A stretch of 64,000 nucleotides of DNA, from positions 5,449,501 to 5,513,500 of the forward strand of contig NC_090288.1 in assembly GCF_037392515.1 (NCBI RefSeq). The letters run 5' to 3'. Of the stretch, positions 1-64,000 are shown piece after piece (position 1 is the first letter of the stretch; the number at the start of each line of letters is the position of its first letter). This DNA comes from Haliotis asinina (lineage: Eukaryota > Mollusca > Gastropoda > Lepetellida > Haliotidae). The notes under the pieces are model-generated. The model did not search any database and was not told the DNA's origin. It saw only the letters and a program-made list of their open reading frames with translations. A program made the position numbers and the translations under genes.

Positions 1-61
1 TCTCGATGGCAGGCTGACGTTTATTGTCACGGAGAGAGTATAAGCGGAACCTACCTCTCCT

Positions 62-260
62 GTGATCCGCCCATCACCTACACCGTCCATCAGATGTGCC
101 CTCTATCAAGATATATTGTCTACCATATCTGCCCTCTATCAAATCCGCCGTCCAACGGACCTGCCGTCAATCGGATCAGCTGTCTGTCTTACCTGCCGTC
201 TATCAGATCTCCTGTCATTCAGCTACACCGTCTGCCGTGGTGTTTTTGTATGCTATACTT
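62..260. repeat. Degenerate short tandem repeat
   Basis: Loose repeats of a roughly 25-30 bp unit built on CTGCC(G/C)TCTATCAGATC recur through this stretch. The two overlapping short reading frames here simply read through the repeat, so I do not treat them as genes. The segment just after it (to about 360) ends in a SINE-like tail ACTCACTCACTC. Confidence 0.5.
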
Positions 261-580
261 CGCGACCTTTTGAATATATTTGTTCTCTGTGTATGGTTTT
301 CTTTCGTCATGGTAAGGTTGAAATATTGCCGATGTGACGATAAATAAAACTCACTCACTCACCATAGTGTCACAGGATGCTGCGGCACAGTTTGAATATG
401 TCCCTCTTTCACAAGACCTTTACAGAGTCTTCCCACTGTGTAGCTTAGTAAGTTTATTTGTCAGTCAGAGGCTACATGGCATACATTTGAAATACATATA
501 GCAGTAAGTATATATAGGTATCTACTTATAACATACATAGTTGACAGAACATGCAGATGTAATACACATATAATCACAGT

Positions 581-688
581 TACATACATACATACACACA
601 TACATACATACATACATACATACATACATACATACATACATACATACATACATACATACATACATACATACATACATACATACATACA
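581..688. repeat. (TACA)n microsatellite
   Basis: A nearly uninterrupted TACA tetranucleotide array of about 108 bp with one ACACA interruption near its start. Reading frames through it encode only poly-MYVC and are artefacts of the repeat. Confidence 0.97.
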
Positions 689-1511
689 GCCGTATTGTTA
701 ATCAATGGTTCAGAGTTCCGTCCCTGAGTAGTGTGAGGATACGATGAATCCCATAGTGGAACTGAAATTGACCACCGGTTTGTTAAGGATGGCTCTCGAC
801 TATCCAGAGAGAAGAAAGTCGCGATTTCTTTAAAAAAAATACCTGTCTCAAAGAGTATGTCAGAATAAGCTTCAAAGATTGTCAAGCTTCCGAGTATTGT
901 TACGCAAATTGGTTGAATTCATTCTCAAAATACCCAGTCATTTACGGATGCTTATCAGTGAGACCAACCTTCCTGATGTGTGAATTAACTATCTGAAAAG
1001 TTCATTTAAAGTATGGAATGTCAGTTACGTAATAGATTGGTCGTTTGCCTGCAATGTCCGGATTGCATCCGGAGAGACGGAAGTCGTGATGAGACAGATT
1101 TACTTACTGATTGAAACACGTACTATATTTGGCAGTGTAAATTTGGTCCAGCATTAACAGAGATCAGTAGAGGTCTGAGTCCAGATTTGACAGATTGAAT
1201 TGAACTGAAATACCTCAAAGTGGCAGTGCTGTAAGCTGCCAACCATTGCGTTCGCCTGACACTGGCTTGTATTGCCCTTTATCATTGGCGATATTGTATC
1301 TCATTCTCCCCATCTCTGGATAACATCAGAGCGCACTGATGCCTAGTTACCACGAGGAATATCCAGTTTATACAGTCTGCATCCAAGTCGGTGTGACCTT
1401 TGTCTCATTATTCTTTAATATACAAGCAAATGAAATATACCCACCGGTAGGACGGACAGTACATGATCACACGTTTTTGCGAATACTTGGTGATAGCAAT
1501 GATTTTGAAAA
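689..1511. other. Spacer, no gene recognised
   Basis: I see no coding exon, RNA gene or clear repeat in this stretch. Its last few hundred bases may be the decayed upstream part of the non-LTR element that follows, but the reading frame is too damaged to show it. Confidence 0.4.
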
Positions 1512-3117
1512 GCATTTGATACAATTAATCATAAAGTTTTATTTAATTGTCAAAAGGATGTTGGAATAACTGGCAAATTCTATAATATCTTAGTGTCCAT
1601 GTACTCGAAATTGGTAGCCTGTGTTAGGACCTCAAATGGCCTCACTGATACTTTCATGTGCAATCAAGGCACCCGTCAAGGTTGCATCTTGAGTCGCCAA
1701 CTATTCATTATCTTTATCAACAAGCACTTTTCAGTTTTAGAACGTTTTGGAGGAAAAGGTGTTAACATCAATGTTAATGTTGATAATCTCCATGCATTAA
1801 TGTTTGCTGGTGATGTGTCAGGAGTTCCAGATACTGCACTTCAATTACAGAAGAGACTTAATGCACTAGAGTTATTCTGTAGGCATACTGGTATGAAGAT
1901 TAATTTGGAAAAACAAAAATTATTGTGTTTCGAAACTCGGGATATTTAACACACTATGGAAACTATTTCTTTGAGGGTAAACAAAATGAAGTCGCGCCAT
2001 TTTATAGGTATCTTGGCATAGTTTTTACTCTCAGGCTATCATGGATTAAGGCACACCATTGCCTCCTCTCTCAAGGCAATAAAGCTTTTATATCTGTCTA
2101 CTCGTTTCAAAGAAATTTTGCCAGCTCCAGACCTCTTTAAGTTGTTCTATTCTGTCATTCTGCCTATACTGTGTTATGGATCTGAGGTTTGGGTAACATC
2201 ATATTGTAAAATTATTGAAGGCCTCCAGATTAAGATTTGCAGAAAATACCTCAGAGCTGGCAGAAATGTTAGTGGTAGTATGATTCTAGGGGAATGTGGC
2301 AGGCTTCCATTACAATATAATTATGTGTCTAGAGCAGTTAAATATTTGTGTAGGTTTATACAGTCAGTTAAAATCACATCGACTCCCATTTCAGCGTTAT
2401 GATACGTTGAAATCTCTTGATGATCTAGATAGGACCACATGGGCTACAAATATAAAAAATATCTTATTTACCCTCGGTTTTGGGTATGTATGGATCACAC
2501 AGGATGTCGGTGATAGCAAAGCATTTATGCAGCAATTTAAACTTCGGCTCTCTGATAACCTCAAACAATCATGGTCTGCCACTGTTGATAACCTTTCAGC
2601 TTCATTTGCGTGCACACACTTTAAATCATTACTGCATGTGGAGAGCTACCTATCATTATCAGTCTCTCCCCATCTGAAATCTCTACTAGCAAAGTTTAGG
2701 TGCAGCAATTTTGGGTTAGGCTTAGAGGTAGGAAGATATAATGACATTCCAGTGGCTGACAAAGTTTGTTTGTACTGTAAAGTAGAAAATTTAAAATGTA
2801 ATATTTAAGATGAAACACATGTCCTTCTGGATTGTAAATTATATAATGATGCTAGAAATAGGTTCGTCACTTCATTTTTGTATGGCAATGTCAGCAAACA
2901 AAATTTGATACACATACTTAACACTAAAGAAAAAAATATTATCATGAATGCCTGTAAATGTCTGAAATATGTACTAGAACTGCAACCCTGAAAACATAAA
3001 TCCTATCAATTTTATGTGCACTCATCTCAACGAATCTACTTTTTCGTATCATGGGCCTTTGGCCTTTATACTGAATAAAATATCTGTCTGCCTGTCTGTC
3101 TGTGTGTCTGTCATCTT
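1512..3117 (+). pseudogene. Dead non-LTR retrotransposon (LINE) reverse transcriptase fragment
   Basis: Several frames joined in order resemble the reverse transcriptase half of a LINE. Motif A reads AFDTINHKVLF from 1512. Motif B reads GTRQGCILS near 1669. Motif C reads FAGD near 1803, where active enzymes have (F/Y)ADD. It is followed by GMKINLEKQK. Downstream frames (about 1925-2970) keep the thumb-like region and a C-terminal DETHVLLDC segment after CLYC, typical of the cysteine-rich tail of LINE ORF2 proteins. At least three frameshifts or stops interrupt it and the 5' end with the endonuclease is missing. The 3' end runs into TCTGTCTG repeats at 3085-3117, as LINE tails often do. Clade is not assigned. 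The copy is surely inactive. Confidence 0.85.
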
Positions 3118-3141
3118 ACATAGATATGATGAATTATAATG

Positions 3142-3159
3142 GTGTGTGTGTGTGTGTGT

Positions 3160-3229
<70 letters not shown>
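3142..3229. repeat. (GT)n microsatellite
   Basis: About 88 bp of GT dinucleotide with one TA interruption, lying between the LINE relic and the solo LTR. Confidence 0.97.
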
Positions 3230-3231
<2 letters not shown>

Positions 3232-3313
3232 ATTTAACATTTTGTCGATATAGGGTTTTTTTATTTTTAATATAGCATTATATAAAAGAGATATTTTTGT
3301 GTGTGCTCCGAAT

Positions 3314-3879
3314 TGTAACCGGGAGTTACACTCGCGGTTTATAAGGATGTTTATAAGGATAGTTTATATGCGAATTAAAATAATCTTTGTACATTATAAT
3401 TTATATGAGTTGGGTTGTACATGAACTGTGTTATTAAACATATTTGAAATTTGTACGTGAGGACCGGAAGCGCAGGTAGCAAGGAATTTAGATAATTAAT
3501 TGGCTGTCCGAAATTGACTGACATCGGAAACTTAAGAAATAGGTATAGTGGTGGACATCTAAAGGACAGTCCAGCGAATGTGTCGTGTCTTTACAATTAT
3601 GGGTTGATGGATCATAGACTTTGATGTAATGAGGACCGGGGTTAAAACTAGGGGGGAAAGTTAGAGTTCGGGGAGACCGTTTGCGGGGCTAAGGTAGTCA
3701 GAGGTCGCTATTCAGGATTGCTTACAGTACGTTTGTAAAGCACCTGAATAGTTTCACTTTATTATAACCGTTGATGCAAATTTAAATAAACCACTAGACG
3801 ATCCACTAGACTTGGCTGTGTTTGTTCCTGGTTCGCAACCGCCTGAGCACGAAGTCCTAAATTAATGAACAGGGTTACA
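3314..3879 (+). mobile_element. Solo LTR of an LTR retrotransposon
   Basis: The segment begins TGTAACC and ends GGTTACA, the TG..CA inverted ends expected of a long terminal repeat. The four bases before it (GAAT, 3310-3313) are repeated exactly after it (GAAT, 3880-3883), giving a 4-bp target site duplication. Inside are TATA-like TTTATAAGGA motifs near 3339-3360 and an AATAAA polyadenylation signal at 3785-3790, consistent with U3-R-U5 order on the + strand. No internal gag-pol is present on either side, so this is a solo LTR left by recombination. The superfamily is not determined, although a 4-bp duplication fits Gypsy-type integrases. Confidence 0.8.
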
Positions 3880-4186
3880 GAATGCACAAACAACTCTCTG
3901 GAAACAAACTATTCCGGGTCAATAAATGTTCAAGCGTCATTATAACAAACCGCTATTGCTGAAACCGCTGTTTTTCATTTCGAAAACATAATGATACAAT
4001 TTTAGTGTATTATGATTCCGAACACCCTATGCTGAGTCCGCGAGGAGCTTGAACTGTTACTTGAGTGTCAGTGGGCCATTATTGTTGTTGGACTGTCTAT
4101 AGTCAAGTCGATAGATCGTCTGAAGTGGCAGCACTCGCATGCACAGCAGGATGGATGCGATAAGCTCTGAAAAAAACTAAATCGCA

Positions 4187-4259
4187 GTCAGGTAGCCTAG
4201 TGGTAAAAGCGTTTGCTCGTCACGCCGAAAATCCGGGTTCGACATTGCATGGTCAATTT
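4187..4259 (+). repeat. tRNA-derived SINE head (SINE-B), partial
   Basis: GTAGCCTAGTGGTAAAAGCG (A-box-like) and CCGGGTTCGA (B-box-like) are spaced as in a tRNA. This is the 5' head of the family I call SINE-B in this window. The usual 3' tail is absent. It is unlikely to be a working tRNA because its stems do not pair well. Confidence 0.75.
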
Positions 4260-4397
4260 ATTTGTTCATTATTTTGCAACCGGTAAGATAGATTCTATTG
4301 CAAGTTACGTAAACTGTCTAGTAAAGGACACAAAAATATTCGACATTCTTAATTCAATATATATTCTTGGAGTACTTTTTCATCTCTAGCAGGGGTG

Positions 4398-4541
4398 GTG
4401 GGGTAGCCTAGTAGTTAATGCTGAAGATCCTAGTTCGATTCCCCACATGGGTACGATGTGTGAAACACACTGTGTTCCCCGTCATGATATTGTTGGAATA
4501 TTACAAAGTGCGGCATAAACCATATTTCACTCACTCACATT
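4398..4541 (+). repeat. SINE-B copy
   Basis: Near full-length copy: tRNA-like head GGGTAGCCTAGTAGTTAA.. with an internal deletion, B box GTTCGATTCCCCACATGGGT, body ending GATATTGTTGGAATATT, and a terminal CACTCACTCAC tail. Confidence 0.85.
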
Positions 4542-6340
4542 AGTGTTGTGTCAGAACAGCACACGCATACACGAAACGTTGTTTACATGAATCCAAGTGC
4601 AACAAAATCTTGTTTCCTCTCTCGTTTTCAAAGCGTAGTGATTGATCGTAGATCTGCAAATGTACCTTCTCTCAGAACATGTTCTGTTCACCGGAACATT
4701 CCTCTGCGCGCAGAGCTGACAGAGCTGGTTTGCACGAGGAGCACAGTGCTAGAGATAGATCTGAATGGCATGACAGCTGGACGGACATCTATCGCGCTGC
4801 CAATAGCATTGCCCGGCGGCATGGTATAACCCCGCTTAGTTGCCACGGTGCCTCCAGTCCCCTAGCCTTCCAGGAATGGTCAGCTGCGTTGTGTCCAGTA
4901 TCTGCGGATTGGCCCTTTTTTGAATACTGAAAGGCATAACTCAGGTTTCGGACTGCTGTTCGAATGCATCGATACGGTGTTTTCTCAGCCTTAAGATGAC
5001 CTTCCGCTGAGTTCAAAGTGTCCGCCTATAGTAGCCTGAGAGTCCAGTGTTGTGTAGTGACCGTAGTGATTGGTCAGTGGATGTATACAGCTGCCCCAAT
5101 GGAGCTGCGTATCGATATACGTGTCATTAGATAAGGGATATCAGGAACATATATCAACAGACGAGGTGAAAAATCTATCAATATCCCATGAAAACCTGAC
5201 TGTCTGGTGTTATCATAAGATATTTATTATATTATAATATGTTATGTGATTATATCTTGTCCGAAATGAAAGGTCAACGTTAGATGTTTATTTTATTTGT
5301 AGTCAGTACCGTATGACCATACGGTACTAACAAACCCCAAACCCACGCTCTCACTCATCCACATCCCTCATTCACTCACTGATTCACCTGCTTCGTGAAT
5401 GGTTTAAGAGTTCAAGTAATATTCAGCAATACCTGATATTAGAAGTGGTTTACTGTCACTCTTCGAATTTTCTTCAAGTACATTGAAGGCACTGACACAG
5501 CTCAGCTGAGCAGGTAACACGTTAGCCCGTCACGTCCAACTTCAAACAATAAAATAAAGCCAATTTCATTTTGTTAAGCCGTGATACTTAAAGTCGTATG
5601 TTCCCAGGGAGTTGAGATTGATAATACGATGTGCCGTTGAGATTGACATCCAATGGTCGAGGGGAAAACGTGCCTTTGAGCCGCTTCAGGTAAAGTGGAT
5701 ATTGGCGCTATACAAATATATAAATGAAATGAAAAATAAATGATATTGTTGGGATGTCGAAATTTCACACAAAACTCTACTCGTTCTTTGGCTGTTTTAA
5801 TCAGTTTTTATTTCTCTATTATTAACATGAACTGTACTTTTTGAAAAAGAGATCCACACATAAAGTGACAATATGCTATAATCTTGCAGCTATGCAGGTG
5901 CAGCCCAGTCAGCACAAGAAAGTTATTTTTCACTTCTCCGGCGTCTTGAATAACAAGTGCGTCATCTGTCTAGCAGCTCGTGGCAACTACTTTAGTGTCT
6001 GTCTTTCCACGTCATGCTCTAACGTTGTAAATTCTTTACCATGAAAATAGATTTCCTTGCGTCAGTTCTGTCATGAGTGAAACTACTCATAGTGACAAAG
6101 TGGAAACTTCCAACTCTCAATTTGAAACACTGTCTGTATCTAATTGAGTGCCGAGGCCAGATTCCATATGTCGCTCTTTGAGAGATAAGTTGTTTAATCT
6201 GGATGTTTTTCTTTAATCTGAAAAGTACGTGTCACCTGAATTAGCGGTTAGTAAAAAAACAGTACATCAAATTTTTAAAATGCTTAATTTGCTTAATATG
6301 TTTTTACCAATTCATTGATGAAATAAACGAATATGGTTTT
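4542..6340. other. Spacer, no gene recognised
   Basis: Short open frames near 4548-5016 and 5841-6044 show no splice pattern or domain I can recognise. No RNA gene was seen. Confidence 0.4.
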
Positions 6341-6440
6341 AGTGCTGTTTTAGCAATATTCAAACAATCAATATACAAGCGGAGGACACCAGAAATGGGC
6401 TTCACACATTGCACCTATGTTGTTAACAGAACTCACTTGA
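6341..6440 (-). repeat. SINE-B fragment
   Basis: Reverse-oriented piece: TTTTAGCAATATTC followed by GGACACCAGAAATGGGCTTC, the antisense of the SINE-B body. Confidence 0.6.
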
Positions 6441-7905
6441 TTCACAGCCGATAGCTGATGTAACAAAACATGCTGACACATCAATCACGTATATTGACTT
6501 CTCATTTACTACAAACAAAAATTATGGGAACGCCCTAAAACTTGATAGTCATGTATAAATTGTGTGCTGAATGAGCACTTTAAACGACATGTTTGTAGTA
6601 TATATTTGACGAAAGGTTATTATACTTTTTCCATATTTAGACCTCGTGGTACTGTTTCGTCTTCCAGTCTTTGAGTTTGACTTGATGACTATCTTTAATA
6701 TATAGCAGTACCCTCTGATGGTATTTTAATTCTGAACTGAGTTGACTGTATTTCCATCAAACCTTTAAGGATGGGAATTGAGCATGGATATCTGGAAATT
6801 CTGATTCCTGTTATGAAGTTTTCAAAACCGTGACGTTCATTTATAACATTGTATAACTGATATGCATATTATTAAATGTAGAAGAGTTCATATTATTTAG
6901 TGCGTTCTCTATACACACGAATGCCGCTTTGTGTAGGAACAGATGGAACAAATTGTCATAGAAAAAGTAACATAGGGATCTTCACGTCTTATCGTTACAC
7001 GATGATCCCACGATGGTATCCGAAACTAGACACTCGTTTACAACAGCAGAAACCAGTTTCAGAAACAAAAACCACTTTCGTAATAATCGAACAGGACCCT
7101 AGTCACATGTTGAAAACAGTTCTTAAGATGGACCCCATCTCTCATATCGCAATGTTAGCTGTAGCGCAAGAGGATCCAAGGATCCCAGAAACCAGTTTTG
7201 TTGTCCTTTATCTCCACTAAACAGCATTGCAACGACACCACAAGACAATCTTATTGCCATGTATATACATGTGTTTGGTGTGAACTGAACGGGTTAATGG
7301 GGAATATGTTTTCATCCATGGTCTTGTATTAATCTGTTTTCTATTTCCACCATGTTCCTGTCTGTTTGTTAAAACACTGATTACACGTTGCTAGGGAACT
7401 CACTGATGAGTAATAATCATATGACATCTAAACATTATTTCCTGATCAACCGTTATGATTGTGGAGCTTGCTAATTTCTCGAGGTTTTGCTGTGTTTCGT
7501 TCAATTATAAGTCTACGTTTTAGAAGAAAGGGACCATATCGTCGTACTGACATCTTCTTGCAGTGATTGGTCGGTGGAAAATATATATATACATGATTTT
7601 ACAGGATTCATAGACATTTTTGTCCATTTTTAAACTGGATGTCCTATATTGATTAGTGAGGGATAACACTGAGTCCATCACACTTCAACGCTTTCAATCA
7701 AACGCTAGCACAATATGGCAGTGATATTAACATACGGTTATCGTGAACTAGTACAAACCTCGCTAGGTCACACTGTCATCCTTGTCATCCGAGTCTTTTT
7801 GTAGACTAACAACAAGTCTCTGAAATGAACACGTTTTACAGAAAAAGGTCATAGTATTTATGTGGGACATATATATTTTCATCAGCGTCTGTGAGTGTCT
7901 CGGTT
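6441..7905. other. Spacer, no gene recognised
   Basis: A 106-codon open frame at 6900-7220 has no domain, Kozak context or splice junction that would support it. I see nothing else. Confidence 0.35.
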
Positions 7906-8016
7906 TAGATTATACGATTTTAGCAATATTCCAGCATTATCACAGCGGGAATAGAACCTGGGTCTTTGGCGTGACTAGCGAACGCTTTGACCACAACCCT
8001 ACCCCCACCGCCTTTC
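7906..8016 (-). repeat. SINE-B fragment
   Basis: Antisense SINE-B: TTTTAGCAATATTCCAGCATTATCAC, then the head CCTGGGTCTTTGGCGTGACTAGCGAACGCTTTGACC in reverse. Confidence 0.7.
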
Positions 8017-8065
8017 AGAGTCTGTATGACAGACTATTTTCTTCTGTTATGGGAGGTTTCTGACG

Positions 8066-8205
8066 CGAGGGGATGCGGTGAGATGGGTAAGGTGAGGTCA
8101 GGTGAGGTGAGCTGTGGTGACGTAAGTTTAGTTGAGATGAGATGGGTGAGTTGAAGTGGGATAAGGTTGGGTGAGGACAGGTAGTGTCTCCTACTTCACC
8201 TACGG
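8066..8205. repeat. GGTGA/GAGAT-rich tract
   Basis: Purine-rich degenerate pentamer repeats (GGTGA, GATGG, GTGAG) on the + strand over about 140 bp. This is low-complexity sequence of unknown function. Confidence 0.65.
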
Positions 8206-9671
8206 TGATAAGGCGAGGTAGGATTTTGCAATTTTGAAATTATTTGAGTATAAGATTTCAAAAACTAAGCTCGTTTGACTGTATTCTTTACCATTCTAAT
8301 GAAGGAAATACTGACATACCTGGAAAATACCTGGCCTTCGGAATTATTGTCGTGTTGTTATGGTATCAAACAAACTTGACACGCATGGCCATATTTGTAC
8401 GTGTGTCCTTGCTCCATACCCTTAATGCTGATCGCCATATGTTAACGTATTGGCTATGACGAGGACAGGGATCGAACTACTGATTTTCCGCTGTCCGAGA
8501 AGACACGAACTCCACCGCACTTCGGACACGAAGAACGACCCAGGAAGGAGCTTGTGTCGGAATGAACAAGACTATATTTCCTGCATATAGAGCGTTCTTT
8601 GAATTTTGGTTCTAGATCAATATAGGCGATGACGATATAACATTTTCCCCCGATCAATCCTCGTTATATTGATGTATTTAGTACAGGATCGGATTATCAT
8701 AACACATAATCGACCTGTGGACTCTATTAGGACTTCATGGTAACATTTATTCAACTGGCAATGTGCTCTTTTCTCTAATCGTTTCCCTTGGGGTGAAAGT
8801 GTCGTATGCATGATTTAGAATTAACCGATGGTAGCGGTGGTTGAGAGTTATCGTTCTTGTACTTTCTGGAAGGCTGGACGCTCGCCCCTGTGTTCTATGT
8901 AATTTCACACAAGTCCATCGATCGATATCACAGAATGGTCTTTTGCCACTTTGACAGGAAAGAAATGTTTCTGTTATTGAAATCCTGACTTGTAACTTGG
9001 ATGTTTCAGTGTTTTCGTAAATTAACGGGTATAATTTGTTTTCTTGACTGGTATCAATCACAGCTTCCGAAATAATTTTCGGTCCAATTCCAGGTTTATT
9101 AATGTTCAAGTTCCAAATGTTGAACGTTTTCATACATTTTCATTTTATTCAACTTTATTCTTTGTGATGGTTTCGGCCAAATATGATGTTATAAAACAGA
9201 GACACGCATTGCCATGTTTTTTAGTGCCTCACATTTACAGTTCAATGACCTTGATATCAAATTATCTCCCCTTTGATACGATCGTCACCTTCATGTCATC
9301 TCTTTGCCTCAAAAGGTCGATGATGAAGTGTACCTCGTATGGAGTTTTAAAGCCAGCTTTTAGTCTAATCGTGGTCTTACACAATACGAGGCAGCTCGTC
9401 ATGTTCTTGTTTAAGCTTTTCTCGTATCAGGTCAGACAAAGTACCGCCTCAGACGTGATCTCGCGAGAGCCGTGCACCTTATATGGATTTAATTAAATGA
9501 GGATGTTCTGCTGAGCAGTGGTCGGCTGTGCAATCCATCACAGTAGGTGATAATTCAGTTTTTTTCTCGCAAACGCTATTACCGTCTTGTCAACGCTTTA
9601 CGACATCACCAACACTGGGAAGAAATGCCAGAGTGGAGTATATTTCATCCATCCACAGCGATTTTGGTTCC
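8206..9671. other. Spacer with unsupported open frames
   Basis: Open frames of 128 codons (8747-9133, minus) and 150 codons (9044-9496, plus) overlap head to head. Neither shows a recognisable domain, a signal peptide or splice sites, and their composition matches the neighbouring spacer. I do not call them genes. Confidence 0.35.
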
Positions 9672-9816
9672 GTCGTCATCACCATCACTGTCATCATCAT
9701 CGTCGTCGTCATCATCATCACCATCACCATCGTCATCGAGAGATAGGAAAGATGCTTTGGGCTGTGTAATTATCATCATCACCGTCATCGTCATCACATC
9801 ACCACCACCATCATCG
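9672..9816. repeat. (ATC)n trinucleotide arrays
   Basis: Two imperfect ATC/GTC arrays (about 9672-9740 and 9770-9816) share flanking text resembling CATCGAGAG.TAGGAAAG, so the second looks like a local duplication of the first together with its flank. Confidence 0.9.
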
Positions 9817-10204
9817 AGAGTATGGAAAGGTGGTGTGAGGCTGTTTCCGATTTACAGTTTGCAGGATGTATAGCGTCATGCAAGCAAACTCCTATACGAT
9901 ATGGATATTTTTGAATGTGCTTCGGTTCAAAATATATATATTCACTTGGTGCATTTGTTTTAGTTTTGAATACTGCAGTAGAATACCCGAGTGTTACTAA
10001 TAACCATTAATTGGACACCGAGTTCCTTATTCCTGATGGGTTAATACAAACGTACATAAATAAAACCCCACTTAGTCTGCACCTGTTATTGTACACTTGG
10101 GGTACTTTGTACGTCCATAAACGCTAAATTGATTGATGTCAGTTCTAGAATATCTGCAGTATCAATACTTGTTTCCCAGTGTAGTATAATACCTTGCTAC
10201 AGAT

Positions 10205-10385
10205 CTAGGATACCCGTGGAGCTCCGTGTAGACCTGGGCTCCAGCCACCCATGGTCGTTAGAGGCGACTTCGGGATGGGGTCAGATTGGCTGACTTGGTT
10301 AATGCCTGTCATCGAGCAAAATTTGGCGGATCGATGCTAGCGATGTCAATCACTGAATTGTCTGATCCAGACTAGATTATTTGAA
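10205..10385 (+). repeat. SINE-A copy, diverged
   Basis: SINE-A is the family whose body reads AGGCGACT..GACTTGGTT..TGTCATCG..GATCGATGCT..CTGGATTGTCTGGTCCAGA. Here GAGGCGACTTCGG, TGACTTGGTTAATGCCTGTC and TTGTCTGATCCAGACTAGAT are visible. The 3' tail is missing. Confidence 0.7.
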
Positions 10386-11040
10386 GACGGATCATTTGTA
10401 TCCATCACACAAGCCTACACCCGGATGCTGTACTTCATGGAGCTAATACTTACCTTGCAAGTGAGTACACACAGGACTTACGGCGTCGCTCTTATGCCAA
10501 GTGTTCATCCATCAGTACCTGCCAATACCACTTGGCGTCGACAAGCCGTATTTTTATGAACGTCCAGTCTGTGTACAGACCGCTCAATCTGTTCCGGTAC
10601 GTCTGATTAGATCTGTGTCACTCTGTGTTCCGTTTCCTTGACAACGCCCATGTTGGAATAATTTGGTCTCTGGTGATTTCGTTGTAAGATACCGATTTGA
10701 ACGTATTTCCATTTTCGATTGATGTTGGCACCGTTCTATAGGTCAAATGGATCGATTTGGACATAATTCGTATAAAAAATCGTACATGTTTGGACTAAAT
10801 GTCTATATAAAATCAGCTTGGGTCAAAAAGAGTTTTCTGAAAGTACTTGCATGACCAAGCACGTATTTTGGCGTTTAGGTTTCCCAAATCTGATACATTG
10901 TTTTAGAATATAACCACACACGTACTTCCATTTAATGTTGGGGGTGGAGGCTTGTAGGGTATTATTAGTATGAAGACAGGGTTTGTTGCGTTAAGGGTTA
11001 AACCTTTTTTTTATTCTATATTTAATATTTGGTTCATACT
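10386..11040. other. Spacer, no gene recognised
   Basis: No exon, RNA gene or clear repeat recognised. Confidence 0.4.
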
Positions 11041-11045
11041 TTCTT

Positions 11046-11126
11046 CATAAATGGTACCCATGTGTGGAATCGAACCGGGACCTCAGGTAACGAGCGACTG
11101 CTTTACCCACTACGCTACCCACCGCT
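11046..11126 (-). repeat. SINE-B head fragment
   Basis: Antisense tRNA-like head: ACCCATGTGTGGAATCGAACC (B box in reverse) and GCTTTACCCACTACGCTACCC (A box in reverse). Confidence 0.7.
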
Positions 11127-11346
11127 GTCTTATAACGAAGTGACAGTGTATTTGAGTACGACGAACTACGGTCATTACGAAGTGAAATTGGTGGTCCCTT
11201 AGATTGCGTTATAGTATTCTGTGTTTGAAACTGAATGCATGACAAGTCAAACGATTCGACAACTTTGACTCTGCTCCTGAAATTATTCACTTGACAAAAT
11301 AGGTTAGGGATACTGGTATTTTTATGATTGATATTTTATCAGTGTG

Positions 11347-11429
<83 letters not shown>

Positions 11430-11431
11430 AT
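11347..11431. repeat. (AAAT)n microsatellite
   Basis: A perfect AAAT tetranucleotide array of about 85 bp. The antisense open frame encodes only poly-YLFI. Confidence 0.97.
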
Positions 11432-11946
11432 TCAAAATTTACATATATCCCTAACTGTTTTGGTCCAACATATATTGTTATTTGTTCCCTGTGTCTTTTT
11501 AGATATCTGTTTAAAATAATAACACTATATTCCTTGGGCTGAACGTATACGTAGAAGAATTGACAAACCGTCCCCTCCATAAGAAACGCTTATTATAGCT
11601 GATGCCGAAAGGCTACCCTCTCGTGTACAGATATGGCGAGAGATATTGCTCGTTGCCTGAACAATCTGGATGAAAAAGCGAAGCACGGGGGAACTCATAC
11701 CTCAGCCAGTCCAGTTCAAGTCAGGGTCATTGATTATACTATGGGACATGTTTTGCCGTTTGTGTAACCTCCGCTACTGTTACAGCAGTGTTATTGATTT
11801 ATACACCAGCCGTCTTTGATTACCGGTGCGAAATGGCCAAAGGTAAATTATGCCCATAATTTGCCGATTCGATTTTAACGTGATGGTGAAGACTGCGGCG
11901 TCAAGATCTGCTTATGTTGATTATGCTGCTCTGGTGGCACTTGAGG

Positions 11947-12090
11947 GCATGGTAGGGTAGCCTTGTGGTTCAAGCTTTCGTGCGTGTCACCAGAAGTCCG
12001 GGTTCTGTTCCAGGTGGGTACAATGTGTAAAGCTAGTTTCTGGTGTCCCTTGCCATAATATTGCTGGAATAATGATAAAAGTGGAGTAAC
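11947..12090 (+). repeat. SINE-B copy
   Basis: Head GGTAGGGTAGCCTTGTGGTT, B box TCCGGGTTCTGTTCC, body TTTCTGGTGTCCCTTGCC and ATATTGCTGGAATAATG are visible. The ACTCACTC tail is lost. Confidence 0.8.
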
Positions 12091-12197
12091 AGCATGACTC
12101 TACTATTGATGACCATGTGACCACGTCATTACAATAGACTCGACAGCAGACTGAGACAACTGTACAGGGTAACTGGTGTTTAGATATTTCCAACATT

Positions 12198-12520
12198 CAG
12201 CGCCACCATCATCACCACAACGACCCCCATCAGCACAACCACCGCCATCAGTAGCACAACCACCACCACCGTCTACACAACCACAATCATCAGTGGCACA
12301 CCACTCACCACCACCACAGGCACAACCTCCACCATCAGTAGCACATCCACCACCATCGGCACAATCACCACCACCACAGGCACAACCACCGCCATCAGTA
12401 GCACACCCACCACCACCGTCTACACAACAACCGCCACCATCGGCACAATCACCACCATTAGCACATCCACCACCATCGGCACAGTCACCACCACCATCAA
12501 CACAACAATCCCCATAAGCA
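12198..12520. repeat. CCACCA/CACAAC minisatellite with a proline-rich open frame
   Basis: Imperfect 15-18 bp repeats of CCACCA(T/C)C..GCACAAC run for about 320 bp. They keep one frame open for 113 codons (12176-12517) giving a Pro/Ser/Gln peptide. The start lies in unique DNA but there is no signal peptide, splice site or domain, and any CCA-rich repeat stays open by chance. I treat it as a repeat, not a gene. Confidence 0.8.
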
Positions 12521-13100
12521 CAACCACGACCACAAATTGTTTTAACGAAATATGAAATAAATTCCCAGACATATCAATATTATCGAAGTGGTAACTGAAC
12601 GGGATGCTATGTTAAATGCTGACATGTAATATACCGTGACATTTACTTACTAAACATCATATTATTTACGCCAATGCTTTGGATACTTTATTGTCTTTTC
12701 ATTGTTCTATTTTGTTCTCAGAATGCATTCACAGTCTTAGTTCTAATGACCTTTGCAACTATGTGGTAACATATTTCATAGTTTAATATTGATTTCTTTC
12801 TGTTCATAAGTGGTAGCAAAGACTGTCTTTTATGGTTCGGACTTTTATGGTTCCCACATTCATACAGTACTTTCCACGTGACAGTGTAAGAGTCCAGTTG
12901 CAGCACTCGCTCGTATACATCCCTCAGTACGACAGCTCTCTTGTTTACTGATTTCACACTTGAGCTGAAGATGTAATGCAGTGAGTGCAGTGATGCCAAA
13001 GACACTTGAATAAAAAACACCAGACTGGCAGAACAAGTGGATCGTGAATGATAAACGAGCTTCTATGAGTCTGTCTATACCTTTGCAATTTCTTATTAAA
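12521..13100. other. Spacer, no gene recognised
   Basis: Overlapping antisense frames at 12718-13256 read through ordinary spacer and the adjacent SINE. No domain was recognised. Confidence 0.35.
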
Positions 13101-13104
13101 TGCA

Positions 13105-13262
13105 TTTACGTGGTATTGGTTAAAAGGGTCTTGTTTGTCACGTAAAAGATCCGGGTTCGATTCCCCTGTTGAGTAGAAACTGTGAAGCCCATTTCTGGTG
13201 TCCCTCGCAGTGATATTGCCGGAATATTGCTTAAAGCGGCGTAAATTCATACTCAAACACTC
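13105..13262 (+). repeat. SINE-B copy
   Basis: B box GATCCGGGTTCGATTCCCC, body GAAGCCCATTTCTGGTGTCC, GATATTGCCGGAATATTGCT and GCGGCGTAAATTC are well preserved. The A box is poor. Confidence 0.88.
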
Positions 13263-13663
13263 TCTCTTGTTACCCAGTTAATCTACGTTAGCAATACGCC
13301 GAGCTTAAGCGAATTCCATGCTACACTCCGAGTTCCGTACTGCATGCCTCCTGAATATAGTTTTCAGCAACGCGCGCGGGTGTGTATGTGCGTGCGTGTG
13401 CATGTGCTTTTCTTTGAGTTCTGTACGCTTAACACAGTACGTATATAACTCCAGTACGTGGGTGATCAGAACCAATCTGGTGACTGGCGTCATGACCATT
13501 TCATTTCTGGTCCTACAACGCCTTTTGCCACCATTTTGGTGAACGATGTGACTGTGACTGTGACACACTGACAGTATTCAATCTCCTTCGTATAAAAGTC
13601 TTTTGCTTGTTTTAACGCTACTCTCGGCTATGTGGCGGCGGTCTGTAAAACAATGGCATCTGG

Positions 13664-13925
13664 CCCAGAGTGAGTGAGTTACGTTTTACGCCACACTCAG
13701 CAATATTCCAGCTTTGTGGCTGCAGTCTGTAATAATCGAGTCTAGACCAGACAATCCAGTGATCAACATCATGAGCATCGATCTACGAGCTTGGGAACTG
13801 ATGACATATGTCAAGCAAGTCAGTGAGCCTGACCACCCCATACCGTTAGTCATCTCATGTGACAAGCATGGTTACTGAAGACACATTCTAACCCGGACCT
13901 TCATGGATTCATCTGGACCAGACAA
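13664..13925 (-). repeat. SINE-A copy, nearly full length
   Basis: Antisense copy starting GAGTGAGTGAGTTACGTTTTACGCC (tail in reverse), then CAGCAATATTCCAGC, ACCAGACAATCCAGTGATCA, GAGCATCGATCTACG, GACAAGCATGG and ending TAACCCGGACCTTCATGG (head). Confidence 0.92.
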
Positions 13926-14012
13926 TCCACCGATCAACAGCACGGGTATCGATATACACAACTGGCATACGCTGACATGCGTCAGCCAGGTCTGCGAGCT
14001 TGATCCCTCGAT
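13917..14012 (-). repeat. Second partial SINE-A, tandem
   Basis: Directly after the previous copy, GACCAGACAATCCACCGATC, ATCGATATACACAACTGG and GTCAGCCAGGTC start a second truncated SINE-A in the same orientation. Confidence 0.75.
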
Positions 14013-14262
14013 CATGTTATAAAAATCAATCCAGTTCACCAGTCCAGAGTCCAGTGAGCTTTATCTATACATAAACGTCCATTGGTTTCATATGCTATAT
14101 CCATCAGGTTGATACACATTTCTGTTAATGTTTTCACCAAACAATTTTTATACGAATCATGGAGTGTGTTTAGGGAACACAGGAATCGATCTCCCAGGCT
14201 GGTTTATGCCTACAGTCAAATGAGGCAGCTGAATGAAAACCTAACACAAACAATTAAATCTA

Positions 14263-14290
14263 TACACCTGGAAATTAATCAAGCAACACC
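14263..14290. repeat. Left terminal inverted repeat of Tc1-like element
   Basis: TACACCTGGAAATTAATC followed by AAGCAACACC. It pairs with the right end with about three mismatches. Confidence 0.85.
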
Positions 14291-14584
14291 CCAATTTTTT
14301 CTATTGGAGCAACTTTGAAGTGTTCTGACAATCAAAATATGCCGGGTTGATATAGTTTGACACTTTTTTATTCAACAGACGATCTCTGACAAACAACTTA
14401 AAGGGAAAAAGTATCAAGACTTTGCTTTATTGCAACGAAATCCAAATTCTTAAAACTGTCTTAAATTCATGAAAAAATGGACACAATTTACTATTCATCC
14501 ACAGACGTTGTTGTCAGGTGTATTAACACAAATGTCACATGGAAAGAAAGAACAGTCATCTGAGAGTCTGCACACCGACTTTCA

Positions 14585-15610
14585 TCAATATCTAGTGTGT
14601 CCTCCCTGCGCACGCACCACCGATTCCAGACGCCTCCTCATTCCTTGGATGAGTCTCCGGATCTGATTCTGGGGGATCCTGTTCCACTCCTCATGCAGGG
14701 CAGCCGTCAATTCGTTGAGATTATGGACTGGTGGGTCTCTCTGCCTCACACGACGGCCAATAAAGTCCCACAAATGTTCAATGGGGTTGAGGTCAGGGCT
14801 CATGGCAGGCCATGGAATTCTGTCAATTGCATTTTGCCGCAAAAAATCATTTACAGCATGCGCCCTGTGAGGTCTAGCATTGTCGTCCATAAATATGGGT
14901 CTCGTTGCCAGAGGATGGTTCTCAAAATGAGGTACCACAGCCCTGTCAAGAACCTCCTGTTGGTAACGAACACCGTTAAGGTTGCCACGGATGGTAATGA
15001 TATCCAACTTGCAGTTCATGGAAATGCACCCCCATACCATAACGGAACCTCCCCCAAAGGCCACAGTCTCCTGGATGTTCCGTGGAGCCATTGCTGTGTT
15101 CCTCTGCCTCCAGACCCGAGTACGACCGTCCACCATGTGCAGCAAGAACCGGCTCTCATCTGAGAAATGGACCTTCCTCCAAGAGGCAATGTTCCAGTGC
15201 AAACGGTCATTACACCAGGCCAGTCGGGCTGCCTTATGGGCTGGAGACAGTCTGGGTCGCTTGATTGGCCTCCTTGCCCGGTATCCTGCAGCTTTCAGAC
15301 GATTCCGAACAGTCCTGTTCGAGATGGGTCTCCCTGGAAGCCACTCCTGTCTCAACCGAGAGCTCGAGTCGAAGGACCTGCGCCGTACAAGTCTCAGTAA
15401 AGCTCTGTCCTCCCGGACTGTGGTCTTCCTGGGTCTTCCTGGTCTAGGCAGGTCTTTAACTTCATTAGTGGCCCGGTATTTTTTCAAAAGTTTTGAAATT
15501 ATGGAATGATGTCGTCCGATTTGAGTCCCGATTTGTCTTAGAGACATACCAGCATTCCTCATGCCGATTATTTGCCAACGAGTGGCCTCTGATAATTTCC
15601 TACGTGCCAT
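14585..15610 (-). CDS. Tc1-like DD34E transposase, 341 aa
   Basis: Cut-and-paste transposase of the Tc1/mariner superfamily, which binds the element's terminal repeats and moves it into TA sites. I start at the ATG at 15610 (MARRKLSEATRW) because an N-terminal helix-turn-helix follows at once, as in Tc1 proteins. The longer frame upstream would add a 55-residue unrelated leader. Residues 1-110 hold two helix-turn-helix units joined by a GRPRK motif (58-62). The catalytic part has D151 (HFSDES), D243 (FMDDNARPH) and E278 (SPDLNPIEHLWD), with 34 residues between the last two, so DD34E. It also has the GGGSVMVWG glycine motif at 186-194. Length 341 aa is normal for the family. No stop or frameshift is seen. 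Confidence 0.95.
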   Translation of the reverse strand: MARRKLSEATRWQIIGMRNAGMSLRQIGTQIGRHHSIISKLLKKYRATNEVKDLPRPGRPRKTTVREDRALLRLVRRRSFDSSSRLRQEWLPGRPISNRTVRNRLKAAGYRARRPIKRPRLSPAHKAARLAWCNDRLHWNIASWRKVHFSDESRFLLHMVDGRTRVWRQRNTAMAPRNIQETVAFGGGSVMVWGCISMNCKLDIITIRGNLNGVRYQQEVLDRAVVPHFENHPLATRPIFMDDNARPHRAHAVNDFLRQNAIDRIPWPAMSPDLNPIEHLWDFIGRRVRQRDPPVHNLNELTAALHEEWNRIPQNQIRRLIQGMRRRLESVVRAQGGHTRY

Positions 15611-15850
15611 GACATTGAAATGAATGAAAAACCGAATGCAATCGACAACCTGCGCTTGTAAACACCCCAGGGAAAAAGTGCATTTTTCGAAAGTTGAGGT
15701 TAAAGCAATGCACGTGCGCTGTGCAAGCTTCACGCGCGTCATATCAACCCATGAAAAGCTCATGCTGTATGTCAATACATCAAAATTGAATAATCAATCA
15801 TCAAAATTACTTCGTTAAACTTTGTTAAGTTTTTATGTGTCTTTGAATTT

Positions 15851-15878
15851 GGTGTTGCTTAATTAATTTCCATATGTA
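15851..15878. repeat. Right terminal inverted repeat of Tc1-like element
   Basis: GGTGTTGCTTAATTAATTTC and the following CATATGTA are the complement of the left end. A TA duplication follows. Confidence 0.85.
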
Positions 15879-15880
15879 TA

Positions 15881-16790
15881 TAACACCAACAAAAGCTATA
15901 AAAGATACACCTATACCTAAACTCTGTGACACTAATCAACTGGTAGGGTATACTACCACATGAAACAGGAAACAACCCTGTCTAAAGCTGCAATTGCACA
16001 AATGGTATTTTCACCCTGTCACCATCGTTCGTCCACTCCATGACATCGAGTAATGGCACCATTCCGTCCAACTACTAATCCCCAAACAGGCATTTGCTGT
16101 GGAAGTTTAGACGATGTCGAAGCGTTCATGGTTGTGAGTCTTAAGTGCTCATTTAGGCTCAATTAGGCACCGCTATTACTAGTAAAGATAGGCCGGGAAA
16201 TAGTGTTTCGGTTATTCTGGATGACCGTATTACCATAATGTTAGTTTGTAATGTTTGCCGGTTTCAGACCAAACTGCCCGTAAAGGGACTATTGTGTGTC
16301 TGTCATGGCAATATACAACATGAGTACTTCCTGTGTGTCCCAAACCATGCCGAGAGCTGTGCGCATCGCATACGTGTAAGGTCGGGCGAGAATTCCTGGT
16401 TCGTGTTCCTGAATCATAAAACAGATGCTTGATGTTTTGTGCCATTGTATTATTTTTTTGTTCGCACTGTTTTATAACATCCAATAAGATCAGTAAGTTT
16501 CGCGAGTACTTGCGGTACTAAGCTGGTTCCTAGCTCCCTATACACGAGACTGGGCTCTGTTTACTTCCGGTACCAGGCTTCCGGCGACATGCGTATGTTC
16601 AAGAACCAGTTCTGGTTCAGATTTGCGCAACCTCAAAATATAATTTTACCAGACCGGACCAAGTATACAACCATGTTTGGCTGTCACAGCTGTTGATAGT
16701 CGCAATAGTTGGCTAATTTGGCATAGGTGTATCCAGAGAGGGATGCAGGGGGTGCGCACACACCCCAACCCCCAACACCAGTCCCATTCA
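15881..16790. other. Spacer, no gene recognised
   Basis: Short open frames near 16230-16484 lie on both strands. The antisense one contains SINE-B-like head sequence (GGTTCGTGTTCCTGAATC area). No host exon recognised. Confidence 0.35.
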
Positions 16791-16982
16791 GTAACTAAGG
16801 CTTGTCCTAAGAGGCGACTAAAGCAGTCGTTAGGCTACTTGTCTTGGCTGACACATTTCATCGTATCCTAATTGCGTAGATTGGATGGTAGTGTTCTTGA
16901 TCACTAGATTGTCTGGTAGTCCGTTGCCATACAGCTGGAATATTGCTGAGTGTGGCGTAAAACTAAACTCGCTCACTCACCA
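16791..16982 (+). repeat. SINE-A copy
   Basis: TCCTAAGAGGCGACTAAAGC, GGCTGACACATTTCATCG, GATCACTAGATTGTCTGGTA and the intact 3' end CAGCTGGAATATTGCTGAGT then GTGGCGTAAAACTAAACTCG are present. Confidence 0.9.
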
Positions 16983-18384
16983 GTAGCCAGTAGTGACCAT
17001 ACATGTTGTAATCCAGATCAAACAGTTTTAGGTCAAGGGTCGTAATGTGCTACTTCAAATCTTAGTAGAAAGGGAATGCTCCATTGTGCCTTTAAAGTTG
17101 AGACATGTAAACACCAAAGGCTGTGAAGCTGCTTGAATATGACGGGACATAAAGGGAAAGTTGAGGTCAACTTCTTGACGTGTGGTCGTCGTTTAGTCAC
17201 TTAAATCGTTAGACATCTAAATATGAAACACACAAGGCGGTCTCACAGATTGCCTTATTTCCATTTTATTAAGGAAATTGACTGTCTGATGATTATCGAC
17301 CGATATGAGAACATTTCATCAAATTACCTTGTTTTAACTACCAGCTCTGATTCATATGTGCAAAGAAACAGACAAGGAAGAAGGGGAGTACAGTGGCACC
17401 TAGGAGGAGTTTCAGCCTAAATGACGTAACTGAAAGTAAAAAGAAATTAGCATCGTTTAACTTATTAAAGAGTTCTTAAATCTTCTTAAATCTCAGTTAT
17501 ACAGGTTAGAGGAATGTTAAGGGACATTGACACGCGTGGTTTCTGTAAGTCTATATATTCTTAACTTCACAGAAGTAGTTTGTGTAAACTATGTTATCAC
17601 CATTGTGGATTCTGAAATATCCATTCACTACCAAGGTTAAGATCATTATTCTTTAAAAACACTTTTCTCACCGAGTGTGGGTTATAGATCATCACGAAAG
17701 TCACGTGTAGTTAACAATTCACCAATATTTTTGTTTCTACCTTATTCAGGATCCTGTTGTATTGAATTTATGTTGCACCAGTGGTTCACTGACTAGAAAT
17801 GTACAAAACGTATACATTAAATTGTACATGATGCGACTGAAAAATGTCTATTTGTTTTCGATGGAAATATATTGTAATTGATGAAATGAACCTCAATAAC
17901 CTTCATACCACTCCCTTTACACTAGACGAGCAGGACACCAGATGTAGGGTATTCTAATGTCCTGTTGTAATTGAGGGTTGAGCGAACATGTTCAATAGAG
18001 GGGCAGCTGCCTCACTGTGTCAAAACTAAAATTGCATTTAATCTGATTTTGCTGGGAACCTAAAATTACGTTTCCTGTTTTCTTCGACAGAAGGGCATTA
18101 ATATAATCCCCCATAGCTCATCGTGTTTGGGGTATTAGAATAGTATTTCCAACTTCTATCGATTGGGGACTCATTGCGCCATGCTATTCAATAATGTGTC
18201 AATATGTCCATGTTTTATATGCAAAAGAGGAAATATTGGAAAAAAATTAGATTAATTCAAACATGTAAATGCTTTCACGCAATTTCCTGCTTTGAAGCCA
18301 AGCGTTCAAATATTCGCATTCGTTACACGCATTCCGAGACAAGCCGAATGTACACTCGTTTCCCTGTAAGGTTTCCATTTTGGT
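16983..18384. other. Spacer, no gene recognised
   Basis: No exon with matching splice sites and no RNA gene recognised. Confidence 0.35.
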
Positions 18385-18575
18385 GAAAGCATTCGTCACC
18401 CCTCGCTCCCTTCCAACCTGCAAGAAGACATGCTCGTGTTGCTAATTGGTTTGTCCCGAAATAACCCGTATGTTGCGCATGGACACGAGAAACTACCTAC
18501 AGGTTTTCGTCAGCAACTCGTGTCTTCTTGCAGATAACGGAAATAGGCGAATGGTGACGATTGTATTTCAAACAA
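18385..18575. repeat. Imperfect long hairpin, MITE-like
   Basis: CTGCAAGAAGAC at 18418-18429 is the exact complement of GTCTTCTTGCAG at 18522-18533. Weaker pairing extends outward (CATTCGTCACC against GGTGACGATTG) and inward (CTCGTGTTGCT against AGCAACTCGTG, with a shift). A fold-back or MITE origin is plausible. No clear target duplication was found. Confidence 0.5.
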
Positions 18576-18934
18576 CGATTATTCCACCAAACGTTATTGT
18601 GAAATGAATGTAGATGCGCCAGCTAATTCCTCATGTAGTATTGGACCTCTGTGATATAAACCTTTTTATTTTGTACCAATGTATATTTGGCAAGACAGTC
18701 AACATATGTTCAACTCGCGTTTGCAAAATATTTTGCATTTCTTTTAAATCTAGATATCGAATTAGGTGGTGTATTTCGATTCTTAGAATATTCTGCTCAT
18801 GACTTAACATGTCCAATCAAGGATAGCGTTCACACGAGTACACACATTTATATGAATTAGTTACGTAAGCGAAATCGAAAAGGAACACCAAGTACATCAT
18901 GTTGTGATATGTGTAGTCGTTTTCGTTTTGCTTG

Positions 18935-19155
18935 TTGTCATGGTATCTCATTACGTAGAACGATGCTCATGCAGTTGATCACTGGGTTGTCTGATCCAGA
19001 TCGCCGCCATATAGTCAGTCTAAGTACTCTTAGTCTGAGTATTATTCATTACAATGTAGGACTAATACTGAGACTAAGTTTACTTAGCCTGTCGTATAGC
19101 AGGTATATTGCTGACTGCAGCATAACACTCATGTACATTACGCGGACTGTAATTA
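18935..19155 (+). repeat. SINE-A fragment
   Basis: GTTGTCATGGTATCTCATTACG, GATGCTCATGCAGTTGATCA, CTGGGTTGTCTGATCCAGAT and CCGCCATATAG match the 3' half. The rest is rearranged, with a repeated AGTCTGAG/AGTACT stretch inserted. Confidence 0.6.
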
Positions 19156-19617
19156 ACCAGATAATCCAGTGATTGGCATCGCTGTATGCAAATGGGTACC
19201 ATCTTCACAGGTTATAAATATACTAAATATATCAACTTACTCCTTGGGAACTAACAACTTGTCGCAAGAGGCGCCTCATTGGATGGAATTGCCAGAAACT
19301 TTATTTAATGAGTCCCATCGTCAATAGACAATGTAGTTCATAATATCCAACGTAAACTACGGATATACCGAACTCAAAGGGATCAATGTTCTAAATGTAG
19401 TTCGTTACATTGATTTCGACTAAAACACACAACAATGAAAAAACATACTTACTTGGATATATCCAGCTTGTTATAAATGTCTTTGTTATAAACAGAATTA
19501 TTTGCATCAATAATATTGGTTCTATTTACAAGCAGTCGTTAAACAACATAAACATCTAATGTTGAAAGATCGTTCAAATTTAAGGTCCATGGCAATGGTA
19601 TCAACTAGTGTAAAGAG

Positions 19618-19735
19618 TAAGTGAGTATTGTTTTATGCCGCTTTTAGTAACAGTCAAGCAATATCACGGTGGGGAGTGATGTGAAAAACATACAACTGAT
19701 CATGGGTACAAATAAAATTTCGGATACCAAGCAGA
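19618..19735 (-). repeat. SINE-B fragment
   Basis: Antisense tail GTGAGTATTGTTTTATGCCGC, AGCAATATCACGGTGGGG, and the head boundary ATCATGGGTACAA. Confidence 0.65.
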
Positions 19736-19955
19736 TAGTCTTAATGCAGCTGAAGCTAACTGAATTTATTATTTTGTAGAAACAGAGTACTTACAGTTTC
19801 AACAAGCCACAGTGTACGCTCTAACACCGTCCTGTTGAAGTGAAGATGTCTCTGTAAATACATCGAGTTATCCGAAGTTCGACACAGCCGGTAATACATG
19901 AATACAAAAGGTCTTTGGACCTGACAACCAAGTGATTCATATTACAAGAGTGAGT

Positions 19956-20055
19956 GAGACCAGAAATGGGTGTCACACATTGTATCCATGTTGGGAATCG
20001 AACCACACTTCATAGTGAGCGAACGCTGAGTTACCACTAGACTACCCCGCCGCCT
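19956..20055 (-). repeat. SINE-B fragment
   Basis: Antisense body ACCAGAAATGGGTGTCACAC and head GGGAATCGAACC, GTGAGCGAACGC, GTTACCACTAGACTACCCC are clear. Confidence 0.8.
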
Positions 20056-20780
20056 TAAATACGGATACGGGAAAAATCAATAATAATCAATAATATAATA
20101 AACTTCAGTAATAAACTTCACTTTGGTAAAGCACAACTCATTTATTGCCTTTGTTTTACACGATATTTGAGTTGAGGACGTATTCAATGTATTATCTAAA
20201 TCATGACCAACCAACCATGAGTTTGAAAGGAGGGACGTTGTGTGACAAACACTAAAGATTGCTGGCTAGAAGACTGATGAAGAAACGTCTCCGTGTGACA
20301 GCTGAGCGGCGTTACCGTCGTGGAAGTCGTGATGGGGTTGAAAGCCACCTAACGAATGCAACGTTGCATGCTGAAACGTAATACCGTTACCAGAAATAAC
20401 CGTTTAGAAACGAACGAACGAACGACCTTCAACGGTCACCAAGTCAGTGGGTATTATGAAGGATTTGCATCACCTTGTCTGGCAATGATATGAATGCTAT
20501 CAAACATTCACGCTCGTGTGAGCGTTGAATTCGGCCTTTGAAGGATTAGAAGTCTTTAGAAGGTGCAGGGTCGATGTATGGACATACATGTCACATGGTT
20601 TGAGCTGTGGGAGTGCAGATGGTTGTATGCGCGCTAGAGGTGAACTATTGTTCTCTGAGGCCAATGTTGTGAGTTCGACATGGGGTTAAAATACAGATTA
20701 CAGCTGAACGTCACTGTTTAGCTGACACTTCGGATACGCTGACATCGATGTAACATAACTCCTTGACTTGTTTGTTGTGT
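20056..20780. other. Spacer, no gene recognised
   Basis: Searched for the missing first exon of the USP gene (a frame with a beta-strand, DGS and AFxW-like text ending on a lone T before GT). None was found here or further upstream. Confidence 0.35.
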
Positions 20781-20784
20781 TGTT

Positions 20785-21005
20785 CAAAGCCACACCCAGT
20801 AGTATTCTGGCAAAATAGCGGCGGCCTGCACATAATCGAGTCTGGTCCAGCCAACCCAGTGATCAACAGCACGAGCTATCTAAGCAATTGGTAAATCATG
20901 TCAGATGACATGTGTCAACGCGCCTGATCACCCGATACCGTTATACTCTCCTGTTACATGGGTTGCCGAGGACCAATTCTAACTCGGATTTTCACACGTA
21001 TCCTG
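20785..21005 (-). repeat. SINE-A copy, diverged
   Basis: Antisense: CACACCCAGTAGTATTCTGG, ATAATCGAGTCTGGTCCAGC, CCAGTGATCAACAGCACGAG, ACCCGATACCGTTA and a head-like AACTCGGATTTTCACACG. Confidence 0.8.
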
Positions 21006-21306
21006 TTGATTTGTAAGTAGACTACACTCTCCTGAGCTCTAGGGACATACAAACTATGTCACATCAGTATGTAGACATTAGCGCATAGACCAGATATTCT
21101 GAGTAACTGATAATCAGAGCAACGGTCAACGTCCGGAAAATGGTCGCACTGACATGCAATCAACCAGTGCAATACCTACGTTTCCGACAAGCATCAATTG
21201 CAGGGGGCTTGTTCCAACCCAAATACAAAGTTTCAAAAGAGACTAAACATAAACCAACCAACCAACTAGCTAGACAACATTATAATATTGTATGTTCTTG
21301 TTCCAG

Positions 21307-21387
21307 GGTACTGTGACCACGTTCAGAGGGATGATGACTTCCTGTTGTTGATTCACGTCCCCGAGTCTTACGACTTCACCATGGCAA
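21307..21387 (+). CDS. USP gene, internal exon (beta-strand LLLIHVPE)
   Basis: 81 bp between TTCCAG and GTAAGT. It enters in phase 1 (the split codon would be TGG, Trp, the usual residue before YxxH in animal USPs) and leaves in phase 1. It encodes YCDHVQRDDDFLLLIHVPES. Confidence 0.85.
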
Positions 21388-24300
21388 GTAAGTGGATGGT
21401 ACGAAAGTTGGGAGATAGGTGATGAGGGCAAAGATGCATGGATGGCAATGAGAAGAGACGTAACGAGAGAGCTCATTTGCTGTTTATCCCCTCGCACAGT
21501 CCAAATGAAACGAGGTCACGAACAACTGATTCCATTTATGCTTATGCATCCGTCTGTTATTACTCTGTTATATCTGCCCGTTAATAGTCTGTTATACCTC
21601 GTCTATCTTTCGTGCACTCATGGACGTATTGCTTACACTTCATGCAAACCGTCACGATGTCACTTGTCGCCTTCGTTTTCTTTGTGACCTCGGTGTGTTC
21701 TCTGCTATTTCTAGTAACCTGTCTATGGTCTCTGATTCTTTTAGTGACCTTACAATTTGCTGCGAAACTTTCCGGGACTGAGACCTTCACATCAAACCTG
21801 ACCTGGACACTACCTTCATACTATTCGTTACTTGACTCATACTACTGCTCACCTTGATATGCACTATGGCCCTTTGTTTGACCTTGTAAACTGACACTAT
21901 TGGCGACTTTGACACATAGAAAGACAATATCAGTGACACTGCTGCTGCGTACTCTCATACTGTTTGTAACCGTAACATATTCCCTGATACCACTTTCGAC
22001 GGCGTATGCGACCTTCACGTAAAGATATGATAGGATAAGTATAAGGCGCACATATCTACGCAGCTGTATAGTACATGCTCAAGGCGCTTGGGTATTTCCT
22101 TGATCAACGGATGTCTCTGTTTCCCTGGCATTCTATTAACCAACTCAACTCCCTGGCTATCATTCAACTCATGCAGCCTGTTAGGCGTAGTGAGTAATCG
22201 CCCAGCCTCATCCTCAGAAGGTATCCATTTGCAGCTTGGTGAACTGAGACATAATATAATAGTCATAATATAATAGGCATTATTTACAAAGCTCACAAAC
22301 AAGAAAAGGAAACTGACATATGCGTTTTTTTGAAATAACGTTCTTGACAATACTGAGATCGACTGACTTGCCGTGGAAATGGACATATACTTAAATATTA
22401 TCAATGACCTTGACATGTATCTGAAAATTACAAGTGACCTTGATGTATGCCCTAACAGTGATATTGACTTATACTAAGATACTATAGTGACCTGGACCGT
22501 CGTACCAATGGCGACCTGCCATACACTGGTGATACCGGTGACCTTGACCTTGTACGGTTAGACTGCCGGGGGCTGCCTTGACCCCAATACTGATAACACT
22601 TACGCCATTGAGTCATCTCCTATGCTGCTGCATGAGATCTGTTACCAGATGCTTCAGCACGTGCAGATGGTCTTGAATGCTTGCCGTCTGTGCATGGGCA
22701 GCTGTTCTGTTGCATGTGAGCTTGCCATTGAGAAGTCTGATGTCTTTCACGACTTCAGGTCCTGCTGTAGTGGAGACGTTGCTCCGGGAGCTGGAGGAGA
22801 GGGTGGATAACCTGGAGAAGAAGTACAAGGAACGACTCATGTCGCGCCGGGTGAGTTGCACACTCTCAGGCATACTGTTCCTTGATTACACGATGAGAAA
22901 TAGTGAATAAGTCATAGGTTTTTGAGCAGTGTGCGAAATGTACTCGGCAAAACAGAAACGCATAGGTAAAATCTGTAGAATGTTTTAATGAAAAAATGCT
23001 TGACATCAATAGTAATGTCATTGCTAACTGTGAATACAACCCATACACTAATTCATTGTACACGAACGCAACATTTGGGAAGCTGTCTCCAAAATACAGC
23101 ACCTTGAATTAAAACTTGGAGAAATCGCATGAATAAAAAGCTGTAAGCATGTTGCACGTGCAAATCCGGGTACTAAAACTTCACACGATTGGGTATAAAA
23201 ATCTTCTACAAGAGATCGACCGAGCGGCGCAGGACCGCTTCATCCGGGCGTTGCATCTGCGGATCCGGACATCAGTGCAACATACACAGCAAAAACTGTT
23301 CCTGAATGTCGTAGAGTATGAGCGCAGCGACCAATGCGACCACATGCAGCACCTGTTCTGCGGCATCATCATCATCATGCTCGTCTGCAATGGTGAAGAA
23401 ACGTTCGACCATGGAGGAGGACCTAGTTTAGTGATGAGTCGCGGTTCTTGCTGTATCGCCATGATGGTAAGATGCGTGTCTGTATTCGTGAAGTTGATAG
23501 ATACGGCGATGAAAGTGTCATGATGTGGAAAGGCATATCCTTGAATGGTAGGACAGATCTGGTGCACGTACAGAGAAATTTAACTGCTGTACGCTACCGT
23601 GATGAAATCCTCCAGCGTCACGTTACCCCCGCCATTGACGTCAGAGGAAAGATTCTCCAGCAGGACAACGCCAGAGCGCATGCTGCACGTGTTACCATGG
23701 ACTTTCTTGCCAACATCATGGCCGTCCAAATCGCCGGATCTCAACCCCATAGAACATTTGTGGGATGTACTAGACAGACGTGGGTGACGCCAAAAGCCTC
23801 AACTGTCGACGCTACAACAGCGGAGCCATGCATTGCAGGATGAGTGGAGACGGATTCAACAACGCCTTTCTCGACGACTCATTCAGTCCACATCCAGGCA
23901 GTGTAGAGCAGTGATCCTGCTCGAGGTAGTCACACCAGGTACTGACTTTGTCATAATGCCGCCACAGACACAGATGTCCCCAAGAGCAGTAAATGACTGT
24001 ATGTAGTGGAGCAAACATGTGCCTAACCCTGTGTTGGTTGTTGTACATTCTTTAATTATTGTGTAATGTAATCCAATTATGAAAATAACATCAAGGTAAA
24101 CTAATATTTTGGTTATGCGTTTCTTTTCTTTTTTGGCCAGTGTAATTTCCACATTTTGCTAGGCAGTCGTGTTCGCTATGTCTGAAAGTTAGCCAACAAA
24201 ATAATTCACTAGCCAGAACTTTGAATGTAAATACGGATTTCATCATTAAGCTGCTAAAGTGATGAATATTTTATCATAATTTTGCATGATTTAAATGTGT

Positions 24301-26612
24301 ATTATTACTTAACAAGTGGGTTAGAGTTTACAAAATGGCCCTTCGTAAATTCACCAGCCAGTCGGGCCAGTAACTGTGGAGATTTACTGGCCCGACTGGA
24401 GTTTTGCTTCCCATGGGCTAACGGACCGGTGGCTATTTCGTACACTGTTCTTGAGCCAATTGAAAACCAGTTGTTTTTTTTAAAAAAATAAATAAATAAA
24501 AACACAGCGGCTTCATTTTCTACACCAGGGCATCCCAATGCTTGCAGTACTGATTGGTAATTATCTTATATTGTCCATGTTTTCCCTGTGTTGATTACCA
24601 ATTGTGCGACAAGGATAATGACTTGACATTATACGAAAGGACGTGATACCATTTAGAAACTGTGTAAAGACACCTTAAATGTGTAGTATTTCCAAATCAA
24701 TATATTTTCAAGCTTTAAGAAGTAATAAATGTGTAGTAATAGGTTTTCGTTGTATAATGTTCCATTCAATACCAAAATTACAGTCATGAAAACAGCCAAT
24801 GTTTAATCTTTTTAGAAATCTGTGACCTTTAAATCTCATTTTCAAAGACACAAACGTTTTGTTGTTTGGTTTGTTTTGTTTTTGTATATAAAACTGGCGT
24901 TATAGCACAGGCAAGGAAGAAATACTCCCCAGTTTGCATATATAGGAACACCCTCCAGAACATTCCATTTGAAACAAGAGGGAAACAGGTTGTCTTCTAA
25001 ATATTGGAAAGTTCAATTTCCTCGTGCGAATCGTGTCGTGATGGTGTCTTGCTGCTGAACTAAACGGCCCTACAAGACACGTGTTAAACAGAAGCGGTAT
25101 AACGCCACGGTCAGGATGTATTGCACCAGCTTAATTGCCAGTATTCCTGTAGTAACAAAGTGTATTCGTTCAGATTACTTGCCCCGCCTGCTTGCAACAA
25201 ACGCGTTCACTGCGCTGGCTCATCTAATACTTTTCAAGCAGTAATCACTTAAAATCCGGACAGTTTTGTCTGTGTGAAAACACTCAACCGGATGTTTTGC
25301 GACAAAACCTAAAGAGTACTGAAAACATCGTTCATGTGAAACATTTTACAAGATGATGACAAACGCTTTTCATAAGCATCGTATCGATGACAAAACATTT
25401 CAAATGGGGAACGACATCATCCAGATCGTACTGATATCGCTCATGACTACGTATGTTCAGATTGCCAAAAGTTGGAAGATTTCTAAATGCATGAAAAAAT
25501 ATGAGCAAAATGTGTTGTCACAGGACGGCGAACAGTCCCAGCGACTTATGAAACGTAAGTACTGTTATGTTCCAAGGTGGCGGTGCCCCGGATACGACAT
25601 TACAATCTGTTGCTTAGCAGCGAAACTTTCAAACCCGACTAGCACATACAGATACACGCAATCAAGTGAATGCTCACGCAGTGTGTTTCTAAATAACGGC
25701 GCTAATTTTCTCCGAAATGATGACATTTCCCTGAAAAGCAATTGATCGAAGGTCTGAGGATGTTTGGAGGATTCAAAAAACGAAACGACTGAAACGCGTT
25801 TTCAAGACGGGCATCACCACAGCTTAGCGAGAGGCCTCGGGCGCTAACAGAGCTGCCGAGATGTTTTTGGAACTGGTTACATTTTTTTACAGAATGTGAC
25901 TTCTCATTTGATTTTTATTCATTTTCTAGCTTTGTTAATCTTATTCTTGTACTCAGGCAGTAGTTTGGTTTGGTTTGGTTATCGGTTAATGCCGCACTCA
26001 GCAATATTCCCATATGGACCAGACAATCCAGTGATCAAAATCATGAGCATCAGTCTACGCAATTGGGAAATGATGCAAGATGACGTGCGTCAACTACGTC
26101 AGCGAGCATGACCACCCGACCCTGTCAGACATGGGTTGCTGGATTTCTACTCGGGGCCTCCGTGGGTCCTGACGGAGTACATTGTGGGCACGGACGCTAG
26201 ATTCTCTCCATAAGTCGCGATTCCTTCAGTAACGGTTAGTCATACAGGCATTTCATACTCGTCTTGAATCTTCCTTATTAGTCGTGTTGGGTTTAGGTAA
26301 GAGACGAAACAAATTCTCTTGACAGACGCCTTAGGTAAAGGCAGAAGACAGCGATTGCGAAGACAGGGTCTCTTAATTGCTATTCCTTATATACGGGGCG
26401 TTTTGTATCTTTAATAAAATGGTCGCAACGTCTCTGACTCTTTTCAGACAACTAACCTTTGGATACCGTCTGGACTTGCTGATATATGAATGTGACGTTC
26501 TGTCTCCTCTCCGAGGACTAAAAGTGCGATCTCCCTTACAAATTGCAGACGTGGTATAGGCAAGCGTGTGGCATTTACATATTATATAAAATGGGTTTAA
26601 TGCACACACACA

Positions 26613-26646
<34 letters not shown>

Positions 26647-29600
26647 ATTTGTCTTCATGGCAACTGGTGACAGCGAGACGCGCAGAAAACGTGTCACAAC
26701 AAGTTTGTCGCCAATTACATGCAGTGAGAGAAAATACTTCACCTTGAAGCAAGTAGCCTAGAAAAAAACATTATATTACATCTGCAAGAGTTAACCTGCC
26801 GGAGTAAAGACAGTATACACTGACAACTGGATCTGACTCTAATTGCAGACGGTATCGAAAAGTTAGTACCCAGAGGACAGTCATAGAAACACTGAAACCT
26901 GATTGTCAAAGATTCAAAAGGCAAGACTTATATCTGTAGAAAATTTCTCATTATGTATCAAATCAAATAACCAGTTTTTGTGTTTTTTACTTTTGCGCAA
27001 GTAGTATAGGGAATGGCGAGAAAAACCGGTAGCGGGTACACTTTGCTCAGAAGCTTCGGAGTATAGCTAATTCTGCTACCAGCATATATATTCAACAAGA
27101 CCCTTTCGATAAGACCACTTTTAGGCTGCTTCCAATTACTCCCAATTATAGTGTATTCCCAATTAGAGCTATGCGGGTACATAGACATAGAAATATGCCA
27201 GGAACCAAGCTCTCGCGAGAAGCATATACCGAGATCCGATCGGGTCGTTTGTCCATTCGGGAAGCGAAGAGGAAGTATCACATATCGCAAGCTCGATACA
27301 CACGAATCCGAGGTGGTATAGGCAAGCCCACAACTCCCGATATATCCGAAGAATTGGAGGCCCTACTGCAGAAGTGTCGCCCCATGTTGCTTTCCGACCG
27401 AGAGAAACAAATCCTAGAGCAATCGGGACACACCTTCTACGAACACTACCAGATCCCCAAACAGTTTCTCGAACTCTACTTGCTGTGCTTTCGTCCACTA
27501 GTAGAAGCCGGCAAAATAGTTGATTTCGTCTACATCTACCCACCCAACCAATTTCGACCCTCGGCAGGCAAACTCCGAATCATTCTCGCTGATAACTGCT
27601 ATCCGGGCCCCAAGGACAGACACAACCGATGCACCGACTGCCTAGCCACTCTATCGGAACTGCCTGCTCTCTTCGGACCCGACAACTCTACGTGCAAGTG
27701 TGGTGCCACCGACCACTGCGTCGACAGCAAGAAATGTATTCTCTGGGAACAGAAAGTGATAGACTACACACCCCAGGAGCGACTTCCACTCGAGGTTCCA
27801 GAAGAGATCGAGGTTGGCAGCTGTTGTGTGAATATAGAGAACCTATACGACAACGCCTGCCTTTTCTGGAGCATAAAATACGCACTCCTCATCAACAAAT
27901 TGATGGACCGTTGTACGTGTAAGGAGAAAGAGTCTTGTATCTTATGGCGGTTATCGGAGAAAGCAGAGGTACCACAGGGGCGGGGTAATATTTGGCATAC
28001 CCCATTACCCGACTATGGTGGACCCAAGCATATGGAAGTAGCACCCCCTCCATACAGCGAACACAAAAAAGCTGCGAACGTCCCAGAAGGAGTCTACTTA
28101 TGCAAAAAGTTTGCTGTAGCGGGACACGAAGGGAAGAACCGGCTGTTATTGCTACTCGATCCCCCGACTGGGGAAACGATTCCAGTCTATGGCTACAAGA
28201 TACGAGAAACGATTCGGGCTGCCGGGGGAATAGAACGCCTACGGTTAGTGCGGGAACCGTTTCTATGCAAGCTCGGTAAAATCTGCTACTCACCTATATC
28301 AGAAAAGAAAGACGATAGAGAAATCGAATTACTGCTTCCAGACATTGGACGAGAATAGGTCCGGCAGCTCACCTAGTATTTTGGTAGATGCAGTCGTGGG
28401 CTTACAAAGGACGAATACTTATCTAGGCTAGTTTTTCGTATTCCAACTGCTTTTCGTGGTACCCTACTACTTTTTTCCCCTCAAAAAACAACACTCTACT
28501 GCATAATGAAGGGATCCCCACGTTTCGTCTTGGATGTTTCTACCTTCTCGGTCGGTGTGTGCACTGATTTGCTGTGCTTCCAGGTCTTGTAGACGACCTT
28601 CCAGAGAAAAACAGCGGCTAGCGAAAGGTAGGTCCACCTTTGGGCTGTTTCTAGTATCTGCCGCACCTTCTGGATATCCAGATGGGTCTCTTCTTGTTCC
28701 TCCTCAACGTTTTCTATTTCCTCTTCCTCATTGTCCTTATCCAGCATCGACAAGATGTCGACCAACAAATTCGTGGTTTGCTCCATATGAGCCGGCAACG
28801 TATTCGTGGTTTGTTCCAAACGAGCCGACATCGCTGCAGTTTGCTTCACACTAGCCTCTAGCCTCCCCAAGCGGTTGTAGAAGTCCTGGATGGTGGACAC
28901 AGTCGGCTCTGCAGCAGGCAATACGCTCTCGCTAGGGGGTAAGATGGCCGCAGGCAATACGCTGCCGGCAGACGTCTCACTAGCGGGAGCAGGCAATGCG
29001 TCTGTGCTGGTCGGAGGTTCTACAGCAGGCTCTCGCCATATGTCGTAGAGTCTTGTGGATCCAATACCGAAGCGCTTTTTGACCTCGCTTGCTGGGAGCA
29101 CCCCTCGAAGGGAGCGTATTTCTTGGACCTTTTCCGAAGACAAATCTCTTCTTGGTGGCATGGGGTGTTTTTCCTGGGAATATATATATATACCATACTT
29201 CCTACTTGTCTATATAGGAACCAATCCTCTCCCAGGAAACTTCTAATAATGCTTAGCAATGCTTAGTAATGCTTAGTAATGCTTAGCAAATGCTTAGTAT
29301 TATTAAGCATTTGCTAAGCATTACTAAGCATTACTAAGCATTGCTAAGCATTATTAGAAGTTTCCTGGGAGAGGATTGGTTCCTATATAGACAAGTAGGA
29401 AGTATGGTATATATATATATTCCCAGGAAAAACACCCCATGCCACCAAGAAGAGATTTGTCTTCGGAAAAGGTCCAAGAAATACGCTCCCTTCGAGGGGT
29501 GCTCCCAGCAAGCGAGGTCAAAAAGCGCTTCGGTATTGGATCCACAAGACTCTACGACATATGGCGAGAGCCTGCTGTAGAACCTCCGACCAGCACAGAC

Positions 29601-32600
29601 GCATTGCCTGCTCCCGCTAGTGAGACGTCTGCCGGCAGCGTATTGCCTGCGGCCATCTTACCCCCTAGCGAGAGCGTATTGCCTGCTGCAGAGCCGACTG
29701 TGTCCACCATCCAGGACTTCTACAACCGCTTGGGGAGGCTAGAGGCTAGTGTGAAGCAAACTGCAGCGATGTCGGCTCGTTTGGAACAAACCACGAATAC
29801 GTTGCCGGCTCATATGGAGCAAACCACGAATTTGTTGGTCGACATCTTGTCGATGCTGGATAAGGACAATGAGGAAGAGGAAATAGAAAACGTTGAGGAG
29901 GAACAAGAAGAGACCCATCTGGATATCCAGAAGGTGCGGCAGATACTAGAAACAGCCCAAAGGTGGACCTACCTTTCGCTAGCCGCTGTTTTTCTCTGGA
30001 AGGTCGTCTACAAGACCTGGAAGCACAGCAAATCAGTGCACACACCGACCGAGAAGGTAGAAACATCCAAGACGAAACGTGGGGATCCCTTCATTATGCA
30101 GTAGAGTGTTGTTTTTTGAGGGGAAAAAAGTAGTAGGGTACCACGAAAAGCAGTTGGAATACGAAAAACTAGCCTAGATAAGTATTCGTCCTTTGTAAGC
30201 CCACGACTGCATCTACCAAAATACTAGGTGAGCTGCCGGACCTATTCTCGTCCAATGTCTGGAAGCAGTAATTCGATTTCTCTATCGTCTTTCTTTTCTG
30301 ATATAGGTGAGTAGCAGATTTTACCGAGCTTGCATAGAAACGGTTCCCGCACTAACCGTAGGCGTTCTATTCCCCCGGCAGCCCGAATCGTTTCTCGTAT
30401 CTTGTAGCCATAGACTGGAATCGTTTCCCCAGTCGGGGGATCGAGTAGCAATAACAGCCGGTTCTTCCCTTCGTGTCCCGCTACAGCAAACTTTTTGCAT
30501 AAGTAGACTCCTTCTGGGACGTTCGCAGCTTTTTTGTGTTCGCTGTATGGAGGGGGTGCTACTTCCATATGCTTGGGTCCACCATAGTCGGGTAATGGGG
30601 TATGCCAAATATTACCCCGCCCCTGTGGTACCTCTGCTTTCTCCGATAACCGCCATAAGATACAAGACTCTTTCTCCTTACACGTACAACGGTCCATCAA
30701 TTTGTTGATGAGGAGTGCGTATTTTATGCTCCAGAAAAGGCAGGCGTTGTCGTATAGGTTCTCTATATTCACACAACAGCTGCCAACCTCGATCTCTTCT
30801 GGAACCTCGAGTGGAAGTCGCTCCTGGGGTGTGTAGTCTATCACTTTCTGTTCCCAGAGAATACATTTCTTGCTGTCGACGCAGTGGTCGGTGGCACCAC
30901 ACTTGCACGTAGAGTTGTCGGGTCCGAAGAGAGCAGGCAGTTCCGATAGAGTGGCTAGGCAGTCGGTGCATCGGTTGTGTCTGTCCTTGGGGCCCGGATA
31001 GCAGTTATCAGCGAGAATGATTCGGAGTTTGCCTGCCGAGGGTCGAAATTGGTTGGGTGGGTAGATGTAGACGAAATCAACTATTTTGCCGGCTTCTACT
31101 AGTGGACGAAAGCACAGCAAGTAGAGTTCGAGAAACTGTTTGGGGATCTGGTAGTGTTCGTAGAAGGTGTGTCCCGATTGCTCTAGGATTTGTTTCTCTC
31201 GGTCGGAAAGCAACATGGGGCGACACTTCTGCAGTAGGGCCTCCAATTCTTCGGATATATCGGGAGTTGTGGGCTTGCCTATACCACCTCGGATTCGTGT
31301 GTATCGAGCTTGCGATATGTGATACTTCCTCTTCGCTTCCCGAATGGACAAACGACCCGATCGGATCTCGGTATATGCTTCTCGCGAGAGCTTGGTTCCT
31401 GGCATATTTCTATGTCTATGTACCCGCATAGCTCTAATTGGGAATACACTATAATTGGGAGTAATTGGAAGCAGCCTAAAAGTGGTCTTATCGAAAGGGT
31501 CTTGTTGAATATATATGCTGGTAGCAGAATTAGCTATACTCCGAAGCTTCTGAGCAAAGTGTACCCGCTACCGGTTTTTCTCGCCATTCCCTATACTACT
31601 GCGCACTTACTTTCGCTTGGCGGTGTATTTTAGACAGACGTTGGAGCTGGGCTGCCCCGTTATACAGAGGTGATCTATAAATAATCAAGTCAGTCCAGTG
31701 ATGAATACCATGAGCATCGATCTACGCATTTGGGATACGATGGCATGTGTCAGATAATCTGACCACCCCAGTCAGTTAGTCGCCAGGTATTGCTAACCCG
31801 GATCTCTCCGGGTATTGGCTTAAGGACCTCGGCGTCACTTTGGCATTACACAATCATTTGGTAGGACCTGAATTTAGTTTAATGTTCCAGTTGTGAGCTG
31901 TAGAGACAGTGTGACCTTAAAGTGTGATTACTGCAGAAGGGGAAACCAGTGATTGCCACTTTGGTGGTATCCACGCACGACTATAGGTTTGTCGCTAACA
32001 GACCACGAAACATATTGTGGGAGCCGAACCTACAATCAGAGGAGGATCACCGCACAGCTAAGGGGCGCAACCTTCAACGGGGATTACAGCACTTAAGACC
32101 ATGGGTGTCAGCAGTAATCAAATGTTAAACATGGTAACAATAAAATGCGACACATATGAAGCTGTTGACACTATAGTATTACCATCAGTAGTAACACATG
32201 ACCTCGCAGCACACAGCTTTCCTAAATGAATCACAAAAGGCGCCTGTTGTCCCAGAGGCCTTAGTAATTCTCCCGGCTGTCACTGCCAAGATGAACTTGT
32301 GAACAGGTCGCCCAAACCACGCCATCTGCATTATTCAGAAGCTCACAAATATGTCTGTGTATTCATGCCCAGTTAAGACAAAGCCGACGTGTGTGATCTG
32401 ATTGTAATACCAGTCGACGTCGGATGGACCAAATCATGTTTATATGCATTGAATAGGGTATGCATCGTGAAACCTTCCCGAGATATGGACAGGGTTTGTT
32501 GTGATGTAAGTGACGATATCGCTCTTTGGCTATTTTCCTATGGAAAATTTATACAGTAGTTCCTATATTAGGAACAATAATGAGTGACTAGATATTATAT

Positions 32601-33241
32601 TCTTCCTGTCCATGACTGACAACAGTAATATTCATAGTTGGGGGATATGGGATTAGTTTTATTTGCAGCGCAGTGCCTAAAAGATGTATCGTTCATATTT
32701 GAACTCCTCTATCTCAAAGACTACTATTCAAATATAAGAAAAATAAGCTGACAATTAGGTGCCTGACTCTGAGAATGTGGATTTGAATTTCTGATGTGAC
32801 TCAACCCGGCATAAGTACTGGAATCGGTACACAGAAAGTGTAATCCCAAAAATAATATATTACAGGACATTTACATTTGACCACTTTCTAATTGGCATCG
32901 TATTCATAGAAACAAGCGAAATCCGGTTCACGGAAACTATCGATTTTTCTATCTAATGTCAATCACAACTGCTAATAAGTCCATACTATACTTATGTGCT
33001 AATAGTTATGTGCTAATCAAATTATTTTCAGATTTCCGGAAAGTTCCGAACGGGAGCGGGAAAGCCCGGAGAAGTGATCGTGAACATCGCTAAAGAGGAA
33101 AAGGCAGCAATGATCATCACGGGTACGCGAGGACTTGGAAAATTCCGGAGGACGATCCTCGGCAGCGTCAGTGACTACATCGTTCATCATTCCAATGTCC
33201 CCGTGCTGGTGTGTCGACAGAAAGGGGAAACACCACAATAG
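21307..33241 (+). CDS. Universal stress protein (USP) domain gene, three 3' exons
   Basis: Three exons join in phase: 21307-21387, 22759-22850 and 33032-33241, each with AG/GT borders (donors GTAAGT and GTGAGT, acceptors TTCCAG, CTTCAG and TTTCAG). The product continues (W)YCDHVQRDD..LLLIHVPE, a helical linker rich in E/K/R, then GKPGEVIV and the USP ATP-binding signature G-x2-G-x9-G-S (GTRGLGKFRRTILGS), ending VPVLVCRQKGETPQ and a TAG at 33239. This is the C-terminal three quarters of a single-domain USP of the type common in molluscs; such proteins bind nucleotides and respond to stress. The first exon (start codon, first beta-strand) was not found and may lie upstream of the window. The last intron, 22851-33031, is 10.2 kb and contains a decayed transposon and the 4.6-kb palindrome. 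Confidence 0.9.
22405..22553 (-). promoter_or_regulatory. Cluster of TCAAGGTCA-like nuclear receptor half-sites in USP intron
   Basis: TGACCTTGA (complement TCAAGGTCA, the extended half-site bound by ERR/NR5A-type receptors) occurs exactly at 22405, 22435 and 22539, with a further TGACCTTG at 22545. Related GTGACC(T) units recur from about 21687 onward every 26-35 bp, so the cluster may be no more than a decayed minisatellite. Confidence 0.35.
22759..22850 (+). CDS. USP gene, internal exon (charged helix)
   Basis: 92 bp between CTTCAG and GTGAGT. It encodes a charged amphipathic helix (VVETLLRELEERVDNLEKKY and following residues) matching the linker helix of USPs. It leaves in phase 0. Confidence 0.85.
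22941..24144 (+). pseudogene. Decayed Tc1-like transposon with terminal repeats
   Basis: The left end TACTCGGCAAAACAGAAACG (22941) is mirrored by the right end (complement of 24106-24144: TACACTGGCCAAAAAAGAAA then AGAAACGCATAACC), so this is an element with both ends. Inside, on the + strand, are remnants of a Tc1 transposase. An AQDRFIRALHLR helix-turn-helix segment lies near 23229. The catalytic SDESRFLL lies near 23430, QQDNARAH near 23657 and SPDLNPIEHLWD near 23731. The first two are in one frame, the third is in another, and an in-frame TGA follows at about 23785. A deletion removes the region between the DNA-binding and catalytic parts. It is unrelated at sequence level to the intact element at 14263 and is clearly older. 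It lies in the last USP intron. Confidence 0.88.
24358..24399. repeat. Perfect 16-bp hairpin
   Basis: CCAGTCGGGCCAGTAA (24358-24373) and its exact complement (24384-24399) flank a 10-base loop. The stem is GC-rich in AT-rich surroundings. It could be a MITE core or a processed-RNA hairpin. There is no U tract after it. Confidence 0.7.
24400..25960. other. USP intron, no gene recognised
   Basis: An open frame at 25353-25745 contains a good splice donor (AAACGTAAGT at about 25552), so a short first exon 25353-25552 is conceivable. It shows no domain and does not match the phase of the next USP exon. I see nothing else. Confidence 0.3.
25968..26170 (-). repeat. SINE-A copy
   Basis: Antisense: TTAATGCCGCACTCAGCAAT, GACCAGACAATCCAGTGATC, ATGAGCATCAGTCTACGCAA, GTCAGCGAGCATGACCACCC and CATGGGTTGCTGGA. 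Confidence 0.9.
26616..26643. repeat. (TA)n microsatellite
   Basis: Uninterrupted TA dinucleotides after a short CACA run. Confidence 0.95.
26994..26999. repeat. Left target site duplication TGCGCA
   Basis: TGCGCA abuts the left end of the palindrome. If base 31600 belongs to the element, the duplication is the 5-bp GCGCA. Confidence 0.75.
27085..27165 (+). promoter_or_regulatory. Outer promoter region of left arm: TATA and three CCAATTA boxes
   Basis: TATATA at 27085-27090 is followed by CCAATTA at 27132, 27142 and 27159, just upstream of the 395-codon gene (ATG 27171 or 27195). The same set is mirrored at 31435-31515 for the right arm. Regularly repeated boxes next to a gene encoding a helix-turn-helix-like protein suggest binding sites. 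This is inference. Confidence 0.45.
27171..28358 (+). CDS. Palindrome outer gene, left copy: Cys-rich HTH-like protein, 395 aa
   Basis: I do not recognise the family. The first ATG gives 395 aa. The ATG at 27195 (MPGTKLSREAYTEIRSG) is my preferred start because it aligns with the start of the inner gene (MPPRRDLSSEKVQEIRS). Residues 9-48 look like a short helix-turn-helix, LS.E...EIRS.....E.K.+Y.I...R. The middle is cysteine-rich, with CTDC, then CKCG..C..KKCILW (175-192) and CTCKEKESCILW (248-259). These are two C-x-C..CILW motifs suggesting metal binding. The C-terminal third is hydrophobic and basic (KNRLLLLLDPPTGE; VYGYKIRETIRAAGG). There is no DDE, HUH, tyrosine-recombinase or polymerase motif. 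It converges on the inner gene, with 137 bp between stops. GC content is higher than the surrounding intron. Confidence 0.8.
   Translation: MRVHRHRNMPGTKLSREAYTEIRSGRLSIREAKRKYHISQARYTRIRGGIGKPTTPDISEELEALLQKCRPMLLSDREKQILEQSGHTFYEHYQIPKQFLELYLLCFRPLVEAGKIVDFVYIYPPNQFRPSAGKLRIILADNCYPGPKDRHNRCTDCLATLSELPALFGPDNSTCKCGATDHCVDSKKCILWEQKVIDYTPQERLPLEVPEEIEVGSCCVNIENLYDNACLFWSIKYALLINKLMDRCTCKEKESCILWRLSEKAEVPQGRGNIWHTPLPDYGGPKHMEVAPPPYSEHKKAANVPEGVYLCKKFAVAGHEGKNRLLLLLDPPTGETIPVYGYKIRETIRAAGGIERLRLVREPFLCKLGKICYSPISEKKDDREIELLLPDIGRE
28359..28495. other. Convergent intergenic segment, left arm
   Basis: 137 bp between the two stops. It has A- and T-rich tracts (TTTTTTCCCCTCAAAAAA) but no perfect AATAAA on either strand, so the polyadenylation signal is uncertain. 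Confidence 0.5.
28496..29161 (-). CDS. Palindrome inner gene, left copy: HTH-like coiled-coil protein with hydrophobic tail, 221 aa
   Basis: I do not recognise the family. Residues 5-45 repeat the helix-turn-helix-like pattern of the outer gene (LSSEKVQEIRS..EVKKRFGIG..R). Residues 46-90 are Pro/Ala/Ser-rich with a repeated SVLPAA. Residues 91-140 are heptad-like helix with a repeated EQTTN. Residues 142-162 are strongly acidic. Residues 177-191 (TYLSLAAVFLWKVVY) form a short hydrophobic segment followed by a basic tail, as in tail-anchored proteins. This layout would suit a DNA-binding, oligomeric protein tethered to a membrane, or a hydrophobic packing helix. Function is unknown. TATATATATATA at 29181-29192 sits just upstream of the start. 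Confidence 0.8.
   Translation of the reverse strand: MPPRRDLSSEKVQEIRSLRGVLPASEVKKRFGIGSTRLYDIWREPAVEPPTSTDALPAPASETSAGSVLPAAILPPSESVLPAAEPTVSTIQDFYNRLGRLEASVKQTAAMSARLEQTTNTLPAHMEQTTNLLVDILSMLDKDNEEEEIENVEEEQEETHLDIQKVRQILETAQRWTYLSLAAVFLWKVVYKTWKHSKSVHTPTEKVETSKTKRGDPFIMQ
29181..29192 (-). promoter_or_regulatory. TATA-like promoter of left inner gene
   Basis: A TATATATATATA run about 20-30 bp before the ATG at 29161. Mirrored at 29408-29419 for the right copy. Confidence 0.5.
29251..29349. repeat. Axis of the palindrome: inverted GCTTAG iterons
   Basis: Five direct copies of GCTTAG(T/C)AAT at 10-11 bp spacing (29251, 29261, 29271, 29281, 29292) meet their five complements (29303-29349). 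The short tip GTATTAT at 29297-29303 breaks the symmetry at one base pair. A phased iteron array at a hairpin axis resembles replication or resolution sites of hairpin-ended elements, and it sits between two divergent promoters. Role inferred. Confidence 0.75.
29439..30104 (+). CDS. Palindrome inner gene, right copy, 221 aa
   Basis: Identical protein to the copy at 28496-29161, in mirror position. It has an HTH-like N-terminus, Pro/Ala/Ser-rich linker, coiled-coil, acidic stretch, hydrophobic segment and basic tail. The two copies diverge from the GCTTAG axis with separate TATA-like runs. Identity over the whole length means either very recent formation of the palindrome or ongoing arm-to-arm conversion. 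Confidence 0.8.
   Translation: MPPRRDLSSEKVQEIRSLRGVLPASEVKKRFGIGSTRLYDIWREPAVEPPTSTDALPAPASETSAGSVLPAAILPPSESVLPAAEPTVSTIQDFYNRLGRLEASVKQTAAMSARLEQTTNTLPAHMEQTTNLLVDILSMLDKDNEEEEIENVEEEQEETHLDIQKVRQILETAQRWTYLSLAAVFLWKVVYKTWKHSKSVHTPTEKVETSKTKRGDPFIMQ
30105..30241. other. Convergent intergenic segment, right arm
   Basis: Mirror of 28359-28495. No perfect polyadenylation hexamer. Confidence 0.5.
30242..31429 (-). CDS. Palindrome outer gene, right copy, 395 aa
   Basis: Identical protein to the copy at 27171-28358, with the same alternative start (here at 31405) that aligns with the inner gene. Cysteine-rich with two C-x-C..CILW motifs and an HTH-like N-terminus. Family unknown. Transcription would run inward from the outer end of the palindrome. 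Confidence 0.8.
   Translation of the reverse strand: MRVHRHRNMPGTKLSREAYTEIRSGRLSIREAKRKYHISQARYTRIRGGIGKPTTPDISEELEALLQKCRPMLLSDREKQILEQSGHTFYEHYQIPKQFLELYLLCFRPLVEAGKIVDFVYIYPPNQFRPSAGKLRIILADNCYPGPKDRHNRCTDCLATLSELPALFGPDNSTCKCGATDHCVDSKKCILWEQKVIDYTPQERLPLEVPEEIEVGSCCVNIENLYDNACLFWSIKYALLINKLMDRCTCKEKESCILWRLSEKAEVPQGRGNIWHTPLPDYGGPKHMEVAPPPYSEHKKAANVPEGVYLCKKFAVAGHEGKNRLLLLLDPPTGETIPVYGYKIRETIRAAGGIERLRLVREPFLCKLGKICYSPISEKKDDREIELLLPDIGRE
31600..31605. repeat. Right target site duplication TGCGCA
   Basis: Exact copy of 26994-26999 directly after the right end. Confidence 0.75.
31668..31815 (-). repeat. SINE-A fragment
   Basis: Antisense: AAATAATCAAGTCAGTCCAGTG, ATGAGCATCGATCTACGCAT and AACCCGGATCTCTCCGGGT. 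It begins 60-70 bp after the right end of the palindrome. Confidence 0.8.
31816..33031. other. USP intron, no gene recognised
   Basis: Nothing recognised apart from ordinary AT-rich intron and the branch/acceptor region before 33032. Confidence 0.4.
33032..33241 (+). CDS. USP gene, terminal exon with ATP-binding motif
   Basis: 210 bp after ATTTTCAG, 69 codons plus TAG. It carries the G-x2-G-x9-G-S signature and the C-terminal VPVLVCR strand, the two most conserved features of the family. Confidence 0.93.
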   Translation: MSGKFRTGAGKPGEVIVNIAKEEKAAMIITGTRGLGKFRRTILGSVSDYIVHHSNVPVLVCRQKGETPQ

Positions 33242-33565
33242 GCGGCGTGTGTGAAGACGAGAACCAGTTTTGTGTTTGTGTTTACAGTAGGATGTATTAT
33301 AGATACTGTGTCACTATTCAAAGGTTTGCGTGCACTACGTCCCCCAACCAGTCGTCAATACACACAGTCCCCCGTCAACATCCGGGTTACAAAGGGTCTT
33401 CAACAACCGTAGTTGTCTTGAAAGACGTCTAAATGGATCGTGATAGGTCGGTGATTTGGTATGTATGGGACACTCAGTTTCCAACAGCGGCGATCAATGC
33501 TCATGATTTCAGTCACCGAATTGTCGATTATTCACAGATCAAAGTCACATAGTTCGTACACAAGA

Positions 33566-33571
33566 AATAAA
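33566..33571 (+). promoter_or_regulatory. Candidate polyadenylation signal of the USP gene
   Basis: AATAAA lies 325 bp after the USP stop codon and is the first perfect hexamer I found in the 3' flank. Confidence 0.5.
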
Positions 33572-33989
33572 CAAATACGCAGGTCGCTTTGCACAGAGGA
33601 CTATTATTAATGAAAGCACCACGCTACGACCTGGTGCCACAACGCAACCCAGCGAGTACTCACACCATTGATCGTTCAGATTTCATCGGCAGCAGTTCTC
33701 ACGAACATGTGTCTCAGCGTTGCAACCTCCATTCTACAAATTGCGTTCGGAACGTAGGATTTGCACACAGATAAATATAGATTCAGTGAGGTATACAAAT
33801 CCACCATTCCTTATTTTATTGAAAAATGATGCTGTCACAATCACACAGAAAATTGGCCATGAGGGGAAGTGGCGGAACCTACTGTAAACAAACCCATGAA
33901 ATATTGACGGTGTTAGTCAGTGTCCAACATAAATCACAGTATCCTCATGTTTTACTCGTTTGGGGATGCGTTTGCGGAAGTCAGGCTGT

Positions 33990-34200
33990 TTTGCTTTTGT
34001 TTTTAACGCCACACTTGTCACTATTCCTGCAGTTTGTATATACTCAATCTTGACCAGACAGTCCAGTGACTGACGTCATGAACATCGATCTACGCAGTTA
34101 GGCTACGATGACATGTGTTAGCCAAGTCAGTACTACTGGCCACCTGATCCTGTTAGTCGCCTCCTGGGTGGTGAGGAACCAGGATCTTGACGGGTATTAG
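33990..34200 (-). repeat. SINE-A copy
   Basis: Antisense: TTTTTAACGCCACACTTGTC, GACCAGACAGTCCAGTGACT, AACATCGATCTACGCAGT, GTTAGTCGCCTCC and GGATCTTGACGGG. Confidence 0.85.
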
Positions 34201-36483
34201 TGTTCTGTAACGATACGCTGCGTTGACTGTGTCAGTACAATGCTGGCATTGTCCATCAGGACGCAGCGGTTACGTTCCCTGAATTACAATCATCTGATTT
34301 CTTTCTATTTTCCTTTGTTGGCTCATTCATTGTGAAAACATTTGTCAGTTCGGGACAGTTGTGTGTACTGATTCAGTTTCTCGAACAATTTGTCAAGTTA
34401 GTTGTATGCTGTACAAACGTGATATTATAGTTTACACTTGGGTACCCCCGTTGTGTATGGCGCCGTTAAACACTGTGCGGAGTGGCGTCCCTTTGACGTG
34501 TCAGGAGCCTATGAATGCGAGTTCGAATCACCGATTCGCGTTGATTATGTCTCTACGTTCTAGGTGAAACAGTGTCACATCCGAGGACGTGGGTTTCGCA
34601 AAGATTATTATATCAGAAAGATATCCATTTGTCAAAACTATTCTCCCCTATTCTTTTGCGAGACATAACCGAAATACCTGTTCAAATCAAATACATACAA
34701 TCATTATAATACATTAAGAGAATGCGTAAGGAAGTCGGTAATGTGCGAGAGCGTTCGTCGTAATTCTTCGGCAAAAAGCTTCCACATGACACATGGAATA
34801 GGGCGATATTCATGAACGCTCACTGTTAAATATTTTGGGGGTCAAATTGAGGAAACAATTCCTTTTTAGAAACAAATCAGTATAATTACTAGGTTGCCAG
34901 TGGTATATTTCGTTTGTGAACTGTTTGACATGTATACGTATGCTGGTTTATGAAAGATTATATTGGACAGTGTGTTTCTTGCAAACTCACATTTGGTCGG
35001 GAGATCAAATTACCCCACCTTCTTTCGGAACTCCCCATATACATTTGGCTGAAACTTCTTTCTTTAAATATTCCACAAAACCCCGTATGGAATTTTACGG
35101 CGCTTTAATCATGCAAGAGGCATCTGAGAATCGATCGTATTGCCTCCGAACCAATAACTCTTTCTATTGCAGAATGATTGAATTACAGGGTCTTTTGCGC
35201 GCTTTCTTTTTCTTCGTCTCTCTTTGTCGAGAGTGCTCTTGCCTTTAACTACACTGTATTTTAAAACATTTGAACCTCGTGGAATCCTTCAAAAGAAAGC
35301 GACCATGTGCAATTCGAAATCGGTAATTTCCGGGAGCTCTCGTACATTATCGGCGATTGTTACACCTATACACGGAAAGAGACGAGTGGGAGTATTACTA
35401 GGTCATCATAGTGTTTTCGATTGGCACAGTTTATCTGATACAATGTTAAGGTTTTGATACTGTTGATATATATTGACGTTGTTCATCAATGCCGGTCACG
35501 TTTTATTACCTTGATTGTTAACTTTTCTGTCAACATGATGTACGTTTGTAAAACAGTAACACGTGCAATAAACAGTTAACAGTTAACTAGTTTTAATCCT
35601 TCCAAACTTGTTGGCAATTTTGATATCCTGCCTGAACCATTCACGGAAACAATGATATGGTTCTTTTCAAAGAGGCATCGTATCAAGGGGAAGATTAAGT
35701 ATTTGTTTTTCTAAATATGAAAATTTTGAGATAACCTGTCCACTTGAAACGCTCCACAGTACAATATATTTAGATAAGGCCGGACACTTCGACGTACCCC
35801 ATCCGCCTGCTTTGGCGATCGCTACGCTACCATCGCATACAATGTATTAAAACTTCATCTCAGCATAACCATGGGAGACTGTCCCATCGATCACCACTCA
35901 TGACACCTACCAGTTTTTTATTGTTATTCATACAAGTCGACTTAAAACCGATTTTGACCGTCAAATGGTGGACGATAGCAAGCGTCGACTAATGTGAGGG
36001 CTTGGTTTGACCACAACCCCTTTATGCAAACCTTACGTCCTTGCTATCGTCGAATGACGATCCGACGGAGCGTTAGCGCAGGCGCAACAGACCCCGGGAA
36101 CCAGACTGCATCAAGAATTCTTCAGCTATGAAGAGTTATTTGCCGGTGTTCGGGTTACGGAGTTTGCTTGTAGTTTACCTACTTTACTTAAATCATAGCC
36201 TTTGGAAGGGACACGAAGTGCCGGCTGTCACTTGCTATATCTCAGAAACTGCAGATCGATTCAGTATATAATGATTTTTGATAGGCCAACTCAAACCCGG
36301 ATATGGGACACTAAGGATGCAACACATCGATAAATAAATGAATATGTCTAGGAAGACAGTTATACTTCCGGGTTCAGCAGCCTCACACGACTCCACCAAG
36401 AACAAAACCACCAAGAACACTTTTATCATTATTTAGGAAACAAAATATTTTCACAATACAAAGTCGAGAAGAGAAAAGAAAGT
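34201..36483. other. Intergenic region between USP and F-BAR/SH3 gene
   Basis: Open frames at 34916-35248 and 35224-35457 on the + strand overlap, but I recognise no domain or splice pattern. TTTATT near 35927 (AATAAA on the minus strand) could serve the minus-strand gene that ends at 36484. Nothing else seen. Confidence 0.35.
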
Positions 36484-36948
36484 CTAGTTCTCCAAGATCA
36501 CGTGATCTGCAGGGTAAAATCCGTGCCGCTTCTTCCGACCCCCAAGCCCACGCCGACACCATCCAAAGGACATTCCCTGTACATCCATGGGGAACTTTTG
36601 CTTAATACGCATGCCTGCAAGAAACCGAAGTTACACCATAAGCTAAGAGAACCATACAAATGTACAAAGAGACAAGTAGCATGCACGGGTTTAGTAATCA
36701 TTTGCTTCACGTCCACTCCCAACAGAATGAAAGTCAGACTTAACCTCGTATACCTGTAGGATGCTTACATGGTCATCTATGGACGCAACTTTGGCCGCTC
36801 CTACATCCCATGCATGAGTGTTATAGATATGCTCCTTGGGAACACTCACCCAGTTTCAACTGGAGGTGCTCAGGGTGGGTGGGCTTGAAGGGCCGGATGA
36901 CGCGCACATACACGTCTTCCAGATACTTCACGTCCTCCTCCACTACAG
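36484..36948 (-). CDS. Last two exons of the F-BAR-like gene: SH3 domain
   Basis: Exons 36948-36850 and 36614-36484 split the SH3 domain inside the LKLG turn. The second exon encodes MRIKQKF..SFGWCRRGL and GFYPADHVILEN before TAG. The Trp of the ligand groove and the FYPADHV strand (FPSNYV in typical SH3s) are kept. Confidence 0.82.
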
Positions 36949-39529
36949 CTGGGGAAAGACACAAGAATTCAGTGAAGATCTGCCTCTTACAACATAGTCT
37001 TTTTAGTAAAGTAAAGTTCAAAACAATACACAGTGTTCTCAGTGAGAGAAAGAGACATACATATATGTGTATACATAAAAATGACTCCATTTACCTTTTG
37101 AGGTAACAGTGACGGATTCGTTGTTGTTGAAGTCACAGTTGTCTCCTTTCTTGGTATTAGACTTAGAGATCCAGAGTCTACGGCTGTTAACTGGCTGGCC
37201 AATGGCTGACATGATTTCTTGCGCCAGGAGGTTCTCCTCAGTCAGGCCTTTCTTTGGATCTCGTCTGATGGCCACATTGGATGCTCGGACAAACGGGGTT
37301 GGAATTTTCTCCAAAAAGCCAAATTTCCGATGCAAGGCCTGAACATCTGGGAAGATGTACTTCTCTGAGGTCACATCACAGGTGGCATTGATGATGTCAT
37401 CGACAGCTATATCATCAATGGCCGCCTTCAGGAAACTGCTCCTGAAGCAACAGACAATACCTCCATAAGTACAAGATAACTATCAAAGCTAGGCAAAGAA
37501 AATACAGACAACCAAAGGATTAACTCTAAATGCAATTAACAAGGACAAAAGTGCTGCACAGATACAATGATCATAGATCTCGTGTGACCGATCCTGATTT
37601 TTCAACACTGGGAGAGAAACACACAGAGAAATAAAGAGTACCAAAACCTAGGATGAATACACTGAAGCAAAGATAAGCCAGCCCTATTGTTGTACCTGCC
37701 CACATTGTCAGGCGAGCATGTCTTGACAACAAAATCTCTGAGACTGGAGATAAAGGACTCCAACTGACTCTTCTGCAGGTCACATACTTCTTGACATGCA
37801 TGGTCAGAGGTCTGGGTGGGTGGAGAGAGGGGGACAAACAGAACAGGGAAGAGATAAAGAAAGGAAAGCAAACAACAAAAAGTAACAGAGAGAAAGACAG
37901 AAAAAAAACCCAAAGATGAAGAAAAGGTCGAGAGACAGACGTGAATGATTGTTTGAAGTTTGCATGATATTGTGCACTCATGGGTTTCAGTACGTGGATC
38001 ATTTACTCACACAGAGAACGCGGGTTAAAAGGGATTAAGACAAACAGTTCTATAACAAAGGAATCATTCAAAGAATGTGTAGGAATGATTGGAAACAGAT
38101 ATCAGAACCCTTATTTTCAATGTTCACCTTTCTCAGTCTATTCACAAGCTCTTTCTCCTCTTTCAACAGGCACTCATAATGGGCTTTGTGAGTCGTCTCT
38201 TTCTGATTGTGTTTAACCAGCTTTGACTCCAAAGTCCGGACTTTCTTCTCCAGTCGGCTTTCCTGAGACCTCTTGGACTTTTCCCCCAATTTCTCCAGCT
38301 CAGCCTTCAGCTCTCTTATTCTTGTTTCATAATTACGAGAGGTAGCCATGGCCATTAGGCTGCTCTGTCAAGAAGGAGGAGACATTCACTTGTAATATTC
38401 TACTTGAAACAAACACGTGCGTGTACAGTAGTATTCAGAATAGGAAACAAACTAAATTCAAGTCTTTCATCCCAAAACAACCAGAACAACTCACCTCCTT
38501 CACCTCCTGAAGATGTTTGAGGCACACCATGTGTCTCTCAGTCAGGGACACAAGTTCCCGGCTCAAGGCCTTGTGCTCAGACAACACGCCTCTCCTGTTA
38601 GCAGTGACCAGTCTGAAAACATGTCAACCACTAATATGAATGCCACCCCGGTCATAATTTTAATCACACAATCAAAACAACACGTGGCTATAGTCACACG
38701 CGAACAACACTAACAAACATCAATTACCTTTACCTTTTTAGAGACTGGATAGGTCCGTCCTGGATCGTCACATCACGTGACACAGTGAGAATGTGATTAG
38801 CCTCCTGTTCAGACGATCTCAGATAGCAAACCAGAAGATGACGAATCTTTTGACTCTCGGAACAAGCTGAAAACGGAATGAAGAGAGCATGGGGTGATTG
38901 GCAATTAAGCAAAATAGACCTTTAGGAACGGGGTTTCGATGCAACATAACAGGAACATACGTCAAAACGTTAATGTAAATAGTAGCTGAATAAGGGTTGT
39001 CGCATACGTACCCTCTTGACTGACAGTGTCAAGTTTAGTCCTACATTCCTGACACCAGTCGAGCAGCTTCTCGGCGTATGAAGTGTTGATTCCTACCCGG
39101 GACTTCATTATTTCCACCCAGAAACGAGAAGGGTTCAAGCTGTAAACAGATAATACCAACTCCATCTAATCTGTGATGTAGCAGTCTCATTGTTATTACA
39201 CGAAGGCAGGAGATGGGCATAATCGTTTTAGGGTGAAAATGCAAGAATAGCATGTCGACAATTGTAAATAGACTTTACACAGTCAGAAAACGGGAAGGGG
39301 GTGAGGCATTTAAAGCAGATTGGTTGCTGAAATTATTTTATGCATATGGGTAGACCTTGTTGAAGTTTTATGCAAAATGGCGTCCAACTTGGACATAGCA
39401 ACTACAACGTCCGTTACGTTTAGGTTGGAGATTCCATCTCACTGTGCGCAGAATGGAAGCAAAGAAAACTACTTACAGTTCCCCGTCGTTCTGGGGATGA
39501 TGAAAATCGGGTATATGGATCTCGTTCAT
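36484..39529 (-). CDS. F-BAR-like coiled-coil protein with C-terminal SH3 domain, 453 aa, nine exons
   Basis: Nine minus-strand exons join with matching phases and GT/AG borders: 39529-39477, 39139-39012, 38866-38734, 38612-38495, 38364-38128, 37811-37696, 37441-37095, 36948-36850, 36614-36484. The total is 1362 nt, exactly 454 codons with the stop. The start (MNEIHIPDFHHP) directly precedes an FCH-like segment (NPSRFWVEIMKSRVG..YAEKLLDWCQECR). Residues 20-260 are long charged helices rich in E/K/R, like a BAR-type dimer. Residues 260-380 are a linker. Residues about 390-453 read as an SH3 domain: VRVIRPFKP, a GW pair and GFYPADHV, although the ALYDY tyrosines are lost. F-BAR/SH3 proteins (the PACSIN, PSTPIP and NOSTRIN type) bend membranes and recruit actin regulators. 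Orthology is not assigned. The F-BAR call is less sure than the SH3 call. Confidence 0.8.
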
Positions 39530-40250
39530 ACTTGGAAACGCAGAGAAAAGTCAGTTTTGCCAGAGCTTATGCAGTCCACCGATGCGAATCTGGTTGCTAC
39601 CCAGAAAATGGCGGCCTTGCGATTATGATGTCACAGAAACGATTCCGTCACAACTCGTTAAAGTCCGTCATTGCAGACTTAAGCTGGTTCCCGGCACCCT
39701 TGGCGCGCGCAGACGAGCGACATGCAAGACGAAGCCCAGTTTATTTATTGCGGGCTGAACACGACCCTCATTAATATATGACAGTCTGGAAATATACGGG
39801 GAATACAGGATCATAGACAGATGTCCCGTCATCGAAATGGATGGCCCACAGGTGATGATGAGTCTTTGACGGTTGCCGATTTTAAGGCCAGCTTGCCGCA
39901 ATTCTTTTGTCTTAACGACTTATGTATATGGACCCCATACATTCAGGTATTTGTTACGCTTACACCATTTTATGGGTGACATCGTGTTATCTATCATACT
40001 ATCCTCAAGTGTACGAGAACATTATAGTCATAAATAAGTATCGTGTTTGCGACGAGGGAGACAGCAGATTCTATAAGACGCAATACACAAGTTTTGGCGA
40101 CTTTCAGTCCATGTTATGTTTACAAGTCTCCGTGACTGACAAGTTAAAGAATTTATTACTAATGTGCCATTTTGTCGATGACGTGGTGTCATGTACCATT
40201 CAAAATCTCATTCCCTCAAGTATATGACAAAATGACAATCAAAGAAAAAC
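39530..40250. other. Upstream region of the F-BAR-like gene
   Basis: The promoter and 5' leader of the minus-strand gene should lie here. GGCGCGCGC near 39702 is a CpG-rich spot. A 102-codon + frame (39320-39628) starts with a fair Kozak context, but it overlaps the first exon of the minus-strand gene on the other strand and I do not call it. Confidence 0.35.
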
Positions 40251-40254
40251 ACGG

Positions 40255-40480
40255 TTTTTGGGAGCATTGAGACCAGAGATACCAAAAATCGGAATTCTGT
40301 ATAGCTTTACCGGCTTTAAATTTGGTATTTGCACGTCATAAACTACTCACGGATGTATCCATGGATGATATTGTGACATATATCATTATAAAGATTATAT
40401 CCTCAATATTGTTTCTGCGAGCATTGAGACGAGAGATGACGAAAATCGCAAATTCTTGATGGTTGTCAATTTTGCTATGA
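40255..40480. repeat. Diverged direct repeat pair
   Basis: GAGCATTGAGACCAGAGATA..AAAATCGGAATTCT near 40262 recurs as GAGCATTGAGACGAGAGATG..AAAATCGCAAATTCT near 40420, a spacing of about 158 bp. A third, weaker relative may lie near 39855. Origin unknown. Confidence 0.5.
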
Positions 40481-43400
40481 CATTTTATGCGTGGTAGTAT
40501 GTGACTCCAATGTTCCGCGATTTGTAGACCCATCAAGAACTTGTTAGTGCCACCCCGCCATGTGCTATTGCAAAGACTACATCTTCTAGTGTGGAGGAAA
40601 ATCAAGATTGAAACTAAACATCCAATCTGCCAGGAGACTCAAAGTCAGAAGTCTGAAATGTTTCCGATTGTTGAGCAGCCCTGAATGTTCAGGCATTATT
40701 TGAGATGATTTAATCATTTGACAAGCATATACAGATCATGATATTCATCATTCCTCTGTTCCCACTTAGTCCCACATATAATTAGGGAGCTAGATACCCA
40801 TACTACCCCTTTTCTATTGTGCCCACAGGAAACATGTATGCTGTACAAACTGTGTATATCATCAAACCGTGTTTATTAGTTCTTACGCCTGCATATATAG
40901 GTTCACTTTTTGATTTTCCGATTTCCCTTGCAATTAGAGGCCAGCGCAATAGATTAAAATACACTCCCTGCTGTGTGTAAGGTAGTGGTAGGAACATCGA
41001 GTGGCTTGGATGTTCTCCTGGTATATTCGATTCATGCAGTCGTACTGGCCAGTACCCATCCATACTTTTTCAAGTGAAAGATCATGAAGGTCAAACTTCT
41101 GTAATAATATATTTTTTTATTAATTTAACGTTATAGTTTTTTAAAAAAAAACATACAGGCTGTCAACAGTCATTCCATGTGAATATGGGTACGGTCTGGC
41201 ATTTAAACTGCAATAAAATCACAAATTCCGGCAAAAGTATCCTGCTAATTTTCGACCCTAATTTTCCGAGCACAAGAAACTGAACACATATACCCCAGGC
41301 CAGTTTCGCACTAACTGTCACCTACTGGAAAATGCCTTCAACAAAAAGAACGTAAGTCATGCTGATAAAATTAACAGCAATAAATATTTAAAATCATGGT
41401 CAGTTTTAATAACTGGATGCATGGTTCAGATGTTTACATACGGGTCTCGCTCAGGAGCATGTGTTTTTGAGTTAGTGCAGTGTAACCTGGACAGCAACGC
41501 ACGTAGGGATGCGATGGGAATGGTATTGTCCACAACTGAACCTTAATCTAGAACAGAAGCCATGTAGAAGCCATGTCCAATTATTGTGCCACTGAACTGC
41601 AGCGTCTGACCTCCCTTCATTCGTGAGTGTCGCACGTGGAATCTCATCTACCCGCCACAGCCCTCGTTGCCCCCTTTACAGCAGAATGGGTCTGAATCAA
41701 AGGTACACGAACCCGCCCAACCAGCTTGACCCCACTTCAGACCCCACGACGTCCACGTGCATTTTACTGCCGCTTTCCTGTACGTGCTGCGCTCTACATC
41801 AGTCTCTCTGATCATGAGATTGTTATGAAGTTTCACCTGTAGTTTGTAGTTGTTCTAAAAGCTGTTTCTAGAGAACAGATGCATGCAACGAAGATGAGAG
41901 TTCCTAAAACCTCTGCGGGCCTGTCCCTACAGCAGTTGTCTGGTACCATAAGGTGACTGTTGGGTTGAAGCCAAATTAAGTTAAGTCTCCCTGTAGGTTA
42001 TAGATCACTCGGAGTTTGGTTTCTAATGGTTGAAATCTTCAGTTTGGAACCGAGACCCGAGACCGTACAGCACGTACATTTAGTCCTCGTGATCTCACGA
42101 TACGTGTTTCAATGCTGTATTCAATGTACTGTCTTTTATCGCACTTATATCGTGACGTGCCTTCAAATTTATGTGTGTGTGAGTGTCTGTGTGTGACGAG
42201 ACCTCCCTTGCTGTATAATTACACAAGATAACAAACACCATTGTTTATCGAAGATATGTTGACCTTAACCCGAATGAGGGTTGATCGGTTCTTTCACTAA
42301 ATAGAATTCGCTAAACCAGTTTCTTTATGTCATCGCTAAAGATCAAATAAAAAAATTGTCCTGCCAAGGCAGAACTACAGTAAACTTCCGAACTCATGGT
42401 GATCACTGATTTTACTTCGGTGGTAGTTCGTTTATTACCGCCTAACATAGATTACAGAGTGTATATCATAAGACACGCTTAGTATCTGAACATATACAGG
42501 TTTTATTGAAACAAACCATTCCTTCTAAAGTGTGAAAGGAGTCCTATACTGGGACGGGAGATTCTGAACCTGGGAAAAACTAGACTTGCTTTATTGGGGG
42601 CTTTACCATAAGCGTTGCAGAAGGAGTTGGTCGGAAGTGAAAACAAAGCGATTCAGCAGGGAACCTATGTTGTAGAGTATCCCTGGGTTCAGTGACTGTA
42701 TTTTATGAGCATTTGAAACAGTCATCACTGTATCGATCATACCTGAGACACAACGAGTGCCAACGTATTTTTATACCCAGTGTCTGAATAAACTGTCTTA
42801 ATCTACCACCCCTTCGATCAGAAATAGAATCAACCAACTCCGCCTTTCAACAGATGTAAACATTGCACCATTACTCGTAAACTGTCAAGCTATATTTAGA
42901 TCAGGTAATGTCACTAAACATCATCCTGTATTGTGTTAGTGCGACTGTTAAGTAAAGCACGACGGTTGAAGGTAGACTTTTGAGCAGGAATACAGTTAAA
43001 TCATCTCAACAAGCGTTGTTGTGTTGTTTTCGAGCGTTGCCAAGCTGTGATATTGACATCAGGATATTCGAGGAAAAGGCGTCTGCTTTCAGGGGAGGTA
43101 ACTGTTGCGTAAACCAAAACATTGATATTTTTCAGAACTGAAAACATATTGTATGTCCAGTAGCAGAACTAAAAATATATTGTATGTCCAGATTTACTGG
43201 AGACAGTGACAATAAATTGTCGACGCTGACAAATGTTTTATACATATGCAGAAAAAGAAATTCTGACAACTATTATGATGAGCTAATGTGAGGTTAACCT
43301 CAGTCATAATCTTGATTATCGTGCAATAATCAGTGTGGTTGAAAAAAAGGACTCTTTCCTGAGAAATCTCAAAGATTGATTTCAGTCATCATGGCAGATC

Positions 43401-44779
43401 CTTCTGAAACAAAAATAATTTTATGAGTATCCTAGCCTAATCATGGTGATTAGATATATTATTCCTGATGAACTTTGAGGACTGTTTGACTCTATGTTCT
43501 CAGCTGTCATGTTTGTATGTTCCCTTTACAGGCTTAAACAGAATGATGGCTCAGTAATTCTATTGCCAGTCTTTGTAAAGAAAACTCTTCGATTATTCCA
43601 AGTGAGTCGGAGCTGGCAAAGAATTGTTATGTCCAGTGAACTGCTGATCAAGGGTTTTTAAAAGGAAAGACAGTCTGGAGGTTAGTTATTGTTTGTATGT
43701 TTTATTGTTTTGTAAATTGAACCCATGAACATTTAATTTAGGTTACATATCAGACCCCATATTGTGTATCAAGCCCTGGAGCTTCCTCGATCAATGATGT
43801 ATCCAAGTAATTAGTTCAACTGTCCTTAGCAATATATAGAACTCTGTACTCGCACAAAATATCGTCAGTGTTGTATTCAGTAGAAACATATCTACTCTGG
43901 AGGTGAGCTTGTTCTTCAGTGTACCAGGGTCTCCAAGATACAAAAAAATGATTCAACAAAATTATTTTAATCAGTTTAGGAACAGTTTATTTATTATACA
44001 GCTATATACTGGTCGAAGGACTGTATTAGATGTATCTGACCTCCCACACACATCTTTAGTAACATGTTTTCATGTTGTAATGTATGTTTGTGGTTTTGGT
44101 TTAATGACTCACACATCAGTTGAAGAAATGATTGTGTCAGGCCTGATAATCTGATGATGAGGCCATACAAGTTGGATACAATTAAATTGATTTGGATATG
44201 ATGTGGCCACCTGAGCTGAGTTTAACCATTGCTTACTCATCCCACCCCAGCTGGTGGGGCATCCCACCCCAGTGTCAATCAAAACTACATCCCATTCCTG
44301 CCCCTTACCTTAATCCCAATCCAACCCCTTCTGAGCCCCGATCCTCAAAGTGTGCATGACGTTGTGAGCTGATGGAACTCATCGTTTACTCCAGGCTCAC
44401 GTATGTTGCAGCACTGTAAACACACTGTGGATCAGGACCCTGGATTGATCCACACACGTCCCAAACTTCAAAACAAAAAATTCAGAAGTGTCTAATTTTG
44501 GTAAACATAAATTATATGCAAATGCCAAATAATTCTTCCTTGTAGAAGACAAGTATCTGGATGGCAACTTCTTCTTTATTGTATAATACAATGTTGCAGG
44601 GCTACTTCTTGCCCCTTCTTGAGGTGGTCAATCACTCGAAGAAGGGAAAAGATTTAGTAGCCCAGAAACATTGTGTCAATTACAATTAAGAAGAAGCTGC
44701 CATCCATGTACTCACCTTACATATTCATTAACTTCTAAATGCTGTCAAGAATCTAATTCGTCTTTGCTTGCTTTAATAG
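40481..44779. other. Intergenic region upstream of the RBR gene
   Basis: I recognise no exon, RNA gene or mobile element in this 4.3 kb. A non-coding first exon and the promoter of the RBR gene must lie somewhere here, because the first coding exon opens with a splice acceptor. A CCCCA-rich stretch at about 44240-44340 is low complexity. Confidence 0.4.
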
Positions 44780-45403
44780 TCACTGTGATTCCATCATGGT
44801 GCTGAAGAAATCCAACTGCAGTCTGAACTCTGGGAACACACTGAAAGTCAGGTTCTATCGCAAAGAATTGACAGGAATACAAGATCACCTCATCACCAAG
44901 GTTTACATAAACAGAATCATCCAGCCAGCTGATTTTGAAGAACAGAATGCGAACATATTGTCAACATCAGAAAAGTACGTTCAAGATGGGGACCTGGCTA
45001 TTCAGCATAACTTTCACGATCCAGTTGTCTTTTCACTGAATAAAAGAAAGCGATGGTTACTACGAGAGACTGTTGCTAACACCATTTGCTATATGGCTGA
45101 AGAAAACTGTGAGGAAGACTTTAAGATTACATTGGTTGATAATGTTCACTATGGATACACTTATTTCAAGTCCTTTAATATTCCTGTGTGCCGGGAATAC
45201 TGGGATAGTCACAACATCCAGCCTCATGTTACTCCCAGAAAGGATGCCTCGTATATTACTGATCTACGAAATCGAGGGAAGATGAAAGAAGACGAAAGGA
45301 AGGTGACAAGGAGAAGAAAATATCACAACCAGCATTTCCGTGCAATCCAAAGGAAGGTGAAGACATTGCCCCCAGAGACAGAGCTGCACCAGCAACCATA
45401 TAT
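44780..45403 (+). CDS. RBR gene, first coding exon (unrecognised N-terminal domain)
   Basis: Acceptor TTTAATAG precedes 44780, ATG at 44796 in context ATCATGG, donor AT|GTAAGA at 45403. The reading frame would stop one codon after the donor, a good sign that splicing occurs here. The 202 residues look globular, with a basic C-terminal part (RKVTRRRKYHNQ), and match no family I know. Confidence 0.85.
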
Positions 45404-48400
45404 GTAAGACAATATGGCCACCGTTTGCAGCCATTTCATGAATAATTTTCCTCACGTAACTAGTGTCTAGATTACTTTAGATATATTGGTTGAGAAAGGT
45501 CAAACTGGGTAACTGTGTAAATAAATTTGCGTTTTTTAAAAGGAATAGATATAGAATTTCTGATTAATGTTCGCACTTAATTTGACCATATTGAAAACTG
45601 ACTTTCTCATAACCATTTTACAACCAGTTTTGTTAAAATGTAAGCAATACATACCTTACTGTTTGTGTGTGAATAATTTTTCCCTTTATTTTACCTTGAG
45701 TTTTTTATTTTGAGTGAGTCAGTTTGACTTCTGCCGCTTTTACCAGCATTCCAGCAGTATCATTGTAGAGGACACAAGAAATGAGCTTGACACGTTGTAC
45801 CCATATGGACAACAGAACCTAGGTCTTTTGACATGTTCAGCAAATGCTTTAAGTACCAGGCTACCCAAGCACCCTATTGGTATTTTGACCATATATTGAC
45901 ATATTTGTTCAAATCATCAGAATTTCTAAATTTCAATGCTCATATACATCCATTTAAGTTAGGCCTTTCTTCTGATTAAGCTGAGAAATCACGATGTGAC
46001 TGAAATACTTTTGAACACTGTTGCCTGAGACTATATGTTTCACAAACTGGACATTTTTCTCCGCCCTTCACTTCCAGACTCAGGAACCTAGCAGAGCCTC
46101 ATGGATGCCCTGAGATTCGATACGAGCTCTGGTCACCAGCTGAGTATACATCCAGAACAACATTCTACAAAACAATTCCTTATGAAAGAATTTGGGATAG
46201 TAAGTTTTTACTTTACAAGCATATACATTGATTTTATGAATTCATTTGTGTATCCTTGGTAAACTGGTTTTCATTTTCATTAGCACGGACGAAACAACAT
46301 CCAGCCCTGATTAATTTGGATCAGGTAATCTGTGTAGAAGGGATTTCTGTACGGGCCTGATTGTCATTTCAAGTGAATTTTGTTTATCTGTAGTTCACAT
46401 GTTATGATATTTGGCAATTCCTCAGTTAATGGTGGTGCAAGCTGACAGCAGCAATGTGTAAGTGCTGCACATAGTAAAAAGTACAATGAGAATACCTCGC
46501 AGAAACGAGTCGTCCAGTAGTGAACACTAAGTAAGTGCATTTATTGGCAGCTGGTGAGGTAGCCCACTGTTTAAAGTGTTCGCTCACCACGCTGAAGATC
46601 CAAGTTTGATTCCCCACATGGTTGCAATGTGTGATGACCCGTGAAGGTCCCGGGGTAGAATAGGCCTTCAGCAACCCATGCTTGCCATAAAAGGCGACTC
46701 AGCTTGTCATAAGAGGCGACTAACGGGATCGGGTGGTCAGGCTCACTGACTTGGTTGACACATGTCATATAGCCATATAGCTGTAATATTGCTGAGTGCG
46801 GCGTAAAACTAAACTCACTCACTCACTGCAATGTGTGATGCCCAATTCTGGTGTCCTCCAACACGATATTGCTGGAATATTGCTAAAAGTGGTATAAAAC
46901 CCAGCTTACTGGCTTGCTTTTTATGATGATCAGTTTGATCATTTTAATTATTTCCTCTTTTCCAATGCATCTCATCCAATATCTTCATCAAATGAAATGT
47001 CAGCTGCATCATCTTGTGGTTTGTCTCTGCTGCAGCCAAGCATCATTCCGTGGAACCATACAGGTTCCATGTCTTCTGTTTCAGTACACTAATCAGCTGC
47101 CTGCCCTGTAAGACACCTCTTACTTTTGTTCTTGCCTGTATTCCCTGCTCACTTTTTCAAGCTTTGCTGAACTGTACTATGTTTGTGAATTGTGGGATTT
47201 TCATGAGTGAGGGAATGAATTTTCAAGTCACCAGAAATGGGCTTCACAAATGGCACCCATGCTGCGAATTGAACCCTGGCCTCCGACGGGATGAGTGAAT
47301 GCGTAAACCACTAGTCTACCCTATTGCCCCAGTTACAACTGAAGCTCATGTACCAAAATATTTCTTGCAATAGCAGTTATTTGTAATGAAATGTAAAGTT
47401 TTAGTATCTAACAGCATAGGGACTCAAACTGGGTCTTTGGCGTGACATGCGAACGCTTACCTCAGTGGCCCTTATCTTCATGAAGACAAAAAATGTGGAC
47501 AACAGATAAATTTGGTAGCAGGTTACTTTAGGATTCATCTGAAAATGTAAAACATGTTTGACTGCAGCTCATTTAAAGGTGCTTTGGGTTATGTTCAGCA
47601 GTACCTCTGCGTCAACAACATTTCAACCAAGTAACATTGATGTATTTGGGTGTACAAGGACAGTGGTTCTTAGATGTCCATGTTTTAGTAAATATTGATA
47701 TATGGAAAATAATGTCATGAATACTAATCAGTTAAGGTATTTGACCATGTGGGGTAAGTCTGTTTTATGGGATATAGCCATTGCTGTTTAGCAGCCAATA
47801 TGTGCATGTGATATTTATAAAATGTCCTACATGGCCAGGATTTTGGTTAGTTGAAAATGAAATCATATTGAAAATTATACAATCAACCTTTGATGTTTCA
47901 AACTTTCCATTGTCGCAAACTAAAGGCATGGTCTCGTTCTGTACCTTCTTTAGTCATTGTTTTTGCAGTTTTGTTGAATCTTGGAAAAATTGAATTATTT
48001 ATAGTACTGGGTGTTTATAGCTTTAACATATCCACATCAGACTGTATTGAATAGGAACAATAGATTTGAAATATGCTCATAGAAACAAATAAGGGAACAC
48101 ATGAAAGTGCAAGTGTTCCTTTATTGTTTTCCAGGTTTGTTCACAAGGTAAGTGTTGCACTTAGGAGATAAACATCATGTGTTGGCCAATTTCCAGGTGT
48201 TATTGAGTATTTGAAGCACTGGAATGCATTTGGAACCGACGGCATCAGCCACCGCAGGTATCAAATGAAGTATTCCCGTGCTTCAAACACTCAATGACAT
48301 TGTAAACAAAAAGTAAACCAAAGGGTTTTAGTGTCTGCACTCGTTTACATCGAGTACGGGTGCAGCAGTGAAGTGTCATCAGCTTGCCGTTTCAGCTGGT

Positions 48401-51400
48401 TCCCATGGTAGCATCTGGAGTTACTCATTTGTGACGTCATTCTAACTTTACGTCACCATATGATTTGAATGACGTCACCACTGTTGATGACACAACAAAA
48501 CAATTGTTTACGTGTCAATACGCAGTGAATAGTCTTGCAGTTGTAGATTCCCGGAAACTGTATTGAATAGGAACAATAGATTTGAAATATGCTCATAGAA
48601 ACAAATAAGGGAACACATGAAAGTGCAAGTGTTCCTTTATTGTTTTCCAGGTTTGTTCACAAGGTAAGTGTTGCACTATAAGTGAAATTCTGGAAATAAA
48701 TAATGGAACATTTGTACTTTCATAGGTTCCCATTTTCATTTCTGTGAGTATATATTGTATCTTAAATTCTGTTCTGTAAAATGTATCTTCAGGAGATCCA
48801 ACTCACAATATGAGACGAAATAAGGCCCTGAAGAAAAGTAAAGGACTCCACAGCAAGAGAGATAAACAAGAATCACATTTTGGTTTCTCACCGCAAGGCA
48901 TTAAGGAACAGGCAGATCAGGAACAGGAACACCCAGGAGGATTTGGAGAAGAATGGATGTGGGAGTTGGACAAGGTGGAGGAAGTGAAGAAACGGGAGAG
49001 GGTCGTGGAAGTGGATTTGCAAACAATGATCATGAAACAGAGTCCAAGGAAGAAGAAACAGAAGAAGAAAGGACAGAAGGCTAACATGTTGGAACAGGAG
49101 ACTTACGTGTTTTTGACTGATGAGAGGAGGAAGAAGGTCAAGGTTGAAGTTGAGCAGATCAACAGAGCAAGTTCCTTGTGGACAAAGAAATATGGGAAAG
49201 GTTGTGCAGTTGTGCTAGAGAACAGAACCAAAGTGGGAGATGATGATAATGGTGATGATTTTGAGATTGTTGATAGAAACGCTGAATCTGTGAATCATTC
49301 TGACCTGGCAGGCGAGATACTGGAACTCGTGAAGAACCACCTGCAGGTGTTCAATGGGAACTTCTTTGTGTGCAAGGTTGCCATGGAAGACATTGTGCCA
49401 AGAAAGCTGGTGGAACTGTATGGACATGGTGTTGAAGTCAGCCTTGTCCATCCTTACACGTTTGTCATTAACCTTGGGAGAAGTCAAGGTCACTGGTGTA
49501 TGGTGTGTCAGATGTCGCCTGGACTGGGATTTTGGCCTGACCCTGAATCTCAAACCACTGTTGCTCTTAGGTAAATATATCTGTAACTGATATCTGATTT
49601 TTTCATAACAACTTGAAAGGTACAATTTGGAAATATTATCAGGTTATGAGTTAGTAGTAAATGATGATTGCTCTGAATAATGTAAAAGGAAGTTGTTAGT
49701 ACTGGAGGGAGACCTGATTTCACTGTTGTTAATATAAACATTAAGGAATGACATTTTGGTGAAATGTATGTAAACAGTATTACACACACAAGTTCAGAGT
49801 TGCAATGAACATGATGGGTTAGGAGATAGAGGAACAATAAATTTAACTTTCATAATTTTTTAATATTCTATTTCATATCTCTGATCATGTTGAGACAATG
49901 CAAGCAATACCTGATGGTCAGTTAAGCTTATGGATTGAACATATTGTTTTGATACACTGATTTTAAGAATGAAGTTGGATCCTTATGTCTGTGAAATCTA
50001 CAGTCACATACGTTACTTACCCACGACAGTTTCTGGTAACTTGAAACATGCTGGCATGTTATTTTTGAGGTAGCAGGTTTTGTAACTTGCTGCCTCTACT
50101 GTCTTGACAGGTAATAGTAATTCATACTTTAGAACCCAGAATAGAAGTTTCCTTTAGATATATGTGAGTTTACATTGAGTGAAGGTGAGCTACTGAACCT
50201 ATTCCTCAGTAAATTATATACATGCAGGGTAACATTGCAAGGAAGAGGTAGCGAACATGACATCTGCGCTGTGAACTCCAGGCTTCGTAACGCTGTGAAG
50301 CAAACCTCCAGATCAGGACACACACTGATAGAGTTATCTGCCCTTGCCAACGAAGTCATTGAAGAAACATTACAAGTTTTGTAAGTAATGTGTACTAACA
50401 TTAGTATAATATGATCCCATTTCATTTTAGGGTTATCAGTGATTATGTTTTGTTTTATCTTAGATTATTATTTTGGAATGTCTCATTCTCTCTCCCATGT
50501 CACTGGTATCGCCAATTGTTTTCAAAGTCACGAAGCTGGAACAAAAAAGCTCTATCTGTTTTGTATGGAGAATATTACAATTAGAAAGTAAGAAAAGTAA
50601 GGAAATCAATTGTGTCGTTCATATACTCTGTCACAAAAGAAATTCACACCACCAGAGATTGTGTTTGTTGAGGCAGGTCTTTGGTGGTTTAACAAATTAG
50701 CAATCAAACTAAATTTTTGAGCAATTTGTTCCTGATAGAAAACTACTTTATGATGGATAGTTTGAAGGAGTGATGACAAGGAATGTGTTGCAGGTCACCT
50801 GTGAGGAATACATATAAAAACTTATGACCCTGTCTACATATATTTTCAATTCAGGGTGACTACAAAGTCTCGGGCAGATCTCCATGGACACAGAACAATC
50901 CAGAAGAAACTTTTCTCTGAGTTAACTGTAGTGAAGACAGCTGAAGAGGTTTACCTTGAGAACAAACAGGATAGACAGGTAGGTGACATTCACAAGTAAA
51001 CAGGATAGATAGGTAGGTGACATTTACGAGTAAACACAATAGACAGGTAGGTGACATTTACAAGTAAACAGGTTAGATAGGTAGGTGACATTTACAAGTA
51101 AACACAATAGACAGGTAGGTGACATTTACAAGTAAACAGGTTAGATAGGTAGGTGACATTTACAAGTAAACACAATAGACAGGTAGGTGACATTCACAAG
51201 TAAACAGGATAGATAGGTAGGTGACATTTACGAGTAAACACAATAGATAGGTAGGTGACATTTACAAGTAAACAGGATAGACAGTTATGTGACATTCACA
51301 AGTAAACAGGATAGATAGGTAGGTGACATTTACGAGTAAACACAATAGACAGGTAGGTGACATTTACAGGTAAACAGGATAGATAGGTAGGTGACATTTG

Positions 51401-54400
51401 CGAGTAAACACAATAGACTGGTAGGTGACATTCACAAGTAAACACAATAGACAGGTAGGTGACATTCACAAGTAAACACAATAGACAGGTAGGTGACATT
51501 CACAAGTAAATATGATTAACATGTTGGTGACATTCATCAGTAAACATGATGAGCAGATAGGTCATATTCACGAGTAAACAGGAAGGTGAGGTTCATTATT
51601 AAACAGGTATGCCTTGTTCATGATTAAAGAACAAGGTCTCATTCCTGAGTAAACGGATTTGTTGTATTCATGAGCAAACAGAACATTTCACATACTGTAT
51701 GTCTCCTTTCCAGATTTGATTATTTGCATCACTGGTCTGCAGTCCAAATGAAGCTCAGTTAAATAATCATTCAAGTAACCCCATTGTTGGTACTAGAGTT
51801 TAAATGGAACTGCATTAATTTTTCATGTATTTCTTTTGGCTATGGAGTGAGTGAGATTAGTTATACACTGCACTCAACAGTATTCCAGCAATATGATGGC
51901 GGTCTGTAAATAATCGAGTTTGGACCAGACAATCCAGTGAACAGCAGCATGAGCATCGATCTGCGCAACTGGGAACCGATGACATGTGTCAACCAGGTCA
52001 GCGAGTCTGAGCACCCGATCCCGTTAGTCGCCTCTTACGACAAGCATAGTGGCCTTTTGTGGCAAGCATGGGTTGCTGAAGGCCTATTCTAACCTGGACC
52101 TTCATGGGTCTTTGGATATGGAAACACATGACCGAAAGATTAAATTTTAGTGAAAACATATATCTTGACTGTTTTTTTTTGTCAAATTGTGTTATAACTT
52201 GTTTCAGGTTCTACCAAGTGTTGCCAGAATTGACCTTCTAACTCTGATTGACCTTGATTTTGACCTCATAGAGGAGTGCTCAATCTGCTTTGCATCTTGG
52301 GAAGGAGAGGAATGGTCATGGATTTCACACAATGTGTCATTGTTGCCTTGTCGACACAGCTTTTGTCGACAGTGCTGGCAGCTCTACCTATGTCAGAAGA
52401 TCAAGGAAGGGAGGACAACTCTTCATTGCATGGTAAGGTAACTGTTGATAGTCTTAGCACTGGTTGCAAGGATATCATGTGTGGTGTCAAGATGTTAAAT
52501 ATGTGACACATTTAGCAGATTTTTGTCAATCATTCTTGAATAAAATAATGTATTTGTTGTGGTTAGAGTGTGTGATCAATCATGTGTCATCATAATAATC
52601 AAGATCTGCTCTTGATGTAAACCTCTTGGTTTATGGTTGTGATCGATATATGTGCAGGTAGTATTATTGGCAGAAGTATTATGTCGTAATAAATTCTCAA
52701 TTCTTAACTCAAATGACTCAGAACCAGTGTGCTATATAACTGAATACCTCCCGTACAGCTACTCGATCTACAGTGACTTGGTAGATAGCAATTGTAAATA
52801 TTGTATATGTCTGTTGAACATTCATATTGTTCTCATGCATGAGACTCAATAACAAAATTTGTTGTTTTAGGAATATGGTTGCCAAACTGAGTTGGATCCT
52901 GCTACAGTTACCTCCCTTGTTCCCCCTGACTTTCTCACAAGGTGGCAGCAACAGTGTGCAGAGAGTCATGTGACTCAGGCAGGGGGCTGGCACTGGTGTC
53001 CGAAGGCAGGGTGTCAATATCTAGCCAAGATGGCAAAGCCACAAGATAAAAAGTGTGAGAAGACTTGCTAAGTACCCGAATGTCCTTTTTCCAAAGTTCA
53101 CAGATCCCTGCATATTTTACTGACTTTTCAGAGAAAAACAGTGTACGCAGATGAGTCAGATATACATGGTATTACTTCTATCACGATTCCTTCTATGACC
53201 CTTGTATAAAATATCAGCATTGTGGGCCAGAGCACCCTAGAATGCCCATGACACCAATAACTTGACCTTTCCATAGAAGTTTCTAATGTATGGAATTTGT
53301 AGAGAAGGTGTAAACACATTGCATCAATTGCACTGAGAGACTGACATTTCTAGCTCAACAGACATGTCTAAATATTCTGAAAATAATTAAAAATCATCAA
53401 AATTAAAATATTTGAAGCCAGTAAGGTCATGCTACATTTTTCACAGCCTTGTCAGTTGGTAATATCTTTGTCTTTATAATCTAGATTGGATACAATATAG
53501 TAAACTTGCAACACTGCAGTTAAACCTTTACACTTACCAGAGCAAGGATGGGCAGGATCCCAATTAAGGAACAGGATTTTGATGAAGGCATGACTCTGTT
53601 TCAGCTCAGCGAATGTGCCAGTATGGAGTTCCTGTTCTGTGTCACTGTGGGGAGCTTTGGTGTCTTCTTTGTCAGAAGTCACCTCATTGGCCAGCTCTCT
53701 GTAGCCATGGCGATATATATTACAAGATGTTGCTGGAGAATGGTATGATTGGAATTGTTATTAGATGTTTCTTAGTCTTTTCTGTTTGCAGATTGTCATA
53801 TTTATTATGCTTTCCGTAATAATAATTTAAACGTTTGAGCTGCACTAAATGGTGCACCATCATTTAAGGAAAAAGAAGAATTTATTGTGACAGTGTCTCA
53901 CATTAAGTATGCTCATAGCGCTAACAATGACTATAAAATACACTTAGTACTGAAGTCAATTTAGAGAAACTTTCTGTAGAGAAAGGTTTTGAGATGACTC
54001 TTAAAGTTTGGAAGGGTTGGAGACAACTTAACTTCATCAGGGAATTTAATTTGACAGTTGCCGTGTGGTCGTAAGTGTTTCTGTTGTTTAGTGTACTAGA
54101 TTGACCTGATAAGATACAGGTAATATGATATGTTTGGAATATTGGGAATATACTTATTTAGCTGGGGCTGGGGGGTAGCCTTAGGGCTAAAGCATTCACC
54201 TATCGTGCCAAAGACCTGGGTTTGATTCCAGTTTTGAACTGAAACACGTTTTTGTTGTACTCAAACGACCTTCCGTGTTATACCATTTTTATTAAACGAG
54301 TGAATGATTTGGTATCATTTTTAACAAGCAAATGAAAATGGTATTTCATGGAAGCACAAATTGATAGAAACTGCTGCTGTGTGAGGACTCCCAGTTTTCC

Positions 54401-57400
54401 TTGAGTCAAACAACCAGTACCACTGCGACAGCAGCTTTAGCATTGTGACATCATAACTCTGAACCATTATGATGTCATACATCTAGCGGTGTTACACTAG
54501 TGTACTGCTAGACACATATTAGATAATCCTGCGCACTGAACGCATTTGTGACAAGAGAGGCGGTACAACGAATTGGGCGAGTACACTTGGCTGCTACAGG
54601 TAGCTTGACGATTATGCATGTGCAATACATGCTAACTGTGACATGAAATCAACACTGCTAGTGATTAGCACCTGTCTCGCTACTGTGTAACACCTGTCTC
54701 GCTACTGTTTTACACCTGTCTCAATACTGTTAAACAGATTTCAGTTGTAGTAAAAAATATCCAAGTTAGGAAAACATGGGCAAATAGTTCATTCTCAGGC
54801 AAGGGAGATAGCATACAATGTTTTCATGTATATGGACAAAAATTGTGCAACCAAAGCAGATTCTCTTTTACAAAGTAGCCTTGCTACTTTACTCTCAACG
54901 GCAACTTTAAAGCACATTAAGGCAGAAGGTGGTAGGAGTGCAAGTGGACCTACATTTATCAGTCTCACCAAGTTGCGCAAACCCAAAACTTGCAGTTACA
55001 AACTTGATGATTTCGACCGGTGTGCAGTCCGTCAATTTTACAAAGTTTATATGGCATAAAAAAACAACTACCCACTCTGGATACGATGTTTGATATGGCA
55101 ATTCGTTGGGATTGTGCCTGTTCCCAAATCGAGTGTGCTATAACAATTCATGCGTGAAACGCACAGGGAAAATGAACTTCTGGATATTTATCAGACAACC
55201 TGTCTCCCTCTTGTTTCAAGTGGATCGTTCTGTGGGGAGTTCCCAAATATGCAAATTGGGGTCATTTGTCAGGTTGTGGATCATCTTATATGTGTTTACC
55301 AGTAATATTGCAATAAAATATTGCACTGCAATATCTTCCACAGGCAAGTAATAAAGGACATATATCACAAGATGTCTGCACAAAGCTGCACTCATTCATA
55401 TATTCAGTTCCTGTGGTCAACCGTAATTGTATTTCACAACAGGTAATGAAATGGGTCGACAGATTACTAGTAAATCGGATATGACCTATTTCGTTAAGCT
55501 GAAAAATTGCCCTCGTTGCCACTACCCGATGGAGAAAGATGGCGGCTGCAGTCACATGACCTGTAAATGTTCTCACCACTTCTGTTGGGTGTGTCTGGGC
55601 GACTGGGACAGCCACGTGCGTTCTGGCCTGGTCTGTGCTTCTCATGAGAAGGAGGAAAAGGTGAGTTGGTGCTGACATAGAATGATCTGTCTTTATAGCC
55701 ATTCAGGACTCATTTAGTTCCCAGTTATGATATCTTACATATTATCATATATCTATCGCATATATATTAAGACTGTTACAATTCACTCCTGTATTCAGTG
55801 ATTTGAACTCTATCCCTTCGTGAATTCATTTCGTTATTTTTCACATCACTAGGATCAAAGATTCCTGATTTTTCTTATGTACTTTTACTTGATAAATTAT
55901 TTATCAAAACAAGATATGCAAAATGGAATATATGTTCAATCCAGGCAGGAAAATAGCCAGCACTGTTTGGGAGTAATGTGGTCATTGTCTTGATTAAATA
56001 GTGCTGTGAACATCTTAAAAATATGTTAAATAATTATTTTGCTATTGTTTCACTTGAGACAAATACTTCAATTGCTTTTGTTGCATTCGTTATCCAATAT
56101 CCTCATCATGCCGAAGACCTAGGCTTGATTCTCTACATGGATACAGCGTAAGAAGTCTATTTTTTGTGTCCCCCACGGTGATGTTGCTGGAATATTGCTA
56201 AAAGGGACATAAAACCTTACTCCCTCACTAATGCCAGTGTGTTCCAAATTACTAACACAGTAGATTGAACAGTAGTGGGTTATCCTTCAGTAGTGTGTTA
56301 CACTGAGTTATCCCATAGTAAAGGGTGGTAAAAGGTTCACCCAAGCAGTGTAGTTTATGGTTGCTGACTTATTCATGTAGACGGTGGAGCTGGACTCAGA
56401 AGCAGTGATGACGTTCCATGCATCGCAGTACAACAAGTCTGTATCTCATCGATATGCCTGGAAGAAAATGACCACTACATTCATCAGGTCAAGGGTCATC
56501 CAGCTGGTCAACACCCAGGTAATAGCCTTTGAAATATCACTATTATCAGCATCTTGAAAGGAAATGTATTCATTTCCGCACTTGTTTTGTACTTCTAACA
56601 GTGTTTAGAGTTGATGTTATATTTAACCATTTTGAGCCTAAAGACTCGATATATAGAATTTCAGAAAGAGTTTTGTTTTTCATATTTTAACTTGAGTAAA
56701 TCTTTGACTAAAGCTGATTTGCCATGGAGATGTTTGCTAAAGATAGCGCTAACATGTGCTTGCCAATTTAGCTTTTCTCATGACCTCAAAAGCATTGTCC
56801 TTTGACCCATATTTTAGCCAATCTCAGGTATTCCACCTTGTCAAACTTACAACTATGTTTCCCGCTTTACTGATCTCACGTCCGACTTCAATCATTAGGC
56901 ATCCATGCGCAGCAACACACTTCTTCAGTATCATTACGGTTTTAGTTGGCAGAACATGCTGATCAAACACATCTCCAGTCCTTTGGGTCAGGGCTGGTTG
57001 TGAGGTAGGGTATGTGTCATCTGCTTCCTTCTGAGGCGTCTGAGGCAGTTTTATATAAAGCCGTGCATTTTTATCAAGTTTTGAGTTTCACCAACAAAAT
57101 GCTACGTGCACATAACAGAAAGGTAAACAATCAGGTACAGATGACTAGGTGAAGGGACAATAATTATTTATGATGGTGCCCTTGGTCCCATGATATGGTG
57201 TTGGTTAAGTAGATTAATTCAAGACAATGTCCTGAGCTTCAAGCTGGTAAAGTGAGTTGACTCCTCCAAGCAGACCGAATAGAAATCGCTTCAATTGCAC
57301 CTGAAACAGTGAACGCCCCTTTGCTCTAATAATGAATATAAACATACCAGGAATAATGTGTTTTGATGTTCCAGAGAAGGAAGATATGGAAGAATTCACC

Positions 57401-59577
57401 CAGCGCCATGAATACATCCCAACTTGATGCGGCTCAAGCATTCCTCATAGACCAGCTGGTGTTGGTCCGAGATGTGAGTGTACCCACTGATGATACCACA
57501 CAATATCAGCTTATATTGTAATCATAGCAACCTGAATGAAATAGGCTAGGCAGCAGGGCAGCCTATTGGTTAAAGCGTTCACTAATCACGATGAAGACTA
57601 ATTTGATAACCCACATCAGTACAATATGTGAACCCATTACTGGTGTCCCTCATTTGAATATTGCTGGAATATGGATAAAAGTGGCATAAAACTTTACTCT
57701 GTCGCTGGATGGATTGGGTCCATTTACAATTGCCTCCCTTGGTTGTGCCAGAGTTGCTGCTTGCCTTCTCAAATTTATTATTCATCTTTGTGATTCTTGG
57801 TTAGGAACCTGCATACTTGTAAATGAACAACCTAACCCGTTTAAATGAGATGGAGATTATTGTTAAAGGTATGAAATGGTGATGTGTGGATGCCATGATG
57901 ATAGTGCTAGCTGCTGATGTTGTGAAAGTGATGGAGGTGCTGTGTTTCAGCTTCATTGGCTGCTGGAGAGCTGTAATGTGCTGCTGTCAAACACACCTCG
58001 GTCCTGCCAGTCGAAGAGCCTTCTCACCTGTATGTCCCAGCTGGCCTTCACCACCTCCAGACTCGAAGCTGTAGGTATACTTCTGTGTACAATATCTCTG
58101 ACACATTCTGGGTGTGAATGGAAACTGAGACCGTCTTCTGTTTTGAGTGTTTTGATAAATGATGTTGTGTGCAATTATTAGTTTCACAGAATTGTCTCCA
58201 ACTGTTGTAAGTTAAAAAGATTTCTCCAATTTCAACCCTCACAAGTTTATCTAATTCCAGTCCTATTCAATATTCTCCAGTTCCAACCTATTCAAGTTTC
58301 TTGAACTTCAACCTTGTCACATTTCTCCTGTTTTAACCGGTTGAGGTTCCTGTCAGTACAGGTTTCTCAAATTTCTAAGTGCGAACTGTTTCTTCCACTT
58401 TCTCTCACTACACATCTCTCATATTTCCATCACTTCAAGGTTCTGCCCTTTCTATCAATGCGTAGTATATGATTATAGGTCATTTATATATCAGATGAGA
58501 GTTCCAAAGGTTACTTCATTTCTCATACTTCAGAACCTCACAAAACATTGTGTCAGTGACACCATAACAGTCCCTTGTTCCTATAAATACACTCAAACCA
58601 ACTGACAGATGAGTATTCAATTGTGAATTTTCTTGTTAACGTCTTTGAATGCTCTTTAGAAGTGATGGTAATATGAGGAACACAACACCTCAGAGTTTGT
58701 TCCTGATATGTGTGAAGCTCATTTCTGGTAGTCTCTACCATGATATTGCTGGAATATTGCTAATAGTGACGTAAAACTAAGGTCACTTACCTCATACTGA
58801 AGTGGACATTGATAAACGCACTGTGTTGCAGCATTTGCAGCATATTTACTTTAGTTCTAACACCCAAATGTGTAGCACTTATATATACAGACAGATGTAT
58901 TTCACATTTGGGACAGTTTGGGTGTTTGGTCTCTGGGTTCCCCAGATGAGCATATGCCCAGCAACCCATGAAGATCCGGTTCAGAATTGATCTTCAGCAA
59001 CACGTGCTTGTCGTAACAGGCGACTAATGTGATCATGTGCTTAGGCTTGCTTAGCGACTTGGTTGACACAGGTCATTGTATCCCAGTTGTGTAGACTGAT
59101 GACCATGCTGTTGATCACTGGATTGTTTACAGACCTAACTCCACCATATACATGTAATATAGCTGAACATGACCTTAAACTAGCTGACTCATATGCCAAA
59201 CGCCCACATCACTTCATGAAAGGACAGTAGCAGTTAGAGCCCAACCAGTGTGGATACAGCTTTTTGAGAAAGGGTGCACATTTCATTTTCACACACGTTA
59301 CAGTGATCATATAACAAAATTTCTGGACAAAATGCGCACCCGTGCACACACCCTGAATCTGCCTGTTGGCCCAACTCAGTAATTTGTTTCTTTATTTCAG
59401 ATTTTGAACTTGCCAGTGCTGAAGTCTGAAATGCTGACTCGCCTTAAATCTCTGAGCTACATGGCCTGGTCGACAGTGAACCAACTGGTCTTGCTGGCAC
59501 CCGTTGTTCAGGCAACAGTGGACAGACATTCACGACAATCAACAAGACAAGGATCTAGAAGCAGAAAAGAAAACTGA
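44780..59577 (+). CDS. RING-IBR-RING (RBR) E3 ubiquitin ligase, 1027 aa
   Basis: Thirteen exons join in phase with GT/AG borders: 44780-45403 (ATG 44796), 46078-46199, 48793-49570, 50228-50380, 50855-50978, 52208-52432, 52871-53054, 53605-53742, 55443-55660, 56381-56518, 57375-57473, 57951-58070, 59401-59577. Coding length is 3084 nt, exactly 1028 codons with TGA. RING1 is C619, C622, C643, H645, C648, C651, C669, C674. The IBR follows (GWHWCPKAGC to LCHCGELWCLLC and HWPALC). RING2 has CPRCHYPMEKDGGC, where C813 is the expected catalytic cysteine, then HFCWVCLGDWD. RBR ligases take ubiquitin onto this cysteine before the substrate. Residues 1-590 are unrecognised, with lysine-rich stretches at about 250-330 that look like nuclear signals. 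The C-terminus is helical, Ariadne-like at most. No orthologue assigned. Confidence 0.9.
45712..45882 (-). repeat. SINE-B copy in RBR intron
   Basis: Antisense: GAGTGAGTCAG tail, CTGCCGCTTTTACCAGCATTCC, GAGGACACAAGAAATGAGCT and a head with CAGAACCTAGGTCTTTTG and ACCAGGCTACCC. Confidence 0.8.
46545..46912 (+). repeat. SINE-B copy split by a SINE-A insertion
   Basis: Head GAGGTAGCCCACTGTTTAAA, B box TTTGATTCCCCACATGG and GCAATGTGTGATG run up to 46636. The body resumes at 46841 with CCCAATTCTGGTGTCC and GATATTGCTGGAATATTGCT. The 14-bp TGCAATGTGTGATG is repeated on both sides of the inserted SINE-A. Confidence 0.92.
46637..46826 (+). mobile_element. SINE-A inserted into SINE-B, with 14-bp target duplication
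   Basis: Starts ACCCGTGAAGGTCCCGGGG and ends GCGTAAAACTAAACTCACTC ACTCAC. It lacks part of the middle (the GATCGATGCTC..CTGGTCCAG block). TGCAATGTGTGATG at 46623-46636 and 46827-46840 is the target duplication, so these are true ends of the SINE-A family. Confidence 0.93.
47225..47335 (-). repeat. SINE-B fragment in RBR intron
   Basis: Antisense: TCACCAGAAATGGGCTTCAC, CACCCATGCTGCGAATTGAA and AAACCACTAGTCTACCC. Confidence 0.82.
48041..48161 (+). repeat. 121-bp direct repeat, copy 1
   Basis: Starts ACTGTATTGAATAGGAACAA and ends GGTAAGTGTTGCACT. It is repeated without visible change at 48557-48677. It contains TTTTCCAG-GTTTGTTCACAAG-GTAAGT, which looks like a 13-nt microexon with both splice sites. 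Confidence 0.92.
48557..48677 (+). repeat. 121-bp direct repeat, copy 2
   Basis: Second copy. The 395 bp between copies (48162-48556) is unique here and contains a weak inverted repeat (TTGAAGCACTGG near 48212 against GTGCTTCAAACACTC near 48280). A miniature LTR element (TG..CA ends) or a local duplication are both possible. No primer-binding site or target duplication was seen. Confidence 0.92.
48793..49570 (+). CDS. RBR gene, lysine-rich exon
   Basis: 778 bp, the largest exon. It begins RDPTHNMRRNKALKKSKG and includes PRKKKQKKKGQK, both like nuclear localisation signals, then an acidic stretch (DDDNGDDFEIV) and a folded-looking C-terminal part (LVKNHLQVFNG..GHWCMVCQM). The CMVC pair might bind metal. 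Confidence 0.85.
50965..51540 (+). repeat. 34-bp minisatellite made of an exon end plus its splice donor
   Basis: About 16 units of period 34 bp, such as GTAGGTGACATTTACAAGTA followed by AACA(G/C)(G/A)ATAGACAG. The first unit overlaps the real exon end (..AAACAGGATAGACAG) and its donor GTAGGT at 50979. Nearly every unit therefore repeats a potential 5' splice site. Units decay after about 51500. Confidence 0.93.
51846..52112 (-). repeat. SINE-A copy, full length, in RBR intron
   Basis: Antisense: GAGTGAGTGAGATTAGTTAT, CAGTATTCCAGCAATATGAT, GACCAGACAATCCAGTGAAC, GAGCATCGATCTGCGCAACT, CCCGATCCCGTTAGTCGCCT and TAACCTGGACCTTCATGGGT. It lies about 95 bp before the RING1 exon. Confidence 0.95.
52208..52432 (+). 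CDS. RBR gene, RING1 exon
   Basis: 75 codons in phase 0 between TTTCAG and GTAAGG. It holds C-x2-C..C-x-H-x2-C-x2-C..C of RING1 (CSICFASW, LLPCRHSFCRQC). The last zinc ligand lies in the next exon (EYGC). Confidence 0.93.
52871..53742 (+). CDS. RBR gene, IBR exons
   Basis: Exons 52871-53054 and 53605-53742. The first gives GWHWCPKAGCQYLA. The donor AAAAAGT|GTGAGA (phase 1) was chosen over an overlapping GT because only this phase yields CQYGVPVLCHCGELWCLLC and PHWPALC in the next exon, the expected C..C..C-x-C..C-x2-C..H..C of an IBR. Confidence 0.88.
54165..54300 (+). repeat. SINE-B fragment in RBR intron
   Basis: Head GGGGGTAGCCTTAGGGCTAA, CCAAAGACCTGGGTTTGATT. The 3' part is replaced by other sequence. 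Confidence 0.75.
54826..55190 (+). pseudogene. Possible transposase-like relic in RBR intron
   Basis: An open stretch (54826-55059) reads SLTKLRKPKTCSYKLDDFDRCAVRQFYKVY, in pieces reminiscent of the LDDFD..(I/V)RR..Y..Y segment seen at the start of some invertebrate transposase-derived proteins. After a stop, KNNYP and KSSVL fragments continue in the next 100 bp. Family recall is weak and the copy is broken. Confidence 0.35.
55443..55660 (+). CDS. RBR gene, RING2 exon with catalytic cysteine
   Basis: 73 codons. NCPRCHYPMEKDGGCSHMTC and HHFCWVCLGDWD match RING2 of Ariadne-type ligases. The Cys of GGCSHM corresponds to the ubiquitin-accepting cysteine. Donor GTGAGT. Confidence 0.94.
56100..56232 (+). 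repeat. SINE-B fragment in RBR intron
   Basis: GCCGAAGACCTAGGCTTGATTC, GTGTCCCCCACGGTGATG, TTGCTGGAATATTGCTAAAA and CTTACTCCCTCAC. The A-box end is lost. Confidence 0.85.
57546..57702 (+). repeat. SINE-B copy in RBR intron
   Basis: GGGCAGCCTATTGGTTAAAG, GTTCACTAATCACGATGAAG, TACTGGTGTCCCTC, ATTGCTGGAATATGGATAAA and GTGGCATAAAACTTTACTC. Confidence 0.87.
58703..58792 (+). repeat. SINE-B 3' fragment
   Basis: GTGTGAAGCTCATTTCTGGTA, CCATGATATTGCTGGAATAT and GTGACGTAAAACTAAGGTCAC. Confidence 0.8.
58965..59195 (+). repeat. SINE-A copy, diverged
   Basis: CCCATGAAGATCCGG, TTCAGCAACACGTGCTTGTC, GGCGACTAATGTGATC, GACTTGGTTGACACAGGTCA, GATCACTGGATTG and a degraded tail. It ends about 200 bp before the last RBR exon. 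Confidence 0.85.
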
Positions 59578-59621
59578 CTTTAGAATTTGTATGTCACCAT
59601 AAGTGCTTCCTACACTGAATA

Positions 59622-59775
59622 GACTTGCTGACTTGGTTAACACATGTCATTGTAACACGGTTATGTAGATGGATGCTCTTGCTGTTGTTCACTGGATTGT
59701 CTGGTCCAGATTAGAATATTTACAAACCATTGCCATTTAGCTGGACTATTGCTGCGTGTGGTGTTAAACGACAAA
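59622..59775 (+). repeat. SINE-A fragment in RBR 3' flank
   Basis: TGACTTGGTTAACACATGTC, TTCACTGGATTGTCTGGTCC and TTTAGCTGGACTATTGCTGC, then GTGTGGTGTTAAACG. Confidence 0.85.
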
Positions 59776-59842
59776 CCAAAGACCAAGGCTATACTGTAAA
59801 TCTCTGAAGTGTCTGATCATCTCTTGATATTTCTTATAAAGG

Positions 59843-59990
59843 GTGATGGGGTAGTCTGGTGGTTAAAGTGTTTGCTTATCTTCCCAAAATGCAAGGTTTG
59901 ATTCTCCACATATGTAAAGTTGTGATGTTCAAGAGCTGTAACCATGGTGGAACATGTGCTAAGAGGGGTATAAGACCATGCTCAATTGCT
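59843..59990 (+). repeat. SINE-B fragment in RBR 3' flank
   Basis: GGTGATGGGGTAGTCTGGTG, GTTAAAGTGTTTGCTTATC and AAGGTTTGATTCTCCACAT. The tail is degraded. Confidence 0.8.
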
Positions 59991-60384
59991 CAATCTCTGT
60001 CACTTGATACTCCGGGAAACTGCTAGAATATGAAACAAAACTCACCCACTACAGACTGATGAAGTGGACATCTTAAACTGTGATACTGGAATGTGACATG
60101 AACTGTTAGCCTATTCAGAAACAGTGGCAGGAACTGGAAAAATGAGAGAGAATGGATATTTGCTTGTGATGACCTCCTACTGTGAAGTCTTTTGAATATT
60201 GACAGATGTCACTGTCACTGACAATTGTTTATGTTTGATGCAAGGTGTTTTATATATCACGCAGCATTTGTGTGTGCATGATATGACAGAGTGACACAGC
60301 GTTATATGATGTATGTGATTGTGTGTGCCTGTTTGACTGATACAATGTGTGTATATACACATTGCCATGCGTGCACTTCACCAT

Positions 60385-60570
60385 ATTAGTGTGTGAGATA
60401 ACACATTCCTATGTCTGTTTGTTTTTATGCTGTTAGATATAACACATTGTTAAATCTGTGATTGCTAGGGTGTTACATATGACACATTGTTATATGTGTG
60501 TTTGGTAGTGTTTCAGATTAAACACGTTCTTATGTCTATATGTATGGTGTATTATATGTGACACATTATC
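60385..60570. repeat. Degenerate minisatellite, about 60-bp unit
   Basis: Units of the form GTGTTA(C/G)ATATGACACATTGTTATATGTGTG recur three to four times with heavy drift. Confidence 0.65.
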
Positions 60571-61489
60571 TTACCTAACACCTCAATGTTAATTTTGAAT
60601 TATCTGAAGCACGATTACATGTCTGTCTGTAACCTTTGCTAGATTTGCAAATGACAAGAAAAACGGATTTATTTACCTTCAATCCATCTGCATTCAAAAC
60701 ACATTTCCGTATATCATATGTGACTCAGTGTAATTCAAGATAAAATGTTGTAAAACAACATTTATGTATGAGGTATGATAATGTGTCATATATGATACAC
60801 CATACATATAGCTCCAAGTGGCTGAGGGAACACAAACAAACATCAAGGGTACATCAACCCTTATCTTATCTCACACATAAATGCTGTTTTCTGATTGGCA
60901 AAGTACTCTTCTATTATTTTCAATGTACCCCACTTACAAGTGAGGTACATTTCAATGTACCCCTCTGTCAATGGCAACTTATTCGGTATATCATCATAGT
61001 ACTTCTTTATCTCGAATAACATTGAATCCTGCATGATGGATGGATATTACTGATGTTATGCGAATGCAAATAGATGGAAGGGAGATAACTATAAATCTGA
61101 TTTTTCTTGTATCGTCCGCAAAATCTAGCGATGGCAACGCACAGATTTGCCTTGCATTCCAATAAATAAATTTTGACAAATATTCAAATGTAGTCCCTGT
61201 GAATATCAAGAATGGGAATTACTTCGTGGCGACTTCACTAAAACATTGCCTGCAGGATAAGCAGCAAGATGCAAGATTCGAATCATTTGATTCACACAGA
61301 GTTTAGGATTTGATATTCATGCTTCAGAAAGTTCAGAATTAACATTGAAGTGTTCGGTAAGATATATATGCAATATATGTATGTACATATACAAACATCA
61401 AGGGTACATCAGCCCATGCACCCTGGAGACCACTGAACACCTTATATTGTCCCGTTGGTGACTAGTGAAGAATTTATTTTGTTAGACCT

Positions 61490-61660
61490 GTGACTGGTAA
61501 GATATTAAATATGACACAGTTTAATGAATGTGTTTGTTAGTGTGTGAGACATTTTTATATTGTTTGGTATTGTTTGAGATAAAACACATTCTTATGTATA
61601 TTTTTACAGTGTGTTAGGTCTGACAGATTGTTAAGCCAGTGATTGGTAGGGTGTTTATAT
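61490..61660. repeat. Second block of the same minisatellite
   Basis: GATATTAAATATGACACAGT, GTTTGAGATAAAACACATTC, TTCTTATGTATATTTTTAC and GGTAGGGTGTTTATAT match units at 60385-60570. A shared ACAAACATCAAGGGTACATC at 60838 and 61390 suggests that a larger block was duplicated. Confidence 0.6.
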
Positions 61661-61789
61661 ATTAATATATATTTTTGAATCCTCCTTTTCTGTGATAACC
61701 AACAGTGCATTTCACTGATGGTGTTGGATATTTCCATGTTACACTCTATACATGTAACAATTTAATCTGACATGCCTCCCTCACTGTAT

Positions 61790-62085
61790 CAAGGGATTGG
61801 AGGGTCTGGGCTAGGATAGGCCTTCAGCAACCTATGCTTCCCATAAAAGGCGACTATGCTTGTTGTAAGAGGCGACTAACTGATCGTCAGACTCACTAAT
61901 TTGGTTGACACATGTCATCGGTTCCCAACTGCACAGATCGATGCTCATGTTGATCGCTGGATTGTCTGGTCCAGATTCGATTACATGTATTTACAGACTG
62001 CTGCCATATAGCTCCCTTATGGCTGGAATATTACTGCGTGTGGCATTAAGTCAGCTCACTCACTCACTCACTCATTCAAGGGATT
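61790..62085 (+). repeat. SINE-A copy, full length
   Basis: GATAGGCCTTCAGCAACCTA, AAAAGGCGACTATGCTTGTT, AGAGGCGACTAACTGATCG, TTGACACATGTCATCGGTTC, TGGATTGTCTGGTCCAGATT and a tail TGGCATTAAGTCAGCTCACT followed by more ACTC units. Confidence 0.95.
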
Positions 62086-62283
62086 CAGGACTGTACACAA
62101 GTGGTCTCTGGATGGTCTGCACTGGCAGATCCAAACCAGGTGCTAAAAAGTTCCCCAACTTTTCCCCCGAAGTATTTCCCCTTAACCTTTGGACTTCATG
62201 ATTTATGTGATTTGGATTTTAATCATTTTTGTTGTTAGAAAAGTGTTTTTAACAGCTGTCTTTCAAGAATGAGATGTATCATG

Positions 62284-62289
62284 AATAAA
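62284..62289 (+). promoter_or_regulatory. Candidate distal polyadenylation signal of the RBR gene
   Basis: AATAAA in TCATGAATAAACGTCTG. It is 2.7 kb after the stop codon, so it implies a long repeat-rich 3' UTR or belongs to something else. Confidence 0.3.
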
Positions 62290-62460
62290 CGTCTGACCAT
62301 TTACACCTTCTGTCTTGTGGAATATATCAGCAATTGTACTGGATGGCCCAAGTGTTTGGTGAAACCATGGCAATGGTTTAAGCCTTTAGTGTGAATGTCA
62401 AAAACAATAACTTCAAGACAACTGTGTCCGAGATTCCAGTTTTGATTGGGAAGGTCAGAT

Positions 62461-62461
62461 A

Positions 62462-62497
<36 letters not shown>

Positions 62498-62498
62498 C
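62461..62498. repeat. (ACGC)n microsatellite
   Basis: Nine to ten ACGC units. The antisense frame encodes poly-VRACVRA and is not a gene. Confidence 0.95.
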
Positions 62499-63350
62499 AA
62501 GGCAGTACTGTCAGTGACACAGATTATAGCCACATTAGATGGAGGCTTTTGATTTAGCAACGAGTCATATTTTTTTTCATCTCTGTTCAGACGGAAGACG
62601 CCCTAGACAATGTTATGCTACACTGTTTACAGCTACTGGGCAGGTTTGATGTGTGTATTAATGTGGGTAGTCATCTCCCATACCGGTAGCAAAAAATGGT
62701 TAAGTCACAACAGACGTCAAGGGCAATTTAACAGCACAATCTTACACAATGAAATTCCTCTGCCACGCATCTTTTTCATTTTGCTACAAGCAATTGTCTG
62801 GTCCAGACTCAATTACTTACAATCAGCCGCTGTATAGTTGGAATATTGCTGAGTACGGCCTTTGAAAGAGAAGGAATACCACAAGCAAACATACAGTTTA
62901 AAGAATTATAACAGAAAATAGGACCACGATCGTGAAGTGAGCAGTGAACCTGAGCCTTTGACACCTCGGCCAGGCACCCCAACTCCCACTATGTATGGCA
63001 CGGTGCTTGAATAAGTAATCTTTACTTTATCTTACGATACATAGTGTAATTTACATACATTACTTTAACAAACTTGTTGCTAGGCAAACAGGCCGACCTT
63101 GTGTTATGGCCACACCAGGATCTGCTTCCCTTTGTTTTAGTCGCTTGTTTCTGCGTCTTTGTTTCCCGCTACTTTATCATATTCCTTCAATACTTGCCAT
63201 AATATAATGTCACACAGAACCATAAAACCATCCCGGTCTGTATTTACACAGCAACTTCTGTTTTCTGTACATTGAACATGGAATAGTCAAGATATAGGAA
63301 TCTGGGAAAGTAGACACTTTGGGCTGAAAACGGCGGTTAAGTGTTCCATT
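62499..63350. other. Spacer with a SINE-A 3' fragment
   Basis: AATTGTCTGGTCCAGACTCA at 62791 and GGAATATTGCTGAGTACGGCC at 62840 are the 3' half of a SINE-A. No gene recognised. Confidence 0.6.
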
Positions 63351-63351
63351 T

Positions 63352-63588
63352 TGAGTGAGTGAGTGAGTTTAGGTTTGCGCTATTGCAGCTATATGACGGC
63401 GGTCTGTAAATAATCGAGACTGGACCAGACAATCCAGTGATCAACAGCATGAACATCGATCTTCGCAACTGGGAACCGATGACATGTGCCACCCGATCCC
63501 GTTACTCGCCTCATACGGCAAACTCGCCTGTTATGGCAAGCATGGGTTGCTGGAGGCCTATTCTACCCCAGACCTTCACGGGACTGTT
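63352..63588 (-). repeat. SINE-A copy, full length
   Basis: Antisense: GAGTGAGTGAGTGAGTTTAG, ACGGCGGTCTGTAAATAATC, GACCAGACAATCCAGTGATC, GGGAACCGATGACATGTGCC, CAAGCATGGGTTGCTGGAGG and CAGACCTTCACGGG. Confidence 0.95.
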
Positions 63589-63812
63589 CCATTTTGAACT
63601 AACATTAACTTCTTAGAGTAAGTGTTATATTATTTACAGCTAATAGGCACGTTTTGGTGGTAATAGGGACAACCGTTTTGGCAGTCATTTGCAAATAGAA
63701 AACATGGTTTGTTGTTAATCGCCGCGAGACTCCGTAATTTCCCTAAATGCTCTCTAAACATTAAACCCCTCCTTACGCTCACAGATCTTACGTAAATACC
63801 TGTGAGTAGGTC

Positions 63813-63998
63813 AGTGGGTGAATGAGTGAATGTAGTTTTATGCCGCACTCGGCAATGTGGCAGCTATCTTGTAGATAATCGCGTCTGGACCAGTCCACCC
63901 AAGTGATCTACATGATGAACATCGTACTACACAGTTAAAATACGGTGACATATGTCAACAAAGTAAGCGGGCTTGACCACCAAAGGAAAAAATACTAC
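63813..63998 (-). repeat. SINE-A copy, running to the window end
   Basis: Antisense: GTGAATGTAGTTTTATGCCG, CTCGGCAATGTGGCAGCTAT, GTCTGGACCAGTCCACCCAA and ATATGTCAACAAAGTAAGCG. Confidence 0.85.
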
Positions 63999-64000
63999 GG

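Follow-up and report, generated by a model that had tools for sequence, protein, structure and literature searches.

The palindrome and its two genes

Positions 27000 to 31600 of the window, which is the entire 64,000-nucleotide stretch of the Haliotis asinina genome that was analyzed, are occupied by a 4.6-kb palindrome. Its two 2,300-bp arms, the left on the forward strand (27000 to 29299) and the right on the reverse strand (29301 to 31600), flank the axis base 29300. Base-by-base mirror comparison of the arms reproduced two claims of an initial annotation of this DNA, namely that mirrored coordinates sum to 58600 and that a single mismatch lies near the axis: in the axis segment (29297 to 29303) the only asymmetric bases are 29300 and the pair 29297/29303, the sole mismatched pair of the palindrome. 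The mirror match ends abruptly beyond 27000 and 31600, and the element is bounded by a 5-bp target duplication, GCGCA, on the left (26995 to 26999) and on the right (31601 to 31605). A 2.3-kb inverted repeat of such identity cannot have originated by chance. The left terminus (27000 to 27015, forward strand) reads AGTAGTATAGGGAATG, and the right terminus (31585 to 31600, reverse strand) is its reverse complement. An array of the decamer AATGCTTAGY runs up to the axis (29248 to 29298, forward strand) and is mirrored beyond it (29302 to 29352, reverse strand); shuffled sequences fold at least as well as the array of a single arm.

Each arm carries two open reading frames, and, as originally annotated, the paired proteins are identical. 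ORF1 (395 aa) lies at 27171 to 28358 on the forward strand and again at 30242 to 31429 on the reverse strand, whereas ORF2 (221 aa) lies at 28496 to 29161 on the reverse strand and again at 29439 to 30104 on the forward strand. Because two relatives of ORF1, P0001 and P0003, begin at the counterpart of its Met9, the protein may in fact be 387 aa long, starting at the second methionine. ORF1 is predicted to have HTH-like N-terminal helices, a Cys-rich middle and a weakly OB-like C-terminal domain, and ORF2 an N-terminal HTH, long helices that by eye resemble a coiled coil, and a hydrophobic, TM-like helix. The structure models are poor (mean pLDDT 65.5 for ORF2 and 53.3 for ORF1, the middle of which has no confident model). 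Foldseek searches with both models, proposed in the initial annotation along with profile searches, returned no match beyond an E-value of 0.001; AB5-type and other rows reflected a shared fold only and were uninformative on function.

Sequence searches of both proteins against Pfam, NCBIfam, PHROGs and PDB sequences yielded no acceptable match, in agreement with the earlier statement that no transposase, integrase, polymerase or Rep is recognizable. Specifically, the Pfam, PHROGs and NCBIfam profiles gave no polymerase or rve integrase match in either protein, both of which are short (395 and 221 aa), profile searches found neither a capsid nor an A32/FtsK-type ATPase (the middle of ORF1 not being confidently modelled), and profile search alone found no HUH Rep or SF3 helicase. 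Protein searches recovered five relatives of ORF1 and eight of ORF2, and an ORF1 profile recovered 11, including the same five. In viral contigs there were 33 and 75 pattern matches, none of which is a relative at the threshold used.

A family of palindromic copies

The 1.14-Gb genome contains at least 44 near-identical copies of the element. According to our reading of the genome match listings, 43 of the 44 loci with ORF1 at 97% identity or more retain both arms at least in part, so that the palindrome is the rule and not an accident, as had been suspected. Target duplications are present in all 33 loci tested among 35 examined loci of the young family. The original suggestion of a mobile element was correct. 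Two of these loci, L037 and L038, have common flanks, and the 33 loci accordingly represent 32 independent sites. The duplication is 5 bp long in 30 of the 33 loci and 6 bp in two; in the remaining one, L044, it comes to 5 bp when an additional terminal AGT on one side is taken into account. No target duplication was found for mini-elements that end in CACAATG and measure 78-108 bp.

ORF1 is open in 24 of 24 copies, with a pN/pS of 0.44. Across 24 copies, the two arms within a copy differ at only 17 of 52,080 sites, against a mean divergence between copies of 1.07% (minimum, 0.32%). Given this disparity, both arms are probably copied from one template at each transposition.

Ends in common with Polintons

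In the same genome, hundreds of Polinton/Maverick elements about 14.3 kb long have as their terminus exactly the 16-mer found at the ends of the palindrome. This 16-mer occurs 939 and 927 times genome-wide in the two orientations, compared to 1 and 0 for the reversed control; among the matches listed (first 100 sites), 38 of 46 adjacent opposed pairs are spaced by 12.4-16.4 kb and two by 4.6 kb. Palindromes also end in CACAATG or, in one copy among those examined, TACAATG, and all three terminus variants found in palindromes are also found at Polinton-sized elements. TACAATG termini (726 in the genome) are mostly paired at about 14 kb; for CACAATG (86 in the genome), there is only one 13.4-kb pair, the ends of which resemble Polinton TIRs by eye. 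The element, which the initial annotation could match to no class, can thus be linked to a known one through its ends: these are the ends of the local Polinton/Maverick family, and this makes a dependent satellite a better description than an unconnected element.

Other features point in the same direction. A GCTTAGC array is central in both palindromes and Polintons, and the length of the target duplication is the same, being 5 bp in nine of ten Polinton-sized elements and 6 bp in one. The palindrome ends carry the short repeat (AGT)2, which in L044 is extended on one side to (AGT)3; in protein-primed replication, short terminal repeats are rationalized by sliding or jumping-back (PMC4974454). 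Vertebrate Mavericks are reported to have the same (AGT)2//(ACT)2 terminus, although their duplications are described as 6 bp long, compared to mostly 5 bp here (PMC8097293).

One Polinton sits nested inside a palindrome copy; it encodes an rve integrase as well as an A32-type ATPase, and it gives a weak match to a capsid profile. Matches to DNA_pol_B_2 lie within two terminus pairs that are probably duplicates of each other. The palindrome, in contrast, is 4.6 kb long instead of about 14.3 kb, wholly palindromic, with two unrelated genes in duplicate and no recognized integrase, polymerase, ATPase or capsid. Neither gene was found in the helper Polinton pieces searched; the best tblastn match of ORF1 to these pieces (E = 0.012 over 33 aa) was rejected as a relationship.

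A putative satellite and the alternatives

We interpret the palindrome as a gene-bearing satellite of a Polinton/Maverick family that is, or until recently was, active in the same genome, a reading to which, on the sequence evidence, we assign a probability of about 0.75. That the palindrome borrows Polinton integration appears well supported by the comparison of ends and duplications, and the RVE integrase of the helper probably inserts it. Plausibly, the protein-primed PolB of the helper would copy the element from its (AGT)2 ends, with the displaced or nascent strand folding back at the axis, as is possible because either strand is self-complementary, and the second arm being copied from the first. 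Such copying would furnish both sides of the palindrome with one helper-type end and would explain the likeness of the arms within each copy. The ORF1 and ORF2 proteins might, more speculatively, bind the DNA of the element (the termini, the axis array or single strands) and assist it in the helper cycle.

It is also possible, at somewhat less than even odds, that the element represents a new subviral class in animals, a protein-coding, obligately palindromic Polinton satellite that took a single viral terminus, requires no second one since snap-back copying supplies it to both sides, and tracks the terminus types of its helper when the helper's subfamilies change, with its own DNA-binding proteins competing for or steering the helper machinery and perhaps particle packaging. 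Our search of the open-access literature found no description of the palindromic element and none of satellites of animal Polintons.

Partial parallels exist. Foldback elements and MITEs are non-autonomous DNA transposons that depend on an enzyme supplied in trans, as the palindrome apparently does too, and that like it have long inverted repeats and target duplications, but the palindrome has two conserved open genes, an inverted repeat that spans the whole element and a Polinton partner. In copy-back defective genomes, one parental end is doubled in inverted orientation, which makes the genome self-complementary. The same is described for AAV snapback subgenomes (PMC8235507). The palindrome is likewise self-complementary with one end in inverted duplicate; however, those genomes are deletion by-products of the parent virus, whereas the palindrome has open genes of its own. 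Like virophages and transpovirons, which have transcriptional control elements in common with their partners (PMC11464507), it is a small DNA element that appears to depend on a larger virus-like partner, but it resides in an animal genome, its partner is a Polinton that would mobilize it, it is a full palindrome and it has no capsid match. If our reading is correct, animal Polintons have parasites of their own, as giant viruses do, and the satellite replicates as a whole-genome palindrome through fold-back. To our knowledge, defective viral genomes offer the only other instance of this. If the palindrome is renewed at each move, the copying reaction would leave its footprint there, which gives a handle on whether protein priming operates in animal Polintons in vivo.

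The arms of palindromes are known to undergo gene conversion with each other, and a non-autonomous Polinton derivative whose arms were kept alike mainly by conversion after insertion would show the same low arm divergence. We consider this rather unlikely, given that damage to one arm in L010, L012, L021 and L033 was not mended from the other and that the arms of an old inverted copy, L043, about 70% similar to the window arm, are 98% alike in their longest stretch, not identical. Furthermore, L018 may be a single-arm insertion that stops at the axis, as suggested by a possible 5-bp duplication, AATAC, two bases of which also fit the element.

Less probable still is a new class of autonomous transposon, in which ORF1 or ORF2 would be an unrecognized recombinase that makes 5-bp duplications, the Polinton-like ends being borrowed or convergent. 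Both frames stay open in most copies and begin with HTH-like helices, as do transposases such as IstA, but profile searches recognized no catalytic domain, and separate causes would be needed for the 16-bp terminus in three variants, the duplication length and the common array.

Rolling-hairpin replication typically gives head-to-head dimers joined at the hairpin. Together with the self-complementary AAV snapback genomes (PMC8235507), this could suggest an integrated, parvovirus-like linear virus with hairpin ends seen as its dimer replicative form, a very improbable origin given the Polinton-type termini with target duplications and the lack of a Rep, NS1 or capsid profile match. Finally, spurious palindromes can arise from fold-back reads, but an artefact of the assembly or the library in which one arm was mirrored is hardly credible, because similar palindromes occur at more than 40 other sites, because at every tested locus the element stops at a target duplication of 5 or 6 bp, and because arm-specific deletions and axis rearrangements are seen among the copies.

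The palindrome and its copies

The initial annotation had described a near-perfect palindrome carrying two genes in duplicate, and both parts of this description hold: 27000-31600 is exact except for one mismatched pair adjoining the axis, and each arm carries ORF1 (395 aa), directed inwards, and ORF2 (221 aa), directed outwards from the axis. The five bases before the left end, GCGCA, are also the first five after the right end. With the arm as the query, we obtained 81 DNA matches in the source genome (1.14 Gb, in which the window is C9:5449501-5513500), mostly inverted pairs with 97-100% identity. In protein searches (table read by eye), ORF1 was found at 97% or higher identity at no fewer than 44 loci; both arms are at least partly retained at 43 of these, and only one arm is present at the other, L018. 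ORF2 contributed three further loci, and the counts for both ORFs are lower bounds. Older or partial relatives, often containing stop codons, occur throughout the genome at about 44-76% identity. One of these divergent loci, L043, resembles the window arm at about 70% but is also an inverted pair, its two arms matching at 98% in their longest aligned stretch (1,361 columns), which suggests an old origin of the palindromic form in the lineage. At L040 (C4:29291318-29301212), two additional arms follow a palindrome in head-to-tail orientation, with terminus joined directly to axis sequence, in a concatemer-like array.

Arms within a copy are far more alike in sequence than arms of different copies. 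Across the first 2,170 bp per arm of 24 complete palindromes, the two arms of the same copy showed 17 mismatches in 52,080 sites, with none in 14 of the 24, whereas the copies differed from one another by 1.07% on average and by 0.32% at the minimum. This comparison excluded loci in which an arm is truncated, deleted or nested (L010, L012, L018, L021, L025, L033, L034, L038 and L039), the multiple copy L040, L044, and loci without retrieved sequence. The pattern suggests that the two arms of one copy are probably made together. Near the axis, some length changes are mirrored between the arms (L032, L037 and L041), and the axis region is partly asymmetric in L013, L016, L022, L027, L034 and L036.

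A Polinton family with the same ends and duplications

No recognised mobility genes were found in the palindrome and, because this includes both integrase and polymerase, it does not qualify as a Polinton. In one of its copies, L039, a second element with the same outer 16 bases is inserted. This nested element (L045; C4:24291414-24305874; 14,461 bp) has identical 319-bp terminal repeats and lies between 5-bp duplications of its own, ACCCC. Its genes include an RVE integrase (PF00665, E 7.4e-11) and an A32-type ATPase (E 7.5e-9); Rho_N and endonuclease VII profiles match a 1,228-aa ORF, and there is a weak Capsid_N match (E 0.007, below the cut-off). The PF03175 profile gave no match to the 1,228-aa ORF, in which we recognised by eye what we take to be family-B polymerase motifs, such as YTDTDS. 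DNA_pol_B_2 matches at C1:5564665 and C1:5732915, in equally spaced regions that are probably duplicates of one, lie within pairs of the same 16-bp terminus, as do integrase matches at C1:425831, C1:1561099, C1:9652042 and C1:12735920. At least 150 integrase copies are present at 97% or higher identity, all but one of those listed being stop-free. The nested element and its relatives are a Polinton/Maverick family. The integrase frame of the nested element (L045:478-1203) spans 241 aa (245 stop to stop) compared to 326 aa in nearly all other copies listed, so this copy looks damaged there. PF03175 matches on contigs C35 and C44 lie in reading frames open over 68,161 and 24,853 codons, which are less likely to be genes than masked or unusual sequence.

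The main 16-bp terminus, AGTAGTATAGGGAATG, has 939+927 sites in the genome (reversed control, 1+0). Among the first 100 sites listed, there are 46 adjacent opposed pairs, 38 of them spaced 12.4-16.4 kb, two at 4.6 kb, three at about 140 bp and three at 11.3, 20.4 and 22.2 kb; given that 76 of the 100 sites fall in Polinton-sized pairs, scaling to 1,866 sites yields an estimate of about 700 elements. The 30-base palindrome terminus has 57 sites at 29 loci, forming a pair at every locus but L018, which has one. Among the palindromes examined, L023, L025, L027, L029, L032, L040, L041 and L044 end in CACAATG, and L036 in TACAATG. The complete list of CACAATG termini holds 86 sites; nine pairs are palindromes by coordinates, most others are isolated, and the ends of one 13.4-kb pair resemble Polinton TIRs by eye. 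For TACAATG, 726 sites were counted, and those listed mostly form pairs of about 14 kb. Overall, AGTAGTATANNNAATG has 3,263 sites, compared to 92 for the control; GGGAATG, CACAATG and TACAATG account for 2,678 of these, and further variants exist, some as Polinton-sized pairs. The family is very large and young, with the estimated 700 or so GGGAATG-terminus elements (for example, C1:412337-426933) and several hundred pairs' worth of TACAATG termini.

Among 33 palindromes, the target-site duplication is 5 bp in 30 and 6 bp in two; in the 33rd, L044, counting an additional AGT at one end also gives 5 bp. L037 and L038 have the same flanks and are therefore not independent in this count, from which L018 and L039 are excluded; the outer flanks of L039 are AATCT on both sides. 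The shared flanks of L037 (C1:88.24 Mb) and L038 (C1:87.96 Mb) reflect a segmental duplication or an assembly duplicate. Polinton-sized elements show 5-bp duplications in nine of ten cases and 6 bp in one; vertebrate Mavericks are described with (AGT)2//(ACT)2 ends and 6-bp duplications (PMC8097293).

Two mini-palindromes, L067 (C1:5577426-5577568, 143 bp) and L068 (C1:5890392-5890530, 139 bp), combine Polinton ends with a decamer core; L067 comprises 34 bases of Polinton end and the core, with 62-bp exact inverted arms. Both adjoin Polinton ends, without target duplication, and are probably copies within a duplicated region. L069-L072 (78-108 bp) have CACAATG ends facing each other, also without target duplication.

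The array at the axis

GCTTAGC repeats with a 10-bp period mark the palindrome axes: in 23 copies, all 118 matches fall no more than 150 bp from the axis. None were found in the old palindrome L043. The nested Polinton carries a GCTTAGC array just upstream of a 230-aa ORF. The Polinton version, TTTGCTTAGCTTTGCTTAGC, has 1,666+1,558 sites (control, 0). Among the matches listed on C1, 31 of 34 Polinton-sized pairs contain it, 46-50% of the way along from the nearer end; because the array-bearing Polintons are closely related, this shared position counts once or twice. Outside any listed pair lie 26 of 100 listed matches. The array was also present in eight of nine tested TACAATG pairs of about 14 kb. 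The palindrome version, AATGCTTAGY x2, has 188 sites and, by our reading, all but C6:5482992 among the 100 matches listed are at palindrome axes. The 10-bp-period TTTGCTTAGC array occupies L045:7080-7130 and recurs in the 31 of 34 C1 pairs; possible roles in Polintons are a promoter, a packaging site or a fork-meeting site.

Proposed mobilisation and copying

The palindrome and the Polinton share ends, duplications and array at the sequence level. Two sequence hallmarks of a Polinton-mobilised satellite, terminus and duplication, are present in the palindrome, which on these two tests may work like one. Searches of the open literature listed no such element; it may already be described in a subscription paper or entered in a database such as Repbase.

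Under the model we propose, the Polinton integrase would act in trans on the palindrome, which would be copied by protein priming. Two observations suggest such copying: jumping-back in protein-primed systems uses short repeats at the ends, as described for the adenovirus 3'-GTAGTA (PMC4974454), and only one end of L044 carries (AGT)3, the trace expected from slippage. Fold-back could then follow either of two routes, in both of which one helper terminus would suffice. A displaced palindrome single strand would fold into a single long hairpin whose end is a helper-type duplex, fit for another copying round, and its arms would become identical via hairpin mismatch repair; alternatively, a nascent strand would turn at the repetitive axis and copy its own arm, making the arms identical at once. 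A comparable case is documented for another virus, in the snapback genomes of AAV (PMC8235507). The single arm of L018, the duplication of which is ambiguous by two bases, stops at axis sequence resembling the terminus (AGTATTATT compared to AGTAGTATA), which would fit an axis occasionally used as an end.
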